A stretch of 64,000 nucleotides of DNA, from positions 496,001 through 560,000 of the forward strand of contig JAHDQO010000001.1 in the NCBI GenBank assembly GCA_018433765.1. Reading direction: 5' to 3'. Both the position numbers and the translations under genes were made by a program. Below, one piece after another: positions 1-64,000 of this stretch. The notes below the pieces were generated by a model. It made no database searches, was not told where the DNA came from, and saw only the letters and a list, made by a program, of their open reading frames with translations. Position 1 is the first letter of the stretch. Every line of letters begins with the position of its first letter. The stretch is from Tissierellales bacterium (GTDB lineage Bacteria > Bacillota > Clostridia > Tissierellales > Sedimentibacteraceae).

Positions 1-2
1 AT

Positions 3-143
3 TGTAAGCAAATTGTAGAAGAGTATATGTTGAATAATTATTCGTGTTCAGAAAATGAAATAGTAAGTATTCGTGATTATATTCGTAACATCTTGTTGGA
101 ATTAGACTTAGAAGAAGCAGCGGAATTATTGGAAATGATATGA
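3..143 (+). CDS. C-terminal tail of unknown protein (5' end outside window)
   Basis: An open frame enters from the window edge and ends at the TGA at 141-143, giving 46 residues rich in Glu, Leu and Ile (ending ELDLEEAAELLEMI). The composition suggests an amphipathic helical C-terminus. No family is recognisable from so little. It lies 74 bases upstream of the large exported protein and on the same strand, so it may belong to the same operon, although two small hairpins separate them. Coding is inferred only from the open frame and position. Confidence 0.45.
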   Translation, partial: CKQIVEEYMLNNYSCSENEIVSIRDYIRNILLELDLEEAAELLEMI

Positions 144-215
144 CCTTCATAAAAGGTCAATTGATGAAATAAAAAACACTTCTGCCATGCTACAGTATGG
201 CAGAGGTGATTTTTT
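141..215 (+). terminator. Two tandem hairpins between genes, possible attenuator
   Basis: The first hairpin pairs TGACCTT (141-147) with AAGGTCA (153-159) and starts in the stop codon of the upstream gene. The second pairs TCTGCCAT (181-188) with ATGGCAGA (197-204). It is followed by AGGTGA and a six-T run (211-216), just before the ATG at 218. The second hairpin therefore resembles an intrinsic terminator whose 3' arm touches the Shine-Dalgarno site, so it could act on transcription, on translation, or on both. Confidence 0.5.
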
Positions 216-217
216 AA

Positions 218-3200
218 ATGATAAAAAAAGTAGTTTTGACAATTATGTTGCTTATGGCAGCTATTACAAGTTTAGTATTTGCAACAAAATATTTTAGTAA
301 TACTGAAGAAGAAGGAATTGAGTTAAAAAGTGCGGTTGTTTACAACAGTGAATGTACTGATATTCCAGCGGCTTATTCTCATTTAGAACAATCTTTAGTA
401 GTAAATTTAAAGGTAGAACTTATTGATGTGGCAGATTACAGAGGGTTTGACGAAAACGGAGAAAAGGATAAAAAGTTATATGAATATTTGAAGGAATTTG
501 ATATTCTATACCCTGACTCAAGTATAATGAAATACGCTCAATCAAAAAAATTAGCACAGGATATTGAAGAATTTGTACGAAATGGCGGTAGTGTATTTCT
601 ATCAAATGAATTCTGGAACTTTTTTAATACAGATTTTATAGGTGCAGGAGAATTTATAAAGCTAGAAGGTATTCAAGGAGAATTTAAGTTTCCGGAAGTT
701 ACTGAAGATTTAAAGCCACTTCAGGAATTGGTGGAAGATTTTACATCTCTTTATAACAAGTATAAGGATAAAAAGGAGTTAGCGGCTAAAGATTATGGTT
801 ATGGTATTAAAGGAGGAACAGCTAAACCTTTAGTAGTTTTAAATGAAACTGCACTTTATACCATAAATCAGGTAGGTGAAGGATATGTATATTTTACAAA
901 TCCAGTTTTACCCAATGAATTTAATATTAACAGTTTAGATATGCAACCCAAAAAGGAAGGACAGAAGTATTTTTCAAACACTACAGCAGCTTGCAATCAA
1001 ATGATAAGAAGTGCATTTGCAGCTTTTATATCAAAGGACAAATATGGATTTTCTGTAGAAAGAACTTTTGGATGCTATGGGCGTCCTTCAATCATGTGGC
1101 AGTTGCATTATGAGGAACAGTCTGGTATACGGGAAAATTCAGCAGTGATTATGTCGGAACTTTGCAAAAAGTTTTTAGAAATTCCTTCTTTTTCAATAAT
1201 AAGGAACACTTATTATTGGTTTACTCGATATGAGACGGTAACTTATCTATTGGCAGACAATAGTGATGGAAACGATAAAAATTATACTTATGCTATGGAC
1301 GAACGTGAAAATGCTTATTCTTCAGGAATACATATAGCATCTGGAAATGAGTGGTTTCAATTAGGAAAGGTAGAAAATGCAGGAAGCTACTTTAAAGACA
1401 GACCCGAGTTTTGTAAAAGAGCATATCCGTGTGTATTTAAGAATCCAAATAGTGGATATGTAGATTTAATCTGTGGTGCTGATGATGGTTATTTTTACTA
1501 TTTTGCTGGGCTTGGTTTTGGAGAAAATTATGAGACAGAAAAAAAGGTAATACTTAAGAACAGAGATGGTAATAAACTTTCAGTAGGAGAAGGTTCAGCA
1601 CCTGTACTTTTGGATATAGACGGAGACAATATTGAAGATATTATTTCCGGTAGTGCAAGTGGCGAAGTTTATTGTTTTAGAGGACTTGGAAATTGGTGCT
1701 TTGATAATCCTGAGAAGATCTTGGACAAACCATTTGACGGACAATGTTTCCCTCAAATTGGGTATATAAATGAAGATGGTATACCTGATTTGGTAGTAGG
1801 AGGTAACAGCAGCAATGTAAAATTTTATTTCGGACAAAAAACAAATAAAACATTGACATTTGTACCAACTAAAAATCTTTATATTTCTGGAATGGATGAA
1901 ATAAAAGGTAGTTGGTGTGCTCCTGCTCTTGTTGATTTTAATAATGATAAAGAGATGGATTTGGTTATAGGTACAGTAGATGGATATATTGCACGTTTCC
2001 TTAGAAATGGTGATAGATTTGTCTTTGAAGGCTATTTTACAGGTCCAGAAGATAACTACAAGGGAAATAATTATCTAAAGTTTGGAAACAATTGTGTTCC
2101 AGTTTTCTTTGATTTAAATGGCGATGGAAGGGAAGATTTGATAGTCGGTTCTATTGAAAATGGACTTGCATATCCTTTGGATTCCAAGTATTTTCCTTAT
2201 AAGAAAGAACTTCAAGCTCAACTTAAACATATGCAAGAAAACTACTATTCTGTAGACATGCATTTATATACTAAGTATTATGCATCAAACGCTTATGAAA
2301 AAAAAGAAATTCAAGAACATTTGAATACTATGAAGAGTTATGGTTTGGATACAACAAATATAGGCTTTAACATGCATACTTGGCATTTAAGTAAAAACGG
2401 ATATACACAAACTTTAGATAATGGTTTTGATGCAGGACTCTGCTGGTGTTCAGGTTTTGAACCTGCAAAAAGTGATGCTACTCCTGATAACAGTGCTGAA
2501 ACAGCACTTTCAATTCCTTTTATGTATGGGCAAAAAAATAAACTAAAGGATCGAGTTATTTTTAACGCCTCTTTATTTCTATATGATTATTATAAGGCTA
2601 CAGATATTTCTGTAAAATATGGCTTGCCATTAAGTATATATTATCATTGTGAATTTTCTTATAGTGATAAAAAGGAAGCAGAAAGAATCGTATGGATAGT
2701 TGCTGATTTTACAAGAAAGAACAACTACAATTTTATAACTGAGAAACAGTTTGCTAAGATGGCTGCAGCTTCATATAATACGGATTTTTTAGTTTATATG
2801 AATAAAGAAAATAATACTATTAATATTGAAACAAAAACTCTGAGCAAAGAGGGTATACTTTATGATTCCAACTATCAACAGGCTGTTGGTGTTAAGGTTG
2901 TTTTAGGTGAGAAAATGGCAGAAGAAGCAAAATACACTGTAAAGTCAAAGGTATTGGATAAACGTAAAAATGTATATTATCTTGGGGCAACTTGCAAAAA
3001 AATGGGGCAGTTGTCTATGGTGGAAAAGTATCCGGAATTGCAGATTGTACGTGTTAATATTCCGGCAGACATTAATTATAGGAGAAATAATGTTACTCTG
3101 GAATTTTTAGATGGAGGTATGATGCAGGCAGAAACAGCGGGCCCAGCTACAACTTCTTCACAGGGATGGACTGTGACAAAATCTGAAAATGGAGGTACAA

Positions 3201-3253
3201 TTTTTACTAAATATGGTAAAGGTGAAGCACTAGATATTCACCCTGTAAAATAA
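218..3253 (+). CDS. Large exported FG-GAP/VCBS repeat protein of a dlt-like operon
   Basis: This 1011-residue protein starts with a hydrophobic N-terminus (about residues 4-23), probably a signal peptide or signal anchor, so the bulk should be outside the membrane. Residues about 25-200 look like a Rossmann-like domain with the segment NGGSVFLSNEFWNF, reminiscent of amidotransferase-like folds. Residues about 400-655 contain several FG-GAP/VCBS repeats (DIDGDNIEDIISGSASG, DFNNDKEMDLVIGTVDG, DLNGDGREDLIVGSI), usually calcium-binding beta-propeller blades. Residues about 675-855 hold a further domain with conserved-looking His and Trp (NMHTWHLS, YYHCEF), possibly related to NodB-type polysaccharide deacetylases; this is a weak guess. 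The last 150 residues look beta-rich. It leads the dlt-like genes by 27 bases and probably handles the surface polymer they modify. Exact function unknown. Confidence 0.75.
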   Translation: MIKKVVLTIMLLMAAITSLVFATKYFSNTEEEGIELKSAVVYNSECTDIPAAYSHLEQSLVVNLKVELIDVADYRGFDENGEKDKKLYEYLKEFDILYPDSSIMKYAQSKKLAQDIEEFVRNGGSVFLSNEFWNFFNTDFIGAGEFIKLEGIQGEFKFPEVTEDLKPLQELVEDFTSLYNKYKDKKELAAKDYGYGIKGGTAKPLVVLNETALYTINQVGEGYVYFTNPVLPNEFNINSLDMQPKKEGQKYFSNTTAACNQMIRSAFAAFISKDKYGFSVERTFGCYGRPSIMWQLHYEEQSGIRENSAVIMSELCKKFLEIPSFSIIRNTYYWFTRYETVTYLLADNSDGNDKNYTYAMDERENAYSSGIHIASGNEWFQLGKVENAGSYFKDRPEFCKRAYPCVFKNPNSGYVDLICGADDGYFYYFAGLGFGENYETEKKVILKNRDGNKLSVGEGSAPVLLDIDGDNIEDIISGSASGEVYCFRGLGNWCFDNPEKILDKPFDGQCFPQIGYINEDGIPDLVVGGNSSNVKFYFGQKTNKTLTFVPTKNLYISGMDEIKGSWCAPALVDFNNDKEMDLVIGTVDGYIARFLRNGDRFVFEGYFTGPEDNYKGNNYLKFGNNCVPVFFDLNGDGREDLIVGSIENGLAYPLDSKYFPYKKELQAQLKHMQENYYSVDMHLYTKYYASNAYEKKEIQEHLNTMKSYGLDTTNIGFNMHTWHLSKNGYTQTLDNGFDAGLCWCSGFEPAKSDATPDNSAETALSIPFMYGQKNKLKDRVIFNASLFLYDYYKATDISVKYGLPLSIYYHCEFSYSDKKEAERIVWIVADFTRKNNYNFITEKQFAKMAAASYNTDFLVYMNKENNTINIETKTLSKEGILYDSNYQQAVGVKVVLGEKMAEEAKYTVKSKVLDKRKNVYYLGATCKKMGQLSMVEKYPELQIVRVNIPADINYRRNNVTLEFLDGGMMQAETAGPATTSSQGWTVTKSENGGTIFTKYGKGEALDIHPVK

Positions 3254-3280
3254 AAAATAGATACAAAAAAGGAGAACAAA

Positions 3281-4810
3281 ATGAATGAACTGAATTCAGT
3301 AGTGAGACTGCTAGATTTAGGTGTGGGAAAATACGGTAACAAGATATTGTATGAAGACAGTGATAAAACTATAGAATTTGTGGAACTTCGTAAATTAGCT
3401 CGGATTATTGCTACCAGACTTATACGAGAAAAAAATAAGGATAGAAAAAACGCTCCAGTACTAGTTTATATGTCCAAAAGTGTTGATGCTTTAACTGCTT
3501 TTATGGGTGTATTATACAGCGGTAGTCCATATGTACCTATTGATACTAATATGCCTGCTGCACGACTACAAAAAATATTGAATAATCTTAAACCATCAGC
3601 AGTTATAACAGATTCTATACATTATAAGAATCTTTTTCAGGTAGAAATTTTTGGGGCTAAGTCATATGTTTTTTCAGATATATCCTCAGGAGAGATAGAT
3701 GATAATGCAGTAAATAAGGTAGTAGATGGAGTTATTGATACGGATCCAATCTATATTATGTATACATCTGGTTCAACAGGAGAACCCAAGGGAGTAACAG
3801 TATCACACAGAGGTGTAATAGATTACGCCTTATGGTTAGTGGAGACTTTTGGTTTCGACGAAGACACGGTGATGGGAAATCAAGCACCCCTTTATTTTGA
3901 TAATTCAGTGTTTGATATATATGGTTGTCTGCTCTGCGGTGGTAGAGCAGTACTTATACCTGATAGTCTTTTAATGTTCCCTATAAAATTACCAGAGTTT
4001 TTGGAGGAGCATGAAATAACTTCAATTTTTTGGGTACCTACGGTTATGATAAATGTAGCTAACTCAGGAGTTCTGAAAAAATATCCAATGCCTAAGCTTG
4101 AAAATATTGCCTTTTGTGGTGAAGTTATGCCAAATACTCAATTAAATATATGGCGTCGGGAACATCCTGATGCTAAGTATGCTAATCTTTATGGACCTAC
4201 GGAGATAACAGATGTATGCACATATTATGTGGTAGACCGAGAGTTTGAAGATTCAGAGCCTCTGCCTATAGGATGTGCTTGCAGAAATATGAGAGCGATT
4301 ATTCTTACTGAAGATAATCAATGTGCTAAACAAGGGGAATCGGGTGAACTTTGCATAATTGGTTCAGGAGTGGCACTGGGATATTGGGGCAAAAAGAATA
4401 TTACAGATAGTGCCTTTATTCAAAATCCATTAAATTCTAATTATAGAGAAATCATTTACAGAACAGGAGATTTGGCGTTCGAGGATAAGGATGGATTGAT
4501 TATAATACAGGGAAGGTTGGACAGTCAGATAAAGTTTAAGGGCAATCGAATCGAGCTAGGAGAGATTGAAAAAGCTGCTATGTGTCTAGAGGGTGTGGAA
4601 AATGCTTGTTCTCTCTTTAATGAAACAAAGGGAGAAATAACTCTTTTTCTACAGACTAAAGAAGAACTTATGCTTAGAAAGGTTAATATGGCTTTGTTAA
4701 AGTATGTACCTAGGTATATGCTTCCCCAGAGACTAGTTACTATAAAACAATTTCCTCATACTGCAAATGGCAAAATAGATAGAGTGGGTCTTAGAAAAAC
4801 TTATTTTTAG
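3281..4810 (+). CDS. dltA: DltA-like amino acid adenylating ligase
   Basis: A 509-residue stand-alone adenylation domain of the ANL superfamily. It should activate an amino acid with ATP and load it onto the adjacent carrier protein in the cytoplasm. Motifs visible in order: YTSGSTGEPKG (A3, about residue 167), YFDNSVFDIYG, FCGEVMP, LYGPTEITD (A5), YRTGDLA (A7), GRLDSQIKFKGNRIELGEIE (A8) and the terminal PHTANGKIDR lysine (A10). Length and partners fit DltA. The A5 and A8 motifs read more like NRPS-type domains than classic DltA, so D-alanine is the default but not proven substrate. The start is supported by AAAGGAG 7 bases upstream. The carrier gene follows 51 bases later. Confidence 0.85.
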   Translation: MNELNSVVRLLDLGVGKYGNKILYEDSDKTIEFVELRKLARIIATRLIREKNKDRKNAPVLVYMSKSVDALTAFMGVLYSGSPYVPIDTNMPAARLQKILNNLKPSAVITDSIHYKNLFQVEIFGAKSYVFSDISSGEIDDNAVNKVVDGVIDTDPIYIMYTSGSTGEPKGVTVSHRGVIDYALWLVETFGFDEDTVMGNQAPLYFDNSVFDIYGCLLCGGRAVLIPDSLLMFPIKLPEFLEEHEITSIFWVPTVMINVANSGVLKKYPMPKLENIAFCGEVMPNTQLNIWRREHPDAKYANLYGPTEITDVCTYYVVDREFEDSEPLPIGCACRNMRAIILTEDNQCAKQGESGELCIIGSGVALGYWGKKNITDSAFIQNPLNSNYREIIYRTGDLAFEDKDGLIIIQGRLDSQIKFKGNRIELGEIEKAAMCLEGVENACSLFNETKGEITLFLQTKEELMLRKVNMALLKYVPRYMLPQRLVTIKQFPHTANGKIDRVGLRKTYF

Positions 4811-4861
4811 AAAATAAAATAATTGATATAAAAACTAAAAAACATAATGGAGGATAATAAG

Positions 4862-5101
4862 ATGAATGTTAAAGAAATACTATATGAATTTGTAAAGACT
4901 AAGTTTGAAATAGGAGATGATCCAGATTATAGTATGGATGCTCACCTGTTTGATTTAGGATTTGTTGACTCTTTGGGTGCTACAGAAATTATAATTTTTG
5001 CTGAGGAAACATTTGGAATAGAAATTAGCCAAAAAGATATCTTAATGAACGATATGAATACCATTAATGAAATTGCAGCAGTTATTGAAAGTAAACTTTA
5101 G
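4862..5101 (+). CDS. dltC: DltC-like acyl carrier protein
   Basis: A 79-residue carrier protein with the phosphopantetheine attachment serine in FVDSLGATEI, close to the DSLG motif of DltC and PCP proteins. It should hold the aminoacyl group as a thioester after loading by the upstream ligase and deliver it to the MBOAT protein. The ATG at 4862 was preferred over the in-frame ATG at 4847, because GGAGG (4849-4853) sits 8 bases before 4862 and overlaps the earlier codon. Its place between ligase and GNAT differs from the common A-B-C-D order. Confidence 0.88.
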   Translation: MNVKEILYEFVKTKFEIGDDPDYSMDAHLFDLGFVDSLGATEIIIFAEETFGIEISQKDILMNDMNTINEIAAVIESKL

Positions 5102-5127
5102 ATAGTAGTAGAACAGGAGGGTTGAAA

Positions 5128-5643
5128 ATGGAGAGCAGCAATGGTTACAGAGTAAGAATAGCTGATTCAGAGGATATTGGTGTCTTACAAAAAATTTACT
5201 GTGATATGTATGAATACCTAAGTAATTTTGGATTACCTTATGAATTAAATAAAGATAATTTAGAAGAGGTGTTAAAGCTTCAACTTAAAGCACGAAATAG
5301 AGTTGTCTTATTGCTTGAGGAAGAAGCCTTTTTGTTACAAGGTAAAGTTGATAAAAGTAGAATAATTAGTGGATTTTTGACAGTAGAACTTCATCGCATG
5401 GGACGCAGGATAGAGGGTGACGGCTGTAATATTATTGGACATGTTAGTGAAATCTATATTTCTCCTGAGTTCCGCGGTGGGGGGAGAGCAAGTGCACTTC
5501 TTGATGTGGCGGAGCATTGGAGTAAAAATTCGGGAGCATATCTTATAGAATGTGAAGTTTTAAACAAAAATGAAAAAGGACTTAAATTTTGGGATAAAAT
5601 GGGGTATTGGCCACAGTACCAAATTTTTAATAAGAAGCTTTAG
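5128..5643 (+). CDS. GNAT-family N-acetyltransferase inside the dlt-like operon
   Basis: A 171-residue GNAT acyltransferase. The acetyl-CoA pyrophosphate loop is visible as SPEFRGGGRASALLDVAEHW (Q/RxxGxG/A type), preceded by the beta-4 strand HVSEIYI and followed by the C-terminal ECEVLNKNEKGLKFWDKMGY segment typical of GNATs. The start at 5128 follows AGGAGG at 5115-5120. Classic dlt operons carry no GNAT. Its position between carrier and MBOAT genes suggests it modifies the amino acid, the carrier-bound aminoacyl group or the polymer precursor. The acceptor is unknown. Confidence 0.8.
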   Translation: MESSNGYRVRIADSEDIGVLQKIYCDMYEYLSNFGLPYELNKDNLEEVLKLQLKARNRVVLLLEEEAFLLQGKVDKSRIISGFLTVELHRMGRRIEGDGCNIIGHVSEIYISPEFRGGGRASALLDVAEHWSKNSGAYLIECEVLNKNEKGLKFWDKMGYWPQYQIFNKKL

Positions 5644-5670
5644 AAGAAGAAATTGGGGTGAAAATAAAGC

Positions 5671-6822
5671 ATGTGGTTTTTAGATGCTAACACATTATTT
5701 TTAATTTCGGCAGCAGTTATTTTGATAGGATTTATGAGAATATTAAATCAAACATTTCAGCTTAATTTGCCAATAAAGTATATCATGCCTTTTGTGGAAG
5801 TAGGTGTAATATATTATATAGATAGTAAACTGGCAATTTTTTATATGGTATATATAGTGATTACTTATCTTTTAGGAGTGTTACTATATAAAGCAAAAAT
5901 TTTTCGTAAAACATTATTTTTTATATGTTGTGTAATAGCATGCATACCGTTTTTTTTAAATCGCATGCCAGCTTTAGGCATTGAAAACATAAATTTTTTA
6001 ATAATAATAGGTATTTCGTATTGTATGTTAAAGGTCATAGACACTTATTTTGTAATTTACTATGGGGAATTAAAGATAAAACTATTGGTATATATTAATT
6101 ATATTTTATTTTTACCAGTATTTACATCAGGACCTATTCACCGTTTTCAGGATTTTAAAAAAAGTTTAAAATACCCCCTGCATATTGATGGTGTGTTAAT
6201 AGCTCAAAGTATTAAAAGGCTAATTCGAGGTCTATTTAAAAAGCTAGTAATGGCTGAAATATGCATGCTTATATTTCAGCAGTTGCTTTCTGTGGAATCT
6301 TGCTGGTATGTAAGTTGGGGGATTATTTTACTAAGTTATTTAATTTTGTGGTTGGACTTTTCAGGATACAGCGATATTGCTATAGCCTTTGGAAACATAG
6401 CAGCAATAAGGGTTCCGGAAAACTTTAAGCATCCATTACGCTCTGCTTCTATGACACAGTTCTGGCGAAATTGGCACGTGACGTTGAGTGATTATATACG
6501 AGAACATATTTATATTATTGTTGCTAAGAAGAAATTAAATAAGTTTAAAAGCGGTTTGCTTGCGTTTCTTACTATGTCACTTATGGCATTATGGCATGGT
6601 TTTAACTTTAATTTTATTATCTCAGGATTTTATCTTGGTATGATACTTTTTTTTGAAAATATTTTTAAATTGACGACTGTTAATCGTAAAAAAGTAAATA
6701 AAGTATATTTTTATAGTAGATGTTTTATTACTAATTTACTCTTTGCTATAAATACTCTGATTTTTACGTTGTCAGAGCCGGCAGAAATTTTTAAAGTAAT
6801 AAAAGGGTTATTAATTTTTTAG
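5671..6822 (+). CDS. dltB: DltB-like MBOAT acyltransferase
   Basis: A 383-residue polytopic membrane protein with about 10 hydrophobic segments. It carries two MBOAT signatures: FWRNWHVTLSDYIREHIYI (about residue 268) and the catalytic-His region LMALWHGFNFNFI (about residue 308). DltB-type proteins take the aminoacyl group from the carrier protein on the cytoplasmic face and pass it across the membrane. Neighbouring ligase, carrier, DltD-like and DltX genes support this role. A GGGGTG site lies upstream at 5655-5660, slightly far (10 bases) from the ATG. The final stop is followed by a 59-base gap to the next gene. Confidence 0.88.
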   Translation: MWFLDANTLFLISAAVILIGFMRILNQTFQLNLPIKYIMPFVEVGVIYYIDSKLAIFYMVYIVITYLLGVLLYKAKIFRKTLFFICCVIACIPFFLNRMPALGIENINFLIIIGISYCMLKVIDTYFVIYYGELKIKLLVYINYILFLPVFTSGPIHRFQDFKKSLKYPLHIDGVLIAQSIKRLIRGLFKKLVMAEICMLIFQQLLSVESCWYVSWGIILLSYLILWLDFSGYSDIAIAFGNIAAIRVPENFKHPLRSASMTQFWRNWHVTLSDYIREHIYIIVAKKKLNKFKSGLLAFLTMSLMALWHGFNFNFIISGFYLGMILFFENIFKLTTVNRKKVNKVYFYSRCFITNLLFAINTLIFTLSEPAEIFKVIKGLLIF

Positions 6823-6881
6823 GCATATATTATATATGTTTGTACGGTACAAAAAAACGGTGGATAAAATGGGTGAACAAA

Positions 6882-7790
6882 ATGAAAATAAAAAAAAATA
6901 ATAAATTATCAATAATATTTATCATTGGTCTTTTTATAATTTTAGTAGTTATAGACAAATTATTTAGTATGTTTGATCCAGTCGCTTCTTTAGAAGTTTT
7001 CTATAAAAATGATTTTGAAAAAACCTGGTTGTCTCATCAGGACAATAAGGAAGAAATAGAAAGAATTTATGATAAAGTTTTCTTTGGAAATTCAACAGTA
7101 ATAGCGGCATATGCTGAGGAAAAAAGTATTAGTGGATATGTAAATATGGGGATGGATTATGCAACTATAAAAGATCTTTTAGAGATTTTAGAGGGCGAAT
7201 TTGTTCAGATTACAGACGAGTTAGTGCTGGGAATTAATTATTTGACTTTTCTTGATACTTTTGATACAAACCCTTCATATATCTGGCACAAAAAGCCTTG
7301 GGAACCATATTTGTATTTTCATAGAGACCGCTTACACAGTTTTATTACAGAAGGTATTAAAAATGTTTTAGTGAGAGAATCGTTTGTAACAGTTAAATAC
7401 ACGGATTTAAATAAATACTACTATTATGGTGTTTTAAGTGACAAAGAGTTAAATGAAAAAATTGAAATACATGGCAAAAAATATTGGTCAATATCCACAT
7501 CAGAATATCAAGAGAATATGGTGGCACTAAAGTACATTATTGATTATTGTAATCAGAGAGGAGTAAGGCTCAGATGTGTTTGGATGCCTTGGAATCCTTA
7601 TGTAGATAAACCAGTAAATGTGTTGGAAGTGGAAGAACAAGTCAATCAAATTCTAGAACAAGCAGGTATTGAAGTTTTAAACTTGTCAAACAATTTTTCT
7701 AGAGAAAGTTTTCATGATTTAGGACATTTGAATTATGCGACAGGTAGAAATAAATTTATGGGGGTGATTGACGAATGGTTAAGTCAGTAA
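6882..7790 (+). CDS. dltD: DltD-like SGNH-fold extracytoplasmic protein
   Basis: A 302-residue protein with one N-terminal transmembrane helix (IIFIIGLFIILVVIDKLF) and the rest probably extracytoplasmic. The segment VFFGNSTVIAAY replaces a GDS-type nucleophile block, and FHDLGHLN near the C-terminus supplies the DxxH of an SGNH catalytic triad. This matches DltD and AlgX/AlgJ-like partners of MBOAT proteins, which complete transfer to the polymer outside the cell. The ATG at 6882 was chosen because GGGTG lies 6 bases upstream; longer in-frame starts from 6840 lack a site. The last 16 bases overlap the dltX-like microgene. Confidence 0.75.
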   Translation: MKIKKNNKLSIIFIIGLFIILVVIDKLFSMFDPVASLEVFYKNDFEKTWLSHQDNKEEIERIYDKVFFGNSTVIAAYAEEKSISGYVNMGMDYATIKDLLEILEGEFVQITDELVLGINYLTFLDTFDTNPSYIWHKKPWEPYLYFHRDRLHSFITEGIKNVLVRESFVTVKYTDLNKYYYYGVLSDKELNEKIEIHGKKYWSISTSEYQENMVALKYIIDYCNQRGVRLRCVWMPWNPYVDKPVNVLEVEEQVNQILEQAGIEVLNLSNNFSRESFHDLGHLNYATGRNKFMGVIDEWLSQ

Positions 7791-7888
7791 TAAGAACTTT
7801 TGTACAGATAGTGATGTATGCTATACTAGTATTATTAATATGTATGTTTTTTTCTGGACATGGAGAATTTATTTACGAAGCGTTCTAA
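7775..7888 (+). CDS. dltX: DltX-like microprotein (37 residues)
   Basis: This small reading frame overlaps the end of dltD by 16 bases and encodes 37 residues: a short basic N-terminus (MVKSVIRT), one transmembrane helix (about residues 9-26) and the tail SGHGEFIYEAF. DltX proteins of dlt operons are about 45-50 residues long, with one helix and a conserved C-terminal F-I-Y-x-x-F-type motif; the ending FIYEAF matches it. The tyrosine (Tyr34) is the residue expected to take part in acyl relay with DltB. GGGGGTG at 7760-7766 gives a plausible ribosome site. It sits last in the operon, whereas dltX is usually first. Confidence 0.82.
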   Translation: MVKSVIRTFVQIVMYAILVLLICMFFSGHGEFIYEAF

Positions 7889-7926
7889 TAATCATAGATG
7901 ATATAAAAATATTTAAAACATAACTG

Positions 7927-7996
7927 CCCCTAGAAGAACAAAAGAGTATTGTATTTAAGAGTAGAATTTTCTATTTACTTCTAGGGACTCTTAAAT
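7927..7996. repeat. Two interlocked inverted repeats after the dlt-like operon
   Basis: CCCCTAGAAG (7927-7936) is complementary to CTTCTAGGG (7978-7986), and ATTTAAGAGT (7953-7962) is complementary to ACTCTTAAAT (7987-7996). The arms cross (a, b, a', b'), so the two helices would compete or form a pseudoknot-like fold. They lie between the convergent dltX and staygreen genes, where terminators are expected, but neither arm is followed by a proper T-run. Confidence 0.4.
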
Positions 7997-8031
7997 TTAT
8001 GCTAATTAGATCTATACTTCATAAATAAATC

Positions 8032-8478
8032 TTATTTATAATCTTTAAGATTACCCCAGTACTCAAATCGGTTGTAGTTAGGATTTGTTGAGTCAAAATG
8101 TATATAAATCGGTGCATTGTCCAAGTTAGGATGTTCAACAAATAAACTATCATCACCATATCTGATGGCTTCTAACGCTAGTGGTAATTCACGTCTAAAA
8201 ATATTATTACGTATAGCCGATATGCCTGGTCCAAACTGACCGTCTACATAAACATATACATACAAAAATGGATAACCGTTATATGTTCTCCATTCTGCAA
8301 GTACTTCATCTCTCATTGCATTAATTTTATCATAGGCAAACTGCCGACCTACGGTAAGAAAAAGGTCTCCAGTTATATCTGAGTGTGTTAGTGTATACTT
8401 ACGCCCTATTACTGGTTCTGTATTTGTAACACCATGTCTTAATTCAACATATAATTTATCTGGATTTAGTCTTTTCAC
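8032..8478 (-). CDS. Staygreen (SGR) family protein
   Basis: A 148-residue protein that reads throughout like the bacterial staygreen family (PF12638): RKYTLTHSDITGDLF, YDKINAMRDEVLAEW, FLYVYVYVDGQFGPG and FRRELPLALEAIRYGD. Plant SGR enzymes remove Mg from chlorophyll a, and some bacterial homologues have Mg-dechelatase activity on chlorophyll derivatives. Nothing around it suggests photosynthesis, so its natural substrate here is unknown. The start is a GTG (codon complement at 8476-8478) behind a good TAGGAGG site. It is a single gene convergent with the dlt-like operon and no signal peptide is seen. Confidence 0.85.
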   Translation of the reverse strand: MKRLNPDKLYVELRHGVTNTEPVIGRKYTLTHSDITGDLFLTVGRQFAYDKINAMRDEVLAEWRTYNGYPFLYVYVYVDGQFGPGISAIRNNIFRRELPLALEAIRYGDDSLFVEHPNLDNAPIYIHFDSTNPNYNRFEYWGNLKDYK

Positions 8479-8621
8479 AATTAACCTCCTATACAGAAGC
8501 TACAGCTATTTTTATTTAGCTATTATTTATATAATGCATATTGCTATAACTCTACTGAAAATTCCTTTTAGATAAAACTTCACATAATATATTATTCAAA
8601 ACAAAAAAAATAGTTAAAACA

Positions 8622-8660
8622 GGTGTCAGGCTTGACAAGTTGACAAAATCAAGGAGATTT
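8622..8660 (+). repeat. REP-like interspersed repeat, copy A
   Basis: This intergenic copy reads GGTGTCAGGCTTGACAAG followed by TTGACAAAATCAAGGAG. It shares the GTCAGGCTTGACA core with copies near 17.9, 19.3 and 30.0 kb. The core itself is a small inverted repeat (GTCA..TGAC). The rest of the 8479-8800 gap is AT-rich with no gene seen; it must hold the promoter of the lipoprotein gene. Confidence 0.7.
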
Positions 8661-8800
8661 GATATTAAAGTTAATATTAGTTTCCTATTAGTTTCATAAC
8701 TTGGTATAATATTTATAGTATGTATTATTTATAGCCATATCAGTAGTAAGTTTTGATGAGTATAAGCTATAATATAAAGTAGAATAGAAGGAGTTTTGTG

Positions 8801-9550
8801 ATGAAAAAAATAATAATATTATTAATTTGTATTCTGATGTTGGTATCATGTACATCACAACAAGATGAGAATGAAAAAGCCTTTATAAACAATATAAAAG
8901 CATTAAAAAATGAAACTGAGATTACTTTAAATGATATTACACCTTTTGAATGGGATATAGTATACTCATTTGATAAATATACATCTAAAGAAGAAGTACA
9001 AGAGACTATTGGTTTTAAAGCTAATGTAGGAGAAACAGTAAGTGAAGGTATGCCGCATTTAGTATTTGTAAAAGACAACGAAGTTGTTTGTGAGATAATA
9101 GGTTATTCTAATAATTTAGGTGTAGATCTTAATATTTTTAGTAGTAGTATAAATGCAAGCGACAATATTGTTTTCAAAGTGAAAAATACAAGTGATATTG
9201 TATGTTTATCAGAAAAAACTATTGACTTAACACAAAAGGAAATATGGAGTACTATTGAAAATAAAGAGTGGAGTACATTCGAATGTGGGTGGAATTGTGG
9301 ATATGGGATATATTTTTATACCGAGAATGATACAAAGTATGCTCTCTGCAAGACTTACGGTAGTGGTTTGCCTGTTGTTAATACATATAAGTCCGAAGTT
9401 AAGCTAAAAGATAATATGATATATTTAGATTTTCCAGTACATTTAATAGAGGGAACGAATATTTCAGATGAAGTCATTGAAATTGTACTTGTATACAAAG
9501 ATAATATTTTGTATTTTGGAGATATAAAACTTCACATTTTGGGCAGTTAG
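8801..9550 (+). CDS. Putative lipoprotein of unknown function
   Basis: A 249-residue protein with a lipoprotein signal: MKKIIILLICILMLVSC, lipobox LVSC with Cys at about residue 17, followed by a polar linker. It should be anchored to the outer face of the membrane. The mature part is beta-rich, with two cysteines in the short stretch FECGWNCGYG (about residue 163), which could bind metal or form a disulfide. No family was recognised. The ATG at 8801 follows AAGGAG by 7 bases. It appears monocistronic and is followed by a hairpin-forming degenerate repeat. Confidence 0.7.
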   Translation: MKKIIILLICILMLVSCTSQQDENEKAFINNIKALKNETEITLNDITPFEWDIVYSFDKYTSKEEVQETIGFKANVGETVSEGMPHLVFVKDNEVVCEIIGYSNNLGVDLNIFSSSINASDNIVFKVKNTSDIVCLSEKTIDLTQKEIWSTIENKEWSTFECGWNCGYGIYFYTENDTKYALCKTYGSGLPVVNTYKSEVKLKDNMIYLDFPVHLIEGTNISDEVIEIVLVYKDNILYFGDIKLHILGS

Positions 9551-9608
9551 AACTTATAATAAAAACTTGGGATTTTGTTAAATCAATAATGTAAGAAAAA
9601 AAGAATAA

Positions 9609-9655
9609 GGCTTGAAAAATTAATAAATTAAGTAGATTTATCAATTTTTCAAGTC
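9609..9655 (+). repeat. Degenerate REP-like repeat forming a long hairpin
   Basis: GGCTTGAAAAATTAATAAAT (from 9609) is nearly complementary to the segment ending in ATTTATCAATTTTTCAAG (9636-9653). The sequence looks like a decayed form of the GTCAGGCTTGACAAG family seen elsewhere in the window. It lies after the lipoprotein gene and could serve as a transcription stop. Confidence 0.5.
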
Positions 9656-9704
9656 ATAATGAGGTGCTGATAATGACAAGAAGAAATGATGTTTTAGAAC
9701 AACT

Positions 9705-11204
9705 TTAAACACTAATAAATGGCTGTTTTATTTTCTTACAAAGTCTCATGATTGTGTCTTTACCAGTAATCAGTGATGTAGGAAGACCTCCTGGTGGCTG
9801 TAACCACTGCCCACTTAAGACTATATTGTTAAGACCTTTTATGTAACCCGTGTGAACCAATGACTTTCCTGAAATGGTAGGCCAAAAACCCATAAAGGCT
9901 CCACAGTAGGAGTTACAATAACGTGCATAGGTTTGTGGTGTAGCTACATCCAGTAGTTTTAGTTTTCCTTTCATATATGGAAACCGAATTTCCATTGCAT
10001 TAATTACTTCTTCTCCAATCCGCTCTTTTTCCTTAGCATAAGCTTCTTTATCTTTGATTAAAACTTCCCACATATCTAATTCAGATTTAAATTGATTAAT
10101 GGCAAAGGTAATTACACTATGCCCCTTTGGAGCAAAACTGGGCTCGTAACCATAGTGAGTCATTTGTAAATATTCTATTGGCTTTTGGTTTTGAATAATA
10201 TCTACCGATTTTACAGGAAACTTAAGTGTCCGAGGTATATCATGCATTTCACCATCATAGCCTATTCCTATATATATGTTTGATGCCAAAGGATATATAT
10301 CTGGATTATTATACCTCTTTTCAAATTCCTGATCAGGGTAACGTCCTTTAAGAAGTTTTTCATATAAAACTTTGGCATCGCAAGCAGCAATAAAGTAATC
10401 TGCTTCAAAAGATTTTCCGCTTTTACATTTAATACCTTTTAATTTATTTCCTTTAATATTAGCTTCTACTACTTCACAGGAAGTTTCCACTGTTCCGCCT
10501 AAAGATATGTATCGCATTACCATGCGTTTAGCTAATGCCTTAGAACCTCCTTTTGGAATAGATGACTGCCCACTAGTAAAAGTACCCAGAGGAAAAATAA
10601 CAGATATTGCACTGTAATCTCCTTCTGGCATAAAGGAAGCAATTGCTTTTCTCAATGCTGGATGTTTGAATTTCATGGACAATTCCTTCACGCTAATTTT
10701 TCCGTATTTATGCATGATTGGGCTTACATTTTTCATTGAGAAAATGTATTTTATTTTTTCAAATATATTCATCATGTTGATAGGTTTTCCAGATGGTATT
10801 GAAAATGAATGTAGCTGCTTAATATCACTGCAAAATTCTTCTATTTGTTCTATATCTTCTGGTGATATTTCTAGCCAACTTGACTTAAGTTGGTTAAGTT
10901 GCCGATAAAAATTAACGGTTATGCCGACATGCTCAACAGCCATAAAACTTTCAGGGTGGTGTATCTCAACCCCATCTAGAGCACCAACAGTGGTCCACAT
11001 ATTATAAATTGGGGTTCCTTTTTTTGTTCCCACAAGCCAGTGGATACAACCATCTATATGGTAACCTTGTCGATCCCAGCCTGTACACTCGCCACCTAAT
11101 GTATGGTGCTTTTCCACTATAGTGCTATCAAAGCCATTTTTCTGGGCAAAGATACCAGCACTTAACCCAGCAATTCCTCCTCCAATTATAATTATTTTTT
11201 TCAT
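9705..11204 (-). CDS. FAD-dependent phytoene desaturase-like oxidoreductase
   Basis: A 499-residue flavoprotein of the CrtI/CrtISO/retinol saturase-like amine oxidase group. The N-terminal dinucleotide motif IIIIGGGIAGLSAGIFA is followed by the acidic VEKHHTLGGECTGW segment that contacts the FAD ribose. The C-terminus has the second FAD-binding block (NIVLSGQWLQPPGGLPTSLITGKDT). Such enzymes saturate, desaturate or isomerise polyenes or other hydrophobic substrates; the substrate here is unknown. Its ATG overlaps the TGA of the TetR gene (ATGA), so the two are translated from one message and the regulator probably controls this enzyme. No carotenoid synthesis genes are nearby. Confidence 0.8.
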   Translation of the reverse strand: MKKIIIIGGGIAGLSAGIFAQKNGFDSTIVEKHHTLGGECTGWDRQGYHIDGCIHWLVGTKKGTPIYNMWTTVGALDGVEIHHPESFMAVEHVGITVNFYRQLNQLKSSWLEISPEDIEQIEEFCSDIKQLHSFSIPSGKPINMMNIFEKIKYIFSMKNVSPIMHKYGKISVKELSMKFKHPALRKAIASFMPEGDYSAISVIFPLGTFTSGQSSIPKGGSKALAKRMVMRYISLGGTVETSCEVVEANIKGNKLKGIKCKSGKSFEADYFIAACDAKVLYEKLLKGRYPDQEFEKRYNNPDIYPLASNIYIGIGYDGEMHDIPRTLKFPVKSVDIIQNQKPIEYLQMTHYGYEPSFAPKGHSVITFAINQFKSELDMWEVLIKDKEAYAKEKERIGEEVINAMEIRFPYMKGKLKLLDVATPQTYARYCNSYCGAFMGFWPTISGKSLVHTGYIKGLNNIVLSGQWLQPPGGLPTSLITGKDTIMRLCKKIKQPFISV

Positions 11205-11779
11205 TGTTTGTTTTCTCCCCGTTTTATTTTTTGAATAAGCAAAAGCTCTTTACCAGTTTCCATAAATAGCTCTTCAACTTCTTCTTCATTGAGCCAAGAT
11301 GGTATATGTCCATTTGCAACCATTGTTGATAGTCCTGTTTGTAAAGCTCTCATTTTAAATAGTAGTCTTTGTCTTTCATCAACTGTCCAATTATGCATCG
11401 ATTCGTCTTCAGCCATTGCTTTAAGTATTGTTTTTTCTACTATTTCATAAGATTCCATGTATTTATTTGGTTTCATCATTAATTCGCGAAAAAAAACCGG
11501 ATAATTCTTTGCAAATTCTAAGCTTGCATTTCCTATATTATCAAAAATATTTAATCCTTTTTGTTTTGCCATCAGTTCGTTTGAAAGAGTAAAAACTCGT
11601 TGAATTACTGCCTCAATTAAATTTTCAATTGTTTCAAAGTTAACATATATTGGAGCAACAGAACTATTTAAGCTTTTTGCTACACTTCGTGCTGTAATAG
11701 CAGACAAACCTTTATCTTTTGCAATTTCAAATGCAGCTTCTATGATATTTTCTTTATTAAACTTAGTTTTAGGTGCCAT
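11201..11779 (-). CDS. TetR/AcrR-family repressor
   Basis: A 192-residue regulator with an N-terminal helix-turn-helix (NIIEAAFEIAKDKGLSAITARSVAKSLN, continuing through SSVAPIYVNFETIENLI), the typical first 60 residues of TetR proteins. The remainder is a helical ligand-binding domain. It is the first gene of a two-gene operon with the phytoene-desaturase-like enzyme. Two abutting palindromes lie on its own promoter, so autorepression is likely, with a hydrophobic ligand as possible inducer. Confidence 0.88.
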   Translation of the reverse strand: MAPKTKFNKENIIEAAFEIAKDKGLSAITARSVAKSLNSSVAPIYVNFETIENLIEAVIQRVFTLSNELMAKQKGLNIFDNIGNASLEFAKNYPVFFRELMMKPNKYMESYEIVEKTILKAMAEDESMHNWTVDERQRLLFKMRALQTGLSTMVANGHIPSWLNEEEVEELFMETGKELLLIQKIKRGENKQ

Positions 11780-11800
11780 ATCATTACCTCTTTTTTTAAA

Positions 11801-11857
11801 ATAACATCTGTTATATAACTATTGTTATATATTATCCTAAAACTTTTTTAATGTCAA
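11801..11857 (-). promoter_or_regulatory. tetR promoter with two abutting operators
   Basis: On the minus strand TTGACA (complement of 11852-11857) is followed after 17 bases by TAATAT (complement of 11829-11834). Immediately downstream lie two 14-bp palindromes without gap: ATAACTATTGTTAT (11815-11828) and ATAACATCTGTTAT (11801-11814). They share the form ATAAC-N4-GTTAT and cover the expected start of transcription, the standard geometry for TetR autorepression. Confidence 0.75.
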
Positions 11858-12056
11858 GTGTCATTCTATGAGTCAGAAAAAGTCGAGCTTAATAAGTATT
11901 TCTATAGTATACTAAAAAGTGGTATAATATTTATTGTGTGCATAAATTATGCAAGGGGAGTTTTTGATTTTTTTTGACAATATATCAATGAAATTAATTA
12001 TAGCATAGCTTGATAAAAACGTTGAAGACACAAAATAGATGAAGGAGTAGTTAATA

Positions 12057-12764
12057 ATGATAAATAAAATATTGCTTGTTGATGATGAGAAAAGCATTAC
12101 TTCTTTGCTTGATGATGTATTGCGAAGGGAAGGGTTTCAAGATATAAAGAAAGCATACAATGGAAAAGAAGCTATTAATATAAGTCGTGAGTATAATCCT
12201 GATATAATTATATTAGATATTATGATGCCAGACATTGATGGGTTTGAGGTATGTAAGCAAATACGTCAATTTTCCCATTGTCCTATATTATTTTTATCTT
12301 CAAAAAATGATGAACTTGATAAAATACTTGGACTTGCCATAGGTGGAGACGATTATATCACAAAGCCATTTAGTCCCCGTGAGGTAGTTTATCGTATAAA
12401 AGCACAACTTCGACGATTAGAGTATATGCATGCTGGGCATCAGAATAAAAAAAGTCAAATTAGTATTGGTTCTTTACTTGTAGACATAGAAGCCAACTGT
12501 GTGTATAAACATCAAAAAGAAATTGGTCTTACTGCTCGTGAATATAAATTGCTTTTATATTTAGCTGAAAATCCAAATAAGATCATCAGCAAAGAACGAT
12601 TGTATGAACAGGTATGGGGAGAAGATAGTTTTGGTAGTGATAATACAATGATGGTGCATATTCGTCATTTACGAGAAAAGATAGAAGATGAGCCTTCCAA
12701 TCCACGTTTACTTGTAACCATAAAGGGATTAGGGTACAAGTTGGTGAAAGATAATGAATATTAG
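12057..12764 (+). CDS. OmpR/VanR-type response regulator
   Basis: A 235-residue two-domain regulator. The receiver has the acidic pair DDE (residues 9-11), the phosphoacceptor Asp in IIILDIMMPD (about residue 53) and the Lys of ITKPF. The C-terminal winged-helix DNA-binding domain has the usual LTAREYKLLLYLAENPNKI, TMMVHIRHLREKIED and TIKGLGYKL blocks. The kinase gene overlaps its end by 11 bases. It probably regulates the downstream FMN-binding/ABC genes and responds to envelope stress; this is inferred from gene context. Confidence 0.92.
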   Translation: MINKILLVDDEKSITSLLDDVLRREGFQDIKKAYNGKEAINISREYNPDIIILDIMMPDIDGFEVCKQIRQFSHCPILFLSSKNDELDKILGLAIGGDDYITKPFSPREVVYRIKAQLRRLEYMHAGHQNKKSQISIGSLLVDIEANCVYKHQKEIGLTAREYKLLLYLAENPNKIISKERLYEQVWGEDSFGSDNTMMVHIRHLREKIEDEPSNPRLLVTIKGLGYKLVKDNEY

Positions 12765-14175
12765 GAAGTCAGCCGGCAAAAAATTTGCAATGCATATTTA
12801 TATTGTTCTTTTTCTAACACTATTTGTCTTAGGTATATTATGTATTGTATTTTTTTTATATATAGTTAATATACAAAAACCAAATGGTGAGATATCGACA
12901 AGTGCTTGGCCAAAGACATTTACAGAACATTTTTCAACAGAAATAACTTTTGTTAATGATATACCACAGATAAAAAATAGTGGAATTGAACAATTAGAGC
13001 AATATGGTTTATGGTTTCAGCTACTTGATGAAAACGGAAGTGAAATATTAGAATATAATACTCGTACAGATATAAAAACAGATTATAATGCTTTTGAACT
13101 ATTAGATATTGCAGGTGGGAAATACATAAATAAAACTGAAACTGTATTTGTTGGAATCTATTTGAAAGATGAAACAGAATGTAGATACTTAATTGGATTT
13201 CCTGTTAATATATCAAAAGTTACTATGTATTTAAATGGTGAACACTTTACAAGCGGTAAATCAATTGTAGTTATTATTTTATTTGGAGCATTTGTTTTTA
13301 TTATGCTATTAGGCTTAGCCTATGGAGTATGGATTACTAGACAGATGGGGAAAATAACAAAATCAGTGGCAGAAATAGCTTCACGTACCTATCTTCACAT
13401 AAAGCATGGAGGTGTATTTGAAGAGATTTATGCGAGGTTAAATCAATTAGATAATGAAATACAAGCTAGTGATGAGCTAAGAGATAATGATGAGCGTCTG
13501 CGTAAAGAATGGATAGAGGGTATTACTCATGATTTAAAAACACCTCTATCACCTATTAAAGGGTATGCAGAGCTACTTACCGACACACAATATCAAATTA
13601 GTACTGATGATATTCGCAAGTATGGCAACGCAATTCTAAAAAACATAAATTATACAGAGTCGTTAATCAATGACTTAAAATTAATATATCAAATGGAAAA
13701 TGGCATTGCTCCTCTCCGTATGGATAAGGTCAATATTACACGACAGTTAAAGGAAATTATTATTGATCTGTTGAATACACCTGAATATGCAGATCGTAAA
13801 ATAAACTATGTAAATGATAGCAATGAGATTTATGTACAATTGGACATATCTTTATTTCGTCGTGCTATTATAAATATTATTATTAATGCTATAATACACA
13901 ATTCACCTGAAACAGAGATATCTGTATCACTTGCATTAAAAGATAGAATTTCTATTTGCATCCAAGATAATGGAAAGGGACTTACTCTAGAAGAACAAAA
14001 GAATTTGTTTACCCGTTATTATCGTGGCACTAACACAGAAACAAAAACCGAGGGTACTGGTTTGGGAATGGGAATTGTCAAACAAATTGTTGAGTTACAC
14101 GGTGGAACAATTGAGGCTCATAGTATTTACGGTGAGGGTACAAGGATAATCATTTATCTATCTCATTCATATTAA
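12754..14175 (+). CDS. Sensor histidine kinase
   Basis: A 473-residue membrane kinase. Two transmembrane helices (about residues 12-37 and 167-190) flank a roughly 130-residue extracellular sensor. HisKA follows, with the phospho-His in GITHDLKTPLSPIKGYAELL (about residue 262), then HATPase_c with N-box NIIINAIIHNSPE, G1 QDNGKGL and G2 GTGLGMGIVKQI. It is translationally coupled to the response regulator. The architecture is that of VanS-like kinases linked to exporters or cell-wall responses. The sensor domain has no recognised fold. Confidence 0.92.
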   Translation: MNIRKSAGKKFAMHIYIVLFLTLFVLGILCIVFFLYIVNIQKPNGEISTSAWPKTFTEHFSTEITFVNDIPQIKNSGIEQLEQYGLWFQLLDENGSEILEYNTRTDIKTDYNAFELLDIAGGKYINKTETVFVGIYLKDETECRYLIGFPVNISKVTMYLNGEHFTSGKSIVVIILFGAFVFIMLLGLAYGVWITRQMGKITKSVAEIASRTYLHIKHGGVFEEIYARLNQLDNEIQASDELRDNDERLRKEWIEGITHDLKTPLSPIKGYAELLTDTQYQISTDDIRKYGNAILKNINYTESLINDLKLIYQMENGIAPLRMDKVNITRQLKEIIIDLLNTPEYADRKINYVNDSNEIYVQLDISLFRRAIINIIINAIIHNSPETEISVSLALKDRISICIQDNGKGLTLEEQKNLFTRYYRGTNTETKTEGTGLGMGIVKQIVELHGGTIEAHSIYGEGTRIIIYLSHSY

Positions 14176-14205
14176 GGTTAAATTAAGATTAATTGAAAGT
14201 AAGCT

Positions 14206-14250
14206 TAAGGCTGTAGATTTATACTATTTAGTATAGATTTACAGCTTTTT
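14206..14250 (+). terminator. Intrinsic terminator/attenuator between kinase and FMN-binding gene
   Basis: AAGGCTGTAGATTTATACT (14206-14224) pairs with AGTATAGATTTACAGCTTT (14229-14247) around a four-base loop, followed by a T-rich stretch. A strong stem here would partly separate the two-component genes from the FMN-binding/ABC genes, allowing different levels or a regulated read-through. Confidence 0.75.
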
Positions 14251-14270
14251 ATTTGTTAGGAGGTGAACAG

Positions 14271-14654
14271 GTGAAGAAAAAAACTGTTTTTGCTGTAATA
14301 ATAACAGCTATTGTATCAAGCTTTGTTGTTTTTGCTGTGTTTGCCACGATTTTAAGACCAACACCACTTGAGATAGGTAAGATTGATTTTAAATTGGTAT
14401 CGGATGGAGAATATATAGGGATTTGCCAAAACAAAATTCTCATGGCTGTTGTAAGTATTGAAGTTTGTGACAACCAAATTGTCGATATTGAAGTTTTAGA
14501 ACATAAAAAATCTTATATGGATTCTGCTACACAGATAGCTGACACTATAGTAGCAGAACAATCATTAGAAGTTGACACAATAGCAGGTGCAACACTAACT
14601 TGTGATACAGTGAAAAAAGCTATTGAGAATGCTTTATTGCAAGGATTTGAATAG
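14271..14654 (+). CDS. Small membrane-anchored FMN-binding domain protein
   Basis: A 127-residue protein with an N-terminal transmembrane helix (VFAVIITAIVSSFVVFAVFA) and one extracytoplasmic FMN-binding domain. The segment DTIAGATLTCDTVKKAIENA matches the Dxx(S/T/A)GATxT flavinylation motif of FMN-binding domains, where the last Thr carries covalent FMN. Such proteins pass electrons outside the membrane. The start is GTG at 14271, with TAGGAGGTGA ending 5 bases earlier. It sits before an FtsX-type permease, an association with no obvious redox reason. No ApbE flavin transferase is encoded nearby. Confidence 0.78.
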   Translation: MKKKTVFAVIITAIVSSFVVFAVFATILRPTPLEIGKIDFKLVSDGEYIGICQNKILMAVVSIEVCDNQIVDIEVLEHKKSYMDSATQIADTIVAEQSLEVDTIAGATLTCDTVKKAIENALLQGFE

Positions 14655-14670
14655 AAAGAGAGGTAAACTA

Positions 14671-17169
14671 ATGAAAATTGTTTTGAAATATATTATAAAC
14701 AATATTAAGGACAGAAAAATGCGAACTGCGGTTATGTTGTTGTCTATTATTCTTTCAACTACACTTCTGTTTGTATCGTTATCTATTGGTGAGAGTTATT
14801 CAGAAGCTCAGAAAAAAATGTCTCGAGGAATGGCCGGAAATGCAGAATTATCCATTTCACTTAAATCGAATATACAAGATACAAAAAACTTGATTACCAC
14901 AGATGTTATATCAAGGTTTTCTTCTATCCGTCATGTTGTAGGAATAGTTGAGACTGGCGCATTGTATAAAAAAGATGGATATTATGAAAATTTTGATATG
15001 ATAGCCGCTGACCTCACTGAGCTTTCAAAAATCAATAAACCCCGCCTGGTTAATGGAGGTGAAATTACTAATTTTACTGGTAATATAATAATATTACCGG
15101 AACGCTTTACCTCAAAGTTTGATATAGAGGAAAGTGACCCTTTTGTTATATGGATTAATGGTAAGGAATATGAATTTGTAGTTGGTCCAATAGCAGCTTA
15201 TGACACAATTTTTCTTCGCCACACTCGAGGAACCAATGCTCTTGTACCTCTTGAAACTCTATCGGCAATACTTGGTTCAGGTGATGGGTATAATAGATTA
15301 CTTATTGAACCAGCACAAGGTCTAGAAACATCCGACCTACAAGCAGAGTTAAATGAAAAACTACCAGAACAATATACTGTAAGCCGTATTGTTAATGAAA
15401 CACAGGTGGAAGCTAGCGCACGAGAAAAGTCCTTGCCATTTTTCTTAATTAGTTTCTTTTCCTTAACTATGAGTGTATTTATAATATTTAGCAGCTATAA
15501 GGTAATTACATTGGAACGCCTGCCTGTACTTGGTACATTTAGAAGTATTGGAGCTACAAAAAGAACTGTTAAAAATATTTTAATGCTAGAGAGTTTTGTT
15601 TATGGTGGATTGGGTTCGTTGCTTGGTATCCTTATTGGTCCTACTATTTTACAGTTGCTGCTTAATGGAATTAGCAATACTTTATCTCAAGGTGTGGATA
15701 TTCCAATGATTATTTCACCAATAAATATAATTATTCCGTGTGCTGTAACAATTTTTGTATCTGTGTTAAGTGCTATACTTCCAATAAAACGTGCAAGTAA
15801 ATTGCCTGTTAAGGATATCATATTGGGAACAGTGGAAGAAAAAACTGTGTCCAGAAGAAAATTGATTATGATGGGAGTTGTAGTGTTTGTACTTTCTATT
15901 ATTCTCCCATGTATCGGTCAATGTATGGCAGAAAAGGTTTTATTTCTTAGCGGTGGACTTTCAATTACAGGACTTTTGGTAGCAACTATCATTCTAATTC
16001 CAATATTTGTATCTGGGATATCTTCAATATTGGAACGAATATATGGTGCTACACTTGGCAACGAAGGACGTCTGGCGGCACGTAACATGCGGGGCAATAA
16101 AAATATTAATCAGAATATAACCTTATTGTTTATAAGTATATCAGCTATTATTGCTATTGCCACAGTAGGAAATTTTATACAGGTATATATAGGAGATGTT
16201 TTCAAAGGAGCAAAATTAGATGGATTTACACAAGCACCCATGACCCACCAATTTGTAAAAAAAATTAGTCAGTTGGATGGTGTTGATGAGATTTTGCCTG
16301 TTCATGTTTTAAATAATCAGATTTCTCTTGACGGTTCTAAGTTAACCTGTGTGGAGTGTACGGAGGATATTGCTGAATATGCTGATATGTTTGCTATGAC
16401 TTACGAGAATGAACGTGACCGTAAACAGATTGAAGAAGTATTTAAAGATGGACGAAATATATTGATGTCTAGTGATTGTATGAAACGACTGAATATTAAA
16501 GTAGGTGATACTGTCTTACTTTCGTTGGGAAGTAAAAGCTATCAATATTTTGTGCTAGGTAGTTATAAAATCCGCTTTACTAATAAAGAAGCTATTATTC
16601 CATCTTATTGTGCGACAGAGGATTTTGGTGTACACAACTATGGCATTGTAGCATATACATCATGCAAACCTGATGCTGTAATGGTACAGATACGAGATTT
16701 ATTCGGCAATAAAAACCATTGGAGCAGAACGGTTGAGGAGTTTAACAATGATGCACTTGGAACCATAAATGCTTTTTTTCAGCCTATGAGAAATTTGACA
16801 TGGTTTATATTGATATTGGCTACTGTAGGGATTATCAATAATCTTTTGATTAACCATATTCAAAAGCGACGTACTATAGCAATGTATAAATCTATAGGCA
16901 TGAGTGATTCACAGAATATTATTATGACAATAATTGAATCATTATCTGTAGGATTAATTGGAGCTTTAATAGCTATGATTGTGTCATGGTTAGAAATAAG
17001 AACTATTTTTCTTGTAGCAGGACCAAGAATATCCATAAGACCCGAACTTAAATTAAGTACTTTCTTAATAGCTGGTGCATTAGGTATTTGCATTACGTTG
17101 ATTGGGTCTGTTGTACCTATTATAAAAAACAAAAATATGAAACTTGTTGAAGAATTAAAATTTGACTAA
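14671..17169 (+). CDS. FtsX-type ABC transporter permease
   Basis: An 832-residue permease with the double FtsX/MacB layout: an N-terminal helix, a large extracytoplasmic domain (about residues 50-255), three helices (about 265-400), four more hydrophobic segments, a second external domain (about 520-690) and three C-terminal helices. The cytoplasmic FRSIGATKRTV and MYKSIGMSDSQ motifs are the coupling helices of FtsX proteins. The ATPase gene follows at once. The start at 14671 is supported by AGAGAGG; the frame extends further upstream without a ribosome site. It probably exports or senses an antimicrobial peptide or lipoprotein. Confidence 0.88.
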   Translation: MKIVLKYIINNIKDRKMRTAVMLLSIILSTTLLFVSLSIGESYSEAQKKMSRGMAGNAELSISLKSNIQDTKNLITTDVISRFSSIRHVVGIVETGALYKKDGYYENFDMIAADLTELSKINKPRLVNGGEITNFTGNIIILPERFTSKFDIEESDPFVIWINGKEYEFVVGPIAAYDTIFLRHTRGTNALVPLETLSAILGSGDGYNRLLIEPAQGLETSDLQAELNEKLPEQYTVSRIVNETQVEASAREKSLPFFLISFFSLTMSVFIIFSSYKVITLERLPVLGTFRSIGATKRTVKNILMLESFVYGGLGSLLGILIGPTILQLLLNGISNTLSQGVDIPMIISPINIIIPCAVTIFVSVLSAILPIKRASKLPVKDIILGTVEEKTVSRRKLIMMGVVVFVLSIILPCIGQCMAEKVLFLSGGLSITGLLVATIILIPIFVSGISSILERIYGATLGNEGRLAARNMRGNKNINQNITLLFISISAIIAIATVGNFIQVYIGDVFKGAKLDGFTQAPMTHQFVKKISQLDGVDEILPVHVLNNQISLDGSKLTCVECTEDIAEYADMFAMTYENERDRKQIEEVFKDGRNILMSSDCMKRLNIKVGDTVLLSLGSKSYQYFVLGSYKIRFTNKEAIIPSYCATEDFGVHNYGIVAYTSCKPDAVMVQIRDLFGNKNHWSRTVEEFNNDALGTINAFFQPMRNLTWFILILATVGIINNLLINHIQKRRTIAMYKSIGMSDSQNIIMTIIESLSVGLIGALIAMIVSWLEIRTIFLVAGPRISIRPELKLSTFLIAGALGICITLIGSVVPIIKNKNMKLVEELKFD

Positions 17170-17180
17170 TGGAGGTTATT

Positions 17181-17855
17181 ATGAATAAATATGCGATTGA
17201 AGCAAAAAACATAATAAAGGATTATATGATTGGCAATGTGGTCAATCATGTTTTACGAAATGTATCTATTGGTATTATGCCCGGTGAGTTTAGCGTTGTT
17301 ATGGGATCTTCTGGTTCCGGCAAAAGTACATTGTTATATGTTTTAGGGGGACTGGACAATCCTACTAGTGGAAATGTTTTGATGAATGGAAGAGATATAT
17401 CACAATTTGATGATACCAAGAGAAGTATTATGCGTAGGAAAGATATCGGATTTATATTTCAGTTTTACAATTTAATTCCCAATCTCAATGTTGAAGAAAA
17501 TATTCTTTTACCTGTTTTACTTGATGGTAAAAAAATAGGTAATTATAAGAAACAACTCAAAGAATTATTAGAGATTGTAAATCTTACAAACAAATGTAAT
17601 CATAAACCGCACGAATTATCGGGAGGTCAACAGCAGCGTGTAGCGATTGCACGTGCTCTCATTAACAATCCATCTATTATCTTTGCTGATGAACCTACAG
17701 GAAATCTAGATAGCAAAACCGGGACAAGTATTCTTTCCATCTTGAAAGAAATTAATTATGAAAAGAATAAGACTATTTTGATGGTTACACATTCAAAAGA
17801 AGCGGCACAGTATGGAAATAGGATGATTTATGTTCGTGACGGAATTGTGGGATAA
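17181..17855 (+). CDS. LolD/MacB-type ABC transporter ATPase
   Basis: A 224-residue ATPase with Walker [11 protein letters not shown]-loop [18 protein letters not shown], signature [15 protein letters not shown], Walker [13 protein letters not shown] and H-loop VTHS. It pairs with the preceding FtsX permease. ATG 17181 was chosen because GGAGG (17171-17175) lies 5 bases upstream; an earlier in-frame ATG at 17169 overlaps the permease stop. It closes the two-component/FMN/ABC group. Confidence 0.93.
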
Positions 17856-17856
17856 T

Positions 17857-17926
17857 TGATAAGGGAGTCAAGCTTGACAGTTGATAAGGGGGTCAGGCTT
17901 GACAAATTGACAAATTAAAGAGATAT
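17857..17926 (+). repeat. Tandem pair of REP-like repeats, copies B1 and B2
   Basis: Two successive units start TTGATAAGGGAGTCAAGCTT (17857) and TTGATAAGGGGGTCAGGCTT (17881). The second continues GACAAATTGACAAATTAAAG. They share the GTCAGGCTTGACA core with other copies in this window. They sit immediately behind the ABC ATPase stop codon. Confidence 0.75.
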
Positions 17927-17947
17927 AAATTTTATGAATATAAGTAT

Positions 17948-18337
17948 CTATAATTCTTCCTTTCCTACAAAATAGTATTCAGCAGTGTACTTATGTTTAT
18001 AATTATCTGTGTAGTACATAATTAACTTAGGCATAGCATATTGAAAGTCAAAATTCAGTAGAGCTTCTATAAAGTTTGTACCGAACATAGAAGGCATATC
18101 TAGAGTGATTTTTTCTTTTGAGTGTATTATAAGATTTATAGTTGCTTCAATTTTAGGTCTCATAGTAAAAGGTAATTTATTATAGCTGCATTTAATTTTA
18201 TTTACTATGGCATCTGCATTTCCATTATTACTTATTTCAATAACATAGTTTAAGTTGTTCTTTTTTACTTTGAAGACAATTATTGGTCTTTCTTTGTTAT
18301 TATCTTTTTTAAACCATTTAGAAAATATATTTATCAT
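17948..18337 (-). CDS. Hypothetical protein, 129 residues
   Basis: An unrecognised soluble protein with a basic N-terminus (KWFKKDNNKERP) and an alternating hydrophobic/polar pattern suggesting a beta sandwich (IIVFKVKKNNLNYVIEISNN). It carries one Cys and no signal peptide. It stands alone between REP-like repeats and points away from the next gene. A GAGG site lies 11 bases before the ATG. Coding is supported by length, codon pattern and a start site, not by homology. Confidence 0.55.
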   Translation of the reverse strand: MINIFSKWFKKDNNKERPIIVFKVKKNNLNYVIEISNNGNADAIVNKIKCSYNKLPFTMRPKIEATINLIIHSKEKITLDMPSMFGTNFIEALLNFDFQYAMPKLIMYYTDNYKHKYTAEYYFVGKEEL

Positions 18338-18501
18338 TTATAAAAAACCTCACTTATCTTAGTTATACTAATATTATTATAATAAATAATTGATTTTATG
18401 AATTAAAAAAAAAATAAGTAATACATAAATAAAACGATTGAGGATAGTATTCTACAATTAACTATACTGTTAACTACCAAAATTAAAAGACTACCTTACT
18501 A

Positions 18502-18550
18502 TTGACAAACGTTATCAACTTATATACAATATTAATCAATGATTAATATT
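18502..18550 (+). promoter_or_regulatory. Promoter with 23-bp perfect palindrome over the -10 region
   Basis: TTGACA (18502-18507) and TACAAT (18525-18530) are spaced by 17 bases. A perfect inverted repeat, AATATTAATC (18528-18537), AAT, GATTAATATT (18541-18550), begins inside the -10 box and covers the expected start point. It is a strong repressor-operator candidate for the ATC-hydrolase-like gene at 18593. No regulator gene is adjacent. Confidence 0.72.
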
Positions 18551-18592
18551 AAAAAGTAAAATGGTGGTAGTAGAATAGGAGGAATTATTTTA

Positions 18593-19324
18593 ATGAAAAA
18601 GTATGAAGTAGGCGAGTACTATATAAATAACAGAAAAAGTTTTATGCGAGACTATGAGAAAATTAAAAAATTGTCAGAACCATTATTAAGCGAACGTTTC
18701 ACCAATGATCAAATACAGCAGATATTCATACAAAGTCGTCGTAATTTTGAAGAGCTTTTACTGCAACTACCTTATATTGGTGGTAAAAAGAACAGTGGTA
18801 CAAAAAATCTAACAGGAAGTGCTATTATGCTAGCTTTTATTAAGGCTATAGAACTTTACAATATAGATGAGAGAGAAATAGGTTCTTTTATTTATGAGCT
18901 ATTTGAAGCATCTTTTAGTTCACAACCAAAATTCATTAGCAAGCTATTAGGAAAGCTTATCCGTTCAAAATTCGGTATGAAACGAATTAAACAGAGATAT
19001 CAGGAAAATGCATTCAGTGAATATGAAGGAGGGTGGTCTAGAACTTTGATTGAATCAAAAGAAGATGCGTTCGCATTTGGCATTGATGTTACTAAATGCG
19101 GTATATGTACACTGTTCAAGCAACAAAACGCTGAAAAGTACATTCCCTATTTATGTTTAGGTGATTATCCAATGTTCGGTACTATTGGTATATCTCTGCA
19201 TCGAACAAAGACTATTGGAAACGGTGATGATGTATGTAATTTCAGGTTCTATTTTAATGAAGAACCGAGAAAAGGGTGGCCACCTGAGATTTTGGAAGAA
19301 TGGACAAAAGAGTCATTAAGTTAA
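18593..19324 (+). CDS. L-2-amino-thiazoline-4-carboxylate hydrolase-like protein
   Basis: A 243-residue protein of the ATC hydrolase family (PF14196), recognised from the C-terminal half: FGIDVTKCGICTLFKQQ, then YIPYLCLGDYPMFG, GISLHRTKTIGNGDDVCNFR and a Trp/Pro-rich end. Characterised members open the thiazoline ring of 2-amino-thiazoline-4-carboxylate on the way to cysteine, but most relatives are untested. It has its own promoter with a perfect palindrome and ends in a REP-like repeat, so it is an isolated transcription unit. AGGAGG lies 9 bases before the ATG. A more distant relative is encoded at 35440. Confidence 0.75.
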   Translation: MKKYEVGEYYINNRKSFMRDYEKIKKLSEPLLSERFTNDQIQQIFIQSRRNFEELLLQLPYIGGKKNSGTKNLTGSAIMLAFIKAIELYNIDEREIGSFIYELFEASFSSQPKFISKLLGKLIRSKFGMKRIKQRYQENAFSEYEGGWSRTLIESKEDAFAFGIDVTKCGICTLFKQQNAEKYIPYLCLGDYPMFGTIGISLHRTKTIGNGDDVCNFRFYFNEEPRKGWPPEILEEWTKESLS

Positions 19325-19346
19325 CTTGTCAAGTCTGACCCTTATA
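19322..19346 (-). repeat. REP-like repeat, copy C, inverted
   Basis: TAACTTGTCAAGTCTGACCC (19322-19341) is the reverse complement of the GGGTCAGRCTTGACAAGTTA form of the repeat. It starts at the stop codon of the ATC-hydrolase-like gene, and is inverted relative to the tandem copies at 17.86 kb. Confidence 0.7.
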
Positions 19347-19407
19347 ATTATTTTTATAATAATAAATGAATTAATATTAATTCTTCAATTATTAAATTAT
19401 GAACATT

Positions 19408-19446
19408 AAAAAAGCTGAAAAGAAATAAATTTCAGCTTTTTTTGTT
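19408..19446 (+). terminator. Intrinsic terminator
   Basis: AAAAAAGCTGAAA (19408-19420) pairs with TTTCAGCTTTTTT (19430-19442), followed by more T. It closes the ATC-hydrolase-like transcription unit. The remainder of the gap to 19682 is AT-rich, with short direct repeats of AAATTCTAAA and no further gene seen. Confidence 0.8.
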
Positions 19447-19681
19447 TTTAAAGATAGAATAGATATAAATAAAATATTGCATATTTAACATTAAATTCTA
19501 AAATAAATTCTAAAAAAGGACAAAAACCTACAAAATAAGGTGTTTTTATAAAAAATCAAAAAAAGGGTGTATAATGAAATTTATAAGAAAGGAGGGAGTT
19601 AATTGCATTAATAGATAATTACTTTTAAAAATAATAGTGTGGAGAGAAAAAACATAGGTGTGTAAAATGGGAGGTAGAATT

Positions 19682-22600
19682 ATGACTAAAAAATGCAAAA
19701 AAATAATTATACTAGTATTTGTGAGCATGATTATTTCACTTTTACCAGTGAATACATTCAACAATGTAGAAGCAAGTTCAACTTCAATAAGTCAGCCAAT
19801 ACTTACTGAAGAAGTAGAGTATTCTGATTTTTTTGACAAGTTGACAACGTTTATCAATGAAAAAATCGGTAATAATACAGAAAAAGATGAGTTAAATAAC
19901 TATTTAAAAGATAAAAATTTTGAAAAGGCTATAGCTCAAAGAGAGTTCATTAGAAAAGCGGGAGTTTCAACAATTGCAGAATATGCAAGTACAAAAGAGA
20001 AGAAAAATTTTATTAATTGGGTTTTAAATAGTACAGAAGCTATGAACCTTTTTTTAGAAGGTGGAGAGCCAGATACTGAGTATTCAAAAGCTTTTAATGT
20101 ATGGTTTGAAATTTTCACTAAAGACTCTGATTCTCATACAGGATATGAGCTAAGATTAGCTATTGCAGCTGCCATGAAATTTGGTAATGGTGTGCCTAAG
20201 TGGTATACAAGCAGAACTTTAGTAACTCCATATGAAAGATATGAGTATTATAAAGTTCGTGAAGCTGAGGGGATATTTCCTACAAGCATGAAAACAAGAA
20301 CTATATGGGAACTTAGAAATACAATAAAAGCCCCTTGTAGTAACTGGGATTTAGACTACATAAGAGATGTAATTCATAAGGATAGATATAATGAAGAAAA
20401 GCAAAAAGTATCTGTAAAATTTGCACGATATAGTATATATAGTACACGTAAAGACGAAAATGGGAATCCATATAGAGTGTTTGGAACTAGTGGTGATAAG
20501 TTCTTTGGACCTGATGCAACGATTAAAGAAGTACATGAAATAGGAGGGGTCTGTGGTACTTTATCAAAGCTTGGTAGTATTACAAATAATGCTTTTGGTA
20601 TTCCAGCATTTAATATTGGACAACCTAAACATGCAGCATTTCTTTATCATCTGCCTACAACAGAAGGCAAATGGGAAATTGGTAATAATATGGCTGGTTG
20701 GGGAAGATCAGTAGTTGGCAAACGCACATATATACCATATACAAATTATCCAGATGTGTCTAATAAAAGACCAGCATATTGGTTTGCTTATGAAGAATCA
20801 AGAGAAGATGAAGAATCTCTTCATAGATCTCATCAACTTAAATGGATTGCTAATGCACTTACAGATTATAATAAAGCTCAAGCAGTTAGAAAGGTTGCTG
20901 TAGAAGTCAACAAATGCAACTTAGACATTTGGAAAGATTCTATAAATGCAATGAAAAAAGCTTGGAGTGACGGTGTTGAAAATACAAGAATACCTTCAGA
21001 TAAAATGACAGCAAAAGCTACAAGCTCAAATTCATCAAAAGAAGATGCTAGTAAAGTTCTTGATGGTAATAAAAGTACTATATGGCATACAAAACGTGGT
21101 AGAAATAGACCTAGTCTTCCTCAATCAATAACTCTTTCATTTGACAAAGAGTATGAAATTAGTAAATTTCAATATTTACCAAGAACTAAAGGAAGAAATG
21201 GCATAATAACTGAGTATAATTTTTATACAAGTGTAGATGGAGAAAAATATGAATTAGTTTCTCATGGTAAATGGTCAGATAATTCTAGTACAAAAACTAT
21301 AGAATTTAAACAAAGGAATGCAAAGTATATAAAACTTGAAGCTTTAAAAGGCCATGGAGGATATGCTACTGCTTCAGAACTTAGAGTATACAGACCGCTT
21401 AAAGAGGCGCCAATATCAATAGAAGAAAGAGTAGAATTACTTAATTCTTTGATGAATAAACTTAATGAGCACCCAAGACCTGTATATGATATGTTTAAAT
21501 CAATGAAAAACTTAGTATTAAAAGAAGAAATATCAAGAGAAGAACAACAAGACCTTTTAATAAAACTAGACTCAATAATAATGAATGCTAGAGATATAAA
21601 TTATAAACAAGGACAAGCAGCTAGAATAATGAGATTCTCAATGGCCGGTGATGGATTAAGTTTAGCTGATTTTAATTTTAATGGTGAAAAAGCTGGTGTA
21701 TTAGTAGGAAGTAAAACTGATACTGAATATAGTCTTGATGGCGGCAAAACGTGGAAGCCTATAACAGAAGAAAATATGAAACTTACTCCAGAAGAAATAG
21801 AATCAATTACTGCAGAAGATGACATCAAATTAAGAATCAAAGGAACAGATGGACATGTTTCTATTTACATAGAACCGGGACCTTCTTTCCCAAAAATTCA
21901 TGTAAATGATGATATAAATAAAATTTTTGGATTAAGTGAGAATGTTGCTTACAGTATTGATGAGGGGAAAACTTGGACTAAATATAAAGATGAAGATAGT
22001 CTTCCGGACTTAACAGGAGATTTGAAGATTATGTTTAAAATCTTTAGTGTAGAAAAAACTGTAGCAAGTGAAATAAGAACATTTAACTTTACAAGTAAAG
22101 TTAATCCTGAGATTATTCTTCCATCAGATATTGAAAGTATTACAGCCAATGCTCCAAAAGATGGAAAAAGCTTGTCTATAGAAAGCATGTATGATGGAAA
22201 TATTAATTCATGTTTTTATACTGACAAGAGGTCGGGACAGAAACTACCACATTCTGTTACATTAGAACTTAAAGAGCCAAGTGATATTTACAAACTTGAA
22301 TATGTTCCAAAACAGGATGGGTATTCTACTGGCCGTATTATTGAATATAATATTTATACAAGCTCTGATGGTGAAAATTTTACACTTGTTTCAAAAGGTA
22401 ATTGGTCAGGCGATAACAAAGTCAAAACATCTGAATTTAGTTCTAAAAATATAAAATATATAAAACTTGAAGGTTTACAAGCTAAAAGAAATTATATATG
22501 TATTGCTGAATTAAGACTTTATAAAAATGAAAATTTAACTCCTAATGTAAGTTTTAATTTTGATAATTCAAATCAAGGTATACTTATAGGGTCAAATACT

Positions 22601-25600
22601 AATATGGAGTACAGCATAGATAACGGTGAAACATGGAAAAATGTAACAAAAATTAATATGACTTTACCAGAAGAAGATTTTATAAATATAAATCCAGAAA
22701 GTATTATTAAAGTAAGATTCAAAAACACAACTGAAACTACTGAAATAAGTTTTACTACTTGTGAAGAGATTCCTAATGTAGAAGGAGATGATAGTAAAAA
22801 TACAATCTCAGGTTTAGATGATACTATGGAATTTAGTACAGATAATGGTGGAACTTGGACTGCTTACAATGGTAAGTTTAACGTAGGATTAAGAGGAAAC
22901 GTTGATTTATATGTAAGGTATAAAGCTACAGGGACAACTTTTGCTAGTGAATATAAATTATTAAAATATATAGCAGAAGAAACAATAAAATTTGATGAAA
23001 GAGTTACGTATAAATTTATAAGTAAAGCTACTGGTAGAAGTATTGACGTAAAATATGGAAGTAAAGAAGATAATGCTGAAATTAAACAATACAGAGCGAC
23101 AGGTACTTCAAATCAAATTGTAAATTTAGTAAATATTTCTGGAAATCAGTATAAGATTGTTATGAGAAATAGTTCCAAAGTATTAGCTCCTAAAGATTTA
23201 AGTAGTGATGATGGGGCTGCTTTATCTCAAACTACTTATACAGAAAGCGATATTCAAAAGTGGGAAATTGTAAACTTAGGCAATGATGAATATGAAATAA
23301 TTAATGCAGCAACTAGGCTTGCTATAACAGCAAATAGTAACCGTTCTGCAATTAATATTAGTAAACTTGTTCATAGTGATAATCAAGTTTGGACTCTTAA
23401 GTATGCTCAAAATGTAGTCTTTCCAGAAGTAAGCTTTAGCTTTGTTGGAGAAAATGCAAGAAAATTAATGGGAAGTAATAAGTCTATGGAATATAGCATA
23501 GATGGAGGGGAAACTTGGAAATCAGTTTCTAGAAGTAATACTACTTTATATACATATGAAATAAATAGAATTAATTCTCAAAATGGTATAAAAATTAGAG
23601 TCAAGGGTAACGCAGGTATAACTAATATTCAAATTAATGATAAACCACAAGCTTTGGAAGTTAAGGCTAATGATAATAAAAATATTATAGAAGGAATAAA
23701 TTCTTCTATGGAATACAGTAAAGACGATGGTAAAACTTGGATAAAATATTCAGAAAGTAATCCGGTTAAATTTTTAAGTGATGTAGATGTATTAGTAAGA
23801 ACTTCTGGAGATGGTGTAACTCCTCCAGGAGAAAGTAAAAAATTAAGCTTTACATCTAAAATTACTATTTCTCTTTATAAAGAGTTTGACCCAATGAATC
23901 ATATTACAGTAAAAGATTCAGAAGGAAAAGATATTAGTAGTAATATTGAAGTTGTAGAAAATACTGTAGATGTAAACCAAAAAGGAATGTATTCAGTTAG
24001 TTATAGAATTTTAAATGGTGAAGAAGAAAAAATTATTACAAAAGAAGTAGAAGTAGTTAGTGATTTAACTTACTTAAGTGATATTTCATATAAAAGTGCA
24101 AAAGTTGGCTGGGGTAAAGTTTCAAAAGATACTAATATCAATGGAAGGTCAATTGTTTTATATTCAATGTACGGAAAAGATACTTTTGAAAAAGGAATAG
24201 GAGCTCATGCACCCTCACAAGTAGTATATGATATAAAAAATAAAGGATATACAAACTTTGAAAGTTATATTGGTTTGAATCAGAATGCATATAATACTAA
24301 TGGAAGTGTAATATTTAAAGTTTATGTAGATGGAACTTTAAAATATAATTCAGGTGTTATGGCAGGAAAAACTCCTTATAAATATGTAGATGTTAATATT
24401 AAAGGAGCAAAAGAAGTAAAGCTTATAGTAGATTCAAATGGTAAAAAAAGAAATGACTATTCTATATGGGCAGATGCTAAATTCGTATCTAAAGATTCAG
24501 CGCCTTTAATAGAAGCAACTAATATAGCTTATGAAAAAGACGATGAGATAAACTTTAATGATATTTTAAGAAACGTAAAAGCTACAGATGTTGAAGATGG
24601 AGATTTAACTTCAAAAGTTACTTATACTACAAACTATAAAAAGGGAAGCACAGGAAACTTTGATATTGTGTATAGTGTAAAAGATAGCGAAGGATATGAA
24701 ACAGAAAAGACAGTGAAATTAATAGTAGTAAATAGTAGTATATATGTGTCAGATACTAATTGGGTATCTGCAAAATCAGGATGGGGAAGAACTAAAAAAG
24801 ATTTAACAGTTAATAGTAAGAAACTTATTCTGTGGGATGGAAGTAAAGAAGTAACTTATGAAAAAGGTATTGGAACTCATTCTCATTCTGAAACTATCTA
24901 TAATTTAGAAGGTAAAGACTATGGATACTTTACAAGCTATGTAGGTGGAGCAAGAGAAGGCAATTATAGAACATCTGTAGAATTTAAAGTTTATGTAGAT
25001 GGAAAACTTAAAGCAGAAACTGGTGTTATGAAAAGAGATACAGCAGCTGAGTTTATTAAAGTAAATATTGCTGGAGCGAAACAATTAAAATTAGTTGTTA
25101 CAGAAGGTGGTAACGGCAAGGGAAATGATACAGCAATATGGGCAGATGCCAAATTCCTTATGGCAGATGAAAATATAGTGAATGTAGATACTATTAAACT
25201 TCAAGAAGTTATAAAAGAAGTAGAAGATTTAAGAGCAGATGACTATGAAAAAGAAACATGGGACAACCTTCAAGAAAAAATAACTGTAGCAAAATCACTT
25301 TTATCTAATGAAGAAGTAGAGCAAAGTGAAATTGACAAAGCAGCAGAAAATATAAAAACAGCTATTTCAGATCTTGTTAAATTTATAGGAGAGAATCCTG
25401 TTATATATGCTGAAGATTTGAGTTTTTATAAAGGTGACGATATAAACTTTGATGACATATTATCTAAAGTTACAGCAACAGATGAAGAAGATGGTGATAT
25501 AAGCTTAAAAATAACATATACAACAAATTATGTAGAAGATAAAACAGGTGAATTTGAAATAGTGTATGCTGTTATAGATAGCCAAGGAAATCAAACAACT

Positions 25601-26800
25601 AAAAAAGTCAAATTAGAAATATTAGAAGTAGAAGATAAGTTTATTTATGCTAGTGATTTGGATTGGATAAAAGCAACTACACAATGGAAAAAAGTACAAA
25701 AAGATAAATCAATTAAAGGTAATACGCTTAGACTGTGGGATGGGACAAAAGAAGTTTCATACAAAAAAGGAATAGGAACTCATGCTCATTCAGAAGTGAT
25801 ATATGATTTAGAAGGAAAAGATTTTAAATATTTTACAAGTTATATAGGTGTTAATAGAACGGCTGACCATAGAGGGTCTGTTATATTTAAAGTATTTTTA
25901 GATGATAAATTAGCATATACATCTGAAGTTATGAATAGAAATACACCTTTTGAGTTAATTGAAATTAATGTTCAAGGTGTAAATAACATTAAATTAGTTG
26001 TAGAAGACGGTGGAAACGGTAATGCAAGTGATCATGCAAACTGGGCAGACACTAAATTCCTTATGACAGATGAAAATGTTAATGATATAGATACTTTTGA
26101 AGAAGAGGCTGTGAAAGAAGAAGAAAGCTTTACAGAAGAAGAGGCTGTGAAAGAAGAAGAAAGCTTGACAGAAGAAGAGGCTGTGAAAGAAGAAGAGAGC
26201 TTGACAGAAGATGAGGCTGTGAAAGAAGAAGAAAGCTTGACAGAAGAAGAGGCTGTGAAAGAAGAAGAGAGCTTGACAGAAGATGAGGCTGTGAAAGAAG
26301 AAGAAAGCTTGACAGAAGAAGAGGATATAAAAGAAGAAGAAAGCTTGACAGAAGATGAGGCTGTAAAAGAAGAAGAAAGCTTGACAGAAGATGAGGCTGT
26401 AAAAGAAGAAGAAAGTTTGATAGAAGATGAGGCTGTGAAAGAAGAAGAAAGCTTGACAGAAGATGAGGCTGTAAAAGAAGAAGATATAAACACTGATATT
26501 TCAAATTTTATAGGACAAAGTCCAGTAATAAATGCTGAAGATGTATCCTTTTTTATAGGAGATATAATAAATTTTGAAGATATATTATCTAAAGTTACAA
26601 TATCAGACTCTGAAGACGGAGATTTGAGTTCTAAAATCAAATATACAACAAATTACGTTGAGAATCAAACAGGCGAATTTGAAATTATTTATAGTGCTAC
26701 AGATAGCCATGGAAATAAAACAACTAAAAAAGTTAAATTAGAAGTAAAAGAAAAAGATGACGAAAATGTCAAATCTGTAAGTTTAGAAGAACAGGATTAA
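19682..26800 (+). CDS. Giant secreted multidomain lectin/transglutaminase-like protein
   Basis: A 2372-residue secreted protein. Order by eye: signal peptide (1-32); a transglutaminase/cysteine-protease-like domain with Cys291 (GGVCGTL) and His317 (PKHAAF); F5/8 type C domain (about 440-570); DUF4073-like repeat (YSLDGGKTWK, 657-803); second F5/8C (813-950); further DUF4073-like units; a ricin B-like lectin domain (about 1103-1247); three NPCBM domains (about 1463, 1685 and 1987) separated by DUF5011-type Ig modules (ATDVEDGDLTSKVTYT) and one FIVAR module (about 1834-1902); an acidic 12-residue repeat (2141-2268); and a last DUF5011 unit. The set resembles clostridial mucin- or glycan-binding enzymes. 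No LPxTG motif, SLH repeat or C-terminal helix is seen, so anchoring is unclear. GGGAGG precedes ATG 19682 by 7 bases. Confidence 0.85.
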   Translation: MTKKCKKIIILVFVSMIISLLPVNTFNNVEASSTSISQPILTEEVEYSDFFDKLTTFINEKIGNNTEKDELNNYLKDKNFEKAIAQREFIRKAGVSTIAEYASTKEKKNFINWVLNSTEAMNLFLEGGEPDTEYSKAFNVWFEIFTKDSDSHTGYELRLAIAAAMKFGNGVPKWYTSRTLVTPYERYEYYKVREAEGIFPTSMKTRTIWELRNTIKAPCSNWDLDYIRDVIHKDRYNEEKQKVSVKFARYSIYSTRKDENGNPYRVFGTSGDKFFGPDATIKEVHEIGGVCGTLSKLGSITNNAFGIPAFNIGQPKHAAFLYHLPTTEGKWEIGNNMAGWGRSVVGKRTYIPYTNYPDVSNKRPAYWFAYEESREDEESLHRSHQLKWIANALTDYNKAQAVRKVAVEVNKCNLDIWKDSINAMKKAWSDGVENTRIPSDKMTAKATSSNSSKEDASKVLDGNKSTIWHTKRGRNRPSLPQSITLSFDKEYEISKFQYLPRTKGRNGIITEYNFYTSVDGEKYELVSHGKWSDNSSTKTIEFKQRNAKYIKLEALKGHGGYATASELRVYRPLKEAPISIEERVELLNSLMNKLNEHPRPVYDMFKSMKNLVLKEEISREEQQDLLIKLDSIIMNARDINYKQGQAARIMRFSMAGDGLSLADFNFNGEKAGVLVGSKTDTEYSLDGGKTWKPITEENMKLTPEEIESITAEDDIKLRIKGTDGHVSIYIEPGPSFPKIHVNDDINKIFGLSENVAYSIDEGKTWTKYKDEDSLPDLTGDLKIMFKIFSVEKTVASEIRTFNFTSKVNPEIILPSDIESITANAPKDGKSLSIESMYDGNINSCFYTDKRSGQKLPHSVTLELKEPSDIYKLEYVPKQDGYSTGRIIEYNIYTSSDGENFTLVSKGNWSGDNKVKTSEFSSKNIKYIKLEGLQAKRNYICIAELRLYKNENLTPNVSFNFDNSNQGILIGSNTNMEYSIDNGETWKNVTKINMTLPEEDFININPESIIKVRFKNTTETTEISFTTCEEIPNVEGDDSKNTISGLDDTMEFSTDNGGTWTAYNGKFNVGLRGNVDLYVRYKATGTTFASEYKLLKYIAEETIKFDERVTYKFISKATGRSIDVKYGSKEDNAEIKQYRATGTSNQIVNLVNISGNQYKIVMRNSSKVLAPKDLSSDDGAALSQTTYTESDIQKWEIVNLGNDEYEIINAATRLAITANSNRSAINISKLVHSDNQVWTLKYAQNVVFPEVSFSFVGENARKLMGSNKSMEYSIDGGETWKSVSRSNTTLYTYEINRINSQNGIKIRVKGNAGITNIQINDKPQALEVKANDNKNIIEGINSSMEYSKDDGKTWIKYSESNPVKFLSDVDVLVRTSGDGVTPPGESKKLSFTSKITISLYKEFDPMNHITVKDSEGKDISSNIEVVENTVDVNQKGMYSVSYRILNGEEEKIITKEVEVVSDLTYLSDISYKSAKVGWGKVSKDTNINGRSIVLYSMYGKDTFEKGIGAHAPSQVVYDIKNKGYTNFESYIGLNQNAYNTNGSVIFKVYVDGTLKYNSGVMAGKTPYKYVDVNIKGAKEVKLIVDSNGKKRNDYSIWADAKFVSKDSAPLIEATNIAYEKDDEINFNDILRNVKATDVEDGDLTSKVTYTTNYKKGSTGNFDIVYSVKDSEGYETEKTVKLIVVNSSIYVSDTNWVSAKSGWGRTKKDLTVNSKKLILWDGSKEVTYEKGIGTHSHSETIYNLEGKDYGYFTSYVGGAREGNYRTSVEFKVYVDGKLKAETGVMKRDTAAEFIKVNIAGAKQLKLVVTEGGNGKGNDTAIWADAKFLMADENIVNVDTIKLQEVIKEVEDLRADDYEKETWDNLQEKITVAKSLLSNEEVEQSEIDKAAENIKTAISDLVKFIGENPVIYAEDLSFYKGDDINFDDILSKVTATDEEDGDISLKITYTTNYVEDKTGEFEIVYAVIDSQGNQTTKKVKLEILEVEDKFIYASDLDWIKATTQWKKVQKDKSIKGNTLRLWDGTKEVSYKKGIGTHAHSEVIYDLEGKDFKYFTSYIGVNRTADHRGSVIFKVFLDDKLAYTSEVMNRNTPFELIEINVQGVNNIKLVVEDGGNGNASDHANWADTKFLMTDENVNDIDTFEEEAVKEEESFTEEEAVKEEESLTEEEAVKEEESLTEDEAVKEEESLTEEEAVKEEESLTEDEAVKEEESLTEEEDIKEEESLTEDEAVKEEESLTEDEAVKEEESLIEDEAVKEEESLTEDEAVKEEDINTDISNFIGQSPVINAEDVSFFIGDIINFEDILSKVTISDSEDGDLSSKIKYTTNYVENQTGEFEIIYSATDSHGNKTTKKVKLEVKEKDDENVKSVSLEEQD
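26102..26485 (+). repeat. 36-bp coding tandem repeat, 10 units plus partial
   Basis: Ten full 36-bp units and one partial encode 12-residue units of the form (E/D)EAVKEEESLTE. Units differ by a few substitutions (T to I, AV to DI, L to F) and some show a two-unit higher period (EE/DE alternation). The near-identity at DNA level points to recent expansion by slippage or recombination. The length of this acidic linker is therefore likely to vary between strains. Confidence 0.92.
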
Positions 26801-26880
26801 ACAAACATCATAGATGTAAAGAGGATGTAACATTCATAATAGAACTTTATGATATAATTTAAATGTAAATAAATTTCCAA

Positions 26881-26910
26881 AAAGTGCAGTGTTTATCCTG
26901 CACTTCTTAT
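26881..26910 (+). terminator. Probable terminator after the giant secreted protein
   Basis: AAGTGCAG (26881-26888) pairs with CTGCACTT (26897-26904) around an eight-base loop, followed by a weak T-rich stretch (CTTATCTTATAT). It is the only obvious stem between this gene and the next transcription unit. Confidence 0.55.
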
Positions 26911-26962
26911 CTTATATATTCAAATACAAATTAAATGTTTTAAAATAGTAAGAGGAGACAAG

Positions 26963-27016
26963 ATGATACTTAAATTAATAAGAGAAGGAATCTATATTTT
27001 AATCCCGTTTTACTAA
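26963..27016 (+). CDS. Possible 17-residue leader peptide (MILKLIREGIYILIPFY)
   Basis: An ATG preceded by AGAGGAG (26951-26957) opens a 17-codon frame whose TAA stop (27014-27016) falls at the loop/3' arm of a small hairpin. The hairpin pairs CCCGTT (27004-27009) with AACGGG (27015-27020), and its 3' arm overlaps the Shine-Dalgarno site of the next gene. A ribosome finishing this peptide would cover the 5' arm and free that site. The arrangement suggests translational coupling; expression is not shown. Confidence 0.5.
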   Translation: MILKLIREGIYILIPFY

Positions 27017-27027
27017 CGGGAGGTGAT
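27004..27027 (+). promoter_or_regulatory. Hairpin overlapping the Shine-Dalgarno site of the 83-residue gene
   Basis: CCCGTT (27004-27009), loop TTACT, AACGGG (27015-27020). The last GGG is the start of the ribosome site GGGAGGTGAT (27018-27027). When folded, it would partly hide that site. Confidence 0.5.
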
Positions 27028-27031
27028 ATAG

Positions 27032-27283
27032 ATGAGCAGATCCTACAAAAGAACGCCTATACTTCAAAATACTTATGGAAGTAATACTAAGAAGTGGTCT
27101 AAAAGACAGGCATCAAAGGCAGTTAGGAAATACACAAATTATATAGCAGAAGGCTCAGCATACAAAAATATATATTGTTCATGGGACATATGTGATTATA
27201 AAATACGTGAACCATGGAATGTGTATACAAAATATTATTACAAATCTAAGAAAGATTGGGCTAAATATAATTATTATAAATAA
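27032..27283 (+). CDS. Small basic Tyr/Lys-rich protein, 83 residues
   Basis: This 83-residue protein starts MSRSYKRTPILQNTYG and continues with many Lys, Arg and Tyr (KWSKRQASKAVRKYTNY, KYYYKSKKDWAKYNYYK). Short proteins beginning MSRSYKK/RTP occur widely in Firmicutes without an assigned function; the charge suggests nucleic-acid binding. An excellent GGGAGGTGAT site lies 7 bases before the ATG, but it is partly inside a hairpin and behind a leader frame. Confidence 0.7.
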   Translation: MSRSYKRTPILQNTYGSNTKKWSKRQASKAVRKYTNYIAEGSAYKNIYCSWDICDYKIREPWNVYTKYYYKSKKDWAKYNYYK

Positions 27284-27394
27284 TTTTTAGCATAGTAACA
27301 TTTTGCAAATATGATAGAGCTGCTTACTTTTTAATAAGGAAGTGGTTCTATTATATTAAGGATAAATAAATTATAGAATTTTTAAATTAATATA

Positions 27395-28105
27395 TTAAAT
27401 AGCATTACCAGTTACGGATATAAAGTTCATGTATCTGCCATTATCAGTGTTAATCATTCCTCGGTCTTCAACTGCATAGGGGTTATTAGTTGAAAGCCAA
27501 TCATTCCAAGCTTTATCAAAACATTCCATTTCTTTTATAGTGAACTTACAGAGTGAATTTTCAAATTTTGGTTTCCACCATTCTATTGAATGCCACTTTG
27601 ACAATGATTCTTCATCCCAGAAAGATTTCATTTCTTCAGGAATAGAATCATGTACTTCATATTGCATACCTGGAAAAGCAATTGCTACCCAAGCATCTTT
27701 CTTTAGCAGCGGCCTAAGTTTCTTATCAAAATAACTATCATTATTACCAAAATAGTGATAAGAATCAACACTAATAACAGCATCAAAATATCCTTCAGCA
27801 AAAGGTAAGTTTAAAGCATCCGCATGCAATGGAATAATTAAATTATTAACATTCATTTGTTTAAAACGATTTAAGTTTTCTGTGGCAGGCACCCATAAAT
27901 CTACTGCAAAAACTTGTAGATTATATTCTTTTGCTAAAAAAATAGAGGTTAGTCCTTTTCCACAGCCTAAATCCAAAATGCGCATGCCTTGTTTTAATGG
28001 ATTGTCACGTGTTAATTCTTCTAGAACTATCATTGAATTTGGTCCCATCATATTTTGTTTTAGAAAATCTACGTCGTATTTTTTGGTTCTTATATAGCTG
28101 TTCAT
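27395..28105 (-). CDS. Class I SAM-dependent methyltransferase
   Basis: A 236-residue methyltransferase. Motif I is ILDLGCGKGLTSIFLA (about residue 43), followed by the acidic end of beta-2 in VFAVDLW, motif II near LHADALNLPFAEGYFDAVIS and a post-motif SYHYFG segment. The fold resembles ubiquinone/menaquinone-type or small-molecule methyltransferases; the substrate is unknown. AGGAGG precedes the ATG on the minus strand. It stands alone, convergent with the small basic protein. Confidence 0.85.
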   Translation of the reverse strand: MNSYIRTKKYDVDFLKQNMMGPNSMIVLEELTRDNPLKQGMRILDLGCGKGLTSIFLAKEYNLQVFAVDLWVPATENLNRFKQMNVNNLIIPLHADALNLPFAEGYFDAVISVDSYHYFGNNDSYFDKKLRPLLKKDAWVAIAFPGMQYEVHDSIPEEMKSFWDEESLSKWHSIEWWKPKFENSLCKFTIKEMECFDKAWNDWLSTNNPYAVEDRGMINTDNGRYMNFISVTGNAI

Positions 28106-28549
28106 ATTATCCTCCTAATATTGATTTATTTTATAGATAATAGAAGTAACTTTTTTATACTCAAACTATTGAATCAATATGGTTCATTATTATATGAGTA
28201 AAACATATAAATCTTGATATAATTATCTAAATACCAAGTAATGTAACATAATCTTTAATTAAAGTATACTATATTTGTCAATATTTATAAAATCTACAAT
28301 AAGTTTTTTCTTTTTATAATCCTTACGATTATAGTATTTTATTTAATTATAATCATTAGAATTAAATAAAGTTTTATGACAGTAATATAATCAAATATAT
28401 TATATTATTTGCTAAAAATGGTAGTTAATTTTTATTTTGTAAAAAAAATGTAAGTTTTTGTTGTAATATATTAAATTAAATGGTAAAATAAAAAATGCAA
28501 ATGTTAATATATAACATTAAAGTAAAAATAAAACATAAGGAGTGAGTTT
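28106..28549. other. AT-rich divergent intergenic region with one palindrome
   Basis: This 444-base gap separates the divergent methyltransferase and KAS III-like genes, so it must hold two promoters. A perfect inverted repeat TATAATC (28315-28321), CTTAC, GATTATA (28327-28333) and a related ATAATCATTAGAATTA stretch some 30 bases downstream may be regulator sites. No reading frame or RNA gene was recognised. Confidence 0.4.
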
Positions 28550-29572
28550 ATGATTAGAGAAATAGTTTCAGGGGGAATTATTGGAGTTGGTACATATATA
28601 CCTGAAGAAGTAAGGACTAATGATTTTTGGGATGATATCAATATTTATAATTTACCTAAAGACAAAAAAGTAAAAATTGAAGGGATAAACGAAAGAAGGG
28701 TATATCCTAAAGACATCTTACCTTCAGATGTAGAGGTCATAGCAGGTAAAAATGCTATTGAAGATGCAGAATTATTGCCTGAGGATATAGATTTAGTTCT
28801 AGTACATTCTATGATACAGGATGAATTAGTTCCCGGAAATGCGAGCTTAGTTCAGTATAAATTAGGACTAAAGAATGCAGGCGCATGGAATATAGATACA
28901 TGTTGTTCAAGCTTTGTTACAATGGTAGCTTTAGCATCTAATTTAATTGCGATGAGGGAATTTAAAAATATACTAATTATAACTTCTGTTATACATTCAA
29001 AATTAGTAGATTATTCAGATTATCTTTCAACATATACAGGTGATGGGGCTGGTGCTGTAGTAGTAAGTCAAGTTCCTGATGATAGAGGATATATAGCATC
29101 AAGTTGTAATTCTCATGGACATTTCCATGATGCATTTACAGTAAAAGAAAGAATGCCTTATGATGAACAAGTCAGAGTTCATTTTAAAAAATCACCGAGT
29201 TTACCTTTAATGACTTCAAATTCCAAAATGATGAGAGAAGTAGGAAGAACATCTTCTGATCATATGAAGAATATATGTGAGACTGTACTTGATAAAGCTA
29301 ATTTGAAAGGACAAGATATTGATTTGTTCTTATCACATCAACCATGTCATTGGGCTCACGATGTTTGGAGAGACTCAGTAAACATTCCGTCAGAGAATTC
29401 ATATCAATCATATTCAAAATATGGTAATATGGCGTCAGCATGTATTCCAATAAATCTATATGAAGCTAGAGATTTAGGTATGCTTAAAGATGGTGACAAC
29501 TTATTAATGACATCTTCTGGTGCAGGAGTTAATCATATAGCACTAGTAACAAAATGGTACAGCAGAAAATAG
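28550..29572 (+). CDS. 3-oxoacyl-ACP synthase III (FabH)-like enzyme
   Basis: A 340-residue thiolase-fold enzyme. The catalytic Cys lies in WNIDTCCSSFVTMVALASN (about residue 120), the His in LSHQPCHWAHDVW and the Asn in SKYGNMASACIPINLY. This Cys-His-Asn triad fits KAS III and HMG-CoA-synthase-like enzymes. The ends GIIGVGTYIPEE and TSSGAGVNHIALVTKW are typical. It is isolated from fatty-acid genes, so a secondary-metabolite or signalling role is more likely than housekeeping FabH. AAGGAG supports the start. The next gene follows closely or overlaps. Confidence 0.82.
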   Translation: MIREIVSGGIIGVGTYIPEEVRTNDFWDDINIYNLPKDKKVKIEGINERRVYPKDILPSDVEVIAGKNAIEDAELLPEDIDLVLVHSMIQDELVPGNASLVQYKLGLKNAGAWNIDTCCSSFVTMVALASNLIAMREFKNILIITSVIHSKLVDYSDYLSTYTGDGAGAVVVSQVPDDRGYIASSCNSHGHFHDAFTVKERMPYDEQVRVHFKKSPSLPLMTSNSKMMREVGRTSSDHMKNICETVLDKANLKGQDIDLFLSHQPCHWAHDVWRDSVNIPSENSYQSYSKYGNMASACIPINLYEARDLGMLKDGDNLLMTSSGAGVNHIALVTKWYSRK

Positions 29573-29583
29573 GAATAATAATA

Positions 29584-29943
29584 TTGTATAATTTAAAAGT
29601 TGATAAACAAAAAAATAGATTGTTAATTATTATAAAAGACAGACTAAATGAAGTTGAACTAAGAAAATATAATAAAGAAATTATTAAGTTAATAGATGAT
29701 TTGGATTATGGGTTTACTGTTATTGCTGATTTAAGATATGCTGATAAATCGGTAATTAAAGACTATCACAGCTTTAAAACTGTGCGAGAATATGGAACTG
29801 AAAAAGGTTTAAAAGATTCAGTTGTAATACTTGATGAAGAAAAAAATAATATCATTCAAAATGAATTATGTATTAAAAATAGAAATATTGTTAAGAGCAT
29901 GAATGAAGCAGAATTGTTTCTAAAAGAAAGACATTTAGATTAA
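29584..29943 (+). CDS. Small STAS/SpoIIAA-like protein of unknown function
   Basis: About 119 residues. A longer in-frame start at 29554 overlaps the KAS III-like gene. TTG at 29584 with TAGGA 8 bases upstream puts the first beta-strand (YNLKVDKQKNRLLIIIKD) at the N-terminus. The pattern strand, helix (LRKYNKEIIKLIDDL), strand (GFTVIADLRYADKS), helix, strand (DSVVILDEEKNN), helix resembles SpoIIAA-like/STAS domains. It is probably co-transcribed with the KAS III-like gene. Function unknown. Confidence 0.55.
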   Translation: MYNLKVDKQKNRLLIIIKDRLNEVELRKYNKEIIKLIDDLDYGFTVIADLRYADKSVIKDYHSFKTVREYGTEKGLKDSVVILDEEKNNIIQNELCIKNRNIVKSMNEAELFLKERHLD

Positions 29944-29956
29944 TGAAGCTTATATA

Positions 29957-30010
29957 GAAAATTAAAGTAATAAGTCATAAAGATTTTTTTATGACTTATT
30001 CTTAATTTTC
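29957..30010. repeat. 54-bp palindromic element, copy 1
   Basis: From GAAAATTAAAG through AATAAGTCATAAA, a T-rich loop, TTTATGACTTATT to TTAATTTTC, this element is palindromic over nearly its whole length. An almost identical copy occurs at 44450-44503. It may be a bidirectional terminator or a MITE-like repeat. The two copies bracket the catabolic island. Confidence 0.8.
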
Positions 30011-30013
30011 AAT

Positions 30014-30064
30014 GGGGTCAGGCTTGACAAGTTGACAAATTAGAGATATATATTTCTCTAATTT
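30014..30064 (+). repeat. REP-like repeat, copy D, with hairpin tail
   Basis: GGGGTCAGGCTTGACAAG (30014-30031) then TTGACAAATTAGAGA. The AAATTAGAGA part (30038-30047) pairs with TCTCTAATTT (30055-30064). It abuts the 54-bp palindrome, so two different repeats stack at the left edge of the catabolic island. Confidence 0.75.
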
Positions 30065-30111
30065 GAAAATTTTTTTAATAACTCTTGACGAGAAATAAAC
30101 AATATGATATC

Positions 30112-30126
30112 GTTAACTATGTTAAC
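30112..30126 (+). promoter_or_regulatory. GTTAAC-N3-GTTAAC operator upstream of glycerate kinase
   Basis: GTTAAC-TAT-GTTAAC preceded by GATATC and, about 15 bases earlier, TTGACG (30085-30090). The arrangement matches the sites at 31491, 34800 and 35380. A lone GTTAAC also occurs at 30211-30216. The kinase start is 174 bases downstream. Confidence 0.65.
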
Positions 30127-30299
30127 AAAAAAAGATTGCAATTAATTATGTTAGTAAAAGAAACATTACTTAAAATTTATAAACAAATTACTTTACCAAT
30201 CAGATATACTGTTAACATATGAATATTATAAATAAGTAATAAACAATAATATATACTTTGTAACTAAATGATATTATTATATATAAAAAAGGTGATTTT

Positions 30300-31430
30300 A
30301 TGAATATATTAGTAGCTCCTGATTCATTTAAAGGTAGTATTACAGCAGTAGAATTTTGCGATATAGTAGAAAGTGCTGCAAAAAAAATTAATAAAGATAT
30401 TAATATAATTAAATTTCCAATGGCAGATGGAGGAGAAGGTACAGTTGATTCTTTAGTAATTAATACAAGTGGTAGATATTATGAGATAGATGTTACTGAT
30501 CCAACAGGAGAAAAAGTAAAAGCTAAATATGGAATTCTAGGGGATGGAAAAACAGCAGTAATTGAAATGGCTAGTGCATCGGGTTTACCACTAGTACCGG
30601 AAGAAAAAAGAAATCCATTCATATTAACTACTAAAGGAACAGGTGAATTAATTATAGATGCACTAAACAAAGGGTGCAGCAAAGTAATTATGGGTATAGG
30701 TGGAAGTGCAACAAATGATGGCGGAGCTGGAATGCTTCAAGAACTTGGATTTGAATTATTAAATAAAAAAGAGGAACAGATAAAACCAGGGGCAGAAGGA
30801 TTGTTAGAACTAGAAATAATAAAGACGACTAACAAAAATAAAGGTATTGCAGATTTAGAAATAATAACTGCATGCGATGTGAATAATCCTTTATTTGGGA
30901 AAAATGGTGCAGCATATGTTTATGCTTTGCAAAAAGGTGCAAAAGAACAAGAATTACAGAAATTAGATGAAGCCTTAATAAATTTTGATAGAGTAATAAA
31001 AAAAGATTTAAAAAAAGATGTATCAAATGTTCCGGGAGCAGGCGCTGCGGGAGGATTAGGAGCTGGATTAATAGGTTTTATGAATTCGAAGCTAAAGCCT
31101 GGATTTAAAATTATAAAAGATATTACTAAATTTGAAAGTACATTTGTTGATAATAAAATAGATTTAATAATTACAGGAGAAGGTCAAATAAATTATCAAT
31201 CTTTAATGGGTAAGTTGCCGGTAGAAGTGGCTAAAATAGCCAAAAAATTTAACATTCCTGTTATAGCAATTTGTGGTAGTGTTGGTGAAAGTGCAGAAAA
31301 AACAAAATTATTTATAGATGAAATTTATGAAATAAAAGAAAAAGATATGTCGGTAGAGGAATCTATTATAAAAGGTAAAGAATTATTGTATAGAAAAGCT
31401 TATAACATTATACTAAACCTATACATTTAA
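30300..31430 (+). CDS. Glycerate kinase, GarK/GlxK family
   Basis: A 376-residue kinase, with the family N-terminus ILVAPDSFKGSITAVEFC, PMADGGEGTVDSLV, VIMGIGGSATNDGGAGMLQE (the glycine-rich block), PGAGAAGGLGAGLIGF and ITGEGQINYQSLMGK. Members phosphorylate D-glycerate to 2- or 3-phosphoglycerate, the last step of glycerate/sugar-acid catabolism into glycolysis. It opens the catabolic island under a GTTAAC-type operator and is followed 136 bases later by the S9 peptidase. The dehydratase and LarA-like genes in the island could provide upstream steps. Confidence 0.93.
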   Translation: MNILVAPDSFKGSITAVEFCDIVESAAKKINKDINIIKFPMADGGEGTVDSLVINTSGRYYEIDVTDPTGEKVKAKYGILGDGKTAVIEMASASGLPLVPEEKRNPFILTTKGTGELIIDALNKGCSKVIMGIGGSATNDGGAGMLQELGFELLNKKEEQIKPGAEGLLELEIIKTTNKNKGIADLEIITACDVNNPLFGKNGAAYVYALQKGAKEQELQKLDEALINFDRVIKKDLKKDVSNVPGAGAAGGLGAGLIGFMNSKLKPGFKIIKDITKFESTFVDNKIDLIITGEGQINYQSLMGKLPVEVAKIAKKFNIPVIAICGSVGESAEKTKLFIDEIYEIKEKDMSVEESIIKGKELLYRKAYNIILNLYI

Positions 31431-31490
31431 AGTTTAAAAGGGCACTAGAAAGTTTGAAAATACTTGATTTCCAAAGGTAGATATGATATT

Positions 31491-31505
31491 GTTAACATGG
31501 TTAAC
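31491..31505 (+). promoter_or_regulatory. GTTAAC-N3-GTTAAC operator upstream of S9 peptidase
   Basis: GTTAAC-ATG-GTTAAC directly after GATATT (31485-31490, possible -10) and downstream of TTGATT (31464-31469). Same architecture as at 34800. Confidence 0.7.
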
Positions 31506-31566
31506 CATAATAATTATAATTAGAATAATTTTTATAAATAAATAATGAAAACAACAGGAGAATAAA

Positions 31567-33552
31567 ATGAAAAAATTTGAAGCTAATTCATTTTGTGAGT
31601 TTAGTTACTTGTCAAAACTTAGTGCAAATCAAAGTGGTAAAATAGCGTTTATAAAAGGTAATGGGAATGAAAAAGAAAATAAATATTTGTCTGATATTTA
31701 TTTACTTGAAGAAGACAATAACGTTAAAAGAATTACTACAAGTCAAGATGTAAAAAATTTTGAATGGCTAGATGAAAATCATATAATATATCCTTCTTTA
31801 AGAGAAGAAAGGGACATAAATCTTTTAACGCAAGGTTTTCCAAGAACAGTCTTTCAAAAGGTTTCGATTGTTGATGGAAATGAGGAAGAATTTTTAAGAT
31901 TAGATAAGTTTGTAAGTAATATATATATAATTAGTGAAAATAAATTTATTTTTACTGCTATGTATAATAAAGAGCTTGAAGACCTATTAAATTCATGTAA
32001 TAACGAGGAAGAAGTAATAAAGAAATTAAGTGAAGAAAAAAATTATATTGTATTTGATGAAATTCCTTTCTGGACCGATGGAGTAGGCGTAACAAATAAA
32101 AAGAGAAATAGAGCATACATTTATGATAATGGTAAAATAACAACATTATCAAATGAAAAAATTAATGTCTTAGATGTAAAAATTCATAAAGATTATGCTG
32201 TGTTCTTTGGTTCTGAATTTAAAGAAGACATGCAAGAGACTAAAACAACAATCTATCACGTTGATTTAAATACATTAGATGTAAAAAACATTACACACAC
32301 AGATCCATATCAACATAAAAAAATATTACCTATATCTGATACTGAAATAATTATATATGGAACAGACATGAAGCAATTTGGATATCAGCAAGATGGTGAA
32401 TTTTTATTGTATAATATAGAATCTAAAGAGGTAACAGTTCTAGATGATTCTGGAAACTATAATGTAGGTCCTGAAAGACATAGTGATTTAAAATATAAGC
32501 CACAGCCATTTAAATTTGCTTATGATGGCAACGGCATATATTTCATACAACTAGTTAACGATATTACTAAAGTAATGTATCTTAATATAAATACTAAAGA
32601 GATAAGTGAAATTAGTAATGAAAGAAACTATGTATATGAGATGGAACTAGTTAATAGTACCTTATATTTTACAGGTACAAAAGGTAAGACTGGTATTGAA
32701 ATACAAAAAATAAATAATGAAGGTAAAATAAAAGTTTTAACTGATTTTAACAAAGTATTAGAAAAATTTCAAGTTTCGCATGATCAAGAGATAACTTTTA
32801 CCAATAAAGAAGGTAATACAATATATGGTTGGGCAATTAAACCAATAGGTATTGAAGAAGGAAAGAAATATCCAACTATATTAAAAATACATGGAGGACC
32901 AAGAACTGCTTATGTTCCAAATCTTAAACATGAATGGCAGTATTGGGCATCAGAAGGTTATGGAGTTATTTATTTTAATCCAACAGGTTCATCAGGAAGA
33001 GGAAATGAATTTGGGGATATTAGAGGAAAATGGGGAACTGTAGACTTCGATGATTTAATGATGTTTGTAGATAAAACTATTGAATGCTGTCCGTGGATAG
33101 ACTCGGACAAAATGGGGATTTTTGGAGCTTCATATGGAGGATTTTTGACGAACTGGACTTTAGGACATACTAATAGATTTAAAGTTGCGATATCACAGGT
33201 AAGCATGGCAAATTTCATAACTGAATTTTCATGTGCTAGTATTGGATTCTTCATTAAAGAGGAAATAGGTGGAACTTCATGGGAGAACAATGAAATGTTA
33301 TGGAATAATTCTCCGTTAAAGTATGTTGGACAAATTAAAACACCTACTTTGTTTATACATGCAGAAGAAGATCATATGGTTCATTATACTGAAAGCATAC
33401 AAATGTTTAATGCATTGAAATTACGTGGAGTTGACACTAAAATGATATTATTTAAAAATGAAGATCATAACTTAAGTAGTGTGGGATTACCAAAACATAG
33501 AATTAGAAGATTAGAAGAAGCGAAAAAATGGTTTGATAAATACCTAAAATAA
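31567..33552 (+). CDS. S9-family (prolyl oligopeptidase/acylaminoacyl-peptidase-like) serine peptidase
   Basis: A 661-residue enzyme with an N-terminal beta-propeller (about residues 1-400) and a C-terminal alpha/beta hydrolase domain. The catalytic Ser is in IFGASYGGFLTNW (about residue 522), the Asp in HAEEDHMVHYTES and the His in FKNEDHNLS; the oxyanion block ILKIHGGPR is upstream. No signal peptide, so it should act on short peptides or acylated amino acids in the cytoplasm. It overlaps no neighbour, but the amidohydrolase follows within 12 bases, implying one operon. Confidence 0.92.
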   Translation: MKKFEANSFCEFSYLSKLSANQSGKIAFIKGNGNEKENKYLSDIYLLEEDNNVKRITTSQDVKNFEWLDENHIIYPSLREERDINLLTQGFPRTVFQKVSIVDGNEEEFLRLDKFVSNIYIISENKFIFTAMYNKELEDLLNSCNNEEEVIKKLSEEKNYIVFDEIPFWTDGVGVTNKKRNRAYIYDNGKITTLSNEKINVLDVKIHKDYAVFFGSEFKEDMQETKTTIYHVDLNTLDVKNITHTDPYQHKKILPISDTEIIIYGTDMKQFGYQQDGEFLLYNIESKEVTVLDDSGNYNVGPERHSDLKYKPQPFKFAYDGNGIYFIQLVNDITKVMYLNINTKEISEISNERNYVYEMELVNSTLYFTGTKGKTGIEIQKINNEGKIKVLTDFNKVLEKFQVSHDQEITFTNKEGNTIYGWAIKPIGIEEGKKYPTILKIHGGPRTAYVPNLKHEWQYWASEGYGVIYFNPTGSSGRGNEFGDIRGKWGTVDFDDLMMFVDKTIECCPWIDSDKMGIFGASYGGFLTNWTLGHTNRFKVAISQVSMANFITEFSCASIGFFIKEEIGGTSWENNEMLWNNSPLKYVGQIKTPTLFIHAEEDHMVHYTESIQMFNALKLRGVDTKMILFKNEDHNLSSVGLPKHRIRRLEEAKKWFDKYLK

Positions 33553-33564
33553 TTGGAGGATATT

Positions 33565-34749
33565 ATGAAAACTTGTTTTAAAAACATTAATTTAATTGAT
33601 GGAACTGGCAAAGAAGTATTAAAGAATTCATATATAATAGTTGAAGATGGTATGATTAAGGAAATAGGTACAGAGTATAGTAATAACTTTGAACAATTCC
33701 AAGTAGTTGACTTAGAAGGAAAATATGTTATGCCAGGTTTAATTGATTGTCATATGCATATTTCATTTCCGCCTGTTGCAGATATGGTATCTGCTGTAAA
33801 GTTAACACATACTATTGATCATGTAGTTAGAGCAATAAAAAATTTAGAAGCCTTACTGAAAAGTGGTGTTACATACATAAGAGGTACAGGAAGTATTGAT
33901 TATATAGATACTAAATTAAAAAAACATGTTATAAATGGAACAATTAAAGGACCAGGCATGCATTGCGCAGGCAAACTTATAACTATGACCGGAGGACATG
34001 GATATTATTTGGGTAAAGAAGCTGATGGTATTGATGGTATAAGAAAAGCAGTTAGGGACGAATTAAAAGAAGGAGTAGATTTGATAAAAATAGTTTCAAC
34101 TGGTGGAATTACTACTCCTGGAGTAGATGTAAATGCTTATCAACTTAATGTTGATGAACTTAAAGCCGCAGTCGAAGAAGCACATAAAGCAGGGAAAAAA
34201 ATATGCACTCATAGCCATGGTACTCAAGGAACTAAGAACTCTATAATAGCAGGTATAGATTGTATTGAACATGCAACTATATTAGATGATGAAGCAATTG
34301 AGATGGCAGTGAAAGCAGGAACATATTTTGTACCAACAATATCTGCTATGTATTCAATAGTAAAAAATGGGGAAGAAAAAGGAATACCTAAATACGTAGT
34401 AGATAAAGCAAAAGAAGTAATTGAGAAACAAAATATTGGTTTAAGAAAAGCTTATGAAGCAGGTGTGAAAATAGCAATGGGAACAGATTCGGGGACTCCA
34501 TTTAACATACAAGGCGAAAATAGTGCATCTGAGTTAGAATTAATGACTAGGTATGGTATGAATCCAATGGATGTAATAGTAAGCGCTACAAAAACAGCTT
34601 CTGAGTTAATAGGTATTGATAATGAGTATGGTACTTTAGAAATTGGAAAACATGCTGATTTCTTAGTTTTATCAGAAAACCCTTTAGAAAATATTAAAAC
34701 AATTCAAAAACTAGAATCTGTATATCAAAATGGTGTTTTAGTAGATTAG
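33565..34749 (+). CDS. Metal-dependent amidohydrolase (prolidase/imidazolonepropionase-like)
   Basis: A 394-residue amidohydrolase-superfamily enzyme. It has the first metal motif in VMPGLIDCHMHISFPP (HxH), a possible Lys ligand in LIKIVSTGGITTPG, His in ICTHSHGTQGT and IDCIEHAT, and Asp in IAMGTDSGTPF. These are features of the group with Xaa-Pro dipeptidases of the amidohydrolase type. With the peptidase upstream it may cut a dipeptide or cyclic amide. ATG 33565 follows GGAGGA (33555-33560); an upstream TTG overlaps the ribosome site. Confidence 0.9.
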   Translation: MKTCFKNINLIDGTGKEVLKNSYIIVEDGMIKEIGTEYSNNFEQFQVVDLEGKYVMPGLIDCHMHISFPPVADMVSAVKLTHTIDHVVRAIKNLEALLKSGVTYIRGTGSIDYIDTKLKKHVINGTIKGPGMHCAGKLITMTGGHGYYLGKEADGIDGIRKAVRDELKEGVDLIKIVSTGGITTPGVDVNAYQLNVDELKAAVEEAHKAGKKICTHSHGTQGTKNSIIAGIDCIEHATILDDEAIEMAVKAGTYFVPTISAMYSIVKNGEEKGIPKYVVDKAKEVIEKQNIGLRKAYEAGVKIAMGTDSGTPFNIQGENSASELELMTRYGMNPMDVIVSATKTASELIGIDNEYGTLEIGKHADFLVLSENPLENIKTIQKLESVYQNGVLVD

Positions 34750-34771
34750 GTAACATGACTCTTTGAAATAT

Positions 34772-34814
34772 TTGACAAATAACATTTGATTGTGATATTG
34801 TTAATTTAGTTAAC
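34772..34814 (+). promoter_or_regulatory. marR promoter with GTTAAY-N3-GTTAAC operator
   Basis: TTGACA (34772-34777), 16 bases, GATATT (34794-34799), then GTTAAT-TTA-GTTAAC (34800-34814) immediately downstream. A repressor bound here would block its own promoter. Three other promoters in the island carry the same box. Confidence 0.72.
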
Positions 34815-34829
34815 TAAAAGGAGAATAAT

Positions 34830-35279
34830 ATGATTGATTACACAAATCTACTGGATGAAGCGTTAACAAAATTCAACAATACAAATGAAAGAGCTAAAAA
34901 GAAACCTAGATATTATGGATGCGATGAATTAATTTATCAATCAGATATTCATATGATTGAAGCAATAGGTAAAAACTTAGAAGCAAATACTACAGAACTT
35001 GCTGAAATACTAGGAGTGGCAAAAAGTCTTGTATCTAGACAAACTAAAAAGTTGGAAATGAAAGGATACATTCGTAAATATCAATATCAAGATAATAAAA
35101 AAGAAATATACTATAAATTAACTGATTTAGGAAAAAAAGCATACCATGGACACGAAGAATTTCATAAAATGAGAAATAATGACGTATATAAGGACTTCGA
35201 ACGTTATAGTGAAGAACAAAAACAATTTTTAATAGAGTTTATTACTAAATATACTGAACATTTAAAACAATATATATAA
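34830..35279 (+). CDS. MarR-family transcriptional regulator
   Basis: A 149-residue winged-helix regulator. The recognition region is NTTELAEILGVAKSLVSRQT and the wing follows at KLEMKGYIRKYQYQDNKKEI, then YYKLTDLGKKAYHGHEEFH, the standard MarR layout. Helical ends suggest a dimer. The gene has a palindromic GTTAAC-type box right on its promoter, and the same box precedes glycerate kinase, the S9 peptidase operon and the ATC-hydrolase-like gene. It is therefore the best candidate for the island's repressor, inferred from site sharing. Confidence 0.9.
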   Translation: MIDYTNLLDEALTKFNNTNERAKKKPRYYGCDELIYQSDIHMIEAIGKNLEANTTELAEILGVAKSLVSRQTKKLEMKGYIRKYQYQDNKKEIYYKLTDLGKKAYHGHEEFHKMRNNDVYKDFERYSEEQKQFLIEFITKYTEHLKQYI

Positions 35280-35379
35280 ATAAAAAAGAATAGATTAGTT
35301 AATGAGGTAAGCAAAAATCTTAATGAAACAACTGCATAAATATGCCAAATAGTTAATGTATTATAATTTATGCCTTATT

Positions 35380-35394
35380 GTTAACAAAGTTAAC
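35380..35394 (+). promoter_or_regulatory. GTTAAC-N3-GTTAAC operator upstream of ATC-hydrolase-like gene
   Basis: GTTAAC-AAA-GTTAAC, 46 bases before the GTG start. TATAAT at 35362-35367 lies just upstream and may be the -10 box. Confidence 0.7.
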
Positions 35395-35439
35395 AAAAAT
35401 ATTATCAACTAGATATGTTTAATTTTTAAGGAGGTTAAA

Positions 35440-36141
35440 GTGATATTTAATGAAAGAAACCACGCCTTTTTAGTATGTTCTTACTATAAAGCGCTAAAAG
35501 AAAAATTTGGTGAAAAAGGTATACAAACATTTATCAAGGCTACAAAAAAATACGCAGAACAAAGAGGTCATAGAATGGCTTTAAGGGTAAAAGAACATGG
35601 CTTTGACAATGATTATCCATCATACTTAACTCATAGCGAATGGGTAAAGACTCCTGAAGAGTTTGATGTTAAATTTATTGAAAATGTAGAAGGTGATGTA
35701 GTGACAGATACCAGAAAATGCCCTTGGCACACACAATTTAAAGAAATGAACATGATTGAATGTGGAGTAATATATTGTCAATATATTGATAAGCACCTTG
35801 TAAAAGGATTTAATCCAAATTTAGGATTTAACGTTTCAAAACAGCTATATTCATCAGAAATATGTGAGCTATGCTTTCAAAAGGCAAATGTAAATAAAGA
35901 TAGGGTTAAAGTAATGAAAGAATCTTCTAAAAAATATGGAAAGTCTAATACAATGCCATTTGATTATCATACGGGACATCTATATAAAACATTTAAAGAA
36001 GTTATATTAGAAGATTTTAGTTTGGAAGGACAATTAGTAGTTGATCAAGCAATTAATGATTTTAAAATAAAATATGGAAAAGAAGCATTAGATGAAATTT
36101 TAAAATTTGAAGATACTGATTTCGATAAGTTACCTCAATAA
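35440..36141 (+). CDS. ATC-hydrolase-like protein (L-2-amino-thiazoline-4-carboxylate hydrolase family)
   Basis: A 233-residue protein resembling PF14196 members: an N-terminal helical region (YYKALKEKFGEKGIQTFIKA), the block TDTRKCPWHTQFKEMNMIECGVIYCQYIDK and a C-terminal GFNPNLGFNVSKQLYSSEICELCF segment in place of the usual ...CDFRF end. Family assignment is moderate. GTG 35440 follows AAGGAGGT (35428-35435). It lies under the shared GTTAAC operator, next to marR, and is probably the enzyme that defines the island's unusual substrate. It is not close to the 18593 paralogue in sequence. Confidence 0.68.
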   Translation: MIFNERNHAFLVCSYYKALKEKFGEKGIQTFIKATKKYAEQRGHRMALRVKEHGFDNDYPSYLTHSEWVKTPEEFDVKFIENVEGDVVTDTRKCPWHTQFKEMNMIECGVIYCQYIDKHLVKGFNPNLGFNVSKQLYSSEICELCFQKANVNKDRVKVMKESSKKYGKSNTMPFDYHTGHLYKTFKEVILEDFSLEGQLVVDQAINDFKIKYGKEALDEILKFEDTDFDKLPQ

Positions 36142-36400
36142 TACCATAGCAAAATAGTATCTATGTGTAATTATAAATATTAAAAAAATAGGAGATGATT
36201 AGATAAAAAGATTAATAGATAGAATTTATGAAATGACTAAGATAAAATTTACTAGGTTCAGATGCATCTAATACAGGTGTAGTAGCAGGTTTTCCGATTC
36301 ATTACATATTGCAGTTTATGAAGAAGATTATGGATGACTCCATGTGAATCAATAAAAACTGGAACAGTAAGAAGAAAATATTATATAATTTTATTTAAAA
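36142..36400 (+). pseudogene. Decayed gene fragment
   Basis: AGGAG at 36190-36194 precedes an open stretch without a start codon, KRLIDRIYEMTKIKFTRF. After a frame change the next frame reads GSDASNTGVVAGFPIHYILQ and then FMKKIMDDSM before a stop. The split frame and lost start suggest the remnant of an enzyme gene, perhaps an M20-type peptidase or related hydrolase, though the parent family is uncertain. It fills the gap between the ATC-hydrolase-like and nitroreductase genes. Confidence 0.4.
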
Positions 36401-36418
36401 AAACTATGAAAGGAGAAT

Positions 36419-36448
36419 ATGATTTTAATAAATAATATAATCATATAA
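36419..36448 (+). other. Possible 9-codon leader frame MILINNIII
   Basis: ATG 36419 follows AAAGGAG (36409-36415) and runs nine codons to TAA (36446-36448), 7 bases before the nitroreductase ATG. The nitroreductase start itself has no recognisable ribosome site. Re-initiation after this short frame could supply translation. Alternatively it is debris from the decayed gene upstream. Confidence 0.35.
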
Positions 36449-36455
36449 ATATATT

Positions 36456-37292
36456 ATGAAGGATAAAAGAGATAAAATTGGTTGGACAAAAGAACAGTTA
36501 GTTAATATGGATGAAGTTGAATTTAGAGCACGTTTTAGGGAACGCTGTCATCATACAATGGAGATAGCAATTTATTCAGCTGCTCATAAAAATAAAAAGC
36601 TTTCTCAAAAGCAGACAGATACTGCAAAATTATATATGGAGGCTTGGAACGAAAGAGGATTATCAAAAGATTTATCAGAATATAAATACGTAAGTAAATT
36701 ATTAGTATATGCAAATAAACTAATTTCAGGAGAAAAAGTATCTTTTGATGATTATAAACCGACAAAATTAACTGAAAATGATATAAACGCATTCGAAAAC
36801 ATTATATATGAACGCCGTTCTGTAAGAGCATGGAAGGAAGATGATGTAACAGATAGTTTAATAGATAAGATATTAAAAGCTGGTAACTGGGCGGCACATG
36901 GATGTAATTTGCAATCTATTAGATATGCTGTTATTCGAGAAAAAGAAGCGCCAGGTTTATTTAGAGGAAGTGATATACCAGGTGGTCCAGTACATATAGT
37001 AATATGTCAAGATATGAGAAATTATGTAATCTTTCCAGAAAACTGGCATAATATTTTGCTTGATTGTGGAGCTGCAGCACAGAATATTGTTCTAGCAACA
37101 CATACATATGGTCTTGGTGGATGTTGGTTAACTTATACAAGTGAAGAAATGAGAGAAAGAATAGAAAAATATATTGGATTACCACCAGAAATAAGATTTG
37201 TTACATATGTAGATATTGGATGGCCTGATCAAACTCCAATGCCACCTTTGCGAAGAAGTGTTGAAGAGTCAGTATTATTTCGTAGTAAATAA
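36456..37292 (+). CDS. Nitroreductase-family FMN oxidoreductase with N-terminal extension
   Basis: A 278-residue protein. Residues about 112-278 form a nitroreductase domain: ENIIYERRSVRAWKEDDV (FMN phosphate Arg-Arg-Ser), NWAAHGCNLQSIRYAVI, LLDCGAAAQNIVLATHTYGLG and a terminal GWPDQTPMPPLRR. Residues 1-110 are a helical extension of unknown role, found also in relatives from anaerobes. It could reduce an imine, enone or nitro group of the island's substrate. No Shine-Dalgarno is visible before ATG 36456; a short leader frame with a good site ends just upstream. Confidence 0.83.
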   Translation: MKDKRDKIGWTKEQLVNMDEVEFRARFRERCHHTMEIAIYSAAHKNKKLSQKQTDTAKLYMEAWNERGLSKDLSEYKYVSKLLVYANKLISGEKVSFDDYKPTKLTENDINAFENIIYERRSVRAWKEDDVTDSLIDKILKAGNWAAHGCNLQSIRYAVIREKEAPGLFRGSDIPGGPVHIVICQDMRNYVIFPENWHNILLDCGAAAQNIVLATHTYGLGGCWLTYTSEEMRERIEKYIGLPPEIRFVTYVDIGWPDQTPMPPLRRSVEESVLFRSK

Positions 37293-37319
37293 TAAATGTT
37301 ATATTAATTTATTAATATA

Positions 37320-37530
37320 GTCTTTCGGAATAATTTGTAATAGTCACACTTACAAATAGGCTTACTTCTAGGATATCTAGCAGTTTCTAAAGGTGACACC
37401 GCCAACAATACCAAGACTACTAAGATTTCCTAGTAAGTCTAACTCATTAGAAGAGTTGTTAAACATTCTGTAATACCAATTAAGGTATTAATGGATAAAC
37501 AAAGCAAATAAGACCGAAGCATAGAAAAAA
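37320..37530 (+). pseudogene. Probable decayed gene fragment
   Basis: The gap contains an open stretch from GTG 37395 reading VTPPTIPRLLRFPSKSNSLE and EELLNIL before a stop. Its PP-x-P and LEEL pattern recalls the C-terminal end of UbiX-type flavoproteins, but the match is weak. No start or ribosome site is present and frames upstream are closed. It is probably debris of a lost gene between the nitroreductase and the second amidohydrolase. Confidence 0.3.
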
Positions 37531-37548
37531 GGATAGGAGAAGAAGAAA

Positions 37549-38763
37549 TTGAATTCAATAATCTTAAAGAATACTAATTTAATAACAATGAAAGATGACA
37601 AGTTATTAGAGCATGTTGATGTTTTAATTGAAGATGGAAAAATAATAAAGATAGAAGCTAATTTAAATATTGAAGATGTAAATGTTATTGATTGTAGTAA
37701 TAAATATATTATGCCTGGCTTATTTGACATGCATGTACATTTAGAATCTAGTGATATGATTAATTTATTTATTGCTAATGGTGTTACAGCAGTAAGAAAT
37801 ATGTGGGGATTTAAAAAAACACTGGAATGGAAAGAAGAAATAAATGAAGGTAAAAAAATAGGTCCAGATATATATACTACTGGTCCTTTGATAGACGGTA
37901 AGACAATTTTTGAAGGAACTAAAGTTGTAACAACACCAGAAGAAGCGAAAAAATCAGTGCTACAAACAATAGAAGATGGTTATGATTATGTTAAAACATA
38001 TCCTAATATTCCCAAAGAAGCTTTTGTTAAACTAATGGAAACAGCAAAAAAATATGGAATTAAAGTTGTTGGACATGGTAGTAGAACAGTTTCAACAGAT
38101 GAACTTATTGGTTTAGGATATTTTTCATTAGAACATTCAGGTATGTTACCACAAAATGAGGAAGAAGTATTAAAAATAGCAAAGTCTGGTATGTGGTTTA
38201 CTCCTACTCAAGTTGTTTTATGGGGGTTATATAAATATGTAATAAAAGGACATGATGTAACGAGTATTGATAATTATGAATATGTAAATAACATAGACAA
38301 GAATACATGGAAAGAATTTATAAATACTTATAAAGACTCTGAAGTAATGAAGAAATTTAATGTTGAAGAGAAAATAAAATTAGCAAAGGTATTCATTGAA
38401 AATTCAGAAAAAATTCTTCTAGGTACAGATTGTAAAAATGTAGGAGTAATTGCTGGTTTTTCATTACACGATGAACTAGAATATTTGGTTAAGGATTTAG
38501 GATTAAGTCCATATGATGCACTTAAAACAGGAACTGTGAATGCATCTAAAAGCTTAGAAATTTTTGATAAGAATGGAACTATAGAAGAAGGTAAAAACGC
38601 TAATTTACTTATATTAGATGAGAATCCACTGATAGATATAACCAATACAAAAAAAATTAACGCAGTAATTAAAAAAGGCAACTATTATAATAGAGAAAAA
38701 CTAGATGAATTGTTGGAAAATGTTAAAAATATTGATATTAATAATCTAGAAATAGTTAAATAG
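37549..38763 (+). CDS. Second metal-dependent amidohydrolase
   Basis: A 404-residue amidohydrolase with the HxH motif in IMPGLFDMHVHLESSD (about residue 65), a Lys in DYVKTYPNIPKEAF at the bridging position, His in KVVGHGSRT and FSLEHSGM, and Asp in ILLGTDCKNVG. It belongs to the same broad prolidase/imidazolonepropionase-like group as the enzyme at 33565 but is diverged. TTG 37549 follows AGGAGA by about 8 bases. Two amidohydrolases in one island suggest successive amide or imide ring openings. Confidence 0.88.
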   Translation: MNSIILKNTNLITMKDDKLLEHVDVLIEDGKIIKIEANLNIEDVNVIDCSNKYIMPGLFDMHVHLESSDMINLFIANGVTAVRNMWGFKKTLEWKEEINEGKKIGPDIYTTGPLIDGKTIFEGTKVVTTPEEAKKSVLQTIEDGYDYVKTYPNIPKEAFVKLMETAKKYGIKVVGHGSRTVSTDELIGLGYFSLEHSGMLPQNEEEVLKIAKSGMWFTPTQVVLWGLYKYVIKGHDVTSIDNYEYVNNIDKNTWKEFINTYKDSEVMKKFNVEEKIKLAKVFIENSEKILLGTDCKNVGVIAGFSLHDELEYLVKDLGLSPYDALKTGTVNASKSLEIFDKNGTIEEGKNANLLILDENPLIDITNTKKINAVIKKGNYYNREKLDELLENVKNIDINNLEIVK

Positions 38764-38940
38764 ATTATTAGATGAAATATTAGGAAGGAAAAGAGCTGTG
38801 GAAGGAGGTCAATACTCTGTAGAGCACATGTATAATATAAGAATGGAAAACGTTATTAAATTATGTAAGACTACCTAAGAATGTTGAGAAATCAGTACTT
38901 GACGGAGAATATGAGCGTGAAAATCGTGTAATTTAATTTT
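38764..38940 (+). pseudogene. Decayed gene fragment before the symporter
   Basis: A frame continuing after the amidohydrolase reads LLDEILGRKRAVEGGQYSVE then HMYNIRMENVIKLCKTT and stops. A shifted frame reads RLPKNVEKSVLDGEYERENR and ends in VI-stop at 38936. Two adjacent frames with protein-like composition but no start suggest a frameshifted C-terminal remnant. Parent family not recognised. Confidence 0.35.
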
Positions 38941-38983
38941 TGGAACAGAAAAAGCAAATAAGTATAACAACAGGAGGTCTTTT

Positions 38984-40342
38984 ATGAACACAAACGTAAG
39001 TCAAAAATTAAGTTTAAGAACTAAATTAGCATATGGTATAGGAGTTGCAGGAGATAAATCTATTAATACTATTATAATGTATTTTGCAATGTTTTACTTT
39101 ACTGATATATTTGGAATTGCTCCTGCTGTAGCAGGTACAATGATTCTTGTTGCAAGATTGTGGGATGCTATTAATGATCCTATGATAGGTATTGTTATTG
39201 ATAGGACAAATACTAGTAAAGGCAAAGCAAGACCATATATTCTTTATGGATCCTTTGCTGTAGTAGCATTTTTAATTTTAATTTTTTATGGACCATCATT
39301 ATCGCAAACAGGAAGAAATATATGGATATATGTAACGTATATTGGTTTAGGTATGTCTAGAACAGTTACACTTGTAGCACTATTAACATTAATGCCACGT
39401 TTGACTAAAAATTCATTAGAGCAAGTATCATTAAGTTCTACATTTCTAATTGGTACATCGGCAGGCGGGTTAGTAGCATCAAGTCTATGGATGACTGCTG
39501 TTACGAAATTAGGAAAAGGAGACGTAGTTCTAGGTTATAGATTGGCTGCTGTAGCATTTGGTATCACTGCATTATTGTGTTATTTTATATGTTATTTTAA
39601 CACTAAAGAAATAGAAGTAGAAGAAACTAAAGAAAAAGAAAAAATAAAAATTTTAGATGCACTAAAAATTGCAGCAAAAAATGGTCAATTCTTAATCTTA
39701 GCTGCTATTAACTTAATATCAGGTATTGGTCTAGGAATCTATTCAGGAGCATTAGTATACTATATAATGAACAATATCCAAAGACCAGATTTAGTTTCTG
39801 TATCATTACCTATTACATTAGGAACAATGTTTTTAGCTAGTATAACTTCAACGTATATATTGAAGCGTATAGATAGAAAAAAAGGTTTAATAATTTCTTT
39901 TATAATAATTATTGTAGTCACTTTAATAAGGATTATTACAAAAGATTCTTCACCTACTTTAATGTTGATTAATATGGGAATCGTAGGACTATTTTATGGA
40001 TATTACACTGTATTTAATTTACCAATGCTGATTGATAGTATGGATTATGGTGAACTGAAAACTGGTAAAAGGCTTGAAGGAGTAATTATGTCAGCTTATA
40101 GTATGCAAGCAAAAATGGGAGCTGGTATAGGAGGAGCTTTATTTGGTTTCATACTAGAAAGAATAGGATATGATTCTGAAGTAGTACAACAAAGTGGTCA
40201 AGCCCTTAATGGATTGTTTCATTCAGCAGTAACTTCATATATTATTACTTTTGGTCTTTGTTTATTCTTAATATTATTTTATAAATTAAATAACAAGAAA
40301 ATGCAAGAAGTAAGAAATGAACTTGCACAAAAAAGATCATAA
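38984..40342 (+). CDS. GPH-family (MelB-like) sodium/proton:solute symporter
   Basis: A 452-residue permease with 12 predicted helices. Its N-terminal block LAYGIGVAGDKSINTIIMYF followed by RLWDAINDPMIGIVIDRT is the hallmark of glycoside-pentoside-hexuronide cation symporters, with the paired Asp residues of helix II. Later NMGIVGLFYGYYTVFNLPML and IDSMDYGELKTGKRLEG fit the family. It probably imports the island's substrate, likely a sugar acid, glycoside or related conjugate. AGGAGG precedes the ATG by 6 bases. A bidirectional terminator follows. Confidence 0.9.
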   Translation: MNTNVSQKLSLRTKLAYGIGVAGDKSINTIIMYFAMFYFTDIFGIAPAVAGTMILVARLWDAINDPMIGIVIDRTNTSKGKARPYILYGSFAVVAFLILIFYGPSLSQTGRNIWIYVTYIGLGMSRTVTLVALLTLMPRLTKNSLEQVSLSSTFLIGTSAGGLVASSLWMTAVTKLGKGDVVLGYRLAAVAFGITALLCYFICYFNTKEIEVEETKEKEKIKILDALKIAAKNGQFLILAAINLISGIGLGIYSGALVYYIMNNIQRPDLVSVSLPITLGTMFLASITSTYILKRIDRKKGLIISFIIIIVVTLIRIITKDSSPTLMLINMGIVGLFYGYYTVFNLPMLIDSMDYGELKTGKRLEGVIMSAYSMQAKMGAGIGGALFGFILERIGYDSEVVQQSGQALNGLFHSAVTSYIITFGLCLFLILFYKLNNKKMQEVRNELAQKRS

Positions 40343-40393
40343 TGATTATATAATGATCAAATATACTTATTATACTAATATTTAAATATAAAT

Positions 40394-40430
40394 AAACTGT
40401 AAGATTTTACAATGAATCTTACAGTTTTTT
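40394..40430. terminator. Bidirectional intrinsic terminator
   Basis: AAACTGTAAGATT (40394-40406) pairs with AATCTTACAGTTT (40415-40427). T-runs lie on the plus side and A-rich sequence on the other, serving the convergent symporter and dehydratase genes. Confidence 0.85.
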
Positions 40431-40460
40431 ATGTTATAGTATGTTTATGGCAAATATTAT

Positions 40461-42125
40461 TTAGATTTGAATTGTTGCACCGGTATTAGCTGATCCTACT
40501 CTTTCTTGATATAATTTTAGATATTTTGTTTTAGCGGGCTTTTTAATTGGTTGATAATTTTTCCTGCGTTCTTCAATAATTTCATCATTAACCCTTAACT
40601 CCAATTTTTTGTTTGGAAGATCTATGTCTATTATATCTCCATTTTTAATTAAACCAATTAATCCGCCTGAGGCTGCTTCAGGTGACACATGACCTATTGC
40701 CGCACCTCTTGTTCCTCCAGAGAATCTTCCGTCTGTTATTAGGGCAACACTATCATCAAGTCCAACACCATTTAATAAAGATGTAGGTGTTAGCATCTCA
40801 CGCATTCCAGGTCCACCTTTTGGACCTTCATATCTTATCACAATAACATCACCTCTTACTATACCACCATTAATTATTGCATCAACACACTCTTCTTCAC
40901 TATTGAACACTTTTGCAGGTCCACTATGAACCATCATTTCTGGAAGTACAGCTCCTTTTTTAACAACTGCTCCATCTGGAGCTAAGTTACCCCATAGTAT
41001 TGACAATCCGCCATCTTTTGAATATGCAGTTTCTCTTGTTCTAATTACATTACTATCTAATATTTTACTGTGCTTTATATTTTCGGCAACTGTTTTTCCT
41101 GTAACAGTAAGACATGTATTGTCAATCAAACCATATTTGTTTAATTCATTTAATAAAGCTTGTAATCCACCGGCATAATGTAAATCTATAATACAATCAG
41201 GTCCAGCAGGGGATAATTTAGCTAAATGAGGAGTTGAATTACTTACTTCATTAATTTGTTCAAGATTTAATTTGATGTCAGCTGCAGCAGCTATTGCTGT
41301 TAAATGAAGTACAGTATTTGTAGAGCATCCTAATGCCATATCTGCAACTAAAGCATTCTTTATTGATTTGTCAGTTACAATATCACGTGGACAAATGTTA
41401 TTTTCTAAAAGTTCCATTATTTGTATACCGGCAGTCTTTGCAAGTCTTACACGTTCAGCCATTACAGCTGGTATTGTACCATTACCGGGAAGTCCTAAGC
41501 CGATTATTTCTGTCAAACAATTCATTGAATTAGCAGTGAACATACCAGCACATGATCCACAACCGGGACAAGCACTATCCTCAATGTTAAGCAATAAATC
41601 TTCGTTTATATTTCCACTATTAAATGAACCTACTGCTTCGAAAGCATTGGTAAGAGTAACCTTATCCCCGTTTAAAGTTCTACCTGGTAACATTGGTCCT
41701 CCACTAACAAAGATACATGGTATATTTAATCTTAGGGCTGCAATTAGCATTCCGGGTACAATTTTGTCGCAATTCGGTACAAAAACTAGAGCATCAAATG
41801 GATGAGCCATTGCCATAATCTCAATTGAATCAGCAATATGTTCCCTACTAATTAAAGAAAATTTCATACCTTCATGATTCATGGCTAGTCCATCACATAC
41901 TCCTATTGTAGGAAATGAAAAGGGTGTTCCACCACTCATTCGTACTCCTGATTTAACTGCTTCAACTATGTTGTTGAGATGTATATGGCCAGGAACAATA
42001 TCACTTTGAGCGTTTACAATTCCAATCATAGGTCTCTCTATTTCTTCATCAGTTAATCCTAATGCTTTAAATAAAGATCTGTGTGGAGTTTTTGCTACTC
42101 CTTTTTTCATTAAATCACTTCTCAT
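40461..42125 (-). CDS. ilvD: Dihydroxy-acid/sugar-acid dehydratase (IlvD/EDD family)
   Basis: A 554-residue dehydratase. Iron-sulfur cysteines appear in [12 protein letters not shown] and [20 protein letters not shown], with the Mg/active-site block [20 protein letters not shown]. Biosynthetic IlvD converts 2,3-dihydroxyisovalerate to 2-ketoisovalerate, and close relatives dehydrate aldonic acids. Sequence and length fit IlvD proper ([19 protein letters not shown] start), but its location beside a FadR-type regulator, LarA-like protein, GPH symporter and glycerate kinase favours a catabolic sugar-acid dehydratase here. No other branched-chain biosynthesis gene is nearby. AGGAGG precedes the ATG. 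Confidence 0.85.
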
Positions 42126-42179
42126 TTTTTTCCTCCTTAAAATTATATAAAAAATATATAGTTTATTACACTTTAATTA

Positions 42180-42232
42180 AGTGGTATGATGTCTATTGTT
42201 GCTAATATATCATATTTTCTATTTTTTATCAA
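42180..42232 (-). promoter_or_regulatory. ilvD-like promoter with operator AGTGGTATGATGTC
   Basis: On the minus strand TTGATA (complement of 42227-42232) is followed after 17 bases by TATATT (complement of 42204-42209). The 14-base box AGTGGTATGATGTC (plus-strand 42180-42193) lies just downstream of the expected start. The same box, one base different, sits at the divergent gntR promoter. Confidence 0.72.
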
Positions 42233-42271
42233 TATAAGACATAAAATTAGATAAAATAGACTTTATGAGTA

Positions 42272-42319
42272 TTGAATTTAATGTTAAAAAATGATATACT
42301 TATTGAGTGGTGTGATGTC
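42272..42319 (+). promoter_or_regulatory. gntR promoter with operator AGTGGTGTGATGTC
   Basis: TTGAAT (42272-42277), 17 bases, TATACT (42295-42300), then AGTGGTGTGATGTC (42306-42319) over the start point. The shared box at both divergent promoters suggests that the GntR protein represses itself and the dehydratase. Confidence 0.75.
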
Positions 42320-42366
42320 ATTAATAATAGTAAACAATTTTTTAGAAGCGTAGCGAGGAGGTTTCT

Positions 42367-43068
42367 ATGAGTAATAAAACGTCATTATCTCAATTTGCAG
42401 TTGATAAGATATCAAATATGATATTTGTAAAAAAAGAATTAAGTCCGGGTAGTAAAATACCTAATGAAAGATCATTAGCAACAGAGTTAGGGATTAGTCG
42501 TACTTCTGTGAGGGAAGCAGTTAAAATCTTACAAAGTCAAGGTGTACTAGTAGTAAAACGTGGTGTTGGAACATTTGTAGCAGATAACCCAGGTATTACT
42601 AAAGATCCCTTTGGATTCTCTTATATAAAGAACAAGGTTAATCTTGTAAAAAACCTATTTGAAGTACGCTTAATTATTGAACCTGAAGCTACTAGATTAG
42701 CTGTTGAGCGTGCTACAGATGAAGAAATAAATACAATATTATCACATGCTGATGAAGTAGTAAATGTTATTAATCAAAATAAAGATTTTAGTAATGCTGA
42801 TTTTAAGTTTCATTCATCAATTGCAAAAGCTACACACAATAATGTAATTGAAAAGTTTATTCCCTCAATCCAAGAATCAGTTTACTCTGCTATGACTGTT
42901 GCTGAGTTTAGAGGACGAATAGAATCATCTGCACAGAATGCATATATTTATCATAATGAAATATGTAAGTTCATTAAAATTCGAGATGGAAATGGAGCTA
43001 TGCTTGCAATGAGATATCATTTATTAAAAAGTATTGATGACTTAACAAAAACAACTGAAAAAATTTAA
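42367..43068 (+). CDS. GntR-family regulator, FadR subfamily
   Basis: A 233-residue regulator. The N-terminal winged helix reads PNERSLATELGISRTSVREA (about residues 32-51), then GVLVVKRGVGTFVADN, the GntR wing. The C-terminal FCD domain is helical, with RLIIEPEATRLAVERATDEE and the putative metal-binding His/Asp positions around FKFHSSIAKATHNN and YHNEICKFIKIRDG. FadR-type regulators usually respond to carboxylates or sugar acids. It is divergent from the dehydratase and directly upstream of the LarA-like gene. A GAGGAGG site precedes the ATG. Confidence 0.92.
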   Translation: MSNKTSLSQFAVDKISNMIFVKKELSPGSKIPNERSLATELGISRTSVREAVKILQSQGVLVVKRGVGTFVADNPGITKDPFGFSYIKNKVNLVKNLFEVRLIIEPEATRLAVERATDEEINTILSHADEVVNVINQNKDFSNADFKFHSSIAKATHNNVIEKFIPSIQESVYSAMTVAEFRGRIESSAQNAYIYHNEICKFIKIRDGNGAMLAMRYHLLKSIDDLTKTTEKI

Positions 43069-43091
43069 TGTAATAGAAAATTAAAATAAAA

Positions 43092-43130
43092 AATAGCAAA
43101 TGTGTTTTACATTATTGCTATCTTTTTTTT
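43092..43130 (+). terminator. Intrinsic terminator just before the larA-like ribosome site
   Basis: AATAGCAAATGT (43092-43103) pairs with ACATTATTGCTAT (43109-43121, one bulge), followed by CTTTTTTTT and then immediately AGGAGG of the next gene. It may lower or regulate read-through from gntR to the larA-like gene. Confidence 0.75.
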
Positions 43131-43142
43131 AGGAGGTATATT

Positions 43143-44447
43143 ATGAGATTTGAGAAACTAAAAAAAAATATTCAAGGTTATGATAATTTATCTTTACCTC
43201 AAATGGTAAAGGTAAAACAAAAATTTAAATCAGATACTATAGAAGATGTAAGAGCTGAATTGAATAATCAATTAGATATAAATATAGATAGTAAAGCAAT
43301 TCAAAAACTAAAAAGTAAGAAAATTGGTATAAGTGCAGGTAGCAGAGGTATACCTTTTTACAAAGAATTATTAAAGGTAATATGTGACAAACTTAAAAGC
43401 TGGGGAGCAATTCCTTTTGTTTTTCCAGCTATGGGTAGTCATGCTGGAGGAACAGCTGAGAGTCAAAAAGATTTTTTGAAAGAATATGGTATTACTGAAG
43501 AATATCTGGGAGCTCCTATATTATCATCTATGGAAGTCGTAGAGGTTGCTAAACTAGAGGATGGTATGCCTGTATATTGTGATAAATATGCTGCGGAAGC
43601 TGATGGAATAGTTTTATTCCACAAAGTTAAACCTCACACTCACTTTAAAGGAAATCATGAAAGTGGTCTATTAAAAATGATAGGTATAGGTATTGGTAAA
43701 CATAAAGGAGCTTCAACATTTCATAAGAAAGGGTTCGACCATTTTGATAAATACTTAGTAGATGTTGCTGAAGCATTTTTGGATAATATAAATGTTGTTT
43801 TTGGTGTAGGGGTTATACAAAATGCTTATGATTTATTAGGCAAGATAGAAGTTATACCAACAGATCAGATTATTCAAAAAGATGCTGAACTTCTATCAAT
43901 TGCAAAGAAAGAAATGGCAAGAATAAAATTTGATGATATTGATGTTTTAATAATTGATGAAATTGGTAAAAATATTAGTGGAACAGGATTTGATACAAAC
44001 ATATCAGGTAGAATTGAAGTAGAATCACAAAGAGAAAAATTTAAAGAAATTGCTCCAAATATAAAAAAAATAGTTTTGCTAGATATTTCTGAGCAATCCC
44101 ATGGAAATGCTACAGGTTTAGGTGAAGCAGATTTAATTAGTTACAGGTTTGTAAATAAAATTGACTTTGCTACAACTTATACAAATGTTATTACTAATAA
44201 TTATTTAAAAGCTGCAGCAATGCCACTGTACAGCAATAGTGATTTAGATGCAATTAAAATTGCTATATTAACTGGTATTAATACTAATTACAAAAATCCT
44301 AAAATAGTAAGGATAAAGAATACATCATTATTAGAAGAGATTGAAGTATCAGTAGCTTACATTGATGAGATAAAACAAAGAAATGATATTGAAATAATAA
44401 ATGAACCTTATAACTGGAAATTTAATGAAAATGATGATTTGTGGTAG
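43143..44447 (+). CDS. LarA-like (DUF2088) nickel-dependent racemase-family protein
   Basis: A 434-residue protein whose N-terminal domain matches LarA-like proteins: KIGISAGSRGIPFYKELL, FVFPAMGSHAGGTAESQKDF and LFHKVKPHTHFKGNHESGLL with the conserved histidines, followed by MIGIGIGKHKGAS. LarA racemises lactate with a nickel pincer cofactor, and relatives racemise or epimerise other 2-hydroxy acids. No LarB/C/E cofactor genes are in the window. With the dehydratase, glycerate kinase and a FadR-type regulator, an epimerase of a hydroxy or sugar acid is likely. AGGAGG is 7 bases before the ATG. Confidence 0.85.
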   Translation: MRFEKLKKNIQGYDNLSLPQMVKVKQKFKSDTIEDVRAELNNQLDINIDSKAIQKLKSKKIGISAGSRGIPFYKELLKVICDKLKSWGAIPFVFPAMGSHAGGTAESQKDFLKEYGITEEYLGAPILSSMEVVEVAKLEDGMPVYCDKYAAEADGIVLFHKVKPHTHFKGNHESGLLKMIGIGIGKHKGASTFHKKGFDHFDKYLVDVAEAFLDNINVVFGVGVIQNAYDLLGKIEVIPTDQIIQKDAELLSIAKKEMARIKFDDIDVLIIDEIGKNISGTGFDTNISGRIEVESQREKFKEIAPNIKKIVLLDISEQSHGNATGLGEADLISYRFVNKIDFATTYTNVITNNYLKAAAMPLYSNSDLDAIKIAILTGINTNYKNPKIVRIKNTSLLEEIEVSVAYIDEIKQRNDIEIINEPYNWKFNENDDLW

Positions 44448-44449
44448 AT

Positions 44450-44503
44450 GAAAATTAAAGTAATAAGTCATAAAGATTTTTTATGACTTATTGATAAATT
44501 TTC
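44450..44503. repeat. 54-bp palindromic element, copy 2
   Basis: It begins GAAAATTAAAGTAATAAGTC 3 bases after the larA-like stop, folds on TTTATGACTTATT and ends in AAATTTTC. It matches copy 1 at 29957-30010 at nearly all positions. Here it would also be the only terminator for the larA-like gene. Confidence 0.8.
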
Positions 44504-44508
44504 TTATA

Positions 44509-44622
44509 TTATTCTACATTTTTATACAAAGCCATAAACTTATTACGACCACTTTCACTCATATAATCTATTGCAGCTAATGCAACATCATAATTCTCAG
44601 TAATATTAATGTAATGTAATTT
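44509..44622 (-). pseudogene. C-terminal remnant of an unidentified gene
   Basis: On the minus strand an open stretch without a start reads INITENYDVALAAIDYMSES, then GRNKFMALYKNVE and a stop. It has the look of a helical protein C-terminus, somewhat like gluzincin-type peptidase tails (x-ALA-x-x-YM-x-x-x-G-RxKFM), but is too short to place. The rest of 44623-44801 has only the uvrA2-like promoter. Confidence 0.4.
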
Positions 44623-44723
44623 TTATGTGTGCTTTTTTATTTTATGCCCATACTGAACTAATTTTTCAATTGACATTTTATAACTATTTTAAAGAAAGTG
44701 AAAAAGAACTTAAATTAACATTA

Positions 44724-44752
44724 TTGAACATTAAAATATTTAAGGATATAAT
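44724..44752 (+). promoter_or_regulatory. Promoter of the uvrA2-like gene
   Basis: TTGAAC (44724-44729), 17 bases, TATAAT (44747-44752). The start codon is 50 bases downstream. No operator-like dyad is visible. Confidence 0.7.
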
Positions 44753-44801
44753 AGTTAGAAAGTAAAAATATCACTAATAAAAATACTGAGGTAAAATAAC
44801 T

Positions 44802-47051
44802 ATGAATATCTTTGAAAATGGATTCATTAATATTATAAATAGTAATCAAAACAATTTAAAAAATGTATCACTAAAGATTCCTAAGAAAAGAGTTACTATA
44901 ATAACTGGTATATCAGGTTCTGGCAAATCATCTTTGGCAATTGATACTATAGCTGCTGAATCACGAAGAGAGTTAAATGATACTTTTGATAGTTTCGTTA
45001 GACAATATCTTCCTAAATACGGTCGACCTGATGTAGAAAAAATAGATAATCTACCTATAGCAATATTACTTGATCAAAAAAAACCATCAAAAAATTCTAG
45101 ATCAACAATAGGAACGTATACAGATATATATTCATACTTAAGATTATTATTCTCTAGAGCTGGTATCCCTTTTGTAGGATACTCTGAAATATTTTCCTTC
45201 AATCACCCTTTAGGAATGTGTCCAAAATGTAAAGGATTAGGATACATTAAAACACTTAATATTCACAAGTTAGTTGATTTTGATAAATGTTTAAATGATG
45301 ATGGTGTTATTTCATTTCCTGCCTTTACTACTGGAGCTTGGCGCTGGAAACGGTATGCATATAGTGGATTATTTGACTTAAATAAAAAAATAAAAGATTA
45401 TACTAAAGAGGAATTGGATTTGTTTCTATATTCTCCTCAAATTAAATTAAAAAATCCACCATCTAATTGGCCGAAATCAGCTAAATTTGAAGGAATATAT
45501 CCAAGAATGTATAGAAGTATAATTAATAGTAAAGAAGGTGAACGTCACTCAAAATTACTATCTACAATGGTTACAACCAAAATATGTGATGAATGTAATG
45601 GATCAAGACTTAATAAAAAAATATTAAGCTGTAAAATAAATGGTAAAAACATTTCAGATGTTATAAATATGAGCATTCCAGAAGCTAAACTATTTATATC
45701 TTGCATAGAAAGTGACATTTGTATTGATATAAAAAACGAGTTAATTAACAGGTTAAATGCATTAATAGAGATTGGTTTAGGATACTTAACTCTATCAAGA
45801 GGAATGTCTACATTGTCTGGTGGTGAAGCTCAACGAATAAAAGTAGCTAAATATATTAATTCTGCTTTAGCTGATATTATATATATACTAGATGAACCTA
45901 GTGTTGGTCTTCATCCACATGATATAAACCTTCTAACAAAATCAATAATTAAACTTAAGAACAGAGGTAATACAATCTTAATTATTGAACATCACAAAGA
46001 AATAATAAAGCTTGCTGATTATATTGTTGATATGGGTCCCGGTGCAGGAGTAAATGGTGGAAATGTTGTTTTTACTGGTACTTATAAACAACTTCTTAAC
46101 TCTAATTCTATAACAGGTATATCTTTATCGAGGAAAATAAAGTTTAAAGAAAACACACGAATGCCTTTATGCTGGAATGAGATTAATAATGCTAATAAAA
46201 ATAATTTAAAAGGTTTTTCAACAAAACTACCATTTGGAGTACTTACAGTAATAGCAGGTGTTGCTGGTTCTGGAAAAACTTCATTAATGAATTTCTTTAA
46301 AGAAACTTGCGATAAAGAAGTTGTATATGTTAATCAAAGAGATATAGGCATAAACTCAAGGTCAACACCTGCAACTTATCTAAATATATCTGATAGCATA
46401 CGAGAACTTTTTGCAAATGCTAATGGTATAAGTAGTTCATATTTTAGCTTCAATTCAAAGGGTGGTTGTAAAGTTTGTGGCGGCAAGGGCTACATAACAT
46501 CTGATTTATCATTTATGGATTCAGTACAAACTAGATGTGAAGCGTGTAAAGGGAAAAAATATTCAAATGAAGTTTTGCAATATAAATATCTAGGCTTAAA
46601 TATTGCTGATACTATGGATTTAACTGTATCTCAAGCTATTGATTTATTTAAAAATGAAATTTTTATTAATAAATTAGAGTCTCTACAAAAAGTTGGATTA
46701 GGTTATTTAAAACTAAATCAATCCCTCAGCACTTTATCTGGCGGTGAACTGCAAAGAATAAAACTTGCAAGTTATCTATCTAATAAACAATCTATTTTTA
46801 TATTAGATGAGCCAACAGATGGATTGCATCCAAAAGATATTTCAAAACTTATAAATGTATTTAATGATATGGTTGATGCAGGCAATAGTCTATTTGTAAT
46901 TACTCATTCTATCGAAATGATTAAATCTGCTGATTATATAATAGAGCTAGGCCCAAAAGGTGGTTATGAAGGTGGAAATATTTTATATGAAGGTATACCT
47001 ATAAATATTTGTAATTCTAGTACATCTATAACTAAAGATTATTTATATTAA
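44802..47051 (+). CDS. UvrA2-like ABC-type ATPase
   Basis: A 749-residue UvrA paralogue, about 200 residues shorter than UvrA proper. It has two ATPase halves: Walker A ITGISGSGKSSLAIDT and IAGVAGSGKTSLMNF, signatures MSTLSGGEAQRIKVAKYI and LSTLSGGELQRIKLASYL, and Walker B IYILDEPSVGLHP and IFILDEPTDGLHP. Zinc-type cysteine pairs are visible: CPKCKGLGY, CDECNGSR, CKVCGGKGY and CEACKGKKY. The UvrB-binding domain seems reduced, as in the class linked to drug tolerance rather than repair. Single gene with its own promoter. Confidence 0.9.
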   Translation: MNIFENGFINIINSNQNNLKNVSLKIPKKRVTIITGISGSGKSSLAIDTIAAESRRELNDTFDSFVRQYLPKYGRPDVEKIDNLPIAILLDQKKPSKNSRSTIGTYTDIYSYLRLLFSRAGIPFVGYSEIFSFNHPLGMCPKCKGLGYIKTLNIHKLVDFDKCLNDDGVISFPAFTTGAWRWKRYAYSGLFDLNKKIKDYTKEELDLFLYSPQIKLKNPPSNWPKSAKFEGIYPRMYRSIINSKEGERHSKLLSTMVTTKICDECNGSRLNKKILSCKINGKNISDVINMSIPEAKLFISCIESDICIDIKNELINRLNALIEIGLGYLTLSRGMSTLSGGEAQRIKVAKYINSALADIIYILDEPSVGLHPHDINLLTKSIIKLKNRGNTILIIEHHKEIIKLADYIVDMGPGAGVNGGNVVFTGTYKQLLNSNSITGISLSRKIKFKENTRMPLCWNEINNANKNNLKGFSTKLPFGVLTVIAGVAGSGKTSLMNFFKETCDKEVVYVNQRDIGINSRSTPATYLNISDSIRELFANANGISSSYFSFNSKGGCKVCGGKGYITSDLSFMDSVQTRCEACKGKKYSNEVLQYKYLGLNIADTMDLTVSQAIDLFKNEIFINKLESLQKVGLGYLKLNQSLSTLSGGELQRIKLASYLSNKQSIFILDEPTDGLHPKDISKLINVFNDMVDAGNSLFVITHSIEMIKSADYIIELGPKGGYEGGNILYEGIPINICNSSTSITKDYLY

Positions 47052-47138
47052 AGAGGCTTCTATTGATATAACAATGACGTTAAAACATGTTGCTAAATTA
47101 AAATACTTAAAATGATTTATAAGGAAGGAGTTCGGAAA

Positions 47139-48119
47139 ATGAAGATTTTGATTATTGGTGGTAAGAAGTTTTTGGGTTATCATATTGCAAAGGCGGCAGA
47201 AGCAAAAGGACATGAAGTGGTGTTCTTTAACAGAGGCAAGACATATAATCAATTGTTACCACATATGAACAATATTATTGGAGATAGAAATAAGGACATG
47301 GTTAAGCTTAAAGGAATGAAATTTGATGCAGTTATAGATACTTGTGCTTATTTTCCAAATCAAGTTGAAAAAGCTCTAAATGTTTTGAAAGATAATGTTG
47401 ATAGATATCTTTTGATATCTACATTATCAGCCATCAAACCTGAAGTGAAAGATTTTGATGAAAGTGTTGAAATTATTGGTCTGGATTTTAAATCTGAAGA
47501 AGTGACAGGTTCTACTTATGGTCTTTTAAAGGCAGCATGTGAGAAACAACTTGTTGATATGCTTGGAGATAAGAAATCATTGATTTTTAGACCGGGTTAT
47601 ATTGTAGGTGAAAGAGATCATACAGATAGATTTACATACTGGCCTGTAATGATGAAACACATGGAAAAGATGATTGTGCCAAACACTGGAGATATGGGTT
47701 TTAAGTATGTGGACGTAAAAGACTTAGCTGAGTTTGCTATAACTGCACTTGAGAAATCATTGAATGGTATTTACCATATTTCTGGACCTGAGAAGTCAAT
47801 GAAGTATGCTGATTTTATTAAAACATGTCATGAGTTAATTAATCCTTTATGTAAGCTTATTGAAGTGGATGATAAATGGTTTGAGGATAATAAATTGTTA
47901 AAGTTCATTGTTTTTCCTACTTGTGATGATATACCTTTTGGACATGTGGTTTATTCAGCTAATACAAGCAAAGCCTTTAAATCAGGATTTAAAGTTAGAT
48001 CCCTTTCCGATACTATTAATGATGCGATTGATTGGTATATGAGGTATAAGGGCGATGTCAATGATCTTGCTGTTGGCATGAAGCCTAAGGACATGAAAAA
48101 ACATATTGAAAGTCTTTAA
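47139..48119 (+). CDS. NAD-dependent epimerase/reductase (extended SDR)
   Basis: A 326-residue Rossmann protein with an atypical NAD motif, ILIIGGKKFLGYHIAKAAEA (GGxxFxG), followed by VVFFNRGKT. Such 'NAD-dependent epimerase/dehydratase' proteins of Firmicutes have a Tyr in the YGLLKAACEKQL segment (YxxxK retained). The function may be nucleotide-sugar reduction or isoflavone-reductase-like chemistry; not certain. ATG 47139 is preceded by AAGGAAGGAG by 8 bases; the in-frame ATG at 47112 lacks a site. A perfect terminator follows. Confidence 0.82.
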   Translation: MKILIIGGKKFLGYHIAKAAEAKGHEVVFFNRGKTYNQLLPHMNNIIGDRNKDMVKLKGMKFDAVIDTCAYFPNQVEKALNVLKDNVDRYLLISTLSAIKPEVKDFDESVEIIGLDFKSEEVTGSTYGLLKAACEKQLVDMLGDKKSLIFRPGYIVGERDHTDRFTYWPVMMKHMEKMIVPNTGDMGFKYVDVKDLAEFAITALEKSLNGIYHISGPEKSMKYADFIKTCHELINPLCKLIEVDDKWFEDNKLLKFIVFPTCDDIPFGHVVYSANTSKAFKSGFKVRSLSDTINDAIDWYMRYKGDVNDLAVGMKPKDMKKHIESL

Positions 48120-48126
48120 ATATTTA

Positions 48127-48166
48127 CCTATTATCTATATTTAGTCTTTATAGATAATAGGTGATT
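48127..48166 (+). terminator. Intrinsic terminator
   Basis: CCTATTATCTATA (48127-48139) pairs perfectly with TATAGATAATAGG (48149-48161), followed by TGATTTTAT. It ends the epimerase unit. Confidence 0.85.
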
Positions 48167-48219
48167 TTATATAGCGGAACCAAATAATTTATATAAATAA
48201 CTAGTTTCTATTTATTAAA

Positions 48220-48717
48220 TTAACTATTAAGTAGTTTAATAGTTTCATCTGGTACAAGATATTCAATTTCAAACATAAATATTTTTTCAGTTACTACATT
48301 AGAATTTTCATATGTAGTAATTCGCATATTTTCTTTATATTTTGTTAAATCTTGATCTTTATTAATTATTTGTTTAGTTGGCGTTTGACTGAAAATAAAT
48401 TCAAACTTAGGTGAAGTTATTATGTAATTTGGATTATTTTCATCTATTTGTTTCCAATTTTCAATATTTAATGCAGTTACAAAAGATTTAACATCCTCTT
48501 CTTTATCAAGAGTATCTACAATAGATTGGTCGCTTAAATCAATTTTTTCGATTTTTTGTTTTTTACAGTAGCTCTCGTTTCCTTCTAGTTCTGAATGATA
48601 TTTTTCAACTGTTTTTTCGTCATTTGACTTTTCTACAGAAGTATTAAATGTAACGAATATACCTCCTAGTAAACCAATGCCAATAATTATTCCTAAAATT
48701 TTATTAAAACTTTTCAA
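48220..48717 (-). CDS. Hypothetical exported or membrane-anchored protein
   Basis: A 165-residue protein with an N-terminal hydrophobic helix (ILGIIIGIGLLGGIFVTF) and a Lys/Glu-rich extracytoplasmic part. No lipobox Cys follows the helix, so it is probably signal-anchored. The mature region has a pattern of strands (NYIITSPKFEFIFSQTP, MRITTYENSNVVTEKIFMF) but no recognised family. The start is TTG (complement 48715-48717) behind AAGGGG. It is alone and convergent with the epimerase. Confidence 0.65.
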   Translation of the reverse strand: MKSFNKILGIIIGIGLLGGIFVTFNTSVEKSNDEKTVEKYHSELEGNESYCKKQKIEKIDLSDQSIVDTLDKEEDVKSFVTALNIENWKQIDENNPNYIITSPKFEFIFSQTPTKQIINKDQDLTKYKENMRITTYENSNVVTEKIFMFEIEYLVPDETIKLLNS

Positions 48718-48821
48718 TGCTATTACCCCTTCCTATATAATGTTGTTAGAATTTATATGTCTATTGAAAACCATACTAGTATAGCACAAAAATTTAGTTA
48801 AGTAAAAATTATTATCAAATT

Positions 48822-48905
48822 AAGACTAAACTTGATAAATTTACAAATTTATTTAGTATGTTATAATTAAATAAATATAATTACAATTGTTAAGCCTGAC
48901 TTTTT
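48822..48905. repeat. Decayed inverted pair of the REP-like repeat
   Basis: AAGACTAAACTTGATAAATT (from 48821) resembles GTCAGGCTTGACAAGTT with substitutions. TTGTTAAGCCTGACTTTT (48887-48904) is the reverse complement of AAAAGTCAGGCTTAACAA. They face each other about 40 bases apart in the promoter region of the radical SAM gene. Confidence 0.45.
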
Positions 48906-48959
48906 ATTTTAATTTAGTTTTAACAAGAAGATTTCAAAGTATGGAGGAATAAGAGAATT

Positions 48960-49796
48960 ATGTTAAAAAATGACACAGTTTATTATCCACAAGATGAGAT
49001 GACTACTGTTTTACTACCAGTAACATTAGGTTGTTCATATAATAAATGCGCATTTTGTTCAATGTATAAAGATGATAAATATTGTGAGGTTGCATCCTCA
49101 GATATAGAGATGCAGTTGATAAATGGATATGTTTACACTGAAAAAGTATTTTTAACAGGTGCAGAACCTTTGTCAATAGGATTTGATAAAATGAAAAAAT
49201 TACTAGATATGATACATAAATATTTGCCGTATTGTGCATGTGTAGCTTCATATGCTTCTATAAAGAACATTGTAAAATATACGATTGAAGAACTTTCCAT
49301 TCTTCATGATGCAGGGCTTAGACTTCTCTATATTGGTTTTGAAACTGGTAGAGATGATATACTAAAATTGATGAATAAAGGACATTCGGTAAAGGAAGCA
49401 GTTAAACAGGCAAAGAAACTTAATGAAGCAAAAATACAGTTTAATTCTATTTTAATGTATGGTATTGCTGGTGAAGGTGAATCTATAGATAATGCAGTAT
49501 TGACTGCAAACATGATAAATCAATTTAAAACAAAAAAAGTTATAACCATGAACCTAACCATCTTCGATGGAACTAAACTAAACAACATGGTGGAAAAAGG
49601 TGATTTTATACCTCCAAGTAGAAATGAACGATTAGTTGAAATAAGAACACTTTTGGAGAATCTTGAACCGAAACAGCCCATGATATTTGATACTACACAT
49701 CCAACAAATATAATTAAGCTAAAGGGTACATTACCACAAGATAAAGATAGATTAATTAATGAAATAGCAAATTACATTAAAGTTAAACCAGATTAA
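48960..49796 (+). CDS. Radical SAM protein
   Basis: A 278-residue radical SAM enzyme. The cluster-binding motif is LGCSYNKCAFCSMYKD, spaced C-x4-C-x2-C as in a large Elp3/YgiQ-like group. The GGE-like block appears as FLTGAEPLS, and later strands YIGFETGRDDILKLMNKGH and GIAGEGESIDNAVLTANMIN follow the TIM-barrel order. Substrate unknown. GGAGG lies 13 bases from the ATG (48943-48947), somewhat far. Single gene, preceded by decayed REP-like repeats. Confidence 0.88.
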   Translation: MLKNDTVYYPQDEMTTVLLPVTLGCSYNKCAFCSMYKDDKYCEVASSDIEMQLINGYVYTEKVFLTGAEPLSIGFDKMKKLLDMIHKYLPYCACVASYASIKNIVKYTIEELSILHDAGLRLLYIGFETGRDDILKLMNKGHSVKEAVKQAKKLNEAKIQFNSILMYGIAGEGESIDNAVLTANMINQFKTKKVITMNLTIFDGTKLNNMVEKGDFIPPSRNERLVEIRTLLENLEPKQPMIFDTTHPTNIIKLKGTLPQDKDRLINEIANYIKVKPD

Positions 49797-50116
49797 AACA
49801 AAATATTCCTATCTTACTTTTACTCTTTTAACAACTACAAGATAAAAGTCTGTATGTTTTGTCAACATTTAGTAAACATATGAACCTTCTCTTTTGCATT
49901 AAAATTTCCTAAATTTTTCTTAAAACTTTATTTCTATAAAAATTCTACATATTTTTTATATTTATTCTTATTTAGTTTAGATTCAGTTAATATTAGTGAT
50001 ATATAATTATCTTTAATTATATTTTGTGAGAATCAAAAGAAATAGTTGAAGTTTGCTATTAAATTTCATTTTTATTAGAAGATGTACAAAAATATCAATT
50101 AAAGTAGGTGAATGAA
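49797..50116 (+). other. Intergenic region with no recognised feature
   Basis: This 320-base AT-rich gap separates the radical SAM gene from the DUF5685-like gene. I see no hairpin with a T-run, no tandem repeat and no reading frame with a ribosome site. It presumably holds the promoter of the downstream operon. Confidence 0.5.
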
Positions 50117-50935
50117 ATGTTCGGCTATATTATTACTAATGTAGATGAGTTAACAATTGAAGAGAAGCAGCAATATGGGGCTTGCTATTGTGGACTATGT
50201 AAGACTTTAAAGGAACGTCATGGCTCATTAGGCCGTTTAGTACTTACTTATGACATGACTTTTATTGTAATTTTTCTTTCTTCTTTATATAAGAAGAAAA
50301 ATAAAGTTTTAACAGATAAATGTATTATTCATCCATTTAAATCACATAAATATTGGCAAAATGAAATTACTGAATATGCAGCTGATATGAATATTATACT
50401 TGCCTATTATAAATTTATTGATGATTGGATAGATGACAGAAAACTATTATCATTATTTGAATCTAAACTTCTCATATCAAAATATGAAAAAATTAAGAAA
50501 CAATATGAAAAACGATGTACATTAATACACAATTATTTAAAAGAACTTTTAAATATAGAAAAATCTGGTGTTTTAAATCCTGATATTCCTGCAAATTGTT
50601 TTGGTAAACTAGCAGGTGAATTATTCATTATGAAAGAAGATGAATATTCAGAAGATTTAAGAGCATTTGGATATTCTCTTGGTAAGTTTATTTATATCAT
50701 GGATGCATGTATAGATTTAAAAGAAGATATTAAACATGAACGATATAATCCCTTAATTGCTTCTTCATCTGAAAATTTTTATGATATACTAAATTTACTC
50801 ATGGCTGATTGCATTGATAAATATGAACATCTACCAATTAATAGGGACAAAAAATTAATTGAAAACATTCTTTATTCAGGAATTTGGACAAAATATGAAG
50901 CTGAAAAACACAAATCTAAGGAGGACTATAAATAA
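50117..50935 (+). CDS. DUF5685-like protein
   Basis: A 272-residue helical protein starting [16 protein letters not shown] and containing [19 protein letters not shown], the signature of the DUF5685 family of Clostridia. The two Cys plus C-x2-C near the N-terminus may bind a metal, and [17 protein letters not shown] near residue 215 recalls all-helical prenyltransferase-like proteins. ATG 50117 was chosen over an upstream in-frame GTG at 50108, which is part of the AGGTG site. Its stop overlaps the start of the DnaJ gene, so the genes are coupled. Confidence 0.78.
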
Positions 50936-51543
50936 TGACATCTGACCCATATAAAATACTTGGTGTTTCTTCAACTGCTTCTGATGAAGAAATTAAAAAG
51001 GCTTATAGAAAACTAGCAAAGAAATATCATCCAGATATAAATCCTAACGATAAAAATGCTGCAGAAAAAATGAGTAAAATTAATGCAGCTTATGATCAGA
51101 TTAAAAATGGAAACACTTCAGAATATTATAGTTCTCAAAGTACAAGTAATAATTCTTATGGAGGTTATAATCCATTTGAAGAATTTAATGATGCACCTGA
51201 GTTTGAACCTGTAAAAAAATATTTGCAATTCGGTTATTATAATGAAGCTTTAAACGTATTGTCTAGAATTATTGACAAAAGTGCAAAATGGTACTTTTAT
51301 AGTTCTATCGCAAATTATGGTGTTGGTAATAATATAACAGCATTGAGTCATGCAAAAATTGCAGTTGAGATGGAACCTAACAATCTAGAATATCAGCGTA
51401 TCTTAGCTCAAATACAAAGAGGCGGAAACAGATATTATCAGCAAAGTCGAAATTATAATTTAACAATTGAAAGTTTAAATAGGATTTGTTTTGGATTTTG
51501 TTTAGCAAATATGTGTTGTTCATTTTGTGGAAGACCATTTTAA
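50935..51543 (+). CDS. DnaJ-domain protein with C-terminal TPR-like region
   Basis: A 202-residue protein with an N-terminal J domain ([23 protein letters not shown] in KKYHPDINP at about residues 33-35), a Ser/Asn/Tyr-rich linker and a C-terminal helical pair ([40 protein letters not shown]) like tetratricopeptide repeats. The tail [18 protein letters not shown] is Cys-rich. It lacks the DnaJ zinc and client domains, so it is a specialised co-chaperone, probably for the neighbouring DUF5685 protein. Confidence 0.88.
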
Positions 51544-51558
51544 AAAGGAGTGAGGAAA

Positions 51559-51981
51559 ATGAAAAATTTTAGGTATAAATTAGCAGAGTTTATGAATGGA
51601 AGATACGGAATAGATCAATTATATAAATTTTCTCTTAAATTATGTTTTGTTTTGTTAATTGTTAATGTCTTTATTAGTTCTTCTATTGTATCTTCAGTTA
51701 TATATAAAATAATTTGGATTATTTTTATTTGGATGGGTTATCGAACATTTTCTAAAAAAATATATGCAAGGCAAAAAGAAAACCAAATATTTATAAGTAT
51801 TGAAAAAAAAGCAAAAAAGAAAATCTCCTTAACAATTAGGAGATTCAAAGAAATTAAAACGCATCGATTTCGTAAATGCCCTAATTGTAAAACCGTTCTT
51901 CGCTTGAAACGAAGGAAAGGCAAACTTATAGTAACATGTCCAAAGTGCAATAGCAAAATTAAAGTACATATTTTATTCTAG
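51559..51981 (+). CDS. Small membrane protein with C-terminal zinc ribbon
   Basis: A 140-residue protein with two hydrophobic segments (about residues 28-67: LCFVLLIVNVFISSSIVSSV, IIWIIFIWMGY), a very basic middle and a zinc ribbon (CPNCKTVLRLKRRKGKLIVT then CPKCNSK) at the C-terminus. It is the third gene of the DUF5685-DnaJ set. ATG 51559 follows AAAAGGAG by 8 bases; a GTG at 51550 overlaps that site. Function unknown; membrane tethering of the other two proteins is possible. Confidence 0.75.
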   Translation: MKNFRYKLAEFMNGRYGIDQLYKFSLKLCFVLLIVNVFISSSIVSSVIYKIIWIIFIWMGYRTFSKKIYARQKENQIFISIEKKAKKKISLTIRRFKEIKTHRFRKCPNCKTVLRLKRRKGKLIVTCPKCNSKIKVHILF

Positions 51982-52060
51982 CAAGCAGTTGAAATTCATG
52001 TAAACCAAATTATAATATATTTATAAACTATATAAAAATACATATCAATTATAGCATGTA

Positions 52061-52094
52061 CCCTCAGATTAATGTCTGAGGGATTTTTATTTTT
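52061..52094 (+). terminator. Strong intrinsic terminator
   Basis: CCCTCAGA (52061-52068) pairs with TCTGAGGG (52075-52082), followed by ATTTTTATTTTT. It ends the DUF5685-DnaJ operon. Confidence 0.9.
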
Positions 52095-52186
52095 AAAAAT
52101 CTTAAGTCAACTTTACTATTTATTAGTATTTATTAGGTTTTTATACATTATTTCTAAATTGTATAATATATATTGGTCCAAATTTG

Positions 52187-52221
52187 TTCCAACATGATTC
52201 ATTTTTGAATCAAGTTTGGAA
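52187..52221 (+). promoter_or_regulatory. Upstream activator-type dyad for the nhaC promoter
   Basis: TTCCAACATGATTCA (52187-52201) and TGAATCAAGTTTGGAA (52206-52221) form an imperfect inverted repeat centred about 85 bases upstream of the sigma-54 promoter. Distance and symmetry fit an enhancer site for a bacterial enhancer-binding protein, most simply the one encoded at 54214. Confidence 0.6.
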
Positions 52222-52280
52222 TATATTGTATAAACTGCTTTTAATAGCAGTAAAAATTCCACAATTTTACGTCTTTTAAA

Positions 52281-52296
52281 TGGCATAAAATTTGCA
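52281..52296 (+). promoter_or_regulatory. Sigma-54 promoter (-24/-12) of the nhaC-like gene
   Basis: TGGCATAAAATTTGCA matches the TGGCAC-N5-TTGCA consensus at all positions but one, with correct GG-to-GC spacing. The predicted start lies near 52307, leaving about a 40-base leader before the ATG at 52347. Confidence 0.82.
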
Positions 52297-52346
52297 TCTT
52301 TTATATAAATGTATTAATATATATTCATCAGAAGGAGGATATGGAA

Positions 52347-53966
52347 ATGAATTTTAACAAGAAACACTTTTTTGCTGTGATTACGTTGGTTATAGTACTT
52401 AGCATGTTGTTAACTGGCGTAGTATTTGCAGATGAAGCAGAAGAAACACTTCCAACTTTATACTCAACTGGTTGGGCATTGCTTCCACCAATCATTGCTA
52501 TTATTTTGGCATTGATTACTAAAGAGGTTTACAGTTCACTCTTTATAGGTATTATAGTAGGTGCTTTACTTGTGGCAAACGGAAATCCTGTTAACGCAGT
52601 AACTACAATGGTTAATGATGGATTTATATCCAGCATAGCCAGTTCTTGGAATGTAGGTATTCTTATGTTCCTTGTTATTCTTGGAATTATAGTAGCGGTC
52701 ATGAACAAAGCCGGTGGCTCAAAAGCTTATGGTGAATGGGCTAAGAAGAAAATTAAAACAAGGAAAGGTGCTATGGGTGCTACCTTTGGTCTTGGTTGCT
52801 TAATTTTCGTAGATGACTATTTTAACTGTTTGACAGTTGGTAGCGTTATGAGACCTGTAGCAGATGGACACAACATTTCAAGAGCTAAATTAGCATACCT
52901 GATAGATGCTACTGCTGCTCCAATATGTATGATTGCACCAATTTCATCATGGGCAGCTGCAGTATCAAGTAATGTAGAAGTTTATAACGGTTTAGACTTA
53001 TTTATCAGAGCTATTCCTTATAACTTTTATTCACTACTTACTATAGTAATGATTTTGTTTATTATATTTACCGGTATAGATTACGGTCCAATGAGGAAGC
53101 ATGAAAAAAATGCCAAAGAAAAAGGTGATTTATTTACAACAGGTGATCGACCATTCGAAAATGCAGTTCCTGAAGCAAGTTCAGATAAAGGTGGAGTTAT
53201 CGACTTGGTTCTTCCTGTAGTTATCCTTATTGTATTTTGTGTAATAGGTATGATTTATACAGGCGGTTTCTTTTCAGGTGAATCATTTATAGACGCTTTT
53301 GCAAATTCAGATGCTGCAATTGGTCTTTCAACTGGATCCTTGGTATCATTGATTTTAATATTTATATGGATTGTTGCTAGAAGAGTTTTATCATTCAAAG
53401 ATTTTATGGAGTGTATTACTGCAGGTTTTAATGCTATGGTTCCTCCAATTCTTATTTTAACTTTTGCGTGGACATTGTCATCAATGACAGGAGCATTAGG
53501 AGCTGCTCCTTTTGTAGCAGACCTTGTAGAGCATAGTGCAGAAGGATTTAAAATGTTCCTACCTGCAATTATCTTTGTAGTTGCTTGTTTCCTTGCATTT
53601 GCTACAGGAACATCATGGGGAACTTTTGGAATACTTATTCCTATCGTTGTAAATTTAGGAAGTTCTATATCAGAAAACATGCTTATTATAGGAATTTCTG
53701 CTTGTCTTGCAGGTGCTGTTTGTGGAGATCACTGTTCACCTATATCAGATACTACAATTATGGCTTCCTCAGGTGCTCAGTGCAATCATATTAATCACGT
53801 ATCAACGCAGCTGCCTTATGCTTTAACAGTAGCAGGTGTTTCTTTTGTGACATATATTATTGCTGGTTTTCTACAAAGTGTAGTAGCACTGCCAATAGGT
53901 ATTGTTTTAATGCTTGGTACATTATATATAGTTCGTACAATAAATAAATCAAAAGCTACAGCTTAG
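52347..53966 (+). CDS. NhaC-family Na+/H+ antiporter-like transporter
   Basis: A 539-residue polytopic protein. A first hydrophobic helix (FFAVITLVIVLSMLLTGVVF) is followed by a soluble stretch and about 11 further helices. Family blocks include GWALLPPIIAIILALITKEV, FVDDYFNCLTVGSVMRPVAD (the charged core), IDATAAPICMIAPISSWAAA, FATGTSWGTFGILIP and GAVCGDHCSPISDTTIMAS. Members exchange Na+ and H+ or amino-acid-type solutes such as malate/lactate. The sigma-54 promoter and the adjacent Kdd-like activator suggest a role in amino acid uptake or exchange. ATG 52347 lies 8 bases after AAGGAGG. Confidence 0.88.
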   Translation: MNFNKKHFFAVITLVIVLSMLLTGVVFADEAEETLPTLYSTGWALLPPIIAIILALITKEVYSSLFIGIIVGALLVANGNPVNAVTTMVNDGFISSIASSWNVGILMFLVILGIIVAVMNKAGGSKAYGEWAKKKIKTRKGAMGATFGLGCLIFVDDYFNCLTVGSVMRPVADGHNISRAKLAYLIDATAAPICMIAPISSWAAAVSSNVEVYNGLDLFIRAIPYNFYSLLTIVMILFIIFTGIDYGPMRKHEKNAKEKGDLFTTGDRPFENAVPEASSDKGGVIDLVLPVVILIVFCVIGMIYTGGFFSGESFIDAFANSDAAIGLSTGSLVSLILIFIWIVARRVLSFKDFMECITAGFNAMVPPILILTFAWTLSSMTGALGAAPFVADLVEHSAEGFKMFLPAIIFVVACFLAFATGTSWGTFGILIPIVVNLGSSISENMLIIGISACLAGAVCGDHCSPISDTTIMASSGAQCNHINHVSTQLPYALTVAGVSFVTYIIAGFLQSVVALPIGIVLMLGTLYIVRTINKSKATA

Positions 53967-54006
53967 GTAAGATTATTTTAGTAATAAATTAAAGATTAGT
54001 AATTAA

Positions 54007-54040
54007 AGTTTAGCAGGTATTTACCTGTTAAACTTTTTTT
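54007..54040 (+). terminator. Strong intrinsic terminator
   Basis: AGTTTAGCAGGTA (54007-54019) pairs with TACCTGTTAAACT (54022-54034), followed by TTTTTT. It ends the nhaC-like unit and separates it from the activator gene. Confidence 0.9.
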
Positions 54041-54096
54041 ATGCTTTATTACATAATAAAATCTACAGAATACAACTATTTCAATTTGCTAATTTA

Positions 54097-54125
54097 TTGA
54101 AAATTAGTCATATGAATGATACAAT
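54097..54125 (+). promoter_or_regulatory. Sigma-70-type promoter of the sigma-54 activator gene
   Basis: TTGAAA (54097-54102), 17 bases, TACAAT (54120-54125). The activator gene therefore has its own housekeeping promoter, unlike its presumed target. Confidence 0.65.
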
Positions 54126-54213
54126 ATAGAAGAAGCTTCCAAGATTACAAATGAATACAAATTCTATATAATGCAGAATTGAGGTATTTGGATAAAATAT
54201 GAAAGGTGAAAGT

Positions 54214-56343
54214 ATGATATATATTGGAATGAATAGAGTTGTTAATCCTAATTATAGCACACCTGTAACTACTAGCAAAATAGATAATAAAACAAATTTC
54301 AGTAGTGAAGTCCGTATAAATGTTGAATTTATTCACATTAAAGGAGATAGTTTTATTCAAACATGTTATAAATATCATAGAAATAATAAAAAGATAGGAG
54401 AAGAAATCCTTAATATAATAAATACAAGCAGTATGTTATGCAGCCAGCAATTTAGCGAGGGCGGGTTAATAGTTGGAACTGTTGAAGAAGTAGAAAATGA
54501 TTCTATAATGCTTAACGGATATAAAATTAAAGAAGGGGACAAAGTATTATGTGATACATTACTTACAGCTGTTGCAATACATTTAGATGAAATTTTAGAA
54601 ATTAATTGTGAACTTGGAGATATATATTGCAAAGGTTATGCTGTAGCATATGAAAATTGTATATTATCAAAAATAAAACCTACTTTAGATATTAGAGCTG
54701 CTGCATTAGTATTTGATAAATTTTGCATGTCAAAGAATGCTAATGAAGCAGCAATTGCTAAAAAATCTAAATCAATTTGTTTAATTACAAAGGATCCCAT
54801 TAATACATATATATATTTAAAAGCTATTAAAATAAATAATCCTTATGCTGAAAAGTTTTTTATAATAATGGATAATAGTGTGAAAAATAAATATAAAGAT
54901 ATTGAAAAAACACAAATCTTTAATGAAATAAATAAAATAACATTTTTGGATATAGGAAAACCTTTGGAGTCTTATAATAAACTTATAAAAATCAATGAAT
55001 TCCATGAAGTTGATTATGTTTTACTAACTGAAGATATAAGTGGAGGTGAATTTTTAGCTTTTTTATTATGTAAAGAAAATGGAAATATATTTTTTTCAAC
55101 TATAAAAAACAATTATATTAATGTTACATTAAATGAGAATATAAAGGACGATAAGATAGTAAACAGATTTTCGTTTTATACTCTTGAACCTCAGCTTTGT
55201 AAGTTTGCTTTACTGCTTGCAGAACAGATACAAGAAGGGATAAATAAATATTATAAACTATTAAGTAGTAAACAAAATTCAAGCAGAAATTATCGTGAAG
55301 GACAGTATATAGATGGTGGATGTAACATAGAAGGTTTTGTTTTTAAAAGTAAAATCATGGCTAATAAAGTTAAACAGCTTGTTAATGTTGCAAAATATGA
55401 CTGTAATGTAATTATAGAAGGTGAAACTGGTACAGGTAAAGAAATGGCAATGGAAATAATTCATTCTAATAGTATAAGAGCTGAAGAGCCATGTATAAAA
55501 ATAAACTGTGCTGCCATACAGGAGAGCTTAGCTGAATCAGAATTCTTTGGATATGAAAAAGGTTCATTTACAGGTGCTTTAGCTAATGGAAAAGAAGGAT
55601 ATTTTTCTATGGCTAATAACGGTATTTTGTTTCTTGATGAAATTGATAAATTATCAATTAGTATACAATCTAAGCTGCTTAGAGTTATTCAAGAAAATTC
55701 TTTTTACAAAGTTGGTGGGACAGAGCAAATTAATGTTAATGTACGAATAGTTTGTGCAAGTAACAAGAGTTTAAAAAAGTTAGTAGCTCAAGGTAAATTT
55801 CGAGAGGATTTGTTTTATAGACTAAACATTGCTACTGTTTATATACCACCACTTAAGGGTAGAGTTGATGATATTGAGTGTCTTACTAAATATTTTTTAG
55901 AAAAATATAATAATAAATACGGAACTAATAAATCTTTTGATCATAAAACTTTGAATATGATGCAGAAGTATGATTGGCCTGGAAATGTTAGAGAACTAGA
56001 AAATACTGTTCATAGATTGGTTATTGCAGGTGAAGAAGAATTTATAAGTACTGAAATTCTGACGGAAACTATGGGAGAACAAAGAATAAGAGGTAAGCTA
56101 TACAACTTAAATGGTAAATTTGATAATGAGAAATTAGATTTTAATGATTTAGTTAAAGAATTAGAAAAACAAATTATTAAATTTGCACTTAATAAGTGTG
56201 GAACAACAAGGAAAGCCGCAGAATATCTCAATATGTCACATACTACCTTAATTAGAAAGAAAAATAATTATGGAATACACCAAGAGTATCAACTTAATAA
56301 AACTATAGACTACAGAAATACCAATTCAGTAAATAGTCAATAA
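54214..56343 (+). CDS. Sigma-54-dependent activator with a 3,5-diaminohexanoate-dehydrogenase-like sensor
   Basis: A 709-residue regulator. Residues about 1-340 resemble L-erythro-3,5-diaminohexanoate dehydrogenase (Kdd) of lysine fermentation: GMNRVVNPN then KID near the start, GGLIVGTVEEVENDS, YKIKEGDKV, LDEILEIN, KGYAVAYENCI. The glycine-rich NAD loop expected after this is missing (KSICLITKDPINTY), so it is probably a sensor, not an enzyme. The AAA+ domain follows: Walker A IIEGETGTGKEMAME, GYEKGSFTGALANG (sigma-54 contact loop, GSFTGA), Walker B NGILFLDEID and the RVDDIECLTKYFL region. The C-terminal Fis-type helix-turn-helix is GTTRKAAEYLNMSHTTLIRK. Start 54214 has AAGGTG close by; 54199 is possible. 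Likely activates the nhaC-like promoter. Confidence 0.85.
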   Translation: MIYIGMNRVVNPNYSTPVTTSKIDNKTNFSSEVRINVEFIHIKGDSFIQTCYKYHRNNKKIGEEILNIINTSSMLCSQQFSEGGLIVGTVEEVENDSIMLNGYKIKEGDKVLCDTLLTAVAIHLDEILEINCELGDIYCKGYAVAYENCILSKIKPTLDIRAAALVFDKFCMSKNANEAAIAKKSKSICLITKDPINTYIYLKAIKINNPYAEKFFIIMDNSVKNKYKDIEKTQIFNEINKITFLDIGKPLESYNKLIKINEFHEVDYVLLTEDISGGEFLAFLLCKENGNIFFSTIKNNYINVTLNENIKDDKIVNRFSFYTLEPQLCKFALLLAEQIQEGINKYYKLLSSKQNSSRNYREGQYIDGGCNIEGFVFKSKIMANKVKQLVNVAKYDCNVIIEGETGTGKEMAMEIIHSNSIRAEEPCIKINCAAIQESLAESEFFGYEKGSFTGALANGKEGYFSMANNGILFLDEIDKLSISIQSKLLRVIQENSFYKVGGTEQINVNVRIVCASNKSLKKLVAQGKFREDLFYRLNIATVYIPPLKGRVDDIECLTKYFLEKYNNKYGTNKSFDHKTLNMMQKYDWPGNVRELENTVHRLVIAGEEEFISTEILTETMGEQRIRGKLYNLNGKFDNEKLDFNDLVKELEKQIIKFALNKCGTTRKAAEYLNMSHTTLIRKKNNYGIHQEYQLNKTIDYRNTNSVNSQ

Positions 56344-56369
56344 AAAGTAATTAAATAATTTATATTATT

Positions 56370-56403
56370 AAAGACGGCGATAGTAAGTAATCGCCGCCTT
56401 TCA
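56370..56403. terminator. Bidirectional intrinsic terminator
   Basis: AAAGACGGCGAT (56370-56381) pairs with ATCGCCGCCTTT (56390-56401) with one mismatch. It lies between the convergent activator and rhodanese genes. Confidence 0.8.
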
Positions 56404-56454
56404 ATTATGTATTTATAATAATTTTTTATTCTCTAACTAGAGATAATTTTAGCC

Positions 56455-56841
56455 TCATAAGCTGCAGCCAGCTTTTACAGGCATATCAACTTTATTCCAT
56501 CCATTTATCATACCGCCTTTTAAAGAACAAGCATCGTATCCTAAAACTTTTAGAATTGAAACTACTTGTCCTGCTGTTTGTCCAGTATAACAAACTACAA
56601 TTATTTTTTCATCTTTTGGTAGTGCATCTTCATTTATGAAATCCCAAACTTCAATCCAATCTGAATGAATCGCACCATCTATATGACCTTTGCTAAAGTC
56701 TTCAGATTTTCTTATATCTAAGATAAATAATTTTTCGTCATTCTTTATCTTATCGTATAAACTTTCACAATCAATTAAATTATTACAGCCTTTTTTTAAA
56801 TCGTCAAAATAAGTTTTTACAGAATCTACTAAAACACTCAT
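56455..56841 (-). CDS. Rhodanese-like sulfurtransferase domain protein
   Basis: A 128-residue single rhodanese domain. The family pattern is LFILDIRKSEDFSKGHIDGA, then the active-site Cys in IIVVCYTGQTAGQVVSIL (about residue 88) and VLGYDACSLKGGMINGWNKV. It could transfer persulfide sulfur or sense redox state. The start at 56841 (MSVLVDSV) is behind GGAGG; the frame extends further upstream without a site. It is a single gene convergent with the activator. A C-terminal Cys (AGCSL) is an extra thiol. Confidence 0.88.
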   Translation of the reverse strand: MSVLVDSVKTYFDDLKKGCNNLIDCESLYDKIKNDEKLFILDIRKSEDFSKGHIDGAIHSDWIEVWDFINEDALPKDEKIIVVCYTGQTAGQVVSILKVLGYDACSLKGGMINGWNKVDMPVKAGCSL

Positions 56842-57305
56842 TTTAATGCCTCCATATATTAAATTTTTAAGTGTAATTATAAATAAGGAAATAATGTTAT
56901 GTATATATAATATTATATACAACTTTATTCACATCAATATTATACAGATTCTTTGTTAAAAAATCTACAATTTTTTTAAAAATAATTATTAATAAATCAA
57001 AAAACACCCTAATTTGATAGAAAAATGATTAAATTATGTACTTATTTTTGTTAAAATTTTTACGTTAACCACTTTTTGGTTTATTTTATTGGTTTGTGTA
57101 AAATAAATAATGCTTTAGATTAATGCACAAGGATATGTATATTGCCAACAGTAACTTGACACAATCTACATATGTGTCAGTGTTGACTTTTATATATATC
57201 TGTTATATATTTATAATGATTTTATAAAAATTACAATTTGTTAATTTTTTACTAATTTATTAAACAAAACATAATTAAAGTATTATGAAAGGAAAGTGAA
57301 TATAT
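56842..57305. other. Divergent intergenic region with a 23-bp dyad
   Basis: This 464-base AT-rich gap separates the rhodanese and HxlR genes. The clearest element is TGACACA (57157-57163), 9 bases, TGTGTCA (57173-57179), a perfect dyad 127 bases before the hxlR start and followed by GTGTTGAC. It is a candidate operator of the HxlR protein. No gene is seen in the gap. Confidence 0.5.
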
Positions 57306-57680
57306 ATGGCTCCTAAATGTTGCCCAATAATGTGCACATTATCAATGATTAGTGGAAAATGGAAGCTTATTATTATAAAAGAACTTTTAGCGGTTAAAAC
57401 AATTCGATCTGGAGAACTTTTACGTGCTATTCCTGACATATCTAGAAAAGTTTTGATAGAGAATTTAAGAGAACTTGAAGAGGATGGTATAGTTTCAAGA
57501 GTAGATTTTAATGAAAATCCCCCTCATGTAGAATACCATTTAACTGAACTTGGTGTAAGTATGATATCAATATTAAAAGAAATTCGACGATGGGGAATGT
57601 TCAATTTACTAAATAATGAAAAAAAGCCTGTTAAATGTCTCGAATGTAAACAATGTCAAACTAATCCATATGGATGTTAA
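57306..57680 (+). CDS. HxlR-family regulator with Cys-rich tail
   Basis: A 124-residue HxlR winged-helix protein. ISGKWKLIIIKELL (about residues 15-28), RSGELLRAIPDISRKVLIEN (recognition helix) and LEEDGIVSRVDFNENPPHVE (wing) fit the family. Cysteines are unusually many: CC at residues 5-6, Cys10 close to the usual HxlR sensing Cys, and a tail CLECKQCQTNPYGC. HxlR members often sense thiol-reactive electrophiles, so a metal- or redox-sensing role is plausible. It precedes the cupin/TRAP/OsmC group and is followed by its own terminator. Confidence 0.9.
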   Translation: MAPKCCPIMCTLSMISGKWKLIIIKELLAVKTIRSGELLRAIPDISRKVLIENLRELEEDGIVSRVDFNENPPHVEYHLTELGVSMISILKEIRRWGMFNLLNNEKKPVKCLECKQCQTNPYGC

Positions 57681-57711
57681 ATTATTATTTTATACATATT
57701 ACAATTTAGGT

Positions 57712-57741
57712 TTACAGTCATAAAAATGACTGTAATTTTTT
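57712..57741 (+). terminator. Intrinsic terminator after hxlR
   Basis: TTACAGTCAT (57712-57721), AAAA, ATGACTGTAA (57726-57735), then TTTTTTTA. Perfect 10-bp stem. Confidence 0.9.
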
Positions 57742-57846
57742 TATATAGACTTACAAAGAATATACAATTACCTTTATAAAAAAATCAATAGTTACAAAAA
57801 AGTGCGTACTTGTAAAATGTTTTCCTAAACTTTATACTTTAAACGA

Positions 57847-57864
57847 GTTAACTATTTGGTTAAC
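57847..57864 (+). promoter_or_regulatory. GTTAAC-N6-GTTAAC dyad upstream of the cupin gene
   Basis: Two GTTAAC boxes separated by six bases (57847-57852 and 57859-57864), 80 bases before the cupin start. The spacing differs from the N3 sites in the 30-36 kb island, so a different regulator is more likely. Confidence 0.45.
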
Positions 57865-57943
57865 ATAAAGTAAATTTTTTAAGAGTGCATTATTGTAATC
57901 AATTAAATGCATTCTTTAAAATGAAATAATGGAGGTTAATTTT

Positions 57944-58348
57944 ATGGAAAAAAGAAAGTATGTGGGTAAAATTGATGATTTGCCGCAAATTGATGTATCA
58001 GAATTCATACAAAATGCTGAAAAGCGTATTGTATTTGGTCATGATGAAACATGGGATAGTCATGTAATGCGTAATTTTAAATTAAGTCCAGGTTCTGTTG
58101 CACCACCAAATAAACACTCTTGGCCTCATCAAGCTTTATGCATTGGTGGAGAAGGAATATTTAAAATTGGAGATACTGATTACGAGATTTCTCAAGGTTC
58201 GTACATGTATGTTCCAGGAAATGTAGAGCATACATTTTGGAATACTTCTAAAACAGAGAAACTTAATATTATTTGTATAGTTCCTAATAAAGGTGATGTA
58301 AATCCTCTTACTGCTACTGAAGATCAGAAGAAATATTCATTTTGTTAA
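57944..58348 (+). CDS. Cupin-domain protein
   Basis: A 134-residue single-domain cupin. Motif 1 is about PPNKHSWPHQALCIGGEGIFKI (metal ligands His at the HSWPH pair and a Glu), and motif 2 is about YMYVPGNVEHTFWN with His. Single cupins can be enzymes, lyases or sensors of small acids. It is the first gene ahead of the TRAP transporter and may act on the imported solute. ATG 57944 follows GGAGG by about 8 bases; an earlier in-frame ATG overlaps that site. Confidence 0.85.
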   Translation: MEKRKYVGKIDDLPQIDVSEFIQNAEKRIVFGHDETWDSHVMRNFKLSPGSVAPPNKHSWPHQALCIGGEGIFKIGDTDYEISQGSYMYVPGNVEHTFWNTSKTEKLNIICIVPNKGDVNPLTATEDQKKYSFC

Positions 58349-58387
58349 TTATAAGTAAATAATATTTTAAAAAAAGGAAGGTACAAG

Positions 58388-59407
58388 ATGAAAAAGAGTT
58401 TAAAGTTATTGATTGTATTTTTAGTTTTAATATTATTATTAGTTGGATGTAATTCTTCACAAAACAATTCTGAAAACGATGTTACAACTCCGGTAAAGGC
58501 GAAACATTTAAAATTTAGTTCAGCTGTTTCAGAAAATTCAACTTGGCAGTATGGAGCTGAAAAATTTGCAGAATTGATAGAAGAGAGAACAAATGGAAGA
58601 TATGTAATAGACATATATACCAGTGATCAATTAACTTCAGGTAATCAAATAAAAGCTCTTGAAGCTTTACAAATGGGTACTTGTGATTTTGACATTAGAT
58701 CAATTTTACTTTATACAAATTTAGATGTTAGGTTTACTAGTATTATGATGCCGTGGTTAGTTCCTAGTTTTGATGCAGCTGATGAAGCACTTGCAGGACC
58801 TGGTGGTGAAGCTATTGCTAACTTGGTAAATGAGAATGGTATGAAATTTATTGCTTTTGGAGAATCTGGATTTCGTCAGTTAACTAATAATGTAAGAGCA
58901 ATAGAATCACCAGAGGATCTTAATGGTATCAAGCTTCGTGTTCCAGCTTTAAATATGTATTTTACTATGTTTAATGAATTAGGAGCAAACCCTACTACTA
59001 TGAACATGGGTGAAGTTTTTGCAAGTATTCAGCAAGCAGTTATAGATGGACAAGAAAATCCTGTAGATGTTATTAATTCATTCAAAATTAATGAAGTGTG
59101 TAAATATATGACATTGTGGAACTGTTCATATGATCCTATAGTAATGAGTGCTAGTCCACATACATGGGAAAAACTTTCAGAAGAAGATCAAAAAATCTTT
59201 GCTCAAGCAGGAAAAGAAGCTATGGAATATCAGAAGCAAAAATCTCGTGAATCATATAATAAACTTGTTGAAGAATTAGGTAAAACTATGGAAATCAATG
59301 AATTAACTGATGAACAAATTAAAACTTTTAGAGAAGCAGTTCAACCTGTCTATGATGAGTGGGTTCCACAAATTGGTGAAGACATGATGTCTTATTTTGG
59401 ATTATAA
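58388..59407 (+). CDS. TRAP transporter solute-binding lipoprotein (DctP family)
   Basis: A 339-residue lipoprotein (signal LLIVFLVLILLLVGC, Cys about residue 21). The mature part shows DctP features: LKFSSAVSENSTWQYGAEKF, RYVIDIYTSDQLTSGNQ, LNGIKLRVPALNMYF (the Arg that binds the substrate carboxylate), NMGEVFASIQQAVIDGQENP and WNCSYDPIVMSASPHTW. It delivers an organic acid to the DctQM membrane proteins. A hairpin downstream probably sets its higher level relative to DctQ/M. Confidence 0.92.
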   Translation: MKKSLKLLIVFLVLILLLVGCNSSQNNSENDVTTPVKAKHLKFSSAVSENSTWQYGAEKFAELIEERTNGRYVIDIYTSDQLTSGNQIKALEALQMGTCDFDIRSILLYTNLDVRFTSIMMPWLVPSFDAADEALAGPGGEAIANLVNENGMKFIAFGESGFRQLTNNVRAIESPEDLNGIKLRVPALNMYFTMFNELGANPTTMNMGEVFASIQQAVIDGQENPVDVINSFKINEVCKYMTLWNCSYDPIVMSASPHTWEKLSEEDQKIFAQAGKEAMEYQKQKSRESYNKLVEELGKTMEINELTDEQIKTFREAVQPVYDEWVPQIGEDMMSYFGL

Positions 59408-59429
59408 AAGTTGAAAAAACAATTACATA

Positions 59430-59470
59430 ATTTGCGGATAATAAAAATTTATATCCGCAAATCCTTTTAT
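59430..59470 (+). terminator. Hairpin between dctP and dctQ, partial terminator
   Basis: ATTTGCGGATA (59430-59440) pairs with TATCCGCAAAT (59452-59462), followed by CCTTTTATTTTT. Partial termination or 3' protection here would favour the binding protein over the permease subunits, a common pattern in transporter operons. Confidence 0.75.
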
Positions 59471-59508
59471 TTTTATATTTAAATATTCTCAAAGTGGAGG
59501 TTATATTT

Positions 59509-59988
59509 ATGATTACAAAATTTTTTGGGAGAATATTAGATTATACAGAAGAAATAATTATAGGAATCAGTATGTTTGTTATGATTGCAATAAATTTTGG
59601 AAATATTGTTGCTAGATACGTATTTAGTGTTTCGTGGGCTTTTTCTGAAGAGATATTAATTATTCTTTTTGTATATAATAGTTTGATAGGTGCTTCTATG
59701 GCTTTTAAAAGGAAAAAGCATACAGGTTTTACTGCATTAACAGATAGACTGCCAAAGAAATGTCAGAAAGTAGTTAAAATTATGGTTATAGTCGGTACTA
59801 TTACAATGATGGCAATCTTATTTTATTTTGGAACCAAAATGTGTTTAAATCAAGCTAAATATGGATTAAAGACATCAGCACTTAGTATTCCTGAATATTT
59901 AGCAGGTGCATCTATTCCAATATCAGCTATTATGATTGTTATTCGTATGATTCAAAATTTAGTTAAGGAATTACGTAGTTCCAATTAA
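59509..59988 (+). CDS. TRAP transporter small permease (DctQ family)
   Basis: A 159-residue protein with four transmembrane helices and the DctQ segment NIVARYVFSVSWAFSEEILI, followed by MAFKRKKHTGFTALTDRLP. It forms the small membrane subunit with DctM. ATG 59509 is 8-9 bases after GTGGAGG (59494-59500). Confidence 0.9.
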   Translation: MITKFFGRILDYTEEIIIGISMFVMIAINFGNIVARYVFSVSWAFSEEILIILFVYNSLIGASMAFKRKKHTGFTALTDRLPKKCQKVVKIMVIVGTITMMAILFYFGTKMCLNQAKYGLKTSALSIPEYLAGASIPISAIMIVIRMIQNLVKELRSSN

Positions 59989-60025
59989 AAAATATTAAAT
60001 TAATAAAAGAAAGGAGCATTCTATT

Positions 60026-61303
60026 TTGGGTTTTGTAGTATTTGGACTTTTTTTATTGTTTGTAATTATGGGAATGCCAATAGCTATTTGTCTTGGACTG
60101 TCTTCTATTATCACAATGATTTTCTATGATATGACATTGGCTGCTTTTCCAAGCATTATATATTCTGGTACTGGTAAATTTAGCTTGCTTGCAATTCCAT
60201 TCTTTGTATTGGCAGGAATTATAATGGAATATGCTGGAATATCAAGAAGATTAATTGTTTTTGCTCGTACGTTTGTAGGTCATATACGAAGTGGATTGGC
60301 TATAGTCACTGTTGTAGTTTCTGCGTTTTTTGCAGCTATTTCAGGTTCGGGTCCAGCAACAGTAGCTTCTTTAGGACCAATATTAGTTCCAGCAATGAAA
60401 GATGCAGGTTATGATAAAGGATGGTCTGCTGCATTGATAGCAAATGCTGGTAATATGGGTATTATTATTCCCCCTAGTATAGTTCTTGTAATATATGGTG
60501 TTCTAGCTGAGGTTTCAATTACGAAACTATTTATTGCAGGTATAATTCCTGGTATTATATTTGGAGCTGCTTTATGCATTATGGCACTCATTTCACTTAG
60601 TAAAAAGAAAGATATTATGGTTAAAACAAAAGCTTCTCTAAGAGCGAAACTTAAAGCAGCTATTGATGCATTTTGGGGGCTTATGTCGCCTATTATTATA
60701 TTAGGTGGTATTTACTGTGGTGTAGTTACACCAACAGAGGCTGCTGGTCTTGCAGCTGTCTATGGCTTGTTTGTAGGTATATTTATTTATAAAGAGATTA
60801 AACTTAAAGATTTTAGGAAAATTTTTGTAGATGCATCTATTTCTTCAGCATCGGTTATGTTTATAGTTGCAAATGCAAGTTTATTTTCTTGGCTGTTGAC
60901 AAGTAGTGGTATAGCAACTAATATTGCGAACAGCATGATTGCTTTAACAAGTAACAAGATTATTATATTATTACTTATAAATATCATGTTACTGGTTGCA
61001 GGTTGTTTTGTAGATGCTGCATCGGCATTGTATATATTTATTCCAATTTTGCTACCAGTTTTAAAGATTTTAGATGTTAATCTTGTAGCATTTGGTATAT
61101 TTGCTACAATGAATTTAGCTATAGGTATGGCTACTCCTCCAGTCGGAGTTAATCTATTTGTAGCATGCAATGTATCAAATGTATCGCTAAGCGAAATTTC
61201 CCAACAAACATTAAGATTTTTGTTGGTATCTTTGATAGTACTATTATTAGTTACATATATTCCACAAATCTCACTTTTCTTACCTGAAATGATGGGATTG
61301 TAG
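60026..61303 (+). CDS. TRAP transporter large permease (DctM family)
   Basis: A 425-residue membrane protein with about 12 helices. Recognisable DctM blocks are FVVFGLFLLFVIMGMPIAIC, YSGTGKFSLLAIPFFVLAGI, AISGSGPATVASLGPILVP, GMATPPVGVNLFVACNVSN. It is the Na+-coupled transport subunit for the carboxylate bound by DctP. The start is TTG 60026 with AAAGGAG 9 bases upstream. The OsmC gene follows 33 bases later and is probably in the same operon. Confidence 0.92.
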   Translation: MGFVVFGLFLLFVIMGMPIAICLGLSSIITMIFYDMTLAAFPSIIYSGTGKFSLLAIPFFVLAGIIMEYAGISRRLIVFARTFVGHIRSGLAIVTVVVSAFFAAISGSGPATVASLGPILVPAMKDAGYDKGWSAALIANAGNMGIIIPPSIVLVIYGVLAEVSITKLFIAGIIPGIIFGAALCIMALISLSKKKDIMVKTKASLRAKLKAAIDAFWGLMSPIIILGGIYCGVVTPTEAAGLAAVYGLFVGIFIYKEIKLKDFRKIFVDASISSASVMFIVANASLFSWLLTSSGIATNIANSMIALTSNKIIILLLINIMLLVAGCFVDAASALYIFIPILLPVLKILDVNLVAFGIFATMNLAIGMATPPVGVNLFVACNVSNVSLSEISQQTLRFLLVSLIVLLLVTYIPQISLFLPEMMGL

Positions 61304-61336
61304 AAATGACAAAATTAAACTAAGGAGTTGGTTATT

Positions 61337-61780
61337 ATGCCGTTAAAAACACATAAAGTATCGGTAAGACAGAAGAATGCAGTTTGCATGGAAGTTGAAG
61401 CAAGAGGTGTAAAGACTTATATTGATGAACCAATAGAATCTGGAGGTACTAATCTTGGTCTAACTCCAGTTGAAATGCTTCTTGCTAGTTATGGTTCTTG
61501 TCTCGCTATAACTGTATTCATATTTGCATCTATGAAAGGTATAAAAATAGATGATATAAAAGTAGAAGTTGAAGGCGACATTAATAATGATGGGCTAATA
61601 GGTATAGATCCTAATATGCCGACTGGTTACCAAAATATTCGTTATCATTTAAATATTAAAAGTAATGAGTCGGAACAAACTATTCGTCAATTAGTTGAAT
61701 TTTCTGAGAAAAAATGCCCAGTAAGCTCAACACTTAAAAATGGTACAACTTTATCAAATATAGAATTAACGATACTTTAG
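61337..61780 (+). CDS. OsmC-family protein
   Basis: A 147-residue OsmC/Ohr-type protein with both family cysteines: SYGSCLAITVFIFASMKG (about residue 49) and SEKKCPVSSTLKNG (about residue 128). Two-cysteine OsmC/Ohr proteins reduce organic peroxides and are recycled by lipoylated partners. The next gene encodes a lipoamide dehydrogenase with its own lipoyl domain. ATG 61337 follows AAGGAG by 9 bases; a TTG further upstream lies next to this site. Confidence 0.88.
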   Translation: MPLKTHKVSVRQKNAVCMEVEARGVKTYIDEPIESGGTNLGLTPVEMLLASYGSCLAITVFIFASMKGIKIDDIKVEVEGDINNDGLIGIDPNMPTGYQNIRYHLNIKSNESEQTIRQLVEFSEKKCPVSSTLKNGTTLSNIELTIL

Positions 61781-61860
61781 TATAGCTATATTTATTTATA
61801 TAGTGATTAAAATAAATTAAAGTAGAATATAGAAAATCAGCTGTGAGGTGACATTAAATT

Positions 61861-63561
61861 ATGGAAGTAAAGATTGGATTTATTATGGGACCATCCCCAG
61901 TAAATATAGGTAAAGTTTATGTAGAAAAAGGCGACTCTGTTAAAACAGGAGATATACTCTTAGAATATGAATCAGGAAAAGGGGTTGTGCCTGTAAACGC
62001 ATCAGTAGACGGAATTGTAACAAAAGTTTTGTGTACACAAGGTGATAAAGTAAATGCAGATGATATACTTTTTGAACTAGATAATATATCGATAGATGAA
62101 GTATCGGAAAAAAGAGTAACTGATGATATAAAAGAAAGTAATATTACATGTGAATTATTAGTAATTGGCGCTGGCCCGGGTGGTTATGTTGCAGCAATTC
62201 ATGCAGCTCAATGTGGTATTGATACTGTTATTGTTGAAAAAAATGATATGGGAGGTACTTGCCTAAATGTAGGATGTATTCCTACAAAAGTATTTGTAAA
62301 AACAGCTAATCTATTTCATGAGATTGAGGAAAGTGATTTGTACGGAATAAATGTAGATGAATATGATGTGGATTTTCCACAGGTAATACAGCGAAAAAAT
62401 AGTGTAAGAGATCAGCTTAAAGATGGAGTTGACGCATTACTGTGCAAGAATGGGGTTAAAGTTTTGAAAGGCACAGCAACATTTTGTTCAGAAAAACAGG
62501 TAGATGTTGTGTCAAATGAATCTATAAATCATGTTAATGCAAAAAATATAATTATTGCTACTGGTTCTAAAATTTCAAAACTAAATATTAAAGGTATAGA
62601 TCTTCCTGTTGTTTTAAATAGTAGCTCTGCTCTTGATTTAGATAAATTGCCAGATTCTATCACTATTGTTGGCGGTGGAGTAATTGGGATGGAGTTTGCT
62701 AGTATTTTTAGTAGTCTTGGAGTAAAAGTGCATGTTGTAGAGTTTTTAGATCGTGTACTTTCAATGGTGGATGAAGATATTTCACAAGAAATACAAAAGA
62801 TGTTACATGATGACAAATTAAATATACATACATCATCAAAAGTTATGAGCATTGAAGAAAGTATAGATGGACAAGCAATTGTAACTTTTCAGAAGAATGA
62901 AGAAATCTTTAAGATTACTAGTGAAAAAGTTTTGATAGCAATAGGTAGAGAACCTAATATAGATAATTTAGAATTAGAAAATGCAGGTATAAAATTGTAT
63001 GAAAATAAAAAGGGTATTGAAGTCGACTCACATATGAAGACAAATGTTCCTAATATATATGCTATTGGTGATGCTTCAAATGTGATTCAACTTGCACATG
63101 TTGCTTCTCATCAAGGCACATGTGCTGTTAATAATATTTTAGGCAAAAATGAGGAAATGGACTATTCTATTGTGCCAAATGTAATTTTTACAAGACCAGA
63201 AGTAGCATCTGTTGGAATAACAGAGCTTGAATGTAAGAGTCAACAACTTACTTATAAGATTGCAAAATTCCCATATTATGCAAATGGAAAAGCATTGATT
63301 ATGAATGAAGAAAAAGGTTTTATAAAATTAATTCAGGATAACAGTAGTAAAAAAATTATAGGCGCAAGTATAATTGGACCAGATGCAGACACTGCTATAA
63401 ATATTCTGACATTTGCAATCAGTTTTGGACTGACAGATAGTGATATATCAAAAGTTATTTTTCCTCATCCAACTACTAGTGAAGTAATACATGAATGTGC
63501 GCTTAGCTTATCTAATAAAGCAATTCACTTACATAAGGATGATATTAAAATTTCATGTTAG
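61861..63561 (+). CDS. lpdA: Dihydrolipoamide dehydrogenase with N-terminal lipoyl domain
   Basis: A 566-residue fusion. Residues 1-78 form a biotinyl/lipoyl domain in which the modified Lys would lie in LEYESGKGVVPVNA (about residue 39), with an ESGKG turn instead of the common ETDKA. Residues about 95-566 are the flavoprotein: FAD motif LLVIGAGPGGYVAAIHAAQC, redox-active disulfide GGTCLNVGCIPTK, NAD motif ITIVGGGVIGMEFASIF, and the C-terminal His-Glu FPHPTTSEVIHECALSL. No E1 or E2 subunit of a 2-oxoacid complex or glycine cleavage gene is adjacent. GAGGTGA precedes the ATG. Confidence 0.9.
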   Translation: MEVKIGFIMGPSPVNIGKVYVEKGDSVKTGDILLEYESGKGVVPVNASVDGIVTKVLCTQGDKVNADDILFELDNISIDEVSEKRVTDDIKESNITCELLVIGAGPGGYVAAIHAAQCGIDTVIVEKNDMGGTCLNVGCIPTKVFVKTANLFHEIEESDLYGINVDEYDVDFPQVIQRKNSVRDQLKDGVDALLCKNGVKVLKGTATFCSEKQVDVVSNESINHVNAKNIIIATGSKISKLNIKGIDLPVVLNSSSALDLDKLPDSITIVGGGVIGMEFASIFSSLGVKVHVVEFLDRVLSMVDEDISQEIQKMLHDDKLNIHTSSKVMSIEESIDGQAIVTFQKNEEIFKITSEKVLIAIGREPNIDNLELENAGIKLYENKKGIEVDSHMKTNVPNIYAIGDASNVIQLAHVASHQGTCAVNNILGKNEEMDYSIVPNVIFTRPEVASVGITELECKSQQLTYKIAKFPYYANGKALIMNEEKGFIKLIQDNSSKKIIGASIIGPDADTAINILTFAISFGLTDSDISKVIFPHPTTSEVIHECALSLSNKAIHLHKDDIKISC

Positions 63562-63616
63562 TATATTTAATTATTTTAGTATATCAATTCTAAAATTCCC
63601 TCCTATAATATGAACT

Positions 63617-63666
63617 GCACCCCCAAAAGTTAGATGAAATCTAATTTTTGGAGGTGCTTTTTATAT
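63617..63666 (+). terminator. Palindromic terminator with IS3-like terminal-repeat sequence
   Basis: GCACCCCCAAAAGTTAGAT (63617-63635) pairs with ATCTAATTTTTGGAGGTGC (63639-63657) with two imperfect pairs, followed by TTTTTA. It would end the lpdA unit. The arm TGAACTGCACCCCCAAAAGT resembles terminal inverted repeats of IS3/IS150-type elements, with the two ends abutting and no transposase between. Confidence 0.72.
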
Positions 63667-63700
63667 TTGATTTTCTTTTAATTGAGTTGTAATAAAAAAA

Positions 63701-63777
63701 GTAGGCGTTTGCTTACAAATAATGCTTGACAGTAATAAAATACATATATATACTATTATGAGTAGGCAACTGATTAC
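63701..63777 (+). promoter_or_regulatory. BlaI-like gene promoter with two operators
   Basis: TTGACA (63726-63731), 17 bases, TATACT (63749-63754). Two similar 16-base dyads flank it: GTAGGCGTTTGCTTAC (63701-63716) and GTAGGCAACTGATTAC (63762-63777), 61 bases apart centre to centre. The second covers the start point. This is a typical autoregulated repressor arrangement. Confidence 0.75.
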
Positions 63778-63793
63778 TACGGAGGTGATAATT

Positions 63794-64000
63794 TTGAATA
63801 GTAAAAAAAAGGCAAAGCTTACAGATACCGAATGGAAAATTATGATGCTTTTGTGGAAGAAGTCCCCTTTAACAGTTCGTCAAATTGAAGATATGTTAAA
63901 AGAAGAAACAGGCTGGACAAGGCATTCAATTATTTCTTTTTTAAAACGTATGATGAAAAAAAACTATGTTCGTATGGAAGAGACAAAACCTGCTAGACTT
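63794..64000 (+). CDS. BlaI/MecI/CopY-family repressor (3' end outside window)
   Basis: The 69 residues present form the winged-helix domain of BlaI-type repressors: LTDTEWKIMMLLWKKSPLTV, RQIEDMLKEETGWTRHSIIS, FLKRMMKKNYVRMEE. The start is TTG 63794 behind GGAGGTGATA. Such repressors are cleaved by a partner BlaR1/MecR1 metalloprotease, or respond to copper in CopY; a partner gene would be expected downstream of the window. The promoter has two matching dyads. Confidence 0.88.
   Translation, partial: MNSKKKAKLTDTEWKIMMLLWKKSPLTVRQIEDMLKEETGWTRHSIISFLKRMMKKNYVRMEETKPARL

Follow-up and report, generated by a model that had tools for sequence, protein, structure and literature searches.

A Dlt-like gene set with an NRPS-leaning ligase and a PelA-like exoprotein in a Tissierellales bacterium

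The Dlt pathway is the textbook Gram-positive route for altering surface charge and resisting host peptides, and it is seen as a system for D-alanine and teichoic acids. A catalytic MBOAT His, a Tyr relay motif and an SGNH enzyme are also combined in the MBOAT-SGNH acyltransferases such as PatA/PatB, which draw on acetyl-CoA and carry the Tyr motif on the MBOAT itself; the MBOAT pathways other than Dlt are stated to lack a DltX-like microprotein (PMC12148441). Additionally, the polysaccharide deacetylases PelA and PelADA are assigned to CE21 and to a CE family that has been newly proposed (PMC12022489, PMC13254593).

The gene set described here, which does include a DltX-like microprotein, looks like an undescribed relative of Dlt in which the loading enzymes differ and a large secreted protein that handles the polymer is added, and it probably activates an amino acid and attaches it to a cell-surface polymer. 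No description of it was found in the open-licence papers searched. With moderate confidence, we read it as a Tyr-relay system of the Dlt type that acylates a glycopolymer outside the cell and is coupled to a PelA-like exoprotein (exo) for polymer handling.

Gene organization and the acyl relay

In the window (the whole stretch of DNA analyzed, 64,000 nucleotides), seven co-directional ORFs at positions 218-7888 of the forward strand encode, in this order, exo, a ligase, a carrier, a GNAT N-acyltransferase, an MBOAT, a DltD-like protein and DltX. The positions and order given in a preliminary description were confirmed in the sequence, and its reading of the genes as dlt-like, rearranged and joined by two additional ones was supported as well. 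Intergenic gaps measure 17-36 bp and the DltD-like and DltX ORFs overlap by 16 bp; the cassette therefore reads as one operon. Directly upstream of the exo start codon lies a strong leader hairpin (170-216, forward strand; -34.7 kcal/mol, z -6.2) whose 3' arm contains the likely Shine-Dalgarno AGAGGTG (202-208). It matched no Rfam family and is likely either terminator-like or an element that hides the ribosome site. A Ser/Thr kinase with a lectin-like tail and a 363-aa regulator-like protein are encoded upstream of the cassette in the window; they are not kept beside it in other genomes and were rejected as members.

The carrier (4847-5101, forward strand; 84 aa) matched the PP-binding family (4.8e-8), and its phosphopantetheine site, Ser42, is invariant (28/28), while the DltC equivalog TIGR01688 was failed (24.4 bits against a cut-off of 52.35). 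The DltB-type MBOAT (5671-6822, forward strand; 383 aa) matched the MBOAT family at 1.5e-23. Against the curated models it matched a single family, the DltB equivalog TIGR04091 (LTA_dltB), at 5.1e-46, but failed it at 157.6 bits against a cut-off of 375. Its catalytic His309 is invariant (21/21), and its C-terminus is without the fused Tyr motif typical of PatA-type MBOATs. The DltD-like SGNH transferase (6840-7790, forward strand; 316 aa) reached 18.3 bits (E 0.0016), below the DltD (PF04914) cut-off of 22.7, and has Ser85, Asp293 and His296 invariant in 28/28 sequences. The acyl-shuttle microprotein DltX (7775-7888, forward strand; 37 aa, MVKSVIRTFVQIVMYAILVLLICMFFSGHGEFIYEAF; Tyr34 codon at 7874-7876) ends in FIYEAF, an FxYxxF-type end, and nearly all copies have an F-x-Y-E end. 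The MBOAT His, the SGNH Ser-Asp-His and the Tyr motif of MBOAT-SGNH Tyr-relay acyltransferases are all present and conserved in the alignments.

The cassette has in common with the Dlt pathway a ligase, a carrier, a DltB-type MBOAT without a fused Tyr tail, an SGNH protein and a separate DltX with FxYxxF. It differs from the DltX-A-B-C-D system for D-alanylation of teichoic acids in its gene order, in a ligase, MBOAT, carrier and DltD-like protein that all lie below the curated Dlt cut-offs, in a non-DltA pocket code, in having one to three ligases, and in its PelA-like exoprotein and optional GNAT; teichoic polymerases were not found in the window's genome. Unlike PatA/PatB, it uses a ligase and carrier instead of acetyl-CoA, and its Tyr motif sits on a separate microprotein rather than on the MBOAT (PMC12148441).

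Building on what the analysis shows (the gene set, its conservation, the invariant catalytic residues and the predicted fold of exo), and by analogy with the Dlt and PatA/PatB mechanisms, we propose that the ligase would adenylate an amino acid, probably other than D-alanine, and attach it to the phosphopantetheine that Ser42 of the carrier bears. The MBOAT, via His309, would carry the group through the membrane and transfer it to DltX Tyr34, from which the DltD-like protein would receive it on Ser85 and esterify the polymer. Our guess for the GNAT, where present, is that its substrate is the amino acid on the carrier, acylated at the amino group, and what we say of the nature of the polymer and of the acyl group is guesswork as well. 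The same membrane relay is apparently put to use with other ligases, in some cases two or three per carrier, and with a dedicated exoprotein. If this proposal is true, the relay would serve more generally to export acyl groups bound to a carrier, and the operons would allow direct testing of the match between ligase, relay and polymer.

A polymer is not the only conceivable acceptor. In three related species (L047, L066, L088), DltX is fused to the end of a larger membrane protein (400-522 aa in total) as its C-terminus, and one of these proteins has a PMT_2 match below threshold (E 0.012), which could point to a membrane lipid or lipid-linked sugar. However, neither an AlphaFold model (pLDDT 41) nor solved structures supported the PMT_2 identity, and the fusion is confined to these relatives; we regard a lipid acceptor as improbable.

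Conservation of the cassette

Scanning the genome contigs with the single exo sequence returned nothing, and using an exo alignment as the query returned 50 loci. We retained 49 related contigs, with one genome per species, and dropped a Nitrospirae locus (L090) whose match was confined to the FG-GAP repeats. Dlt-type genes lie beside exo in 43 of the 49 contigs, in two gene orders, so that the neighborhood is conserved when sought in other genomes, as the preliminary description had proposed doing. Since these contigs are independent, chance is ruled out. In 33 of the 43, exo stands beside ligase, carrier, MBOAT and DltD genes, and in the other 10 beside DltX only. Five genomes with such DltX-only loci were read, and their ligases, carrier, MBOAT and DltD-like protein are encoded on another contig, in the order lig-lig-ACP-MBOAT-DltD, without a DltX of their own. 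In split operons it is thus exo that DltX remains beside, which ties exo to the shuttle. Three loci (L043, L053, L065) have exo without dlt neighbors, and their genomes, possibly incomplete assemblies, gave generic MBOATs only.

The GNAT (5122-5643, forward strand; 173 aa; GNAT-family match 4e-10) is less constant. It had been counted as part of the set, which holds for the window, but it is present in only 7 of the 49 related loci, apart from the window itself and a single cassette located on a different contig, and is an optional extra, not a core part. The clostridia that bear the cassette often come from gut or rumen.

Ligase specificity and the acceptor polymer

The ligase (3281-4810, forward strand; 509 aa) is a stand-alone adenylating enzyme (AMP-binding, 1.4e-65; Pfam/NCBIfam) whose scores against solved DltA and the GrsA A domain are level, at 211.5 and 212.7 bits. 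The suggestion that it leans toward NRPS-type A domains agrees with the curated models: it passed TIGR01733 (336.4 bits, cut-off 317.4) and failed the DltA equivalog TIGR01734 (293 bits, cut-off 559.85), and no DltA over cut-off was found in the window's genome. Its pocket code is DNFFACLDVK, whereas two of the three DltA references read DLMVLCTV(C/A)K, with one Cys in common, at pocket position 301. The pocket codes of the cassette ligases are unlike that of DltA and constant within each ligase clade, and they name no substrate. Many related species have two or three ligases. We tentatively raise, as a less probable extension of our proposal, that several ligases of different specificity may load one carrier, giving a polymer with mixed, sometimes N-acylated, aminoacyl esters, for which the DltX-bound PelA-like protein would prepare or edit acceptor sites.

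The gene types, the relay chemistry and the shared Cys are also those of ordinary teichoic acid D-alanylation, in which the ligase would merely have diverged and exo and the GNAT would be passengers. Nevertheless, every curated Dlt cut-off was missed, the pocket is otherwise unlike that of DltA, many species have more than one ligase and the linkage to exo is conserved. Furthermore, the window's genome gave no sign of the usual teichoic acid polymerases, in agreement with the preliminary suggestion of a non-teichoic polymer: at E<=1e-20 it had no LtaS-type sulfatase, just one soluble 498-aa sulfatase, and no TagB/F-type (PF04464) protein was found there. Consequently, a classical teichoic acceptor is doubtful in this genome. 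On the other side, of the other cassette genomes 11 were searched and 10 have a sulfatase-family protein at E<=1e-20, mostly of LtaS size (650-730 aa), and a teichoic acceptor is possible in most relatives. On balance, we judge plain D-alanylation to be unlikely.

The same genome holds a second acylation operon (L091), with an adjoining Sfp-like PPTase, that likewise comprises a ligase, a carrier, an MBOAT and an SGNH protein. Unlike the exo cassette, it has no DltX and no exo, its Tyr motif is fused to the MBOAT (C-terminus PIYGGF), and its ligase pocket, SMTYMALDIK, is without the amino-binding Asp.

Architecture and possible roles of the exoprotein

Exo (218-3253, forward strand; 1011 aa; secreted or anchored) matched FG-GAP at 1.4e-15 (Pfam/NCBIfam) and yielded a structure model with pLDDT 88.9 and pTM 0.88. 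After a signal anchor, the model has an alpha/beta (GATase-like) domain (residues 34-280, positions 317-1057), a NodB-like esterase in two halves (residues 283-352, 1064-1273, with motif LHYE(D/E); residues 660-853, 2195-2776), an FG-GAP beta-propeller inserted between them (residues 380-652, 1355-2173; Pfam and model) and a C-terminal beta-sandwich (residues 855-1011, 2780-3250), all on the forward strand. We infer the assignment of the alpha/beta domain, for which Foldseek matched 2gk3 and GH164 Bs164. DUF4159 in this domain and DUF2334 in the first esterase half were each weakly matched in 4 exo relatives.

The top solved-structure match was PelA (9cgy, E 9.8e-7), with a low TM-score and an E-value that is only moderate; as the search output gives no matched region, the domain-by-domain reading is ours. 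Exo shares with PelA the alpha/beta domain, the NodB-like esterase fold (a feature of CE4-CE21 deacetylases), a beta-rich C-terminus and H-x-(acid) in motif 1. It differs in having no visible hydrolase barrel, a propeller within the esterase, Glu for the catalytic Asp and, in the window, no second metal His; PelG, sought as a Pel-type export partner, was not found over cut-off in 12 cassette genomes. Of the earlier suggestion of a C-terminal polymer-processing domain, the processing part gains from this PelA-like architecture, but the esterase is not only C-terminal, being split by the propeller.

Five residues of exo (E299, H682, H720, H810, E842) are invariant in 45/45 sequences. The Asp-His-His metal triad is nevertheless incomplete, with Glu at the base position and, in the window, Lys at position 686; the likely second metal His at this position is found in 20 of the 45 sequences and lost in the window (K686) and 24 of its 44 relatives. 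Exo may therefore bind rather than cut. Within our proposal, we guess that exo, held on the outer side of the membrane beside the transferase, binds the polymer that the relay acylates and edits it, by deacylation or in some other way.

Two variants of this last step can be weighed. A non-catalytic exo, holding the acceptor beside DltX and DltD as a polymer-binding scaffold, would fit the loss of the metal His in 25/45 sequences against its retention (HxxxH) in three stand-alone distant homologues, the binding-type character of propeller and beta-sandwich, and the persistence of DltX with exo in split operons. The five invariant residues, however, exceed the apparent need of pure binding, and we hold this variant as possible but short of even. 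Somewhat more doubtful is an editing esterase that removes the aminoacyl group from the polymer. DltE of Lactiplantibacillus plantarum is an esterase that does so, but its fold differs from that of exo. There is precedent for a dlt operon with an additional enzyme acting outside the cell (PMC10241514), and the predicted esterase-like fold of exo, in which His and Glu residues are invariant, would be consistent with such a role; on the other hand, the metal triad is incomplete and CE4/PelA-type domains usually remove acetyl groups.

Whichever its activity, exo has distant homologues in other parts of the phylum, and no dlt genes were found near these; exo can therefore work without the relay.

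A conserved cassette in several arrangements

Seven plus-strand genes lie at window 218-7888, with intergenic gaps of 17-36 bp and a 16-bp overlap of the last pair, in the order exoprotein, adenylating ligase, carrier protein, GNAT, MBOAT, DltD-like protein and DltX. Domain searches gave the same assignments as the preliminary description, which correctly saw a rearranged dlt-like operon, and conservation across loci lifts the cassette above a curiosity. Searching a one-genome-per-species collection with an exoprotein profile built from class relatives retrieved true relatives on 49 contigs, the named ones mostly from uncultured Clostridiales and Oscillospiraceae. When a script listing neighbour genes sorted these loci, the gene order of the window recurred in part: 20 of the 49 are exoprotein-first, as in the window, while in 13 the exoprotein comes last (11 downstream of ligase(s)-ACP-MBOAT-DltD-DltX; L056 and L073 with dltD as the sole dlt-type gene), in 10 it is preceded by DltX alone, and six have no dlt-type neighbour, the exoprotein standing at a contig end in three (L041, L045 and L072). 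The cassette is the conserved unit, since the genes flanking it vary between loci.

Among 391 sampled genomes of the class, nine, including the window's own, encode a near full-length exoprotein; the copy in genome G221 is divergent or broken, and three further genomes gave weak matches confined to the FG-GAP repeats. Within its own family, only the window's genome (4.19 Mb, 38 contigs; window at C13:496001-560000) has the exoprotein, out of 27 genomes, and thus the cassette was probably acquired by transfer. The GNAT gene was found in the window, in seven of the 49 loci (all exoprotein-first) and, in the L041 genome, as part of a cassette located on a separate contig. Eight aligned GNATs have a clear common signature at ~30% identity and appear to form a single family.

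Genomes with DltX alone beside the exoprotein were searched using an MBOAT alignment, which revealed a cassette-type MBOAT on a separate contig (E below 1e-130) in G281, G315/G421, G386, G419, G420 and G422. The regions read in five of them (G281, G315, G386, G419 and G422) carry ligase-ligase-ACP-MBOAT, with DltD in four; the G386 contig ends within the MBOAT gene. No DltX-like ORF was found in these five regions, and DltX therefore stayed with the exoprotein and not with its expected MBOAT/DltD partners. This retained pairing is the best sign that the exoprotein and DltX would work together.

DltX ends in F-I/V/L-Y-E in essentially every copy. At three loci (L047 16114-17547, L066 14641-16209 and L088 18145-19347), it makes up the C-terminal end of a membrane protein of 400-522 aa with multiple helices, which takes the place of the free microprotein; a PMT_2 match below threshold was seen in one of these three proteins, and the predicted structure was too poor for use. 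At window 170-216, a very stable hairpin lies immediately ahead of the exoprotein start codon; its 3' arm contains the Shine-Dalgarno sequence, and a run of U separates the stem from the ATG. The element is a candidate terminator or translation switch. Immediately upstream of the window, on the operon's strand, L003 16569-19143 encodes a Ser/Thr kinase whose C-terminal part is lectin-like, along with a helix-turn-helix-like protein of 363 aa.

Relay parts and ligase specificity

The Dlt relay runs from the carrier to a DltX Tyr and on to a DltD Ser, a PatA/PatB equivalent has been described, and MBOAT pathways other than Dlt lack a DltX-like microprotein (PMC12148441). Invariant positions are Ser42 of the carrier and, in the DltD-like protein, the SGNH residues Ser85, Asp293 and His296 (28/28), as well as MBOAT His309 (21/21). 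With these residues and the DltX motif, the window holds all parts for a Dlt-type relay; curated models place it outside the Dlt family. Unlike PatA-type proteins, which carry an extra C-terminal Tyr motif, the cassette MBOAT terminates ahead of it. Compared with Dlt, the predicted relay is of the same type, but the ligases are non-DltA and a PelA-like exoprotein is added.

The suggested leaning of the ligase towards NRPS-type A domains held: it passed the amino-acid adenylation model TIGR01733 (336.4; cut-off, 317.4) and failed the DltA model (293.4; cut-off, 559.85), and in a comparison with solved structures it scored about equally against GrsA (212.7 bits) and DltA (211.5 bits). Its pocket code is DNFFACLDVK, with nine residues taken from the alignment and the final Lys assumed. 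Relatives of the same type show DNFF(A/V/L)(C/A)LD(V/A)K, and second ligases show DNFF(L/M)AMDIK or DNFFVALVDK, apart from some variants. One set of single-ligase loci has DVMY(A/C)ALDVK; three near-DltA references from the class have DLMVLCTVCK, DLMVLCTVAK and DLAVVVGVAK. As Asp235 is kept, the substrate would be an alpha-amino acid, probably not D-alanine. Judging from pocket codes and gene counts, where a species has two or three ligases a single carrier may receive residues of more than one kind. In the ligase tree, whose deep joins are unsure owing to long branches, a split with support of 100/98 sets cassette ligases and the ligase of the genome's second acylation operon apart from the DltA references and from two of the genome's NRPS domains, and the window ligase falls inside a clade of exoprotein-first ligases (96/89).

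A PelA-like exoprotein with an altered site

The AlphaFold2 model of the exoprotein (45 sequences; mean pLDDT 88.9, pTM 0.88), read together with a motif alignment, comprises an N-terminal signal anchor, an alpha/beta domain up to ~residue 280, a NodB-like strand with LHYE(D/E) at residues 291-300, an FG-GAP propeller (~380-652), the remainder of the NodB-like barrel (to ~853) and a beta-sandwich. Sequence searches detected the propeller and, each weakly in four relatives, DUF4159 and DUF2334, the latter being NodB-like. The best match among solved structures was PelA of Pseudomonas thermotolerans (E 9.8e-7), with a TM-score by query length of just 0.24, followed by propellers and GATase-like domains.

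Reported site residues are H526, D528, D530, H600, H604 and H761 in PelA (PMC12022489) and D262, D263, H350, H354 and H488 in PelADA (PMC13254593). In the exoprotein, E299, H682, H720, H810 and E842 are invariant (45/45) and H297 is present in 44 of 45. Position 686, where the second metal His would likely sit, has His in 20 and Asn in 16 of the 45, and Lys in the window. Distant homologues elsewhere in the phylum (L142 9805-12852, L143 2135-5131 and L144 2410-4560) keep HxxxH intact, and no dlt genes were found near them on the contig stretches examined, two of which are short. The exoprotein thus belongs to a broader family of candidate polysaccharide esterases and has in this cassette been recruited to the relay; its site is altered and its activity putative.

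Acceptor polymer and other adenylation genes

In the window's genome, we found one sulfatase-family protein at E<=1e-20 (498 aa, soluble-looking) and no PF04464 protein. Of the other 11 cassette genomes, 10 have a sulfatase at the same threshold, mostly of 650-730 aa and, in the two proteins read, with membrane segments, and seven have PF04464; PelG was not found over the cut-off in the 12 cassette genomes. Given this distribution, a classical teichoic acid is probably not the acceptor in the window's organism but may be in other cassette organisms.

The second acylation operon, on contig C33 (L091 5564-10512), encodes an Sfp-like PPTase, a ligase, a carrier, an MBOAT ending in PIYGGF and an SGNH protein. 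Its ligase has Ser in place of Asp235 (SMTYMALDIK) and may use a substrate other than an alpha-amino acid. Several large NRPS-type adenylation domains lie at C13:29-54 kb and C7:47-70 kb of the same genome, one with the code DVWHFSLIDK, which resembles the serine code.

Follow-up and report, generated by a model that had tools for sequence, protein, structure and literature searches.

In this study, we analyzed a stretch of 64,000 nucleotides from the genome of a Tissierellales bacterium, referred to here as the window, which contains an NhaC-like transporter gene followed by a gene for a sigma-54 activator. As shown in Table 1, a terminator-like hairpin, an imperfect dyad and a sigma-54 promoter box precede the transporter gene, and a further hairpin and a sigma-70-like promoter lie between the two genes. 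ATG 52347 was used as the start of the transporter gene. By reading, it was a better fit to the ribosome-binding site than ATG 52341, and it gives a protein of 539 aa, the same length as both of the 85%-identical orthologues described below.

Table 1. Features of the transporter-activator locus (positions in the window).
Feature	Position	Strand	Basis
Terminator-like hairpin ending the preceding transcription unit	52061..52082	+	9-pair stem, then T-rich tail
Imperfect dyad, 35 bp; probable enhancer (UAS) region	52187..52221	.	Sequence and pattern search
Core UAS, GATTCA-N4-TGAATC	52196..52211	.	10/10 for the GANNCA-N4-TGNNTC layout
Sigma-54 -24/-12 promoter, TGGCATAAAATTTGCA	52281..52296	+	Exact pattern match
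lysW-like gene (NhaC superfamily, PF03553)	52347..53966	+	ORF and family match
Strong terminator-like hairpin in the transporter/activator gap	54005..54036	+	14 pairs, T tail
Sigma-70-like promoter of the activator (TTGAAA-17-TACAAT, TG before -10)	54097..54125	+	Consensus match only
Sigma-54 activator with Kdd-like N-terminal domain	54199..56343	+	Domain searches
Terminator-like hairpin behind the activator	56375..56396	+	Hairpin scan

An earlier note on this DNA had predicted a two-gene regulon. This was not borne out. The strong terminator behind the transporter gene and the separate sigma-70-like promoter indicate that the activator is its own transcription unit. No sigma-54 box was found before the activator, where the best matrix score in the interval was 3.0 compared to 23.1 for the transporter promoter. 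As judged from these signals, sigma-54 has one predicted target gene at this locus, and the activator is transcribed separately. The region 57929-61303, 1.6 kb past the activator, holds a cupin gene and an operon for a TRAP transporter, both read from translations, and the pattern search of the window found no exact sigma-54 box there.

A sigma-54 promoter and a candidate enhancer upstream of the transporter gene

The pattern TGGCAYR-N4-TTGCW had one exact match in the window, the box 45 bp upstream of the transporter gene (shuffle mean 0.05). The own genome (4.19 Mb) contained 31 exact matches compared to 0 for the reversed pattern, which indicates that this genome uses sigma-54 promoters. 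The scoring matrix was built from 21 own sites (scores 20.0-25.8) and did not include the 9 minus-strand ones. The -24/-12 box proposed in the earlier note was thus recovered, and the genome-wide count supports its proposal of sigma-54 control of the transporter.

The dyad proposed upstream of this box was also confirmed. A two-arm pattern allowing up to 3 mismatches matched once in the window and never in 100 shuffles, the pattern having been derived from the window sequence itself. The dyad holds a perfect core which, with its flanks, reads TGATTCA-TTTT-TGAATCA (52195-52212) and occurs twice in the own genome. It had been placed about 85 bases upstream; its location upstream held and the figure was loose, as 69 bp separate the core from the box. 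The distance from the core centre to the inferred start site is ~104 bp, so that in position the core agrees with an enhancer, expected ~100 bp upstream of a promoter. Two helical turns further upstream (52175-52190), a second, weak copy of the motif reached just 6/10 by reading and was not counted.

The transporter belongs to a clade linked to lysine riboswitches

Lysine riboswitches are specific for lysine. We examined the relationship of the transporter, a PF03553 member, to transporters under such riboswitches. In a tree of 35 proteins, it grouped within a clade of the NhaC superfamily known as LysW, the name given to riboswitch-linked NhaC proteins (PMC5584792). A transporter match at E 1e-120 was present in 50 of 249 genomes of the order. 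An Rfam scan found the lysine riboswitch RF00168 just upstream in 17 of 29 orthologue loci (14/19 and 3/10). Two of these orthologues are 85% identical to the window transporter and are its sister group in the tree (support 100/99), and both carry the riboswitch. These results give independent support to the lysine link suggested in the earlier note.

The same scan found no lysine riboswitch before the window transporter, so that the window gene lacks the linkage that marks LysW. A riboswitch remnant was rejected, as nothing was found even at E 10 over 51850-52450. The two 85% orthologues had no activator among the neighbouring genes inspected, and no sigma-54 box was found before them. Their best matrix score was 10.3, compared to 20.0-25.8 for the 21 own matrix sites, and a degenerate box was therefore rejected. 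The earlier note had held that a lack of box conservation in relatives would refute its proposal, and in both closest orthologues the box was indeed absent. Since its place is taken there by a lysine-sensing RNA, the link of the transporter to lysine is strengthened. Folding of the region in one 85% orthologue showed a terminator that does not overlap the aptamer closing stem, and an upstream strand could compete with this terminator. By this model, the riboswitch is apparently of the OFF type.

The own genome has two lysine riboswitches of its own. One precedes kal (contig C23:100478-100662; 2440-2840 of locus L227), an arrangement that was already known (PMC5584792). The second precedes dapA-/dapB-like genes, named by reading (contig C7:244886-245035; L179).

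The activator carries a decayed Kdd-like domain

Domain searches divided the activator into a Kdd-like region (residues 9-311), an AAA+ domain (382-547) and a Fis-type HTH (~647-693). The match to Sigma54_activat (PF00158) had an E value of 7.6e-63, and HTH_50 and HTH_8 were also matched. No PAS domain was matched in the activator. Its loop reads GSFTGA instead of GAFTGA, a variant listed as permissive (PMC6615313).

The N-terminus matched PDB 7dl3 (E 2.8e-4), the NCBIfam family Lys_ferment_KDD (NF052381; E 1.4e-20) and a profile built from 35 Kdd enzymes (E 1.7e-28, residues 9-311). These matches support the Kdd-like character of the sensor that had been proposed. The N-terminal 300 residues are thus homologous to Kdd, the 3,5-diaminohexanoate dehydrogenase that acts in lysine fermentation. 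However, the protein differs from the enzyme: its score of 74 bits falls short of the cut-off (200), the glycine-rich NAD motif is lost, and AAA+ and HTH domains are fused to it; on the equivalog cut-off and the NAD motif alike, it falls outside the Kdd enzymes. Of 112 near-invariant Kdd residues, the activator kept 31, fewer than any other of the 12 activators of this kind (others 43-69). Together with the loss of the NAD motif, this indicates a decayed enzyme, whose ligand may differ from that of Kdd. From its sequence, the domain is most likely a decayed 3,5-diaminohexanoate dehydrogenase with a sensor role. Structure prediction of the domain gave a mean pLDDT of 37 (two sequences).

The earlier note had also pointed out that this is the only sigma-54 activator in the window. 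It is indeed the sole Sigma54_activat match there, but as evidence of pairing this is weak, because the own genome has 43 such matches, ~39 of them strong (~38 besides the window activator). Many of these 43 matches and the 31 exact boxes are paired as neighbours. Kdd-like matches in the own genome were confined to the activator and the real kdd.

Kdd-domain activators in other genomes share a candidate enhancer layout

We searched for similar activators in other genomes. A Kdd-like match at E 1e-12 was present in 82 of the 249 genomes of the order, and five genomes, the own one included, had one of activator length. A class-wide sample of 391 genomes added seven activator-length proteins in six genomes, giving 12 loci in total. 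At these loci, gene names given without a family search were read from translations. Loci L107, L108 and L220 have a second kdd, kce and a TRAP transporter beside the activator, and kal in two of the three by the ORFs called; in L108 the contig ends within the TRAP gene, whose identity was judged from its first part. The activator neighbours kal-kce-TRAP at L109, kdd and kam genes at L224-L226, kdd and kal at L222, and a kdd at L221. At L110, it precedes an NhaC gene, and gcvPA/gcvPB-like genes are also present. At L223, the activator and an NhaC/ArcD-like gene that has an exact box lie in divergent orientation, and this activator is the closest AAA+ relative of the window activator among the 11 others (50-52% identity). 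The pairing of this activator with a lysW orthologue was found in no other genome of the order and in none of the class-wide sample.

Near-copies of the window core occur in pairs at L107, L108, L110 and L220. The variants GAACCA-N4-TGGTTC at L221 and GACCCA-N4-TGGCTC at L223 led to the general layout GANNCA-N4-TGNNTC. This layout was scored over the 250 bp before the box against 1000 shuffles at eight loci; L220 was judged by eye, and L224-L226, where no box could be placed, were unscored. The p values were 0.001 for the window, 0.005 for L107, 0.009 for L108, 0.001 for L110, 0.001 for L221 and 0.005 for L223. L109 (0.095) and L222 (0.57) did not fit. Six of the eight promoters associated with Kdd-domain activators, the window one included, thus had the layout at p<=0.01, and these values are descriptive only, because the layout was chosen after the sequences were seen. 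The same scoring of 30 own exact boxes out of 31, all oriented by strand, gave 10/10 for the window promoter alone, and the next best was one with 9.

A search for the core with the box in a public genome collection gave 14 stretches, mostly from Bacillales. Another AAA+ sigma-54-type activator was present in 7 of the 14, and a Kdd-like one in none. The idea that the dyad motif is exclusive to Kdd-domain activators was rejected on this result. In Cohnella kolymensis (L238, 1054-1155), the core motif and a sigma-54 box lie before kal-kce, directly after kdd.

The lysine-fermentation genes of the own genome have a different motif

The own genome encodes kdd, kamA, kamD, kamE, kce and kal, each above its NCBIfam cut-off. 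The kdd gene opens a cluster with kamA, kamD, kamE and kce, and kal lies elsewhere. An exact sigma-54 box is also present at this cluster. We found TGCC-N8-GGCA in 14 of 20 kdd-linked promoters, including the own one, compared to 0.65 expected; three duplicate loci (L111-L113) and all kdd loci whose best box score was below 15 had been dropped. This motif, shared by kdd promoters of the order (for example, L033 10068-10274), is a probable enhancer. It is absent from the window promoter. Control of the main lysine-fermentation operon by the window activator was rejected, since the own kdd promoter carries TGCC-N8-GGCA instead.

Another genome of the set (G007; L155, 5581-6328) has a LysW-like gene (48-50%) with an exact sigma-54 box and no riboswitch. 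Two copies of TGCC-N8-GGCA lie 261-282 bp from this box, an arrangement found in 3% of simulated sequences, and are only suggestive. This gene is perhaps a second, independent capture.

Discussion

From the box, the dyad, the domain make-up of the activator, the riboswitches of the orthologues and the lysine-fermentation genes elsewhere in the genome, all of which are seen in the sequences, we infer the following mechanism. The LysW-type gene of the NhaC superfamily at 52347 would be transcribed alone, by sigma-54 RNA polymerase waiting at 52281-52296. The Kdd-like domain of the activator, as the probable sensor, would bind lysine or an intermediate of lysine fermentation. The neighbouring activator would then bind the dyad at 52187-52221 (core 52196-52211), loop to the promoter and drive open-complex formation, leading to transcription of the transporter gene. 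When lysine is available, the transporter may take it up or exchange it for kam/kdd fermentation. The apparently OFF-type lysine riboswitch of the relatives would have been replaced here by this activator-dependent switch. The closest relatives have the riboswitch and the window has the sigma-54 promoter and the Kdd-like activator, so that lysine-linked control of the transporter gene seems to have been rewired, with sigma-54 and a Kdd-like sensor appearing to replace the RNA. A single-gene, lysine-linked LysW-type transporter under sigma-54 and the neighbouring Kdd-like activator, with the riboswitch replaced, is the best explanation overall, and we consider it moderately probable.

The other readings differ in which part of this mechanism they change. 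A chance or inactive box, with the gene driven by a sigma-70 promoter, is highly improbable. The AT-rich upstream region does contain sigma-70-like hexamers, about as many as in shuffles, but the count of 31 exact boxes to none, the place of the box close before the gene and the usual distance of the dyad argue for a working sigma-54 promoter. The dyad could also be bound by another sigma-54 activator of the own genome, for example one of PAS type, with the Kdd-like activator acting elsewhere. The many strong activators of the genome, the separate transcription of activator and transporter, and the occurrence of the core with the box beside non-Kdd activators in other bacteria would all allow this. 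We nevertheless regard it as unlikely, because the activator adjoins the transporter, the same layout precedes promoters beside other Kdd-domain activators, and none of the 29 other own boxes examined scores 10.

The function of the transporter allows two further readings. It may be a genuine Na+/H+ antiporter, serving pH or sodium control while lysine is fermented, with lysine itself not among its substrates. This would suit its membership of the NhaC superfamily, and a 2024 review, which states that the function of the riboswitch-linked NhaC of C. difficile is unknown, names both lysine transport and pH control (PMC11477304). However, two lysine-linked controls are attached to the same clade, the riboswitch in the relatives and the Kdd-like sensor here, and the antiporter reading is rather doubtful. 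Alternatively, the transporter may carry another amino acid or product sensed by the activator, such as ornithine, beta-lysine or 3,5-diaminohexanoate. The sensor domain is decayed, Kdd-domain activators lie beside kdd-kal-kce-TRAP clusters and a gcvPA/gcvPB-like cluster, and an NhaC gene is placed under OrdR in ornithine clusters (PMC6615313). The closest orthologues are under lysine riboswitches, which argues against such a substrate and makes it improbable.

We compared the preferred reading, sigma-54 control of a lysine-linked transporter by the Kdd-like activator, with known systems. LysW (COG1757) under the lysine riboswitch belongs to the same transporter clade, but the window gene has a sigma-54 box and a dyad in place of the RNA. 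In the OrdR regulon (ord-ortBA-oraSEF-orr-nhaC), an operon for amino-acid fermentation that includes nhaC is likewise predicted to be under a sigma-54 activator; this case differs in that the amino acid is ornithine and nhaC is the last gene of the operon (PMC6615313). KamR of Bacillus thuringiensis is a sigma-54 activator of the gene for lysine 2,3-aminomutase. It has a PAS sensor and acts on kamA (PMC4428206), whereas the window activator has no PAS match and its predicted target is a transporter. Our literature search found no description of Kdd-domain activators. Nie et al. (2019) sorted clostridial sigma-54 activators into 39 groups, with sensor domains that include PAS, GAF, PrpR_N, ACT and others, none of them Kdd-like, and neither 'lysine' nor 'Kdd' appears in the main text of that paper (PMC6615313).

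The new element, as read from the genomes, would be a combination of known parts that amounts to a testable swap from riboswitch to sigma-54 regulation. An evolutionary reading, to which we give slightly less than even weight, is that a class of activators recruited a lysine-fermentation dehydrogenase as sensor and that one of them captured a lysine transporter from its riboswitch, turning a lysine-off response into a lysine- or product-on response. Kdd-domain activators offer a tractable case in which an enzyme has become a transcriptional sensor. Whether riboswitch-linked NhaC proteins (LysW) carry lysine or manage pH was called open in the 2024 review (PMC11477304). With the same gene apparently placed under a sensor that descends from an enzyme of lysine fermentation, this question of LysW function becomes directly testable.
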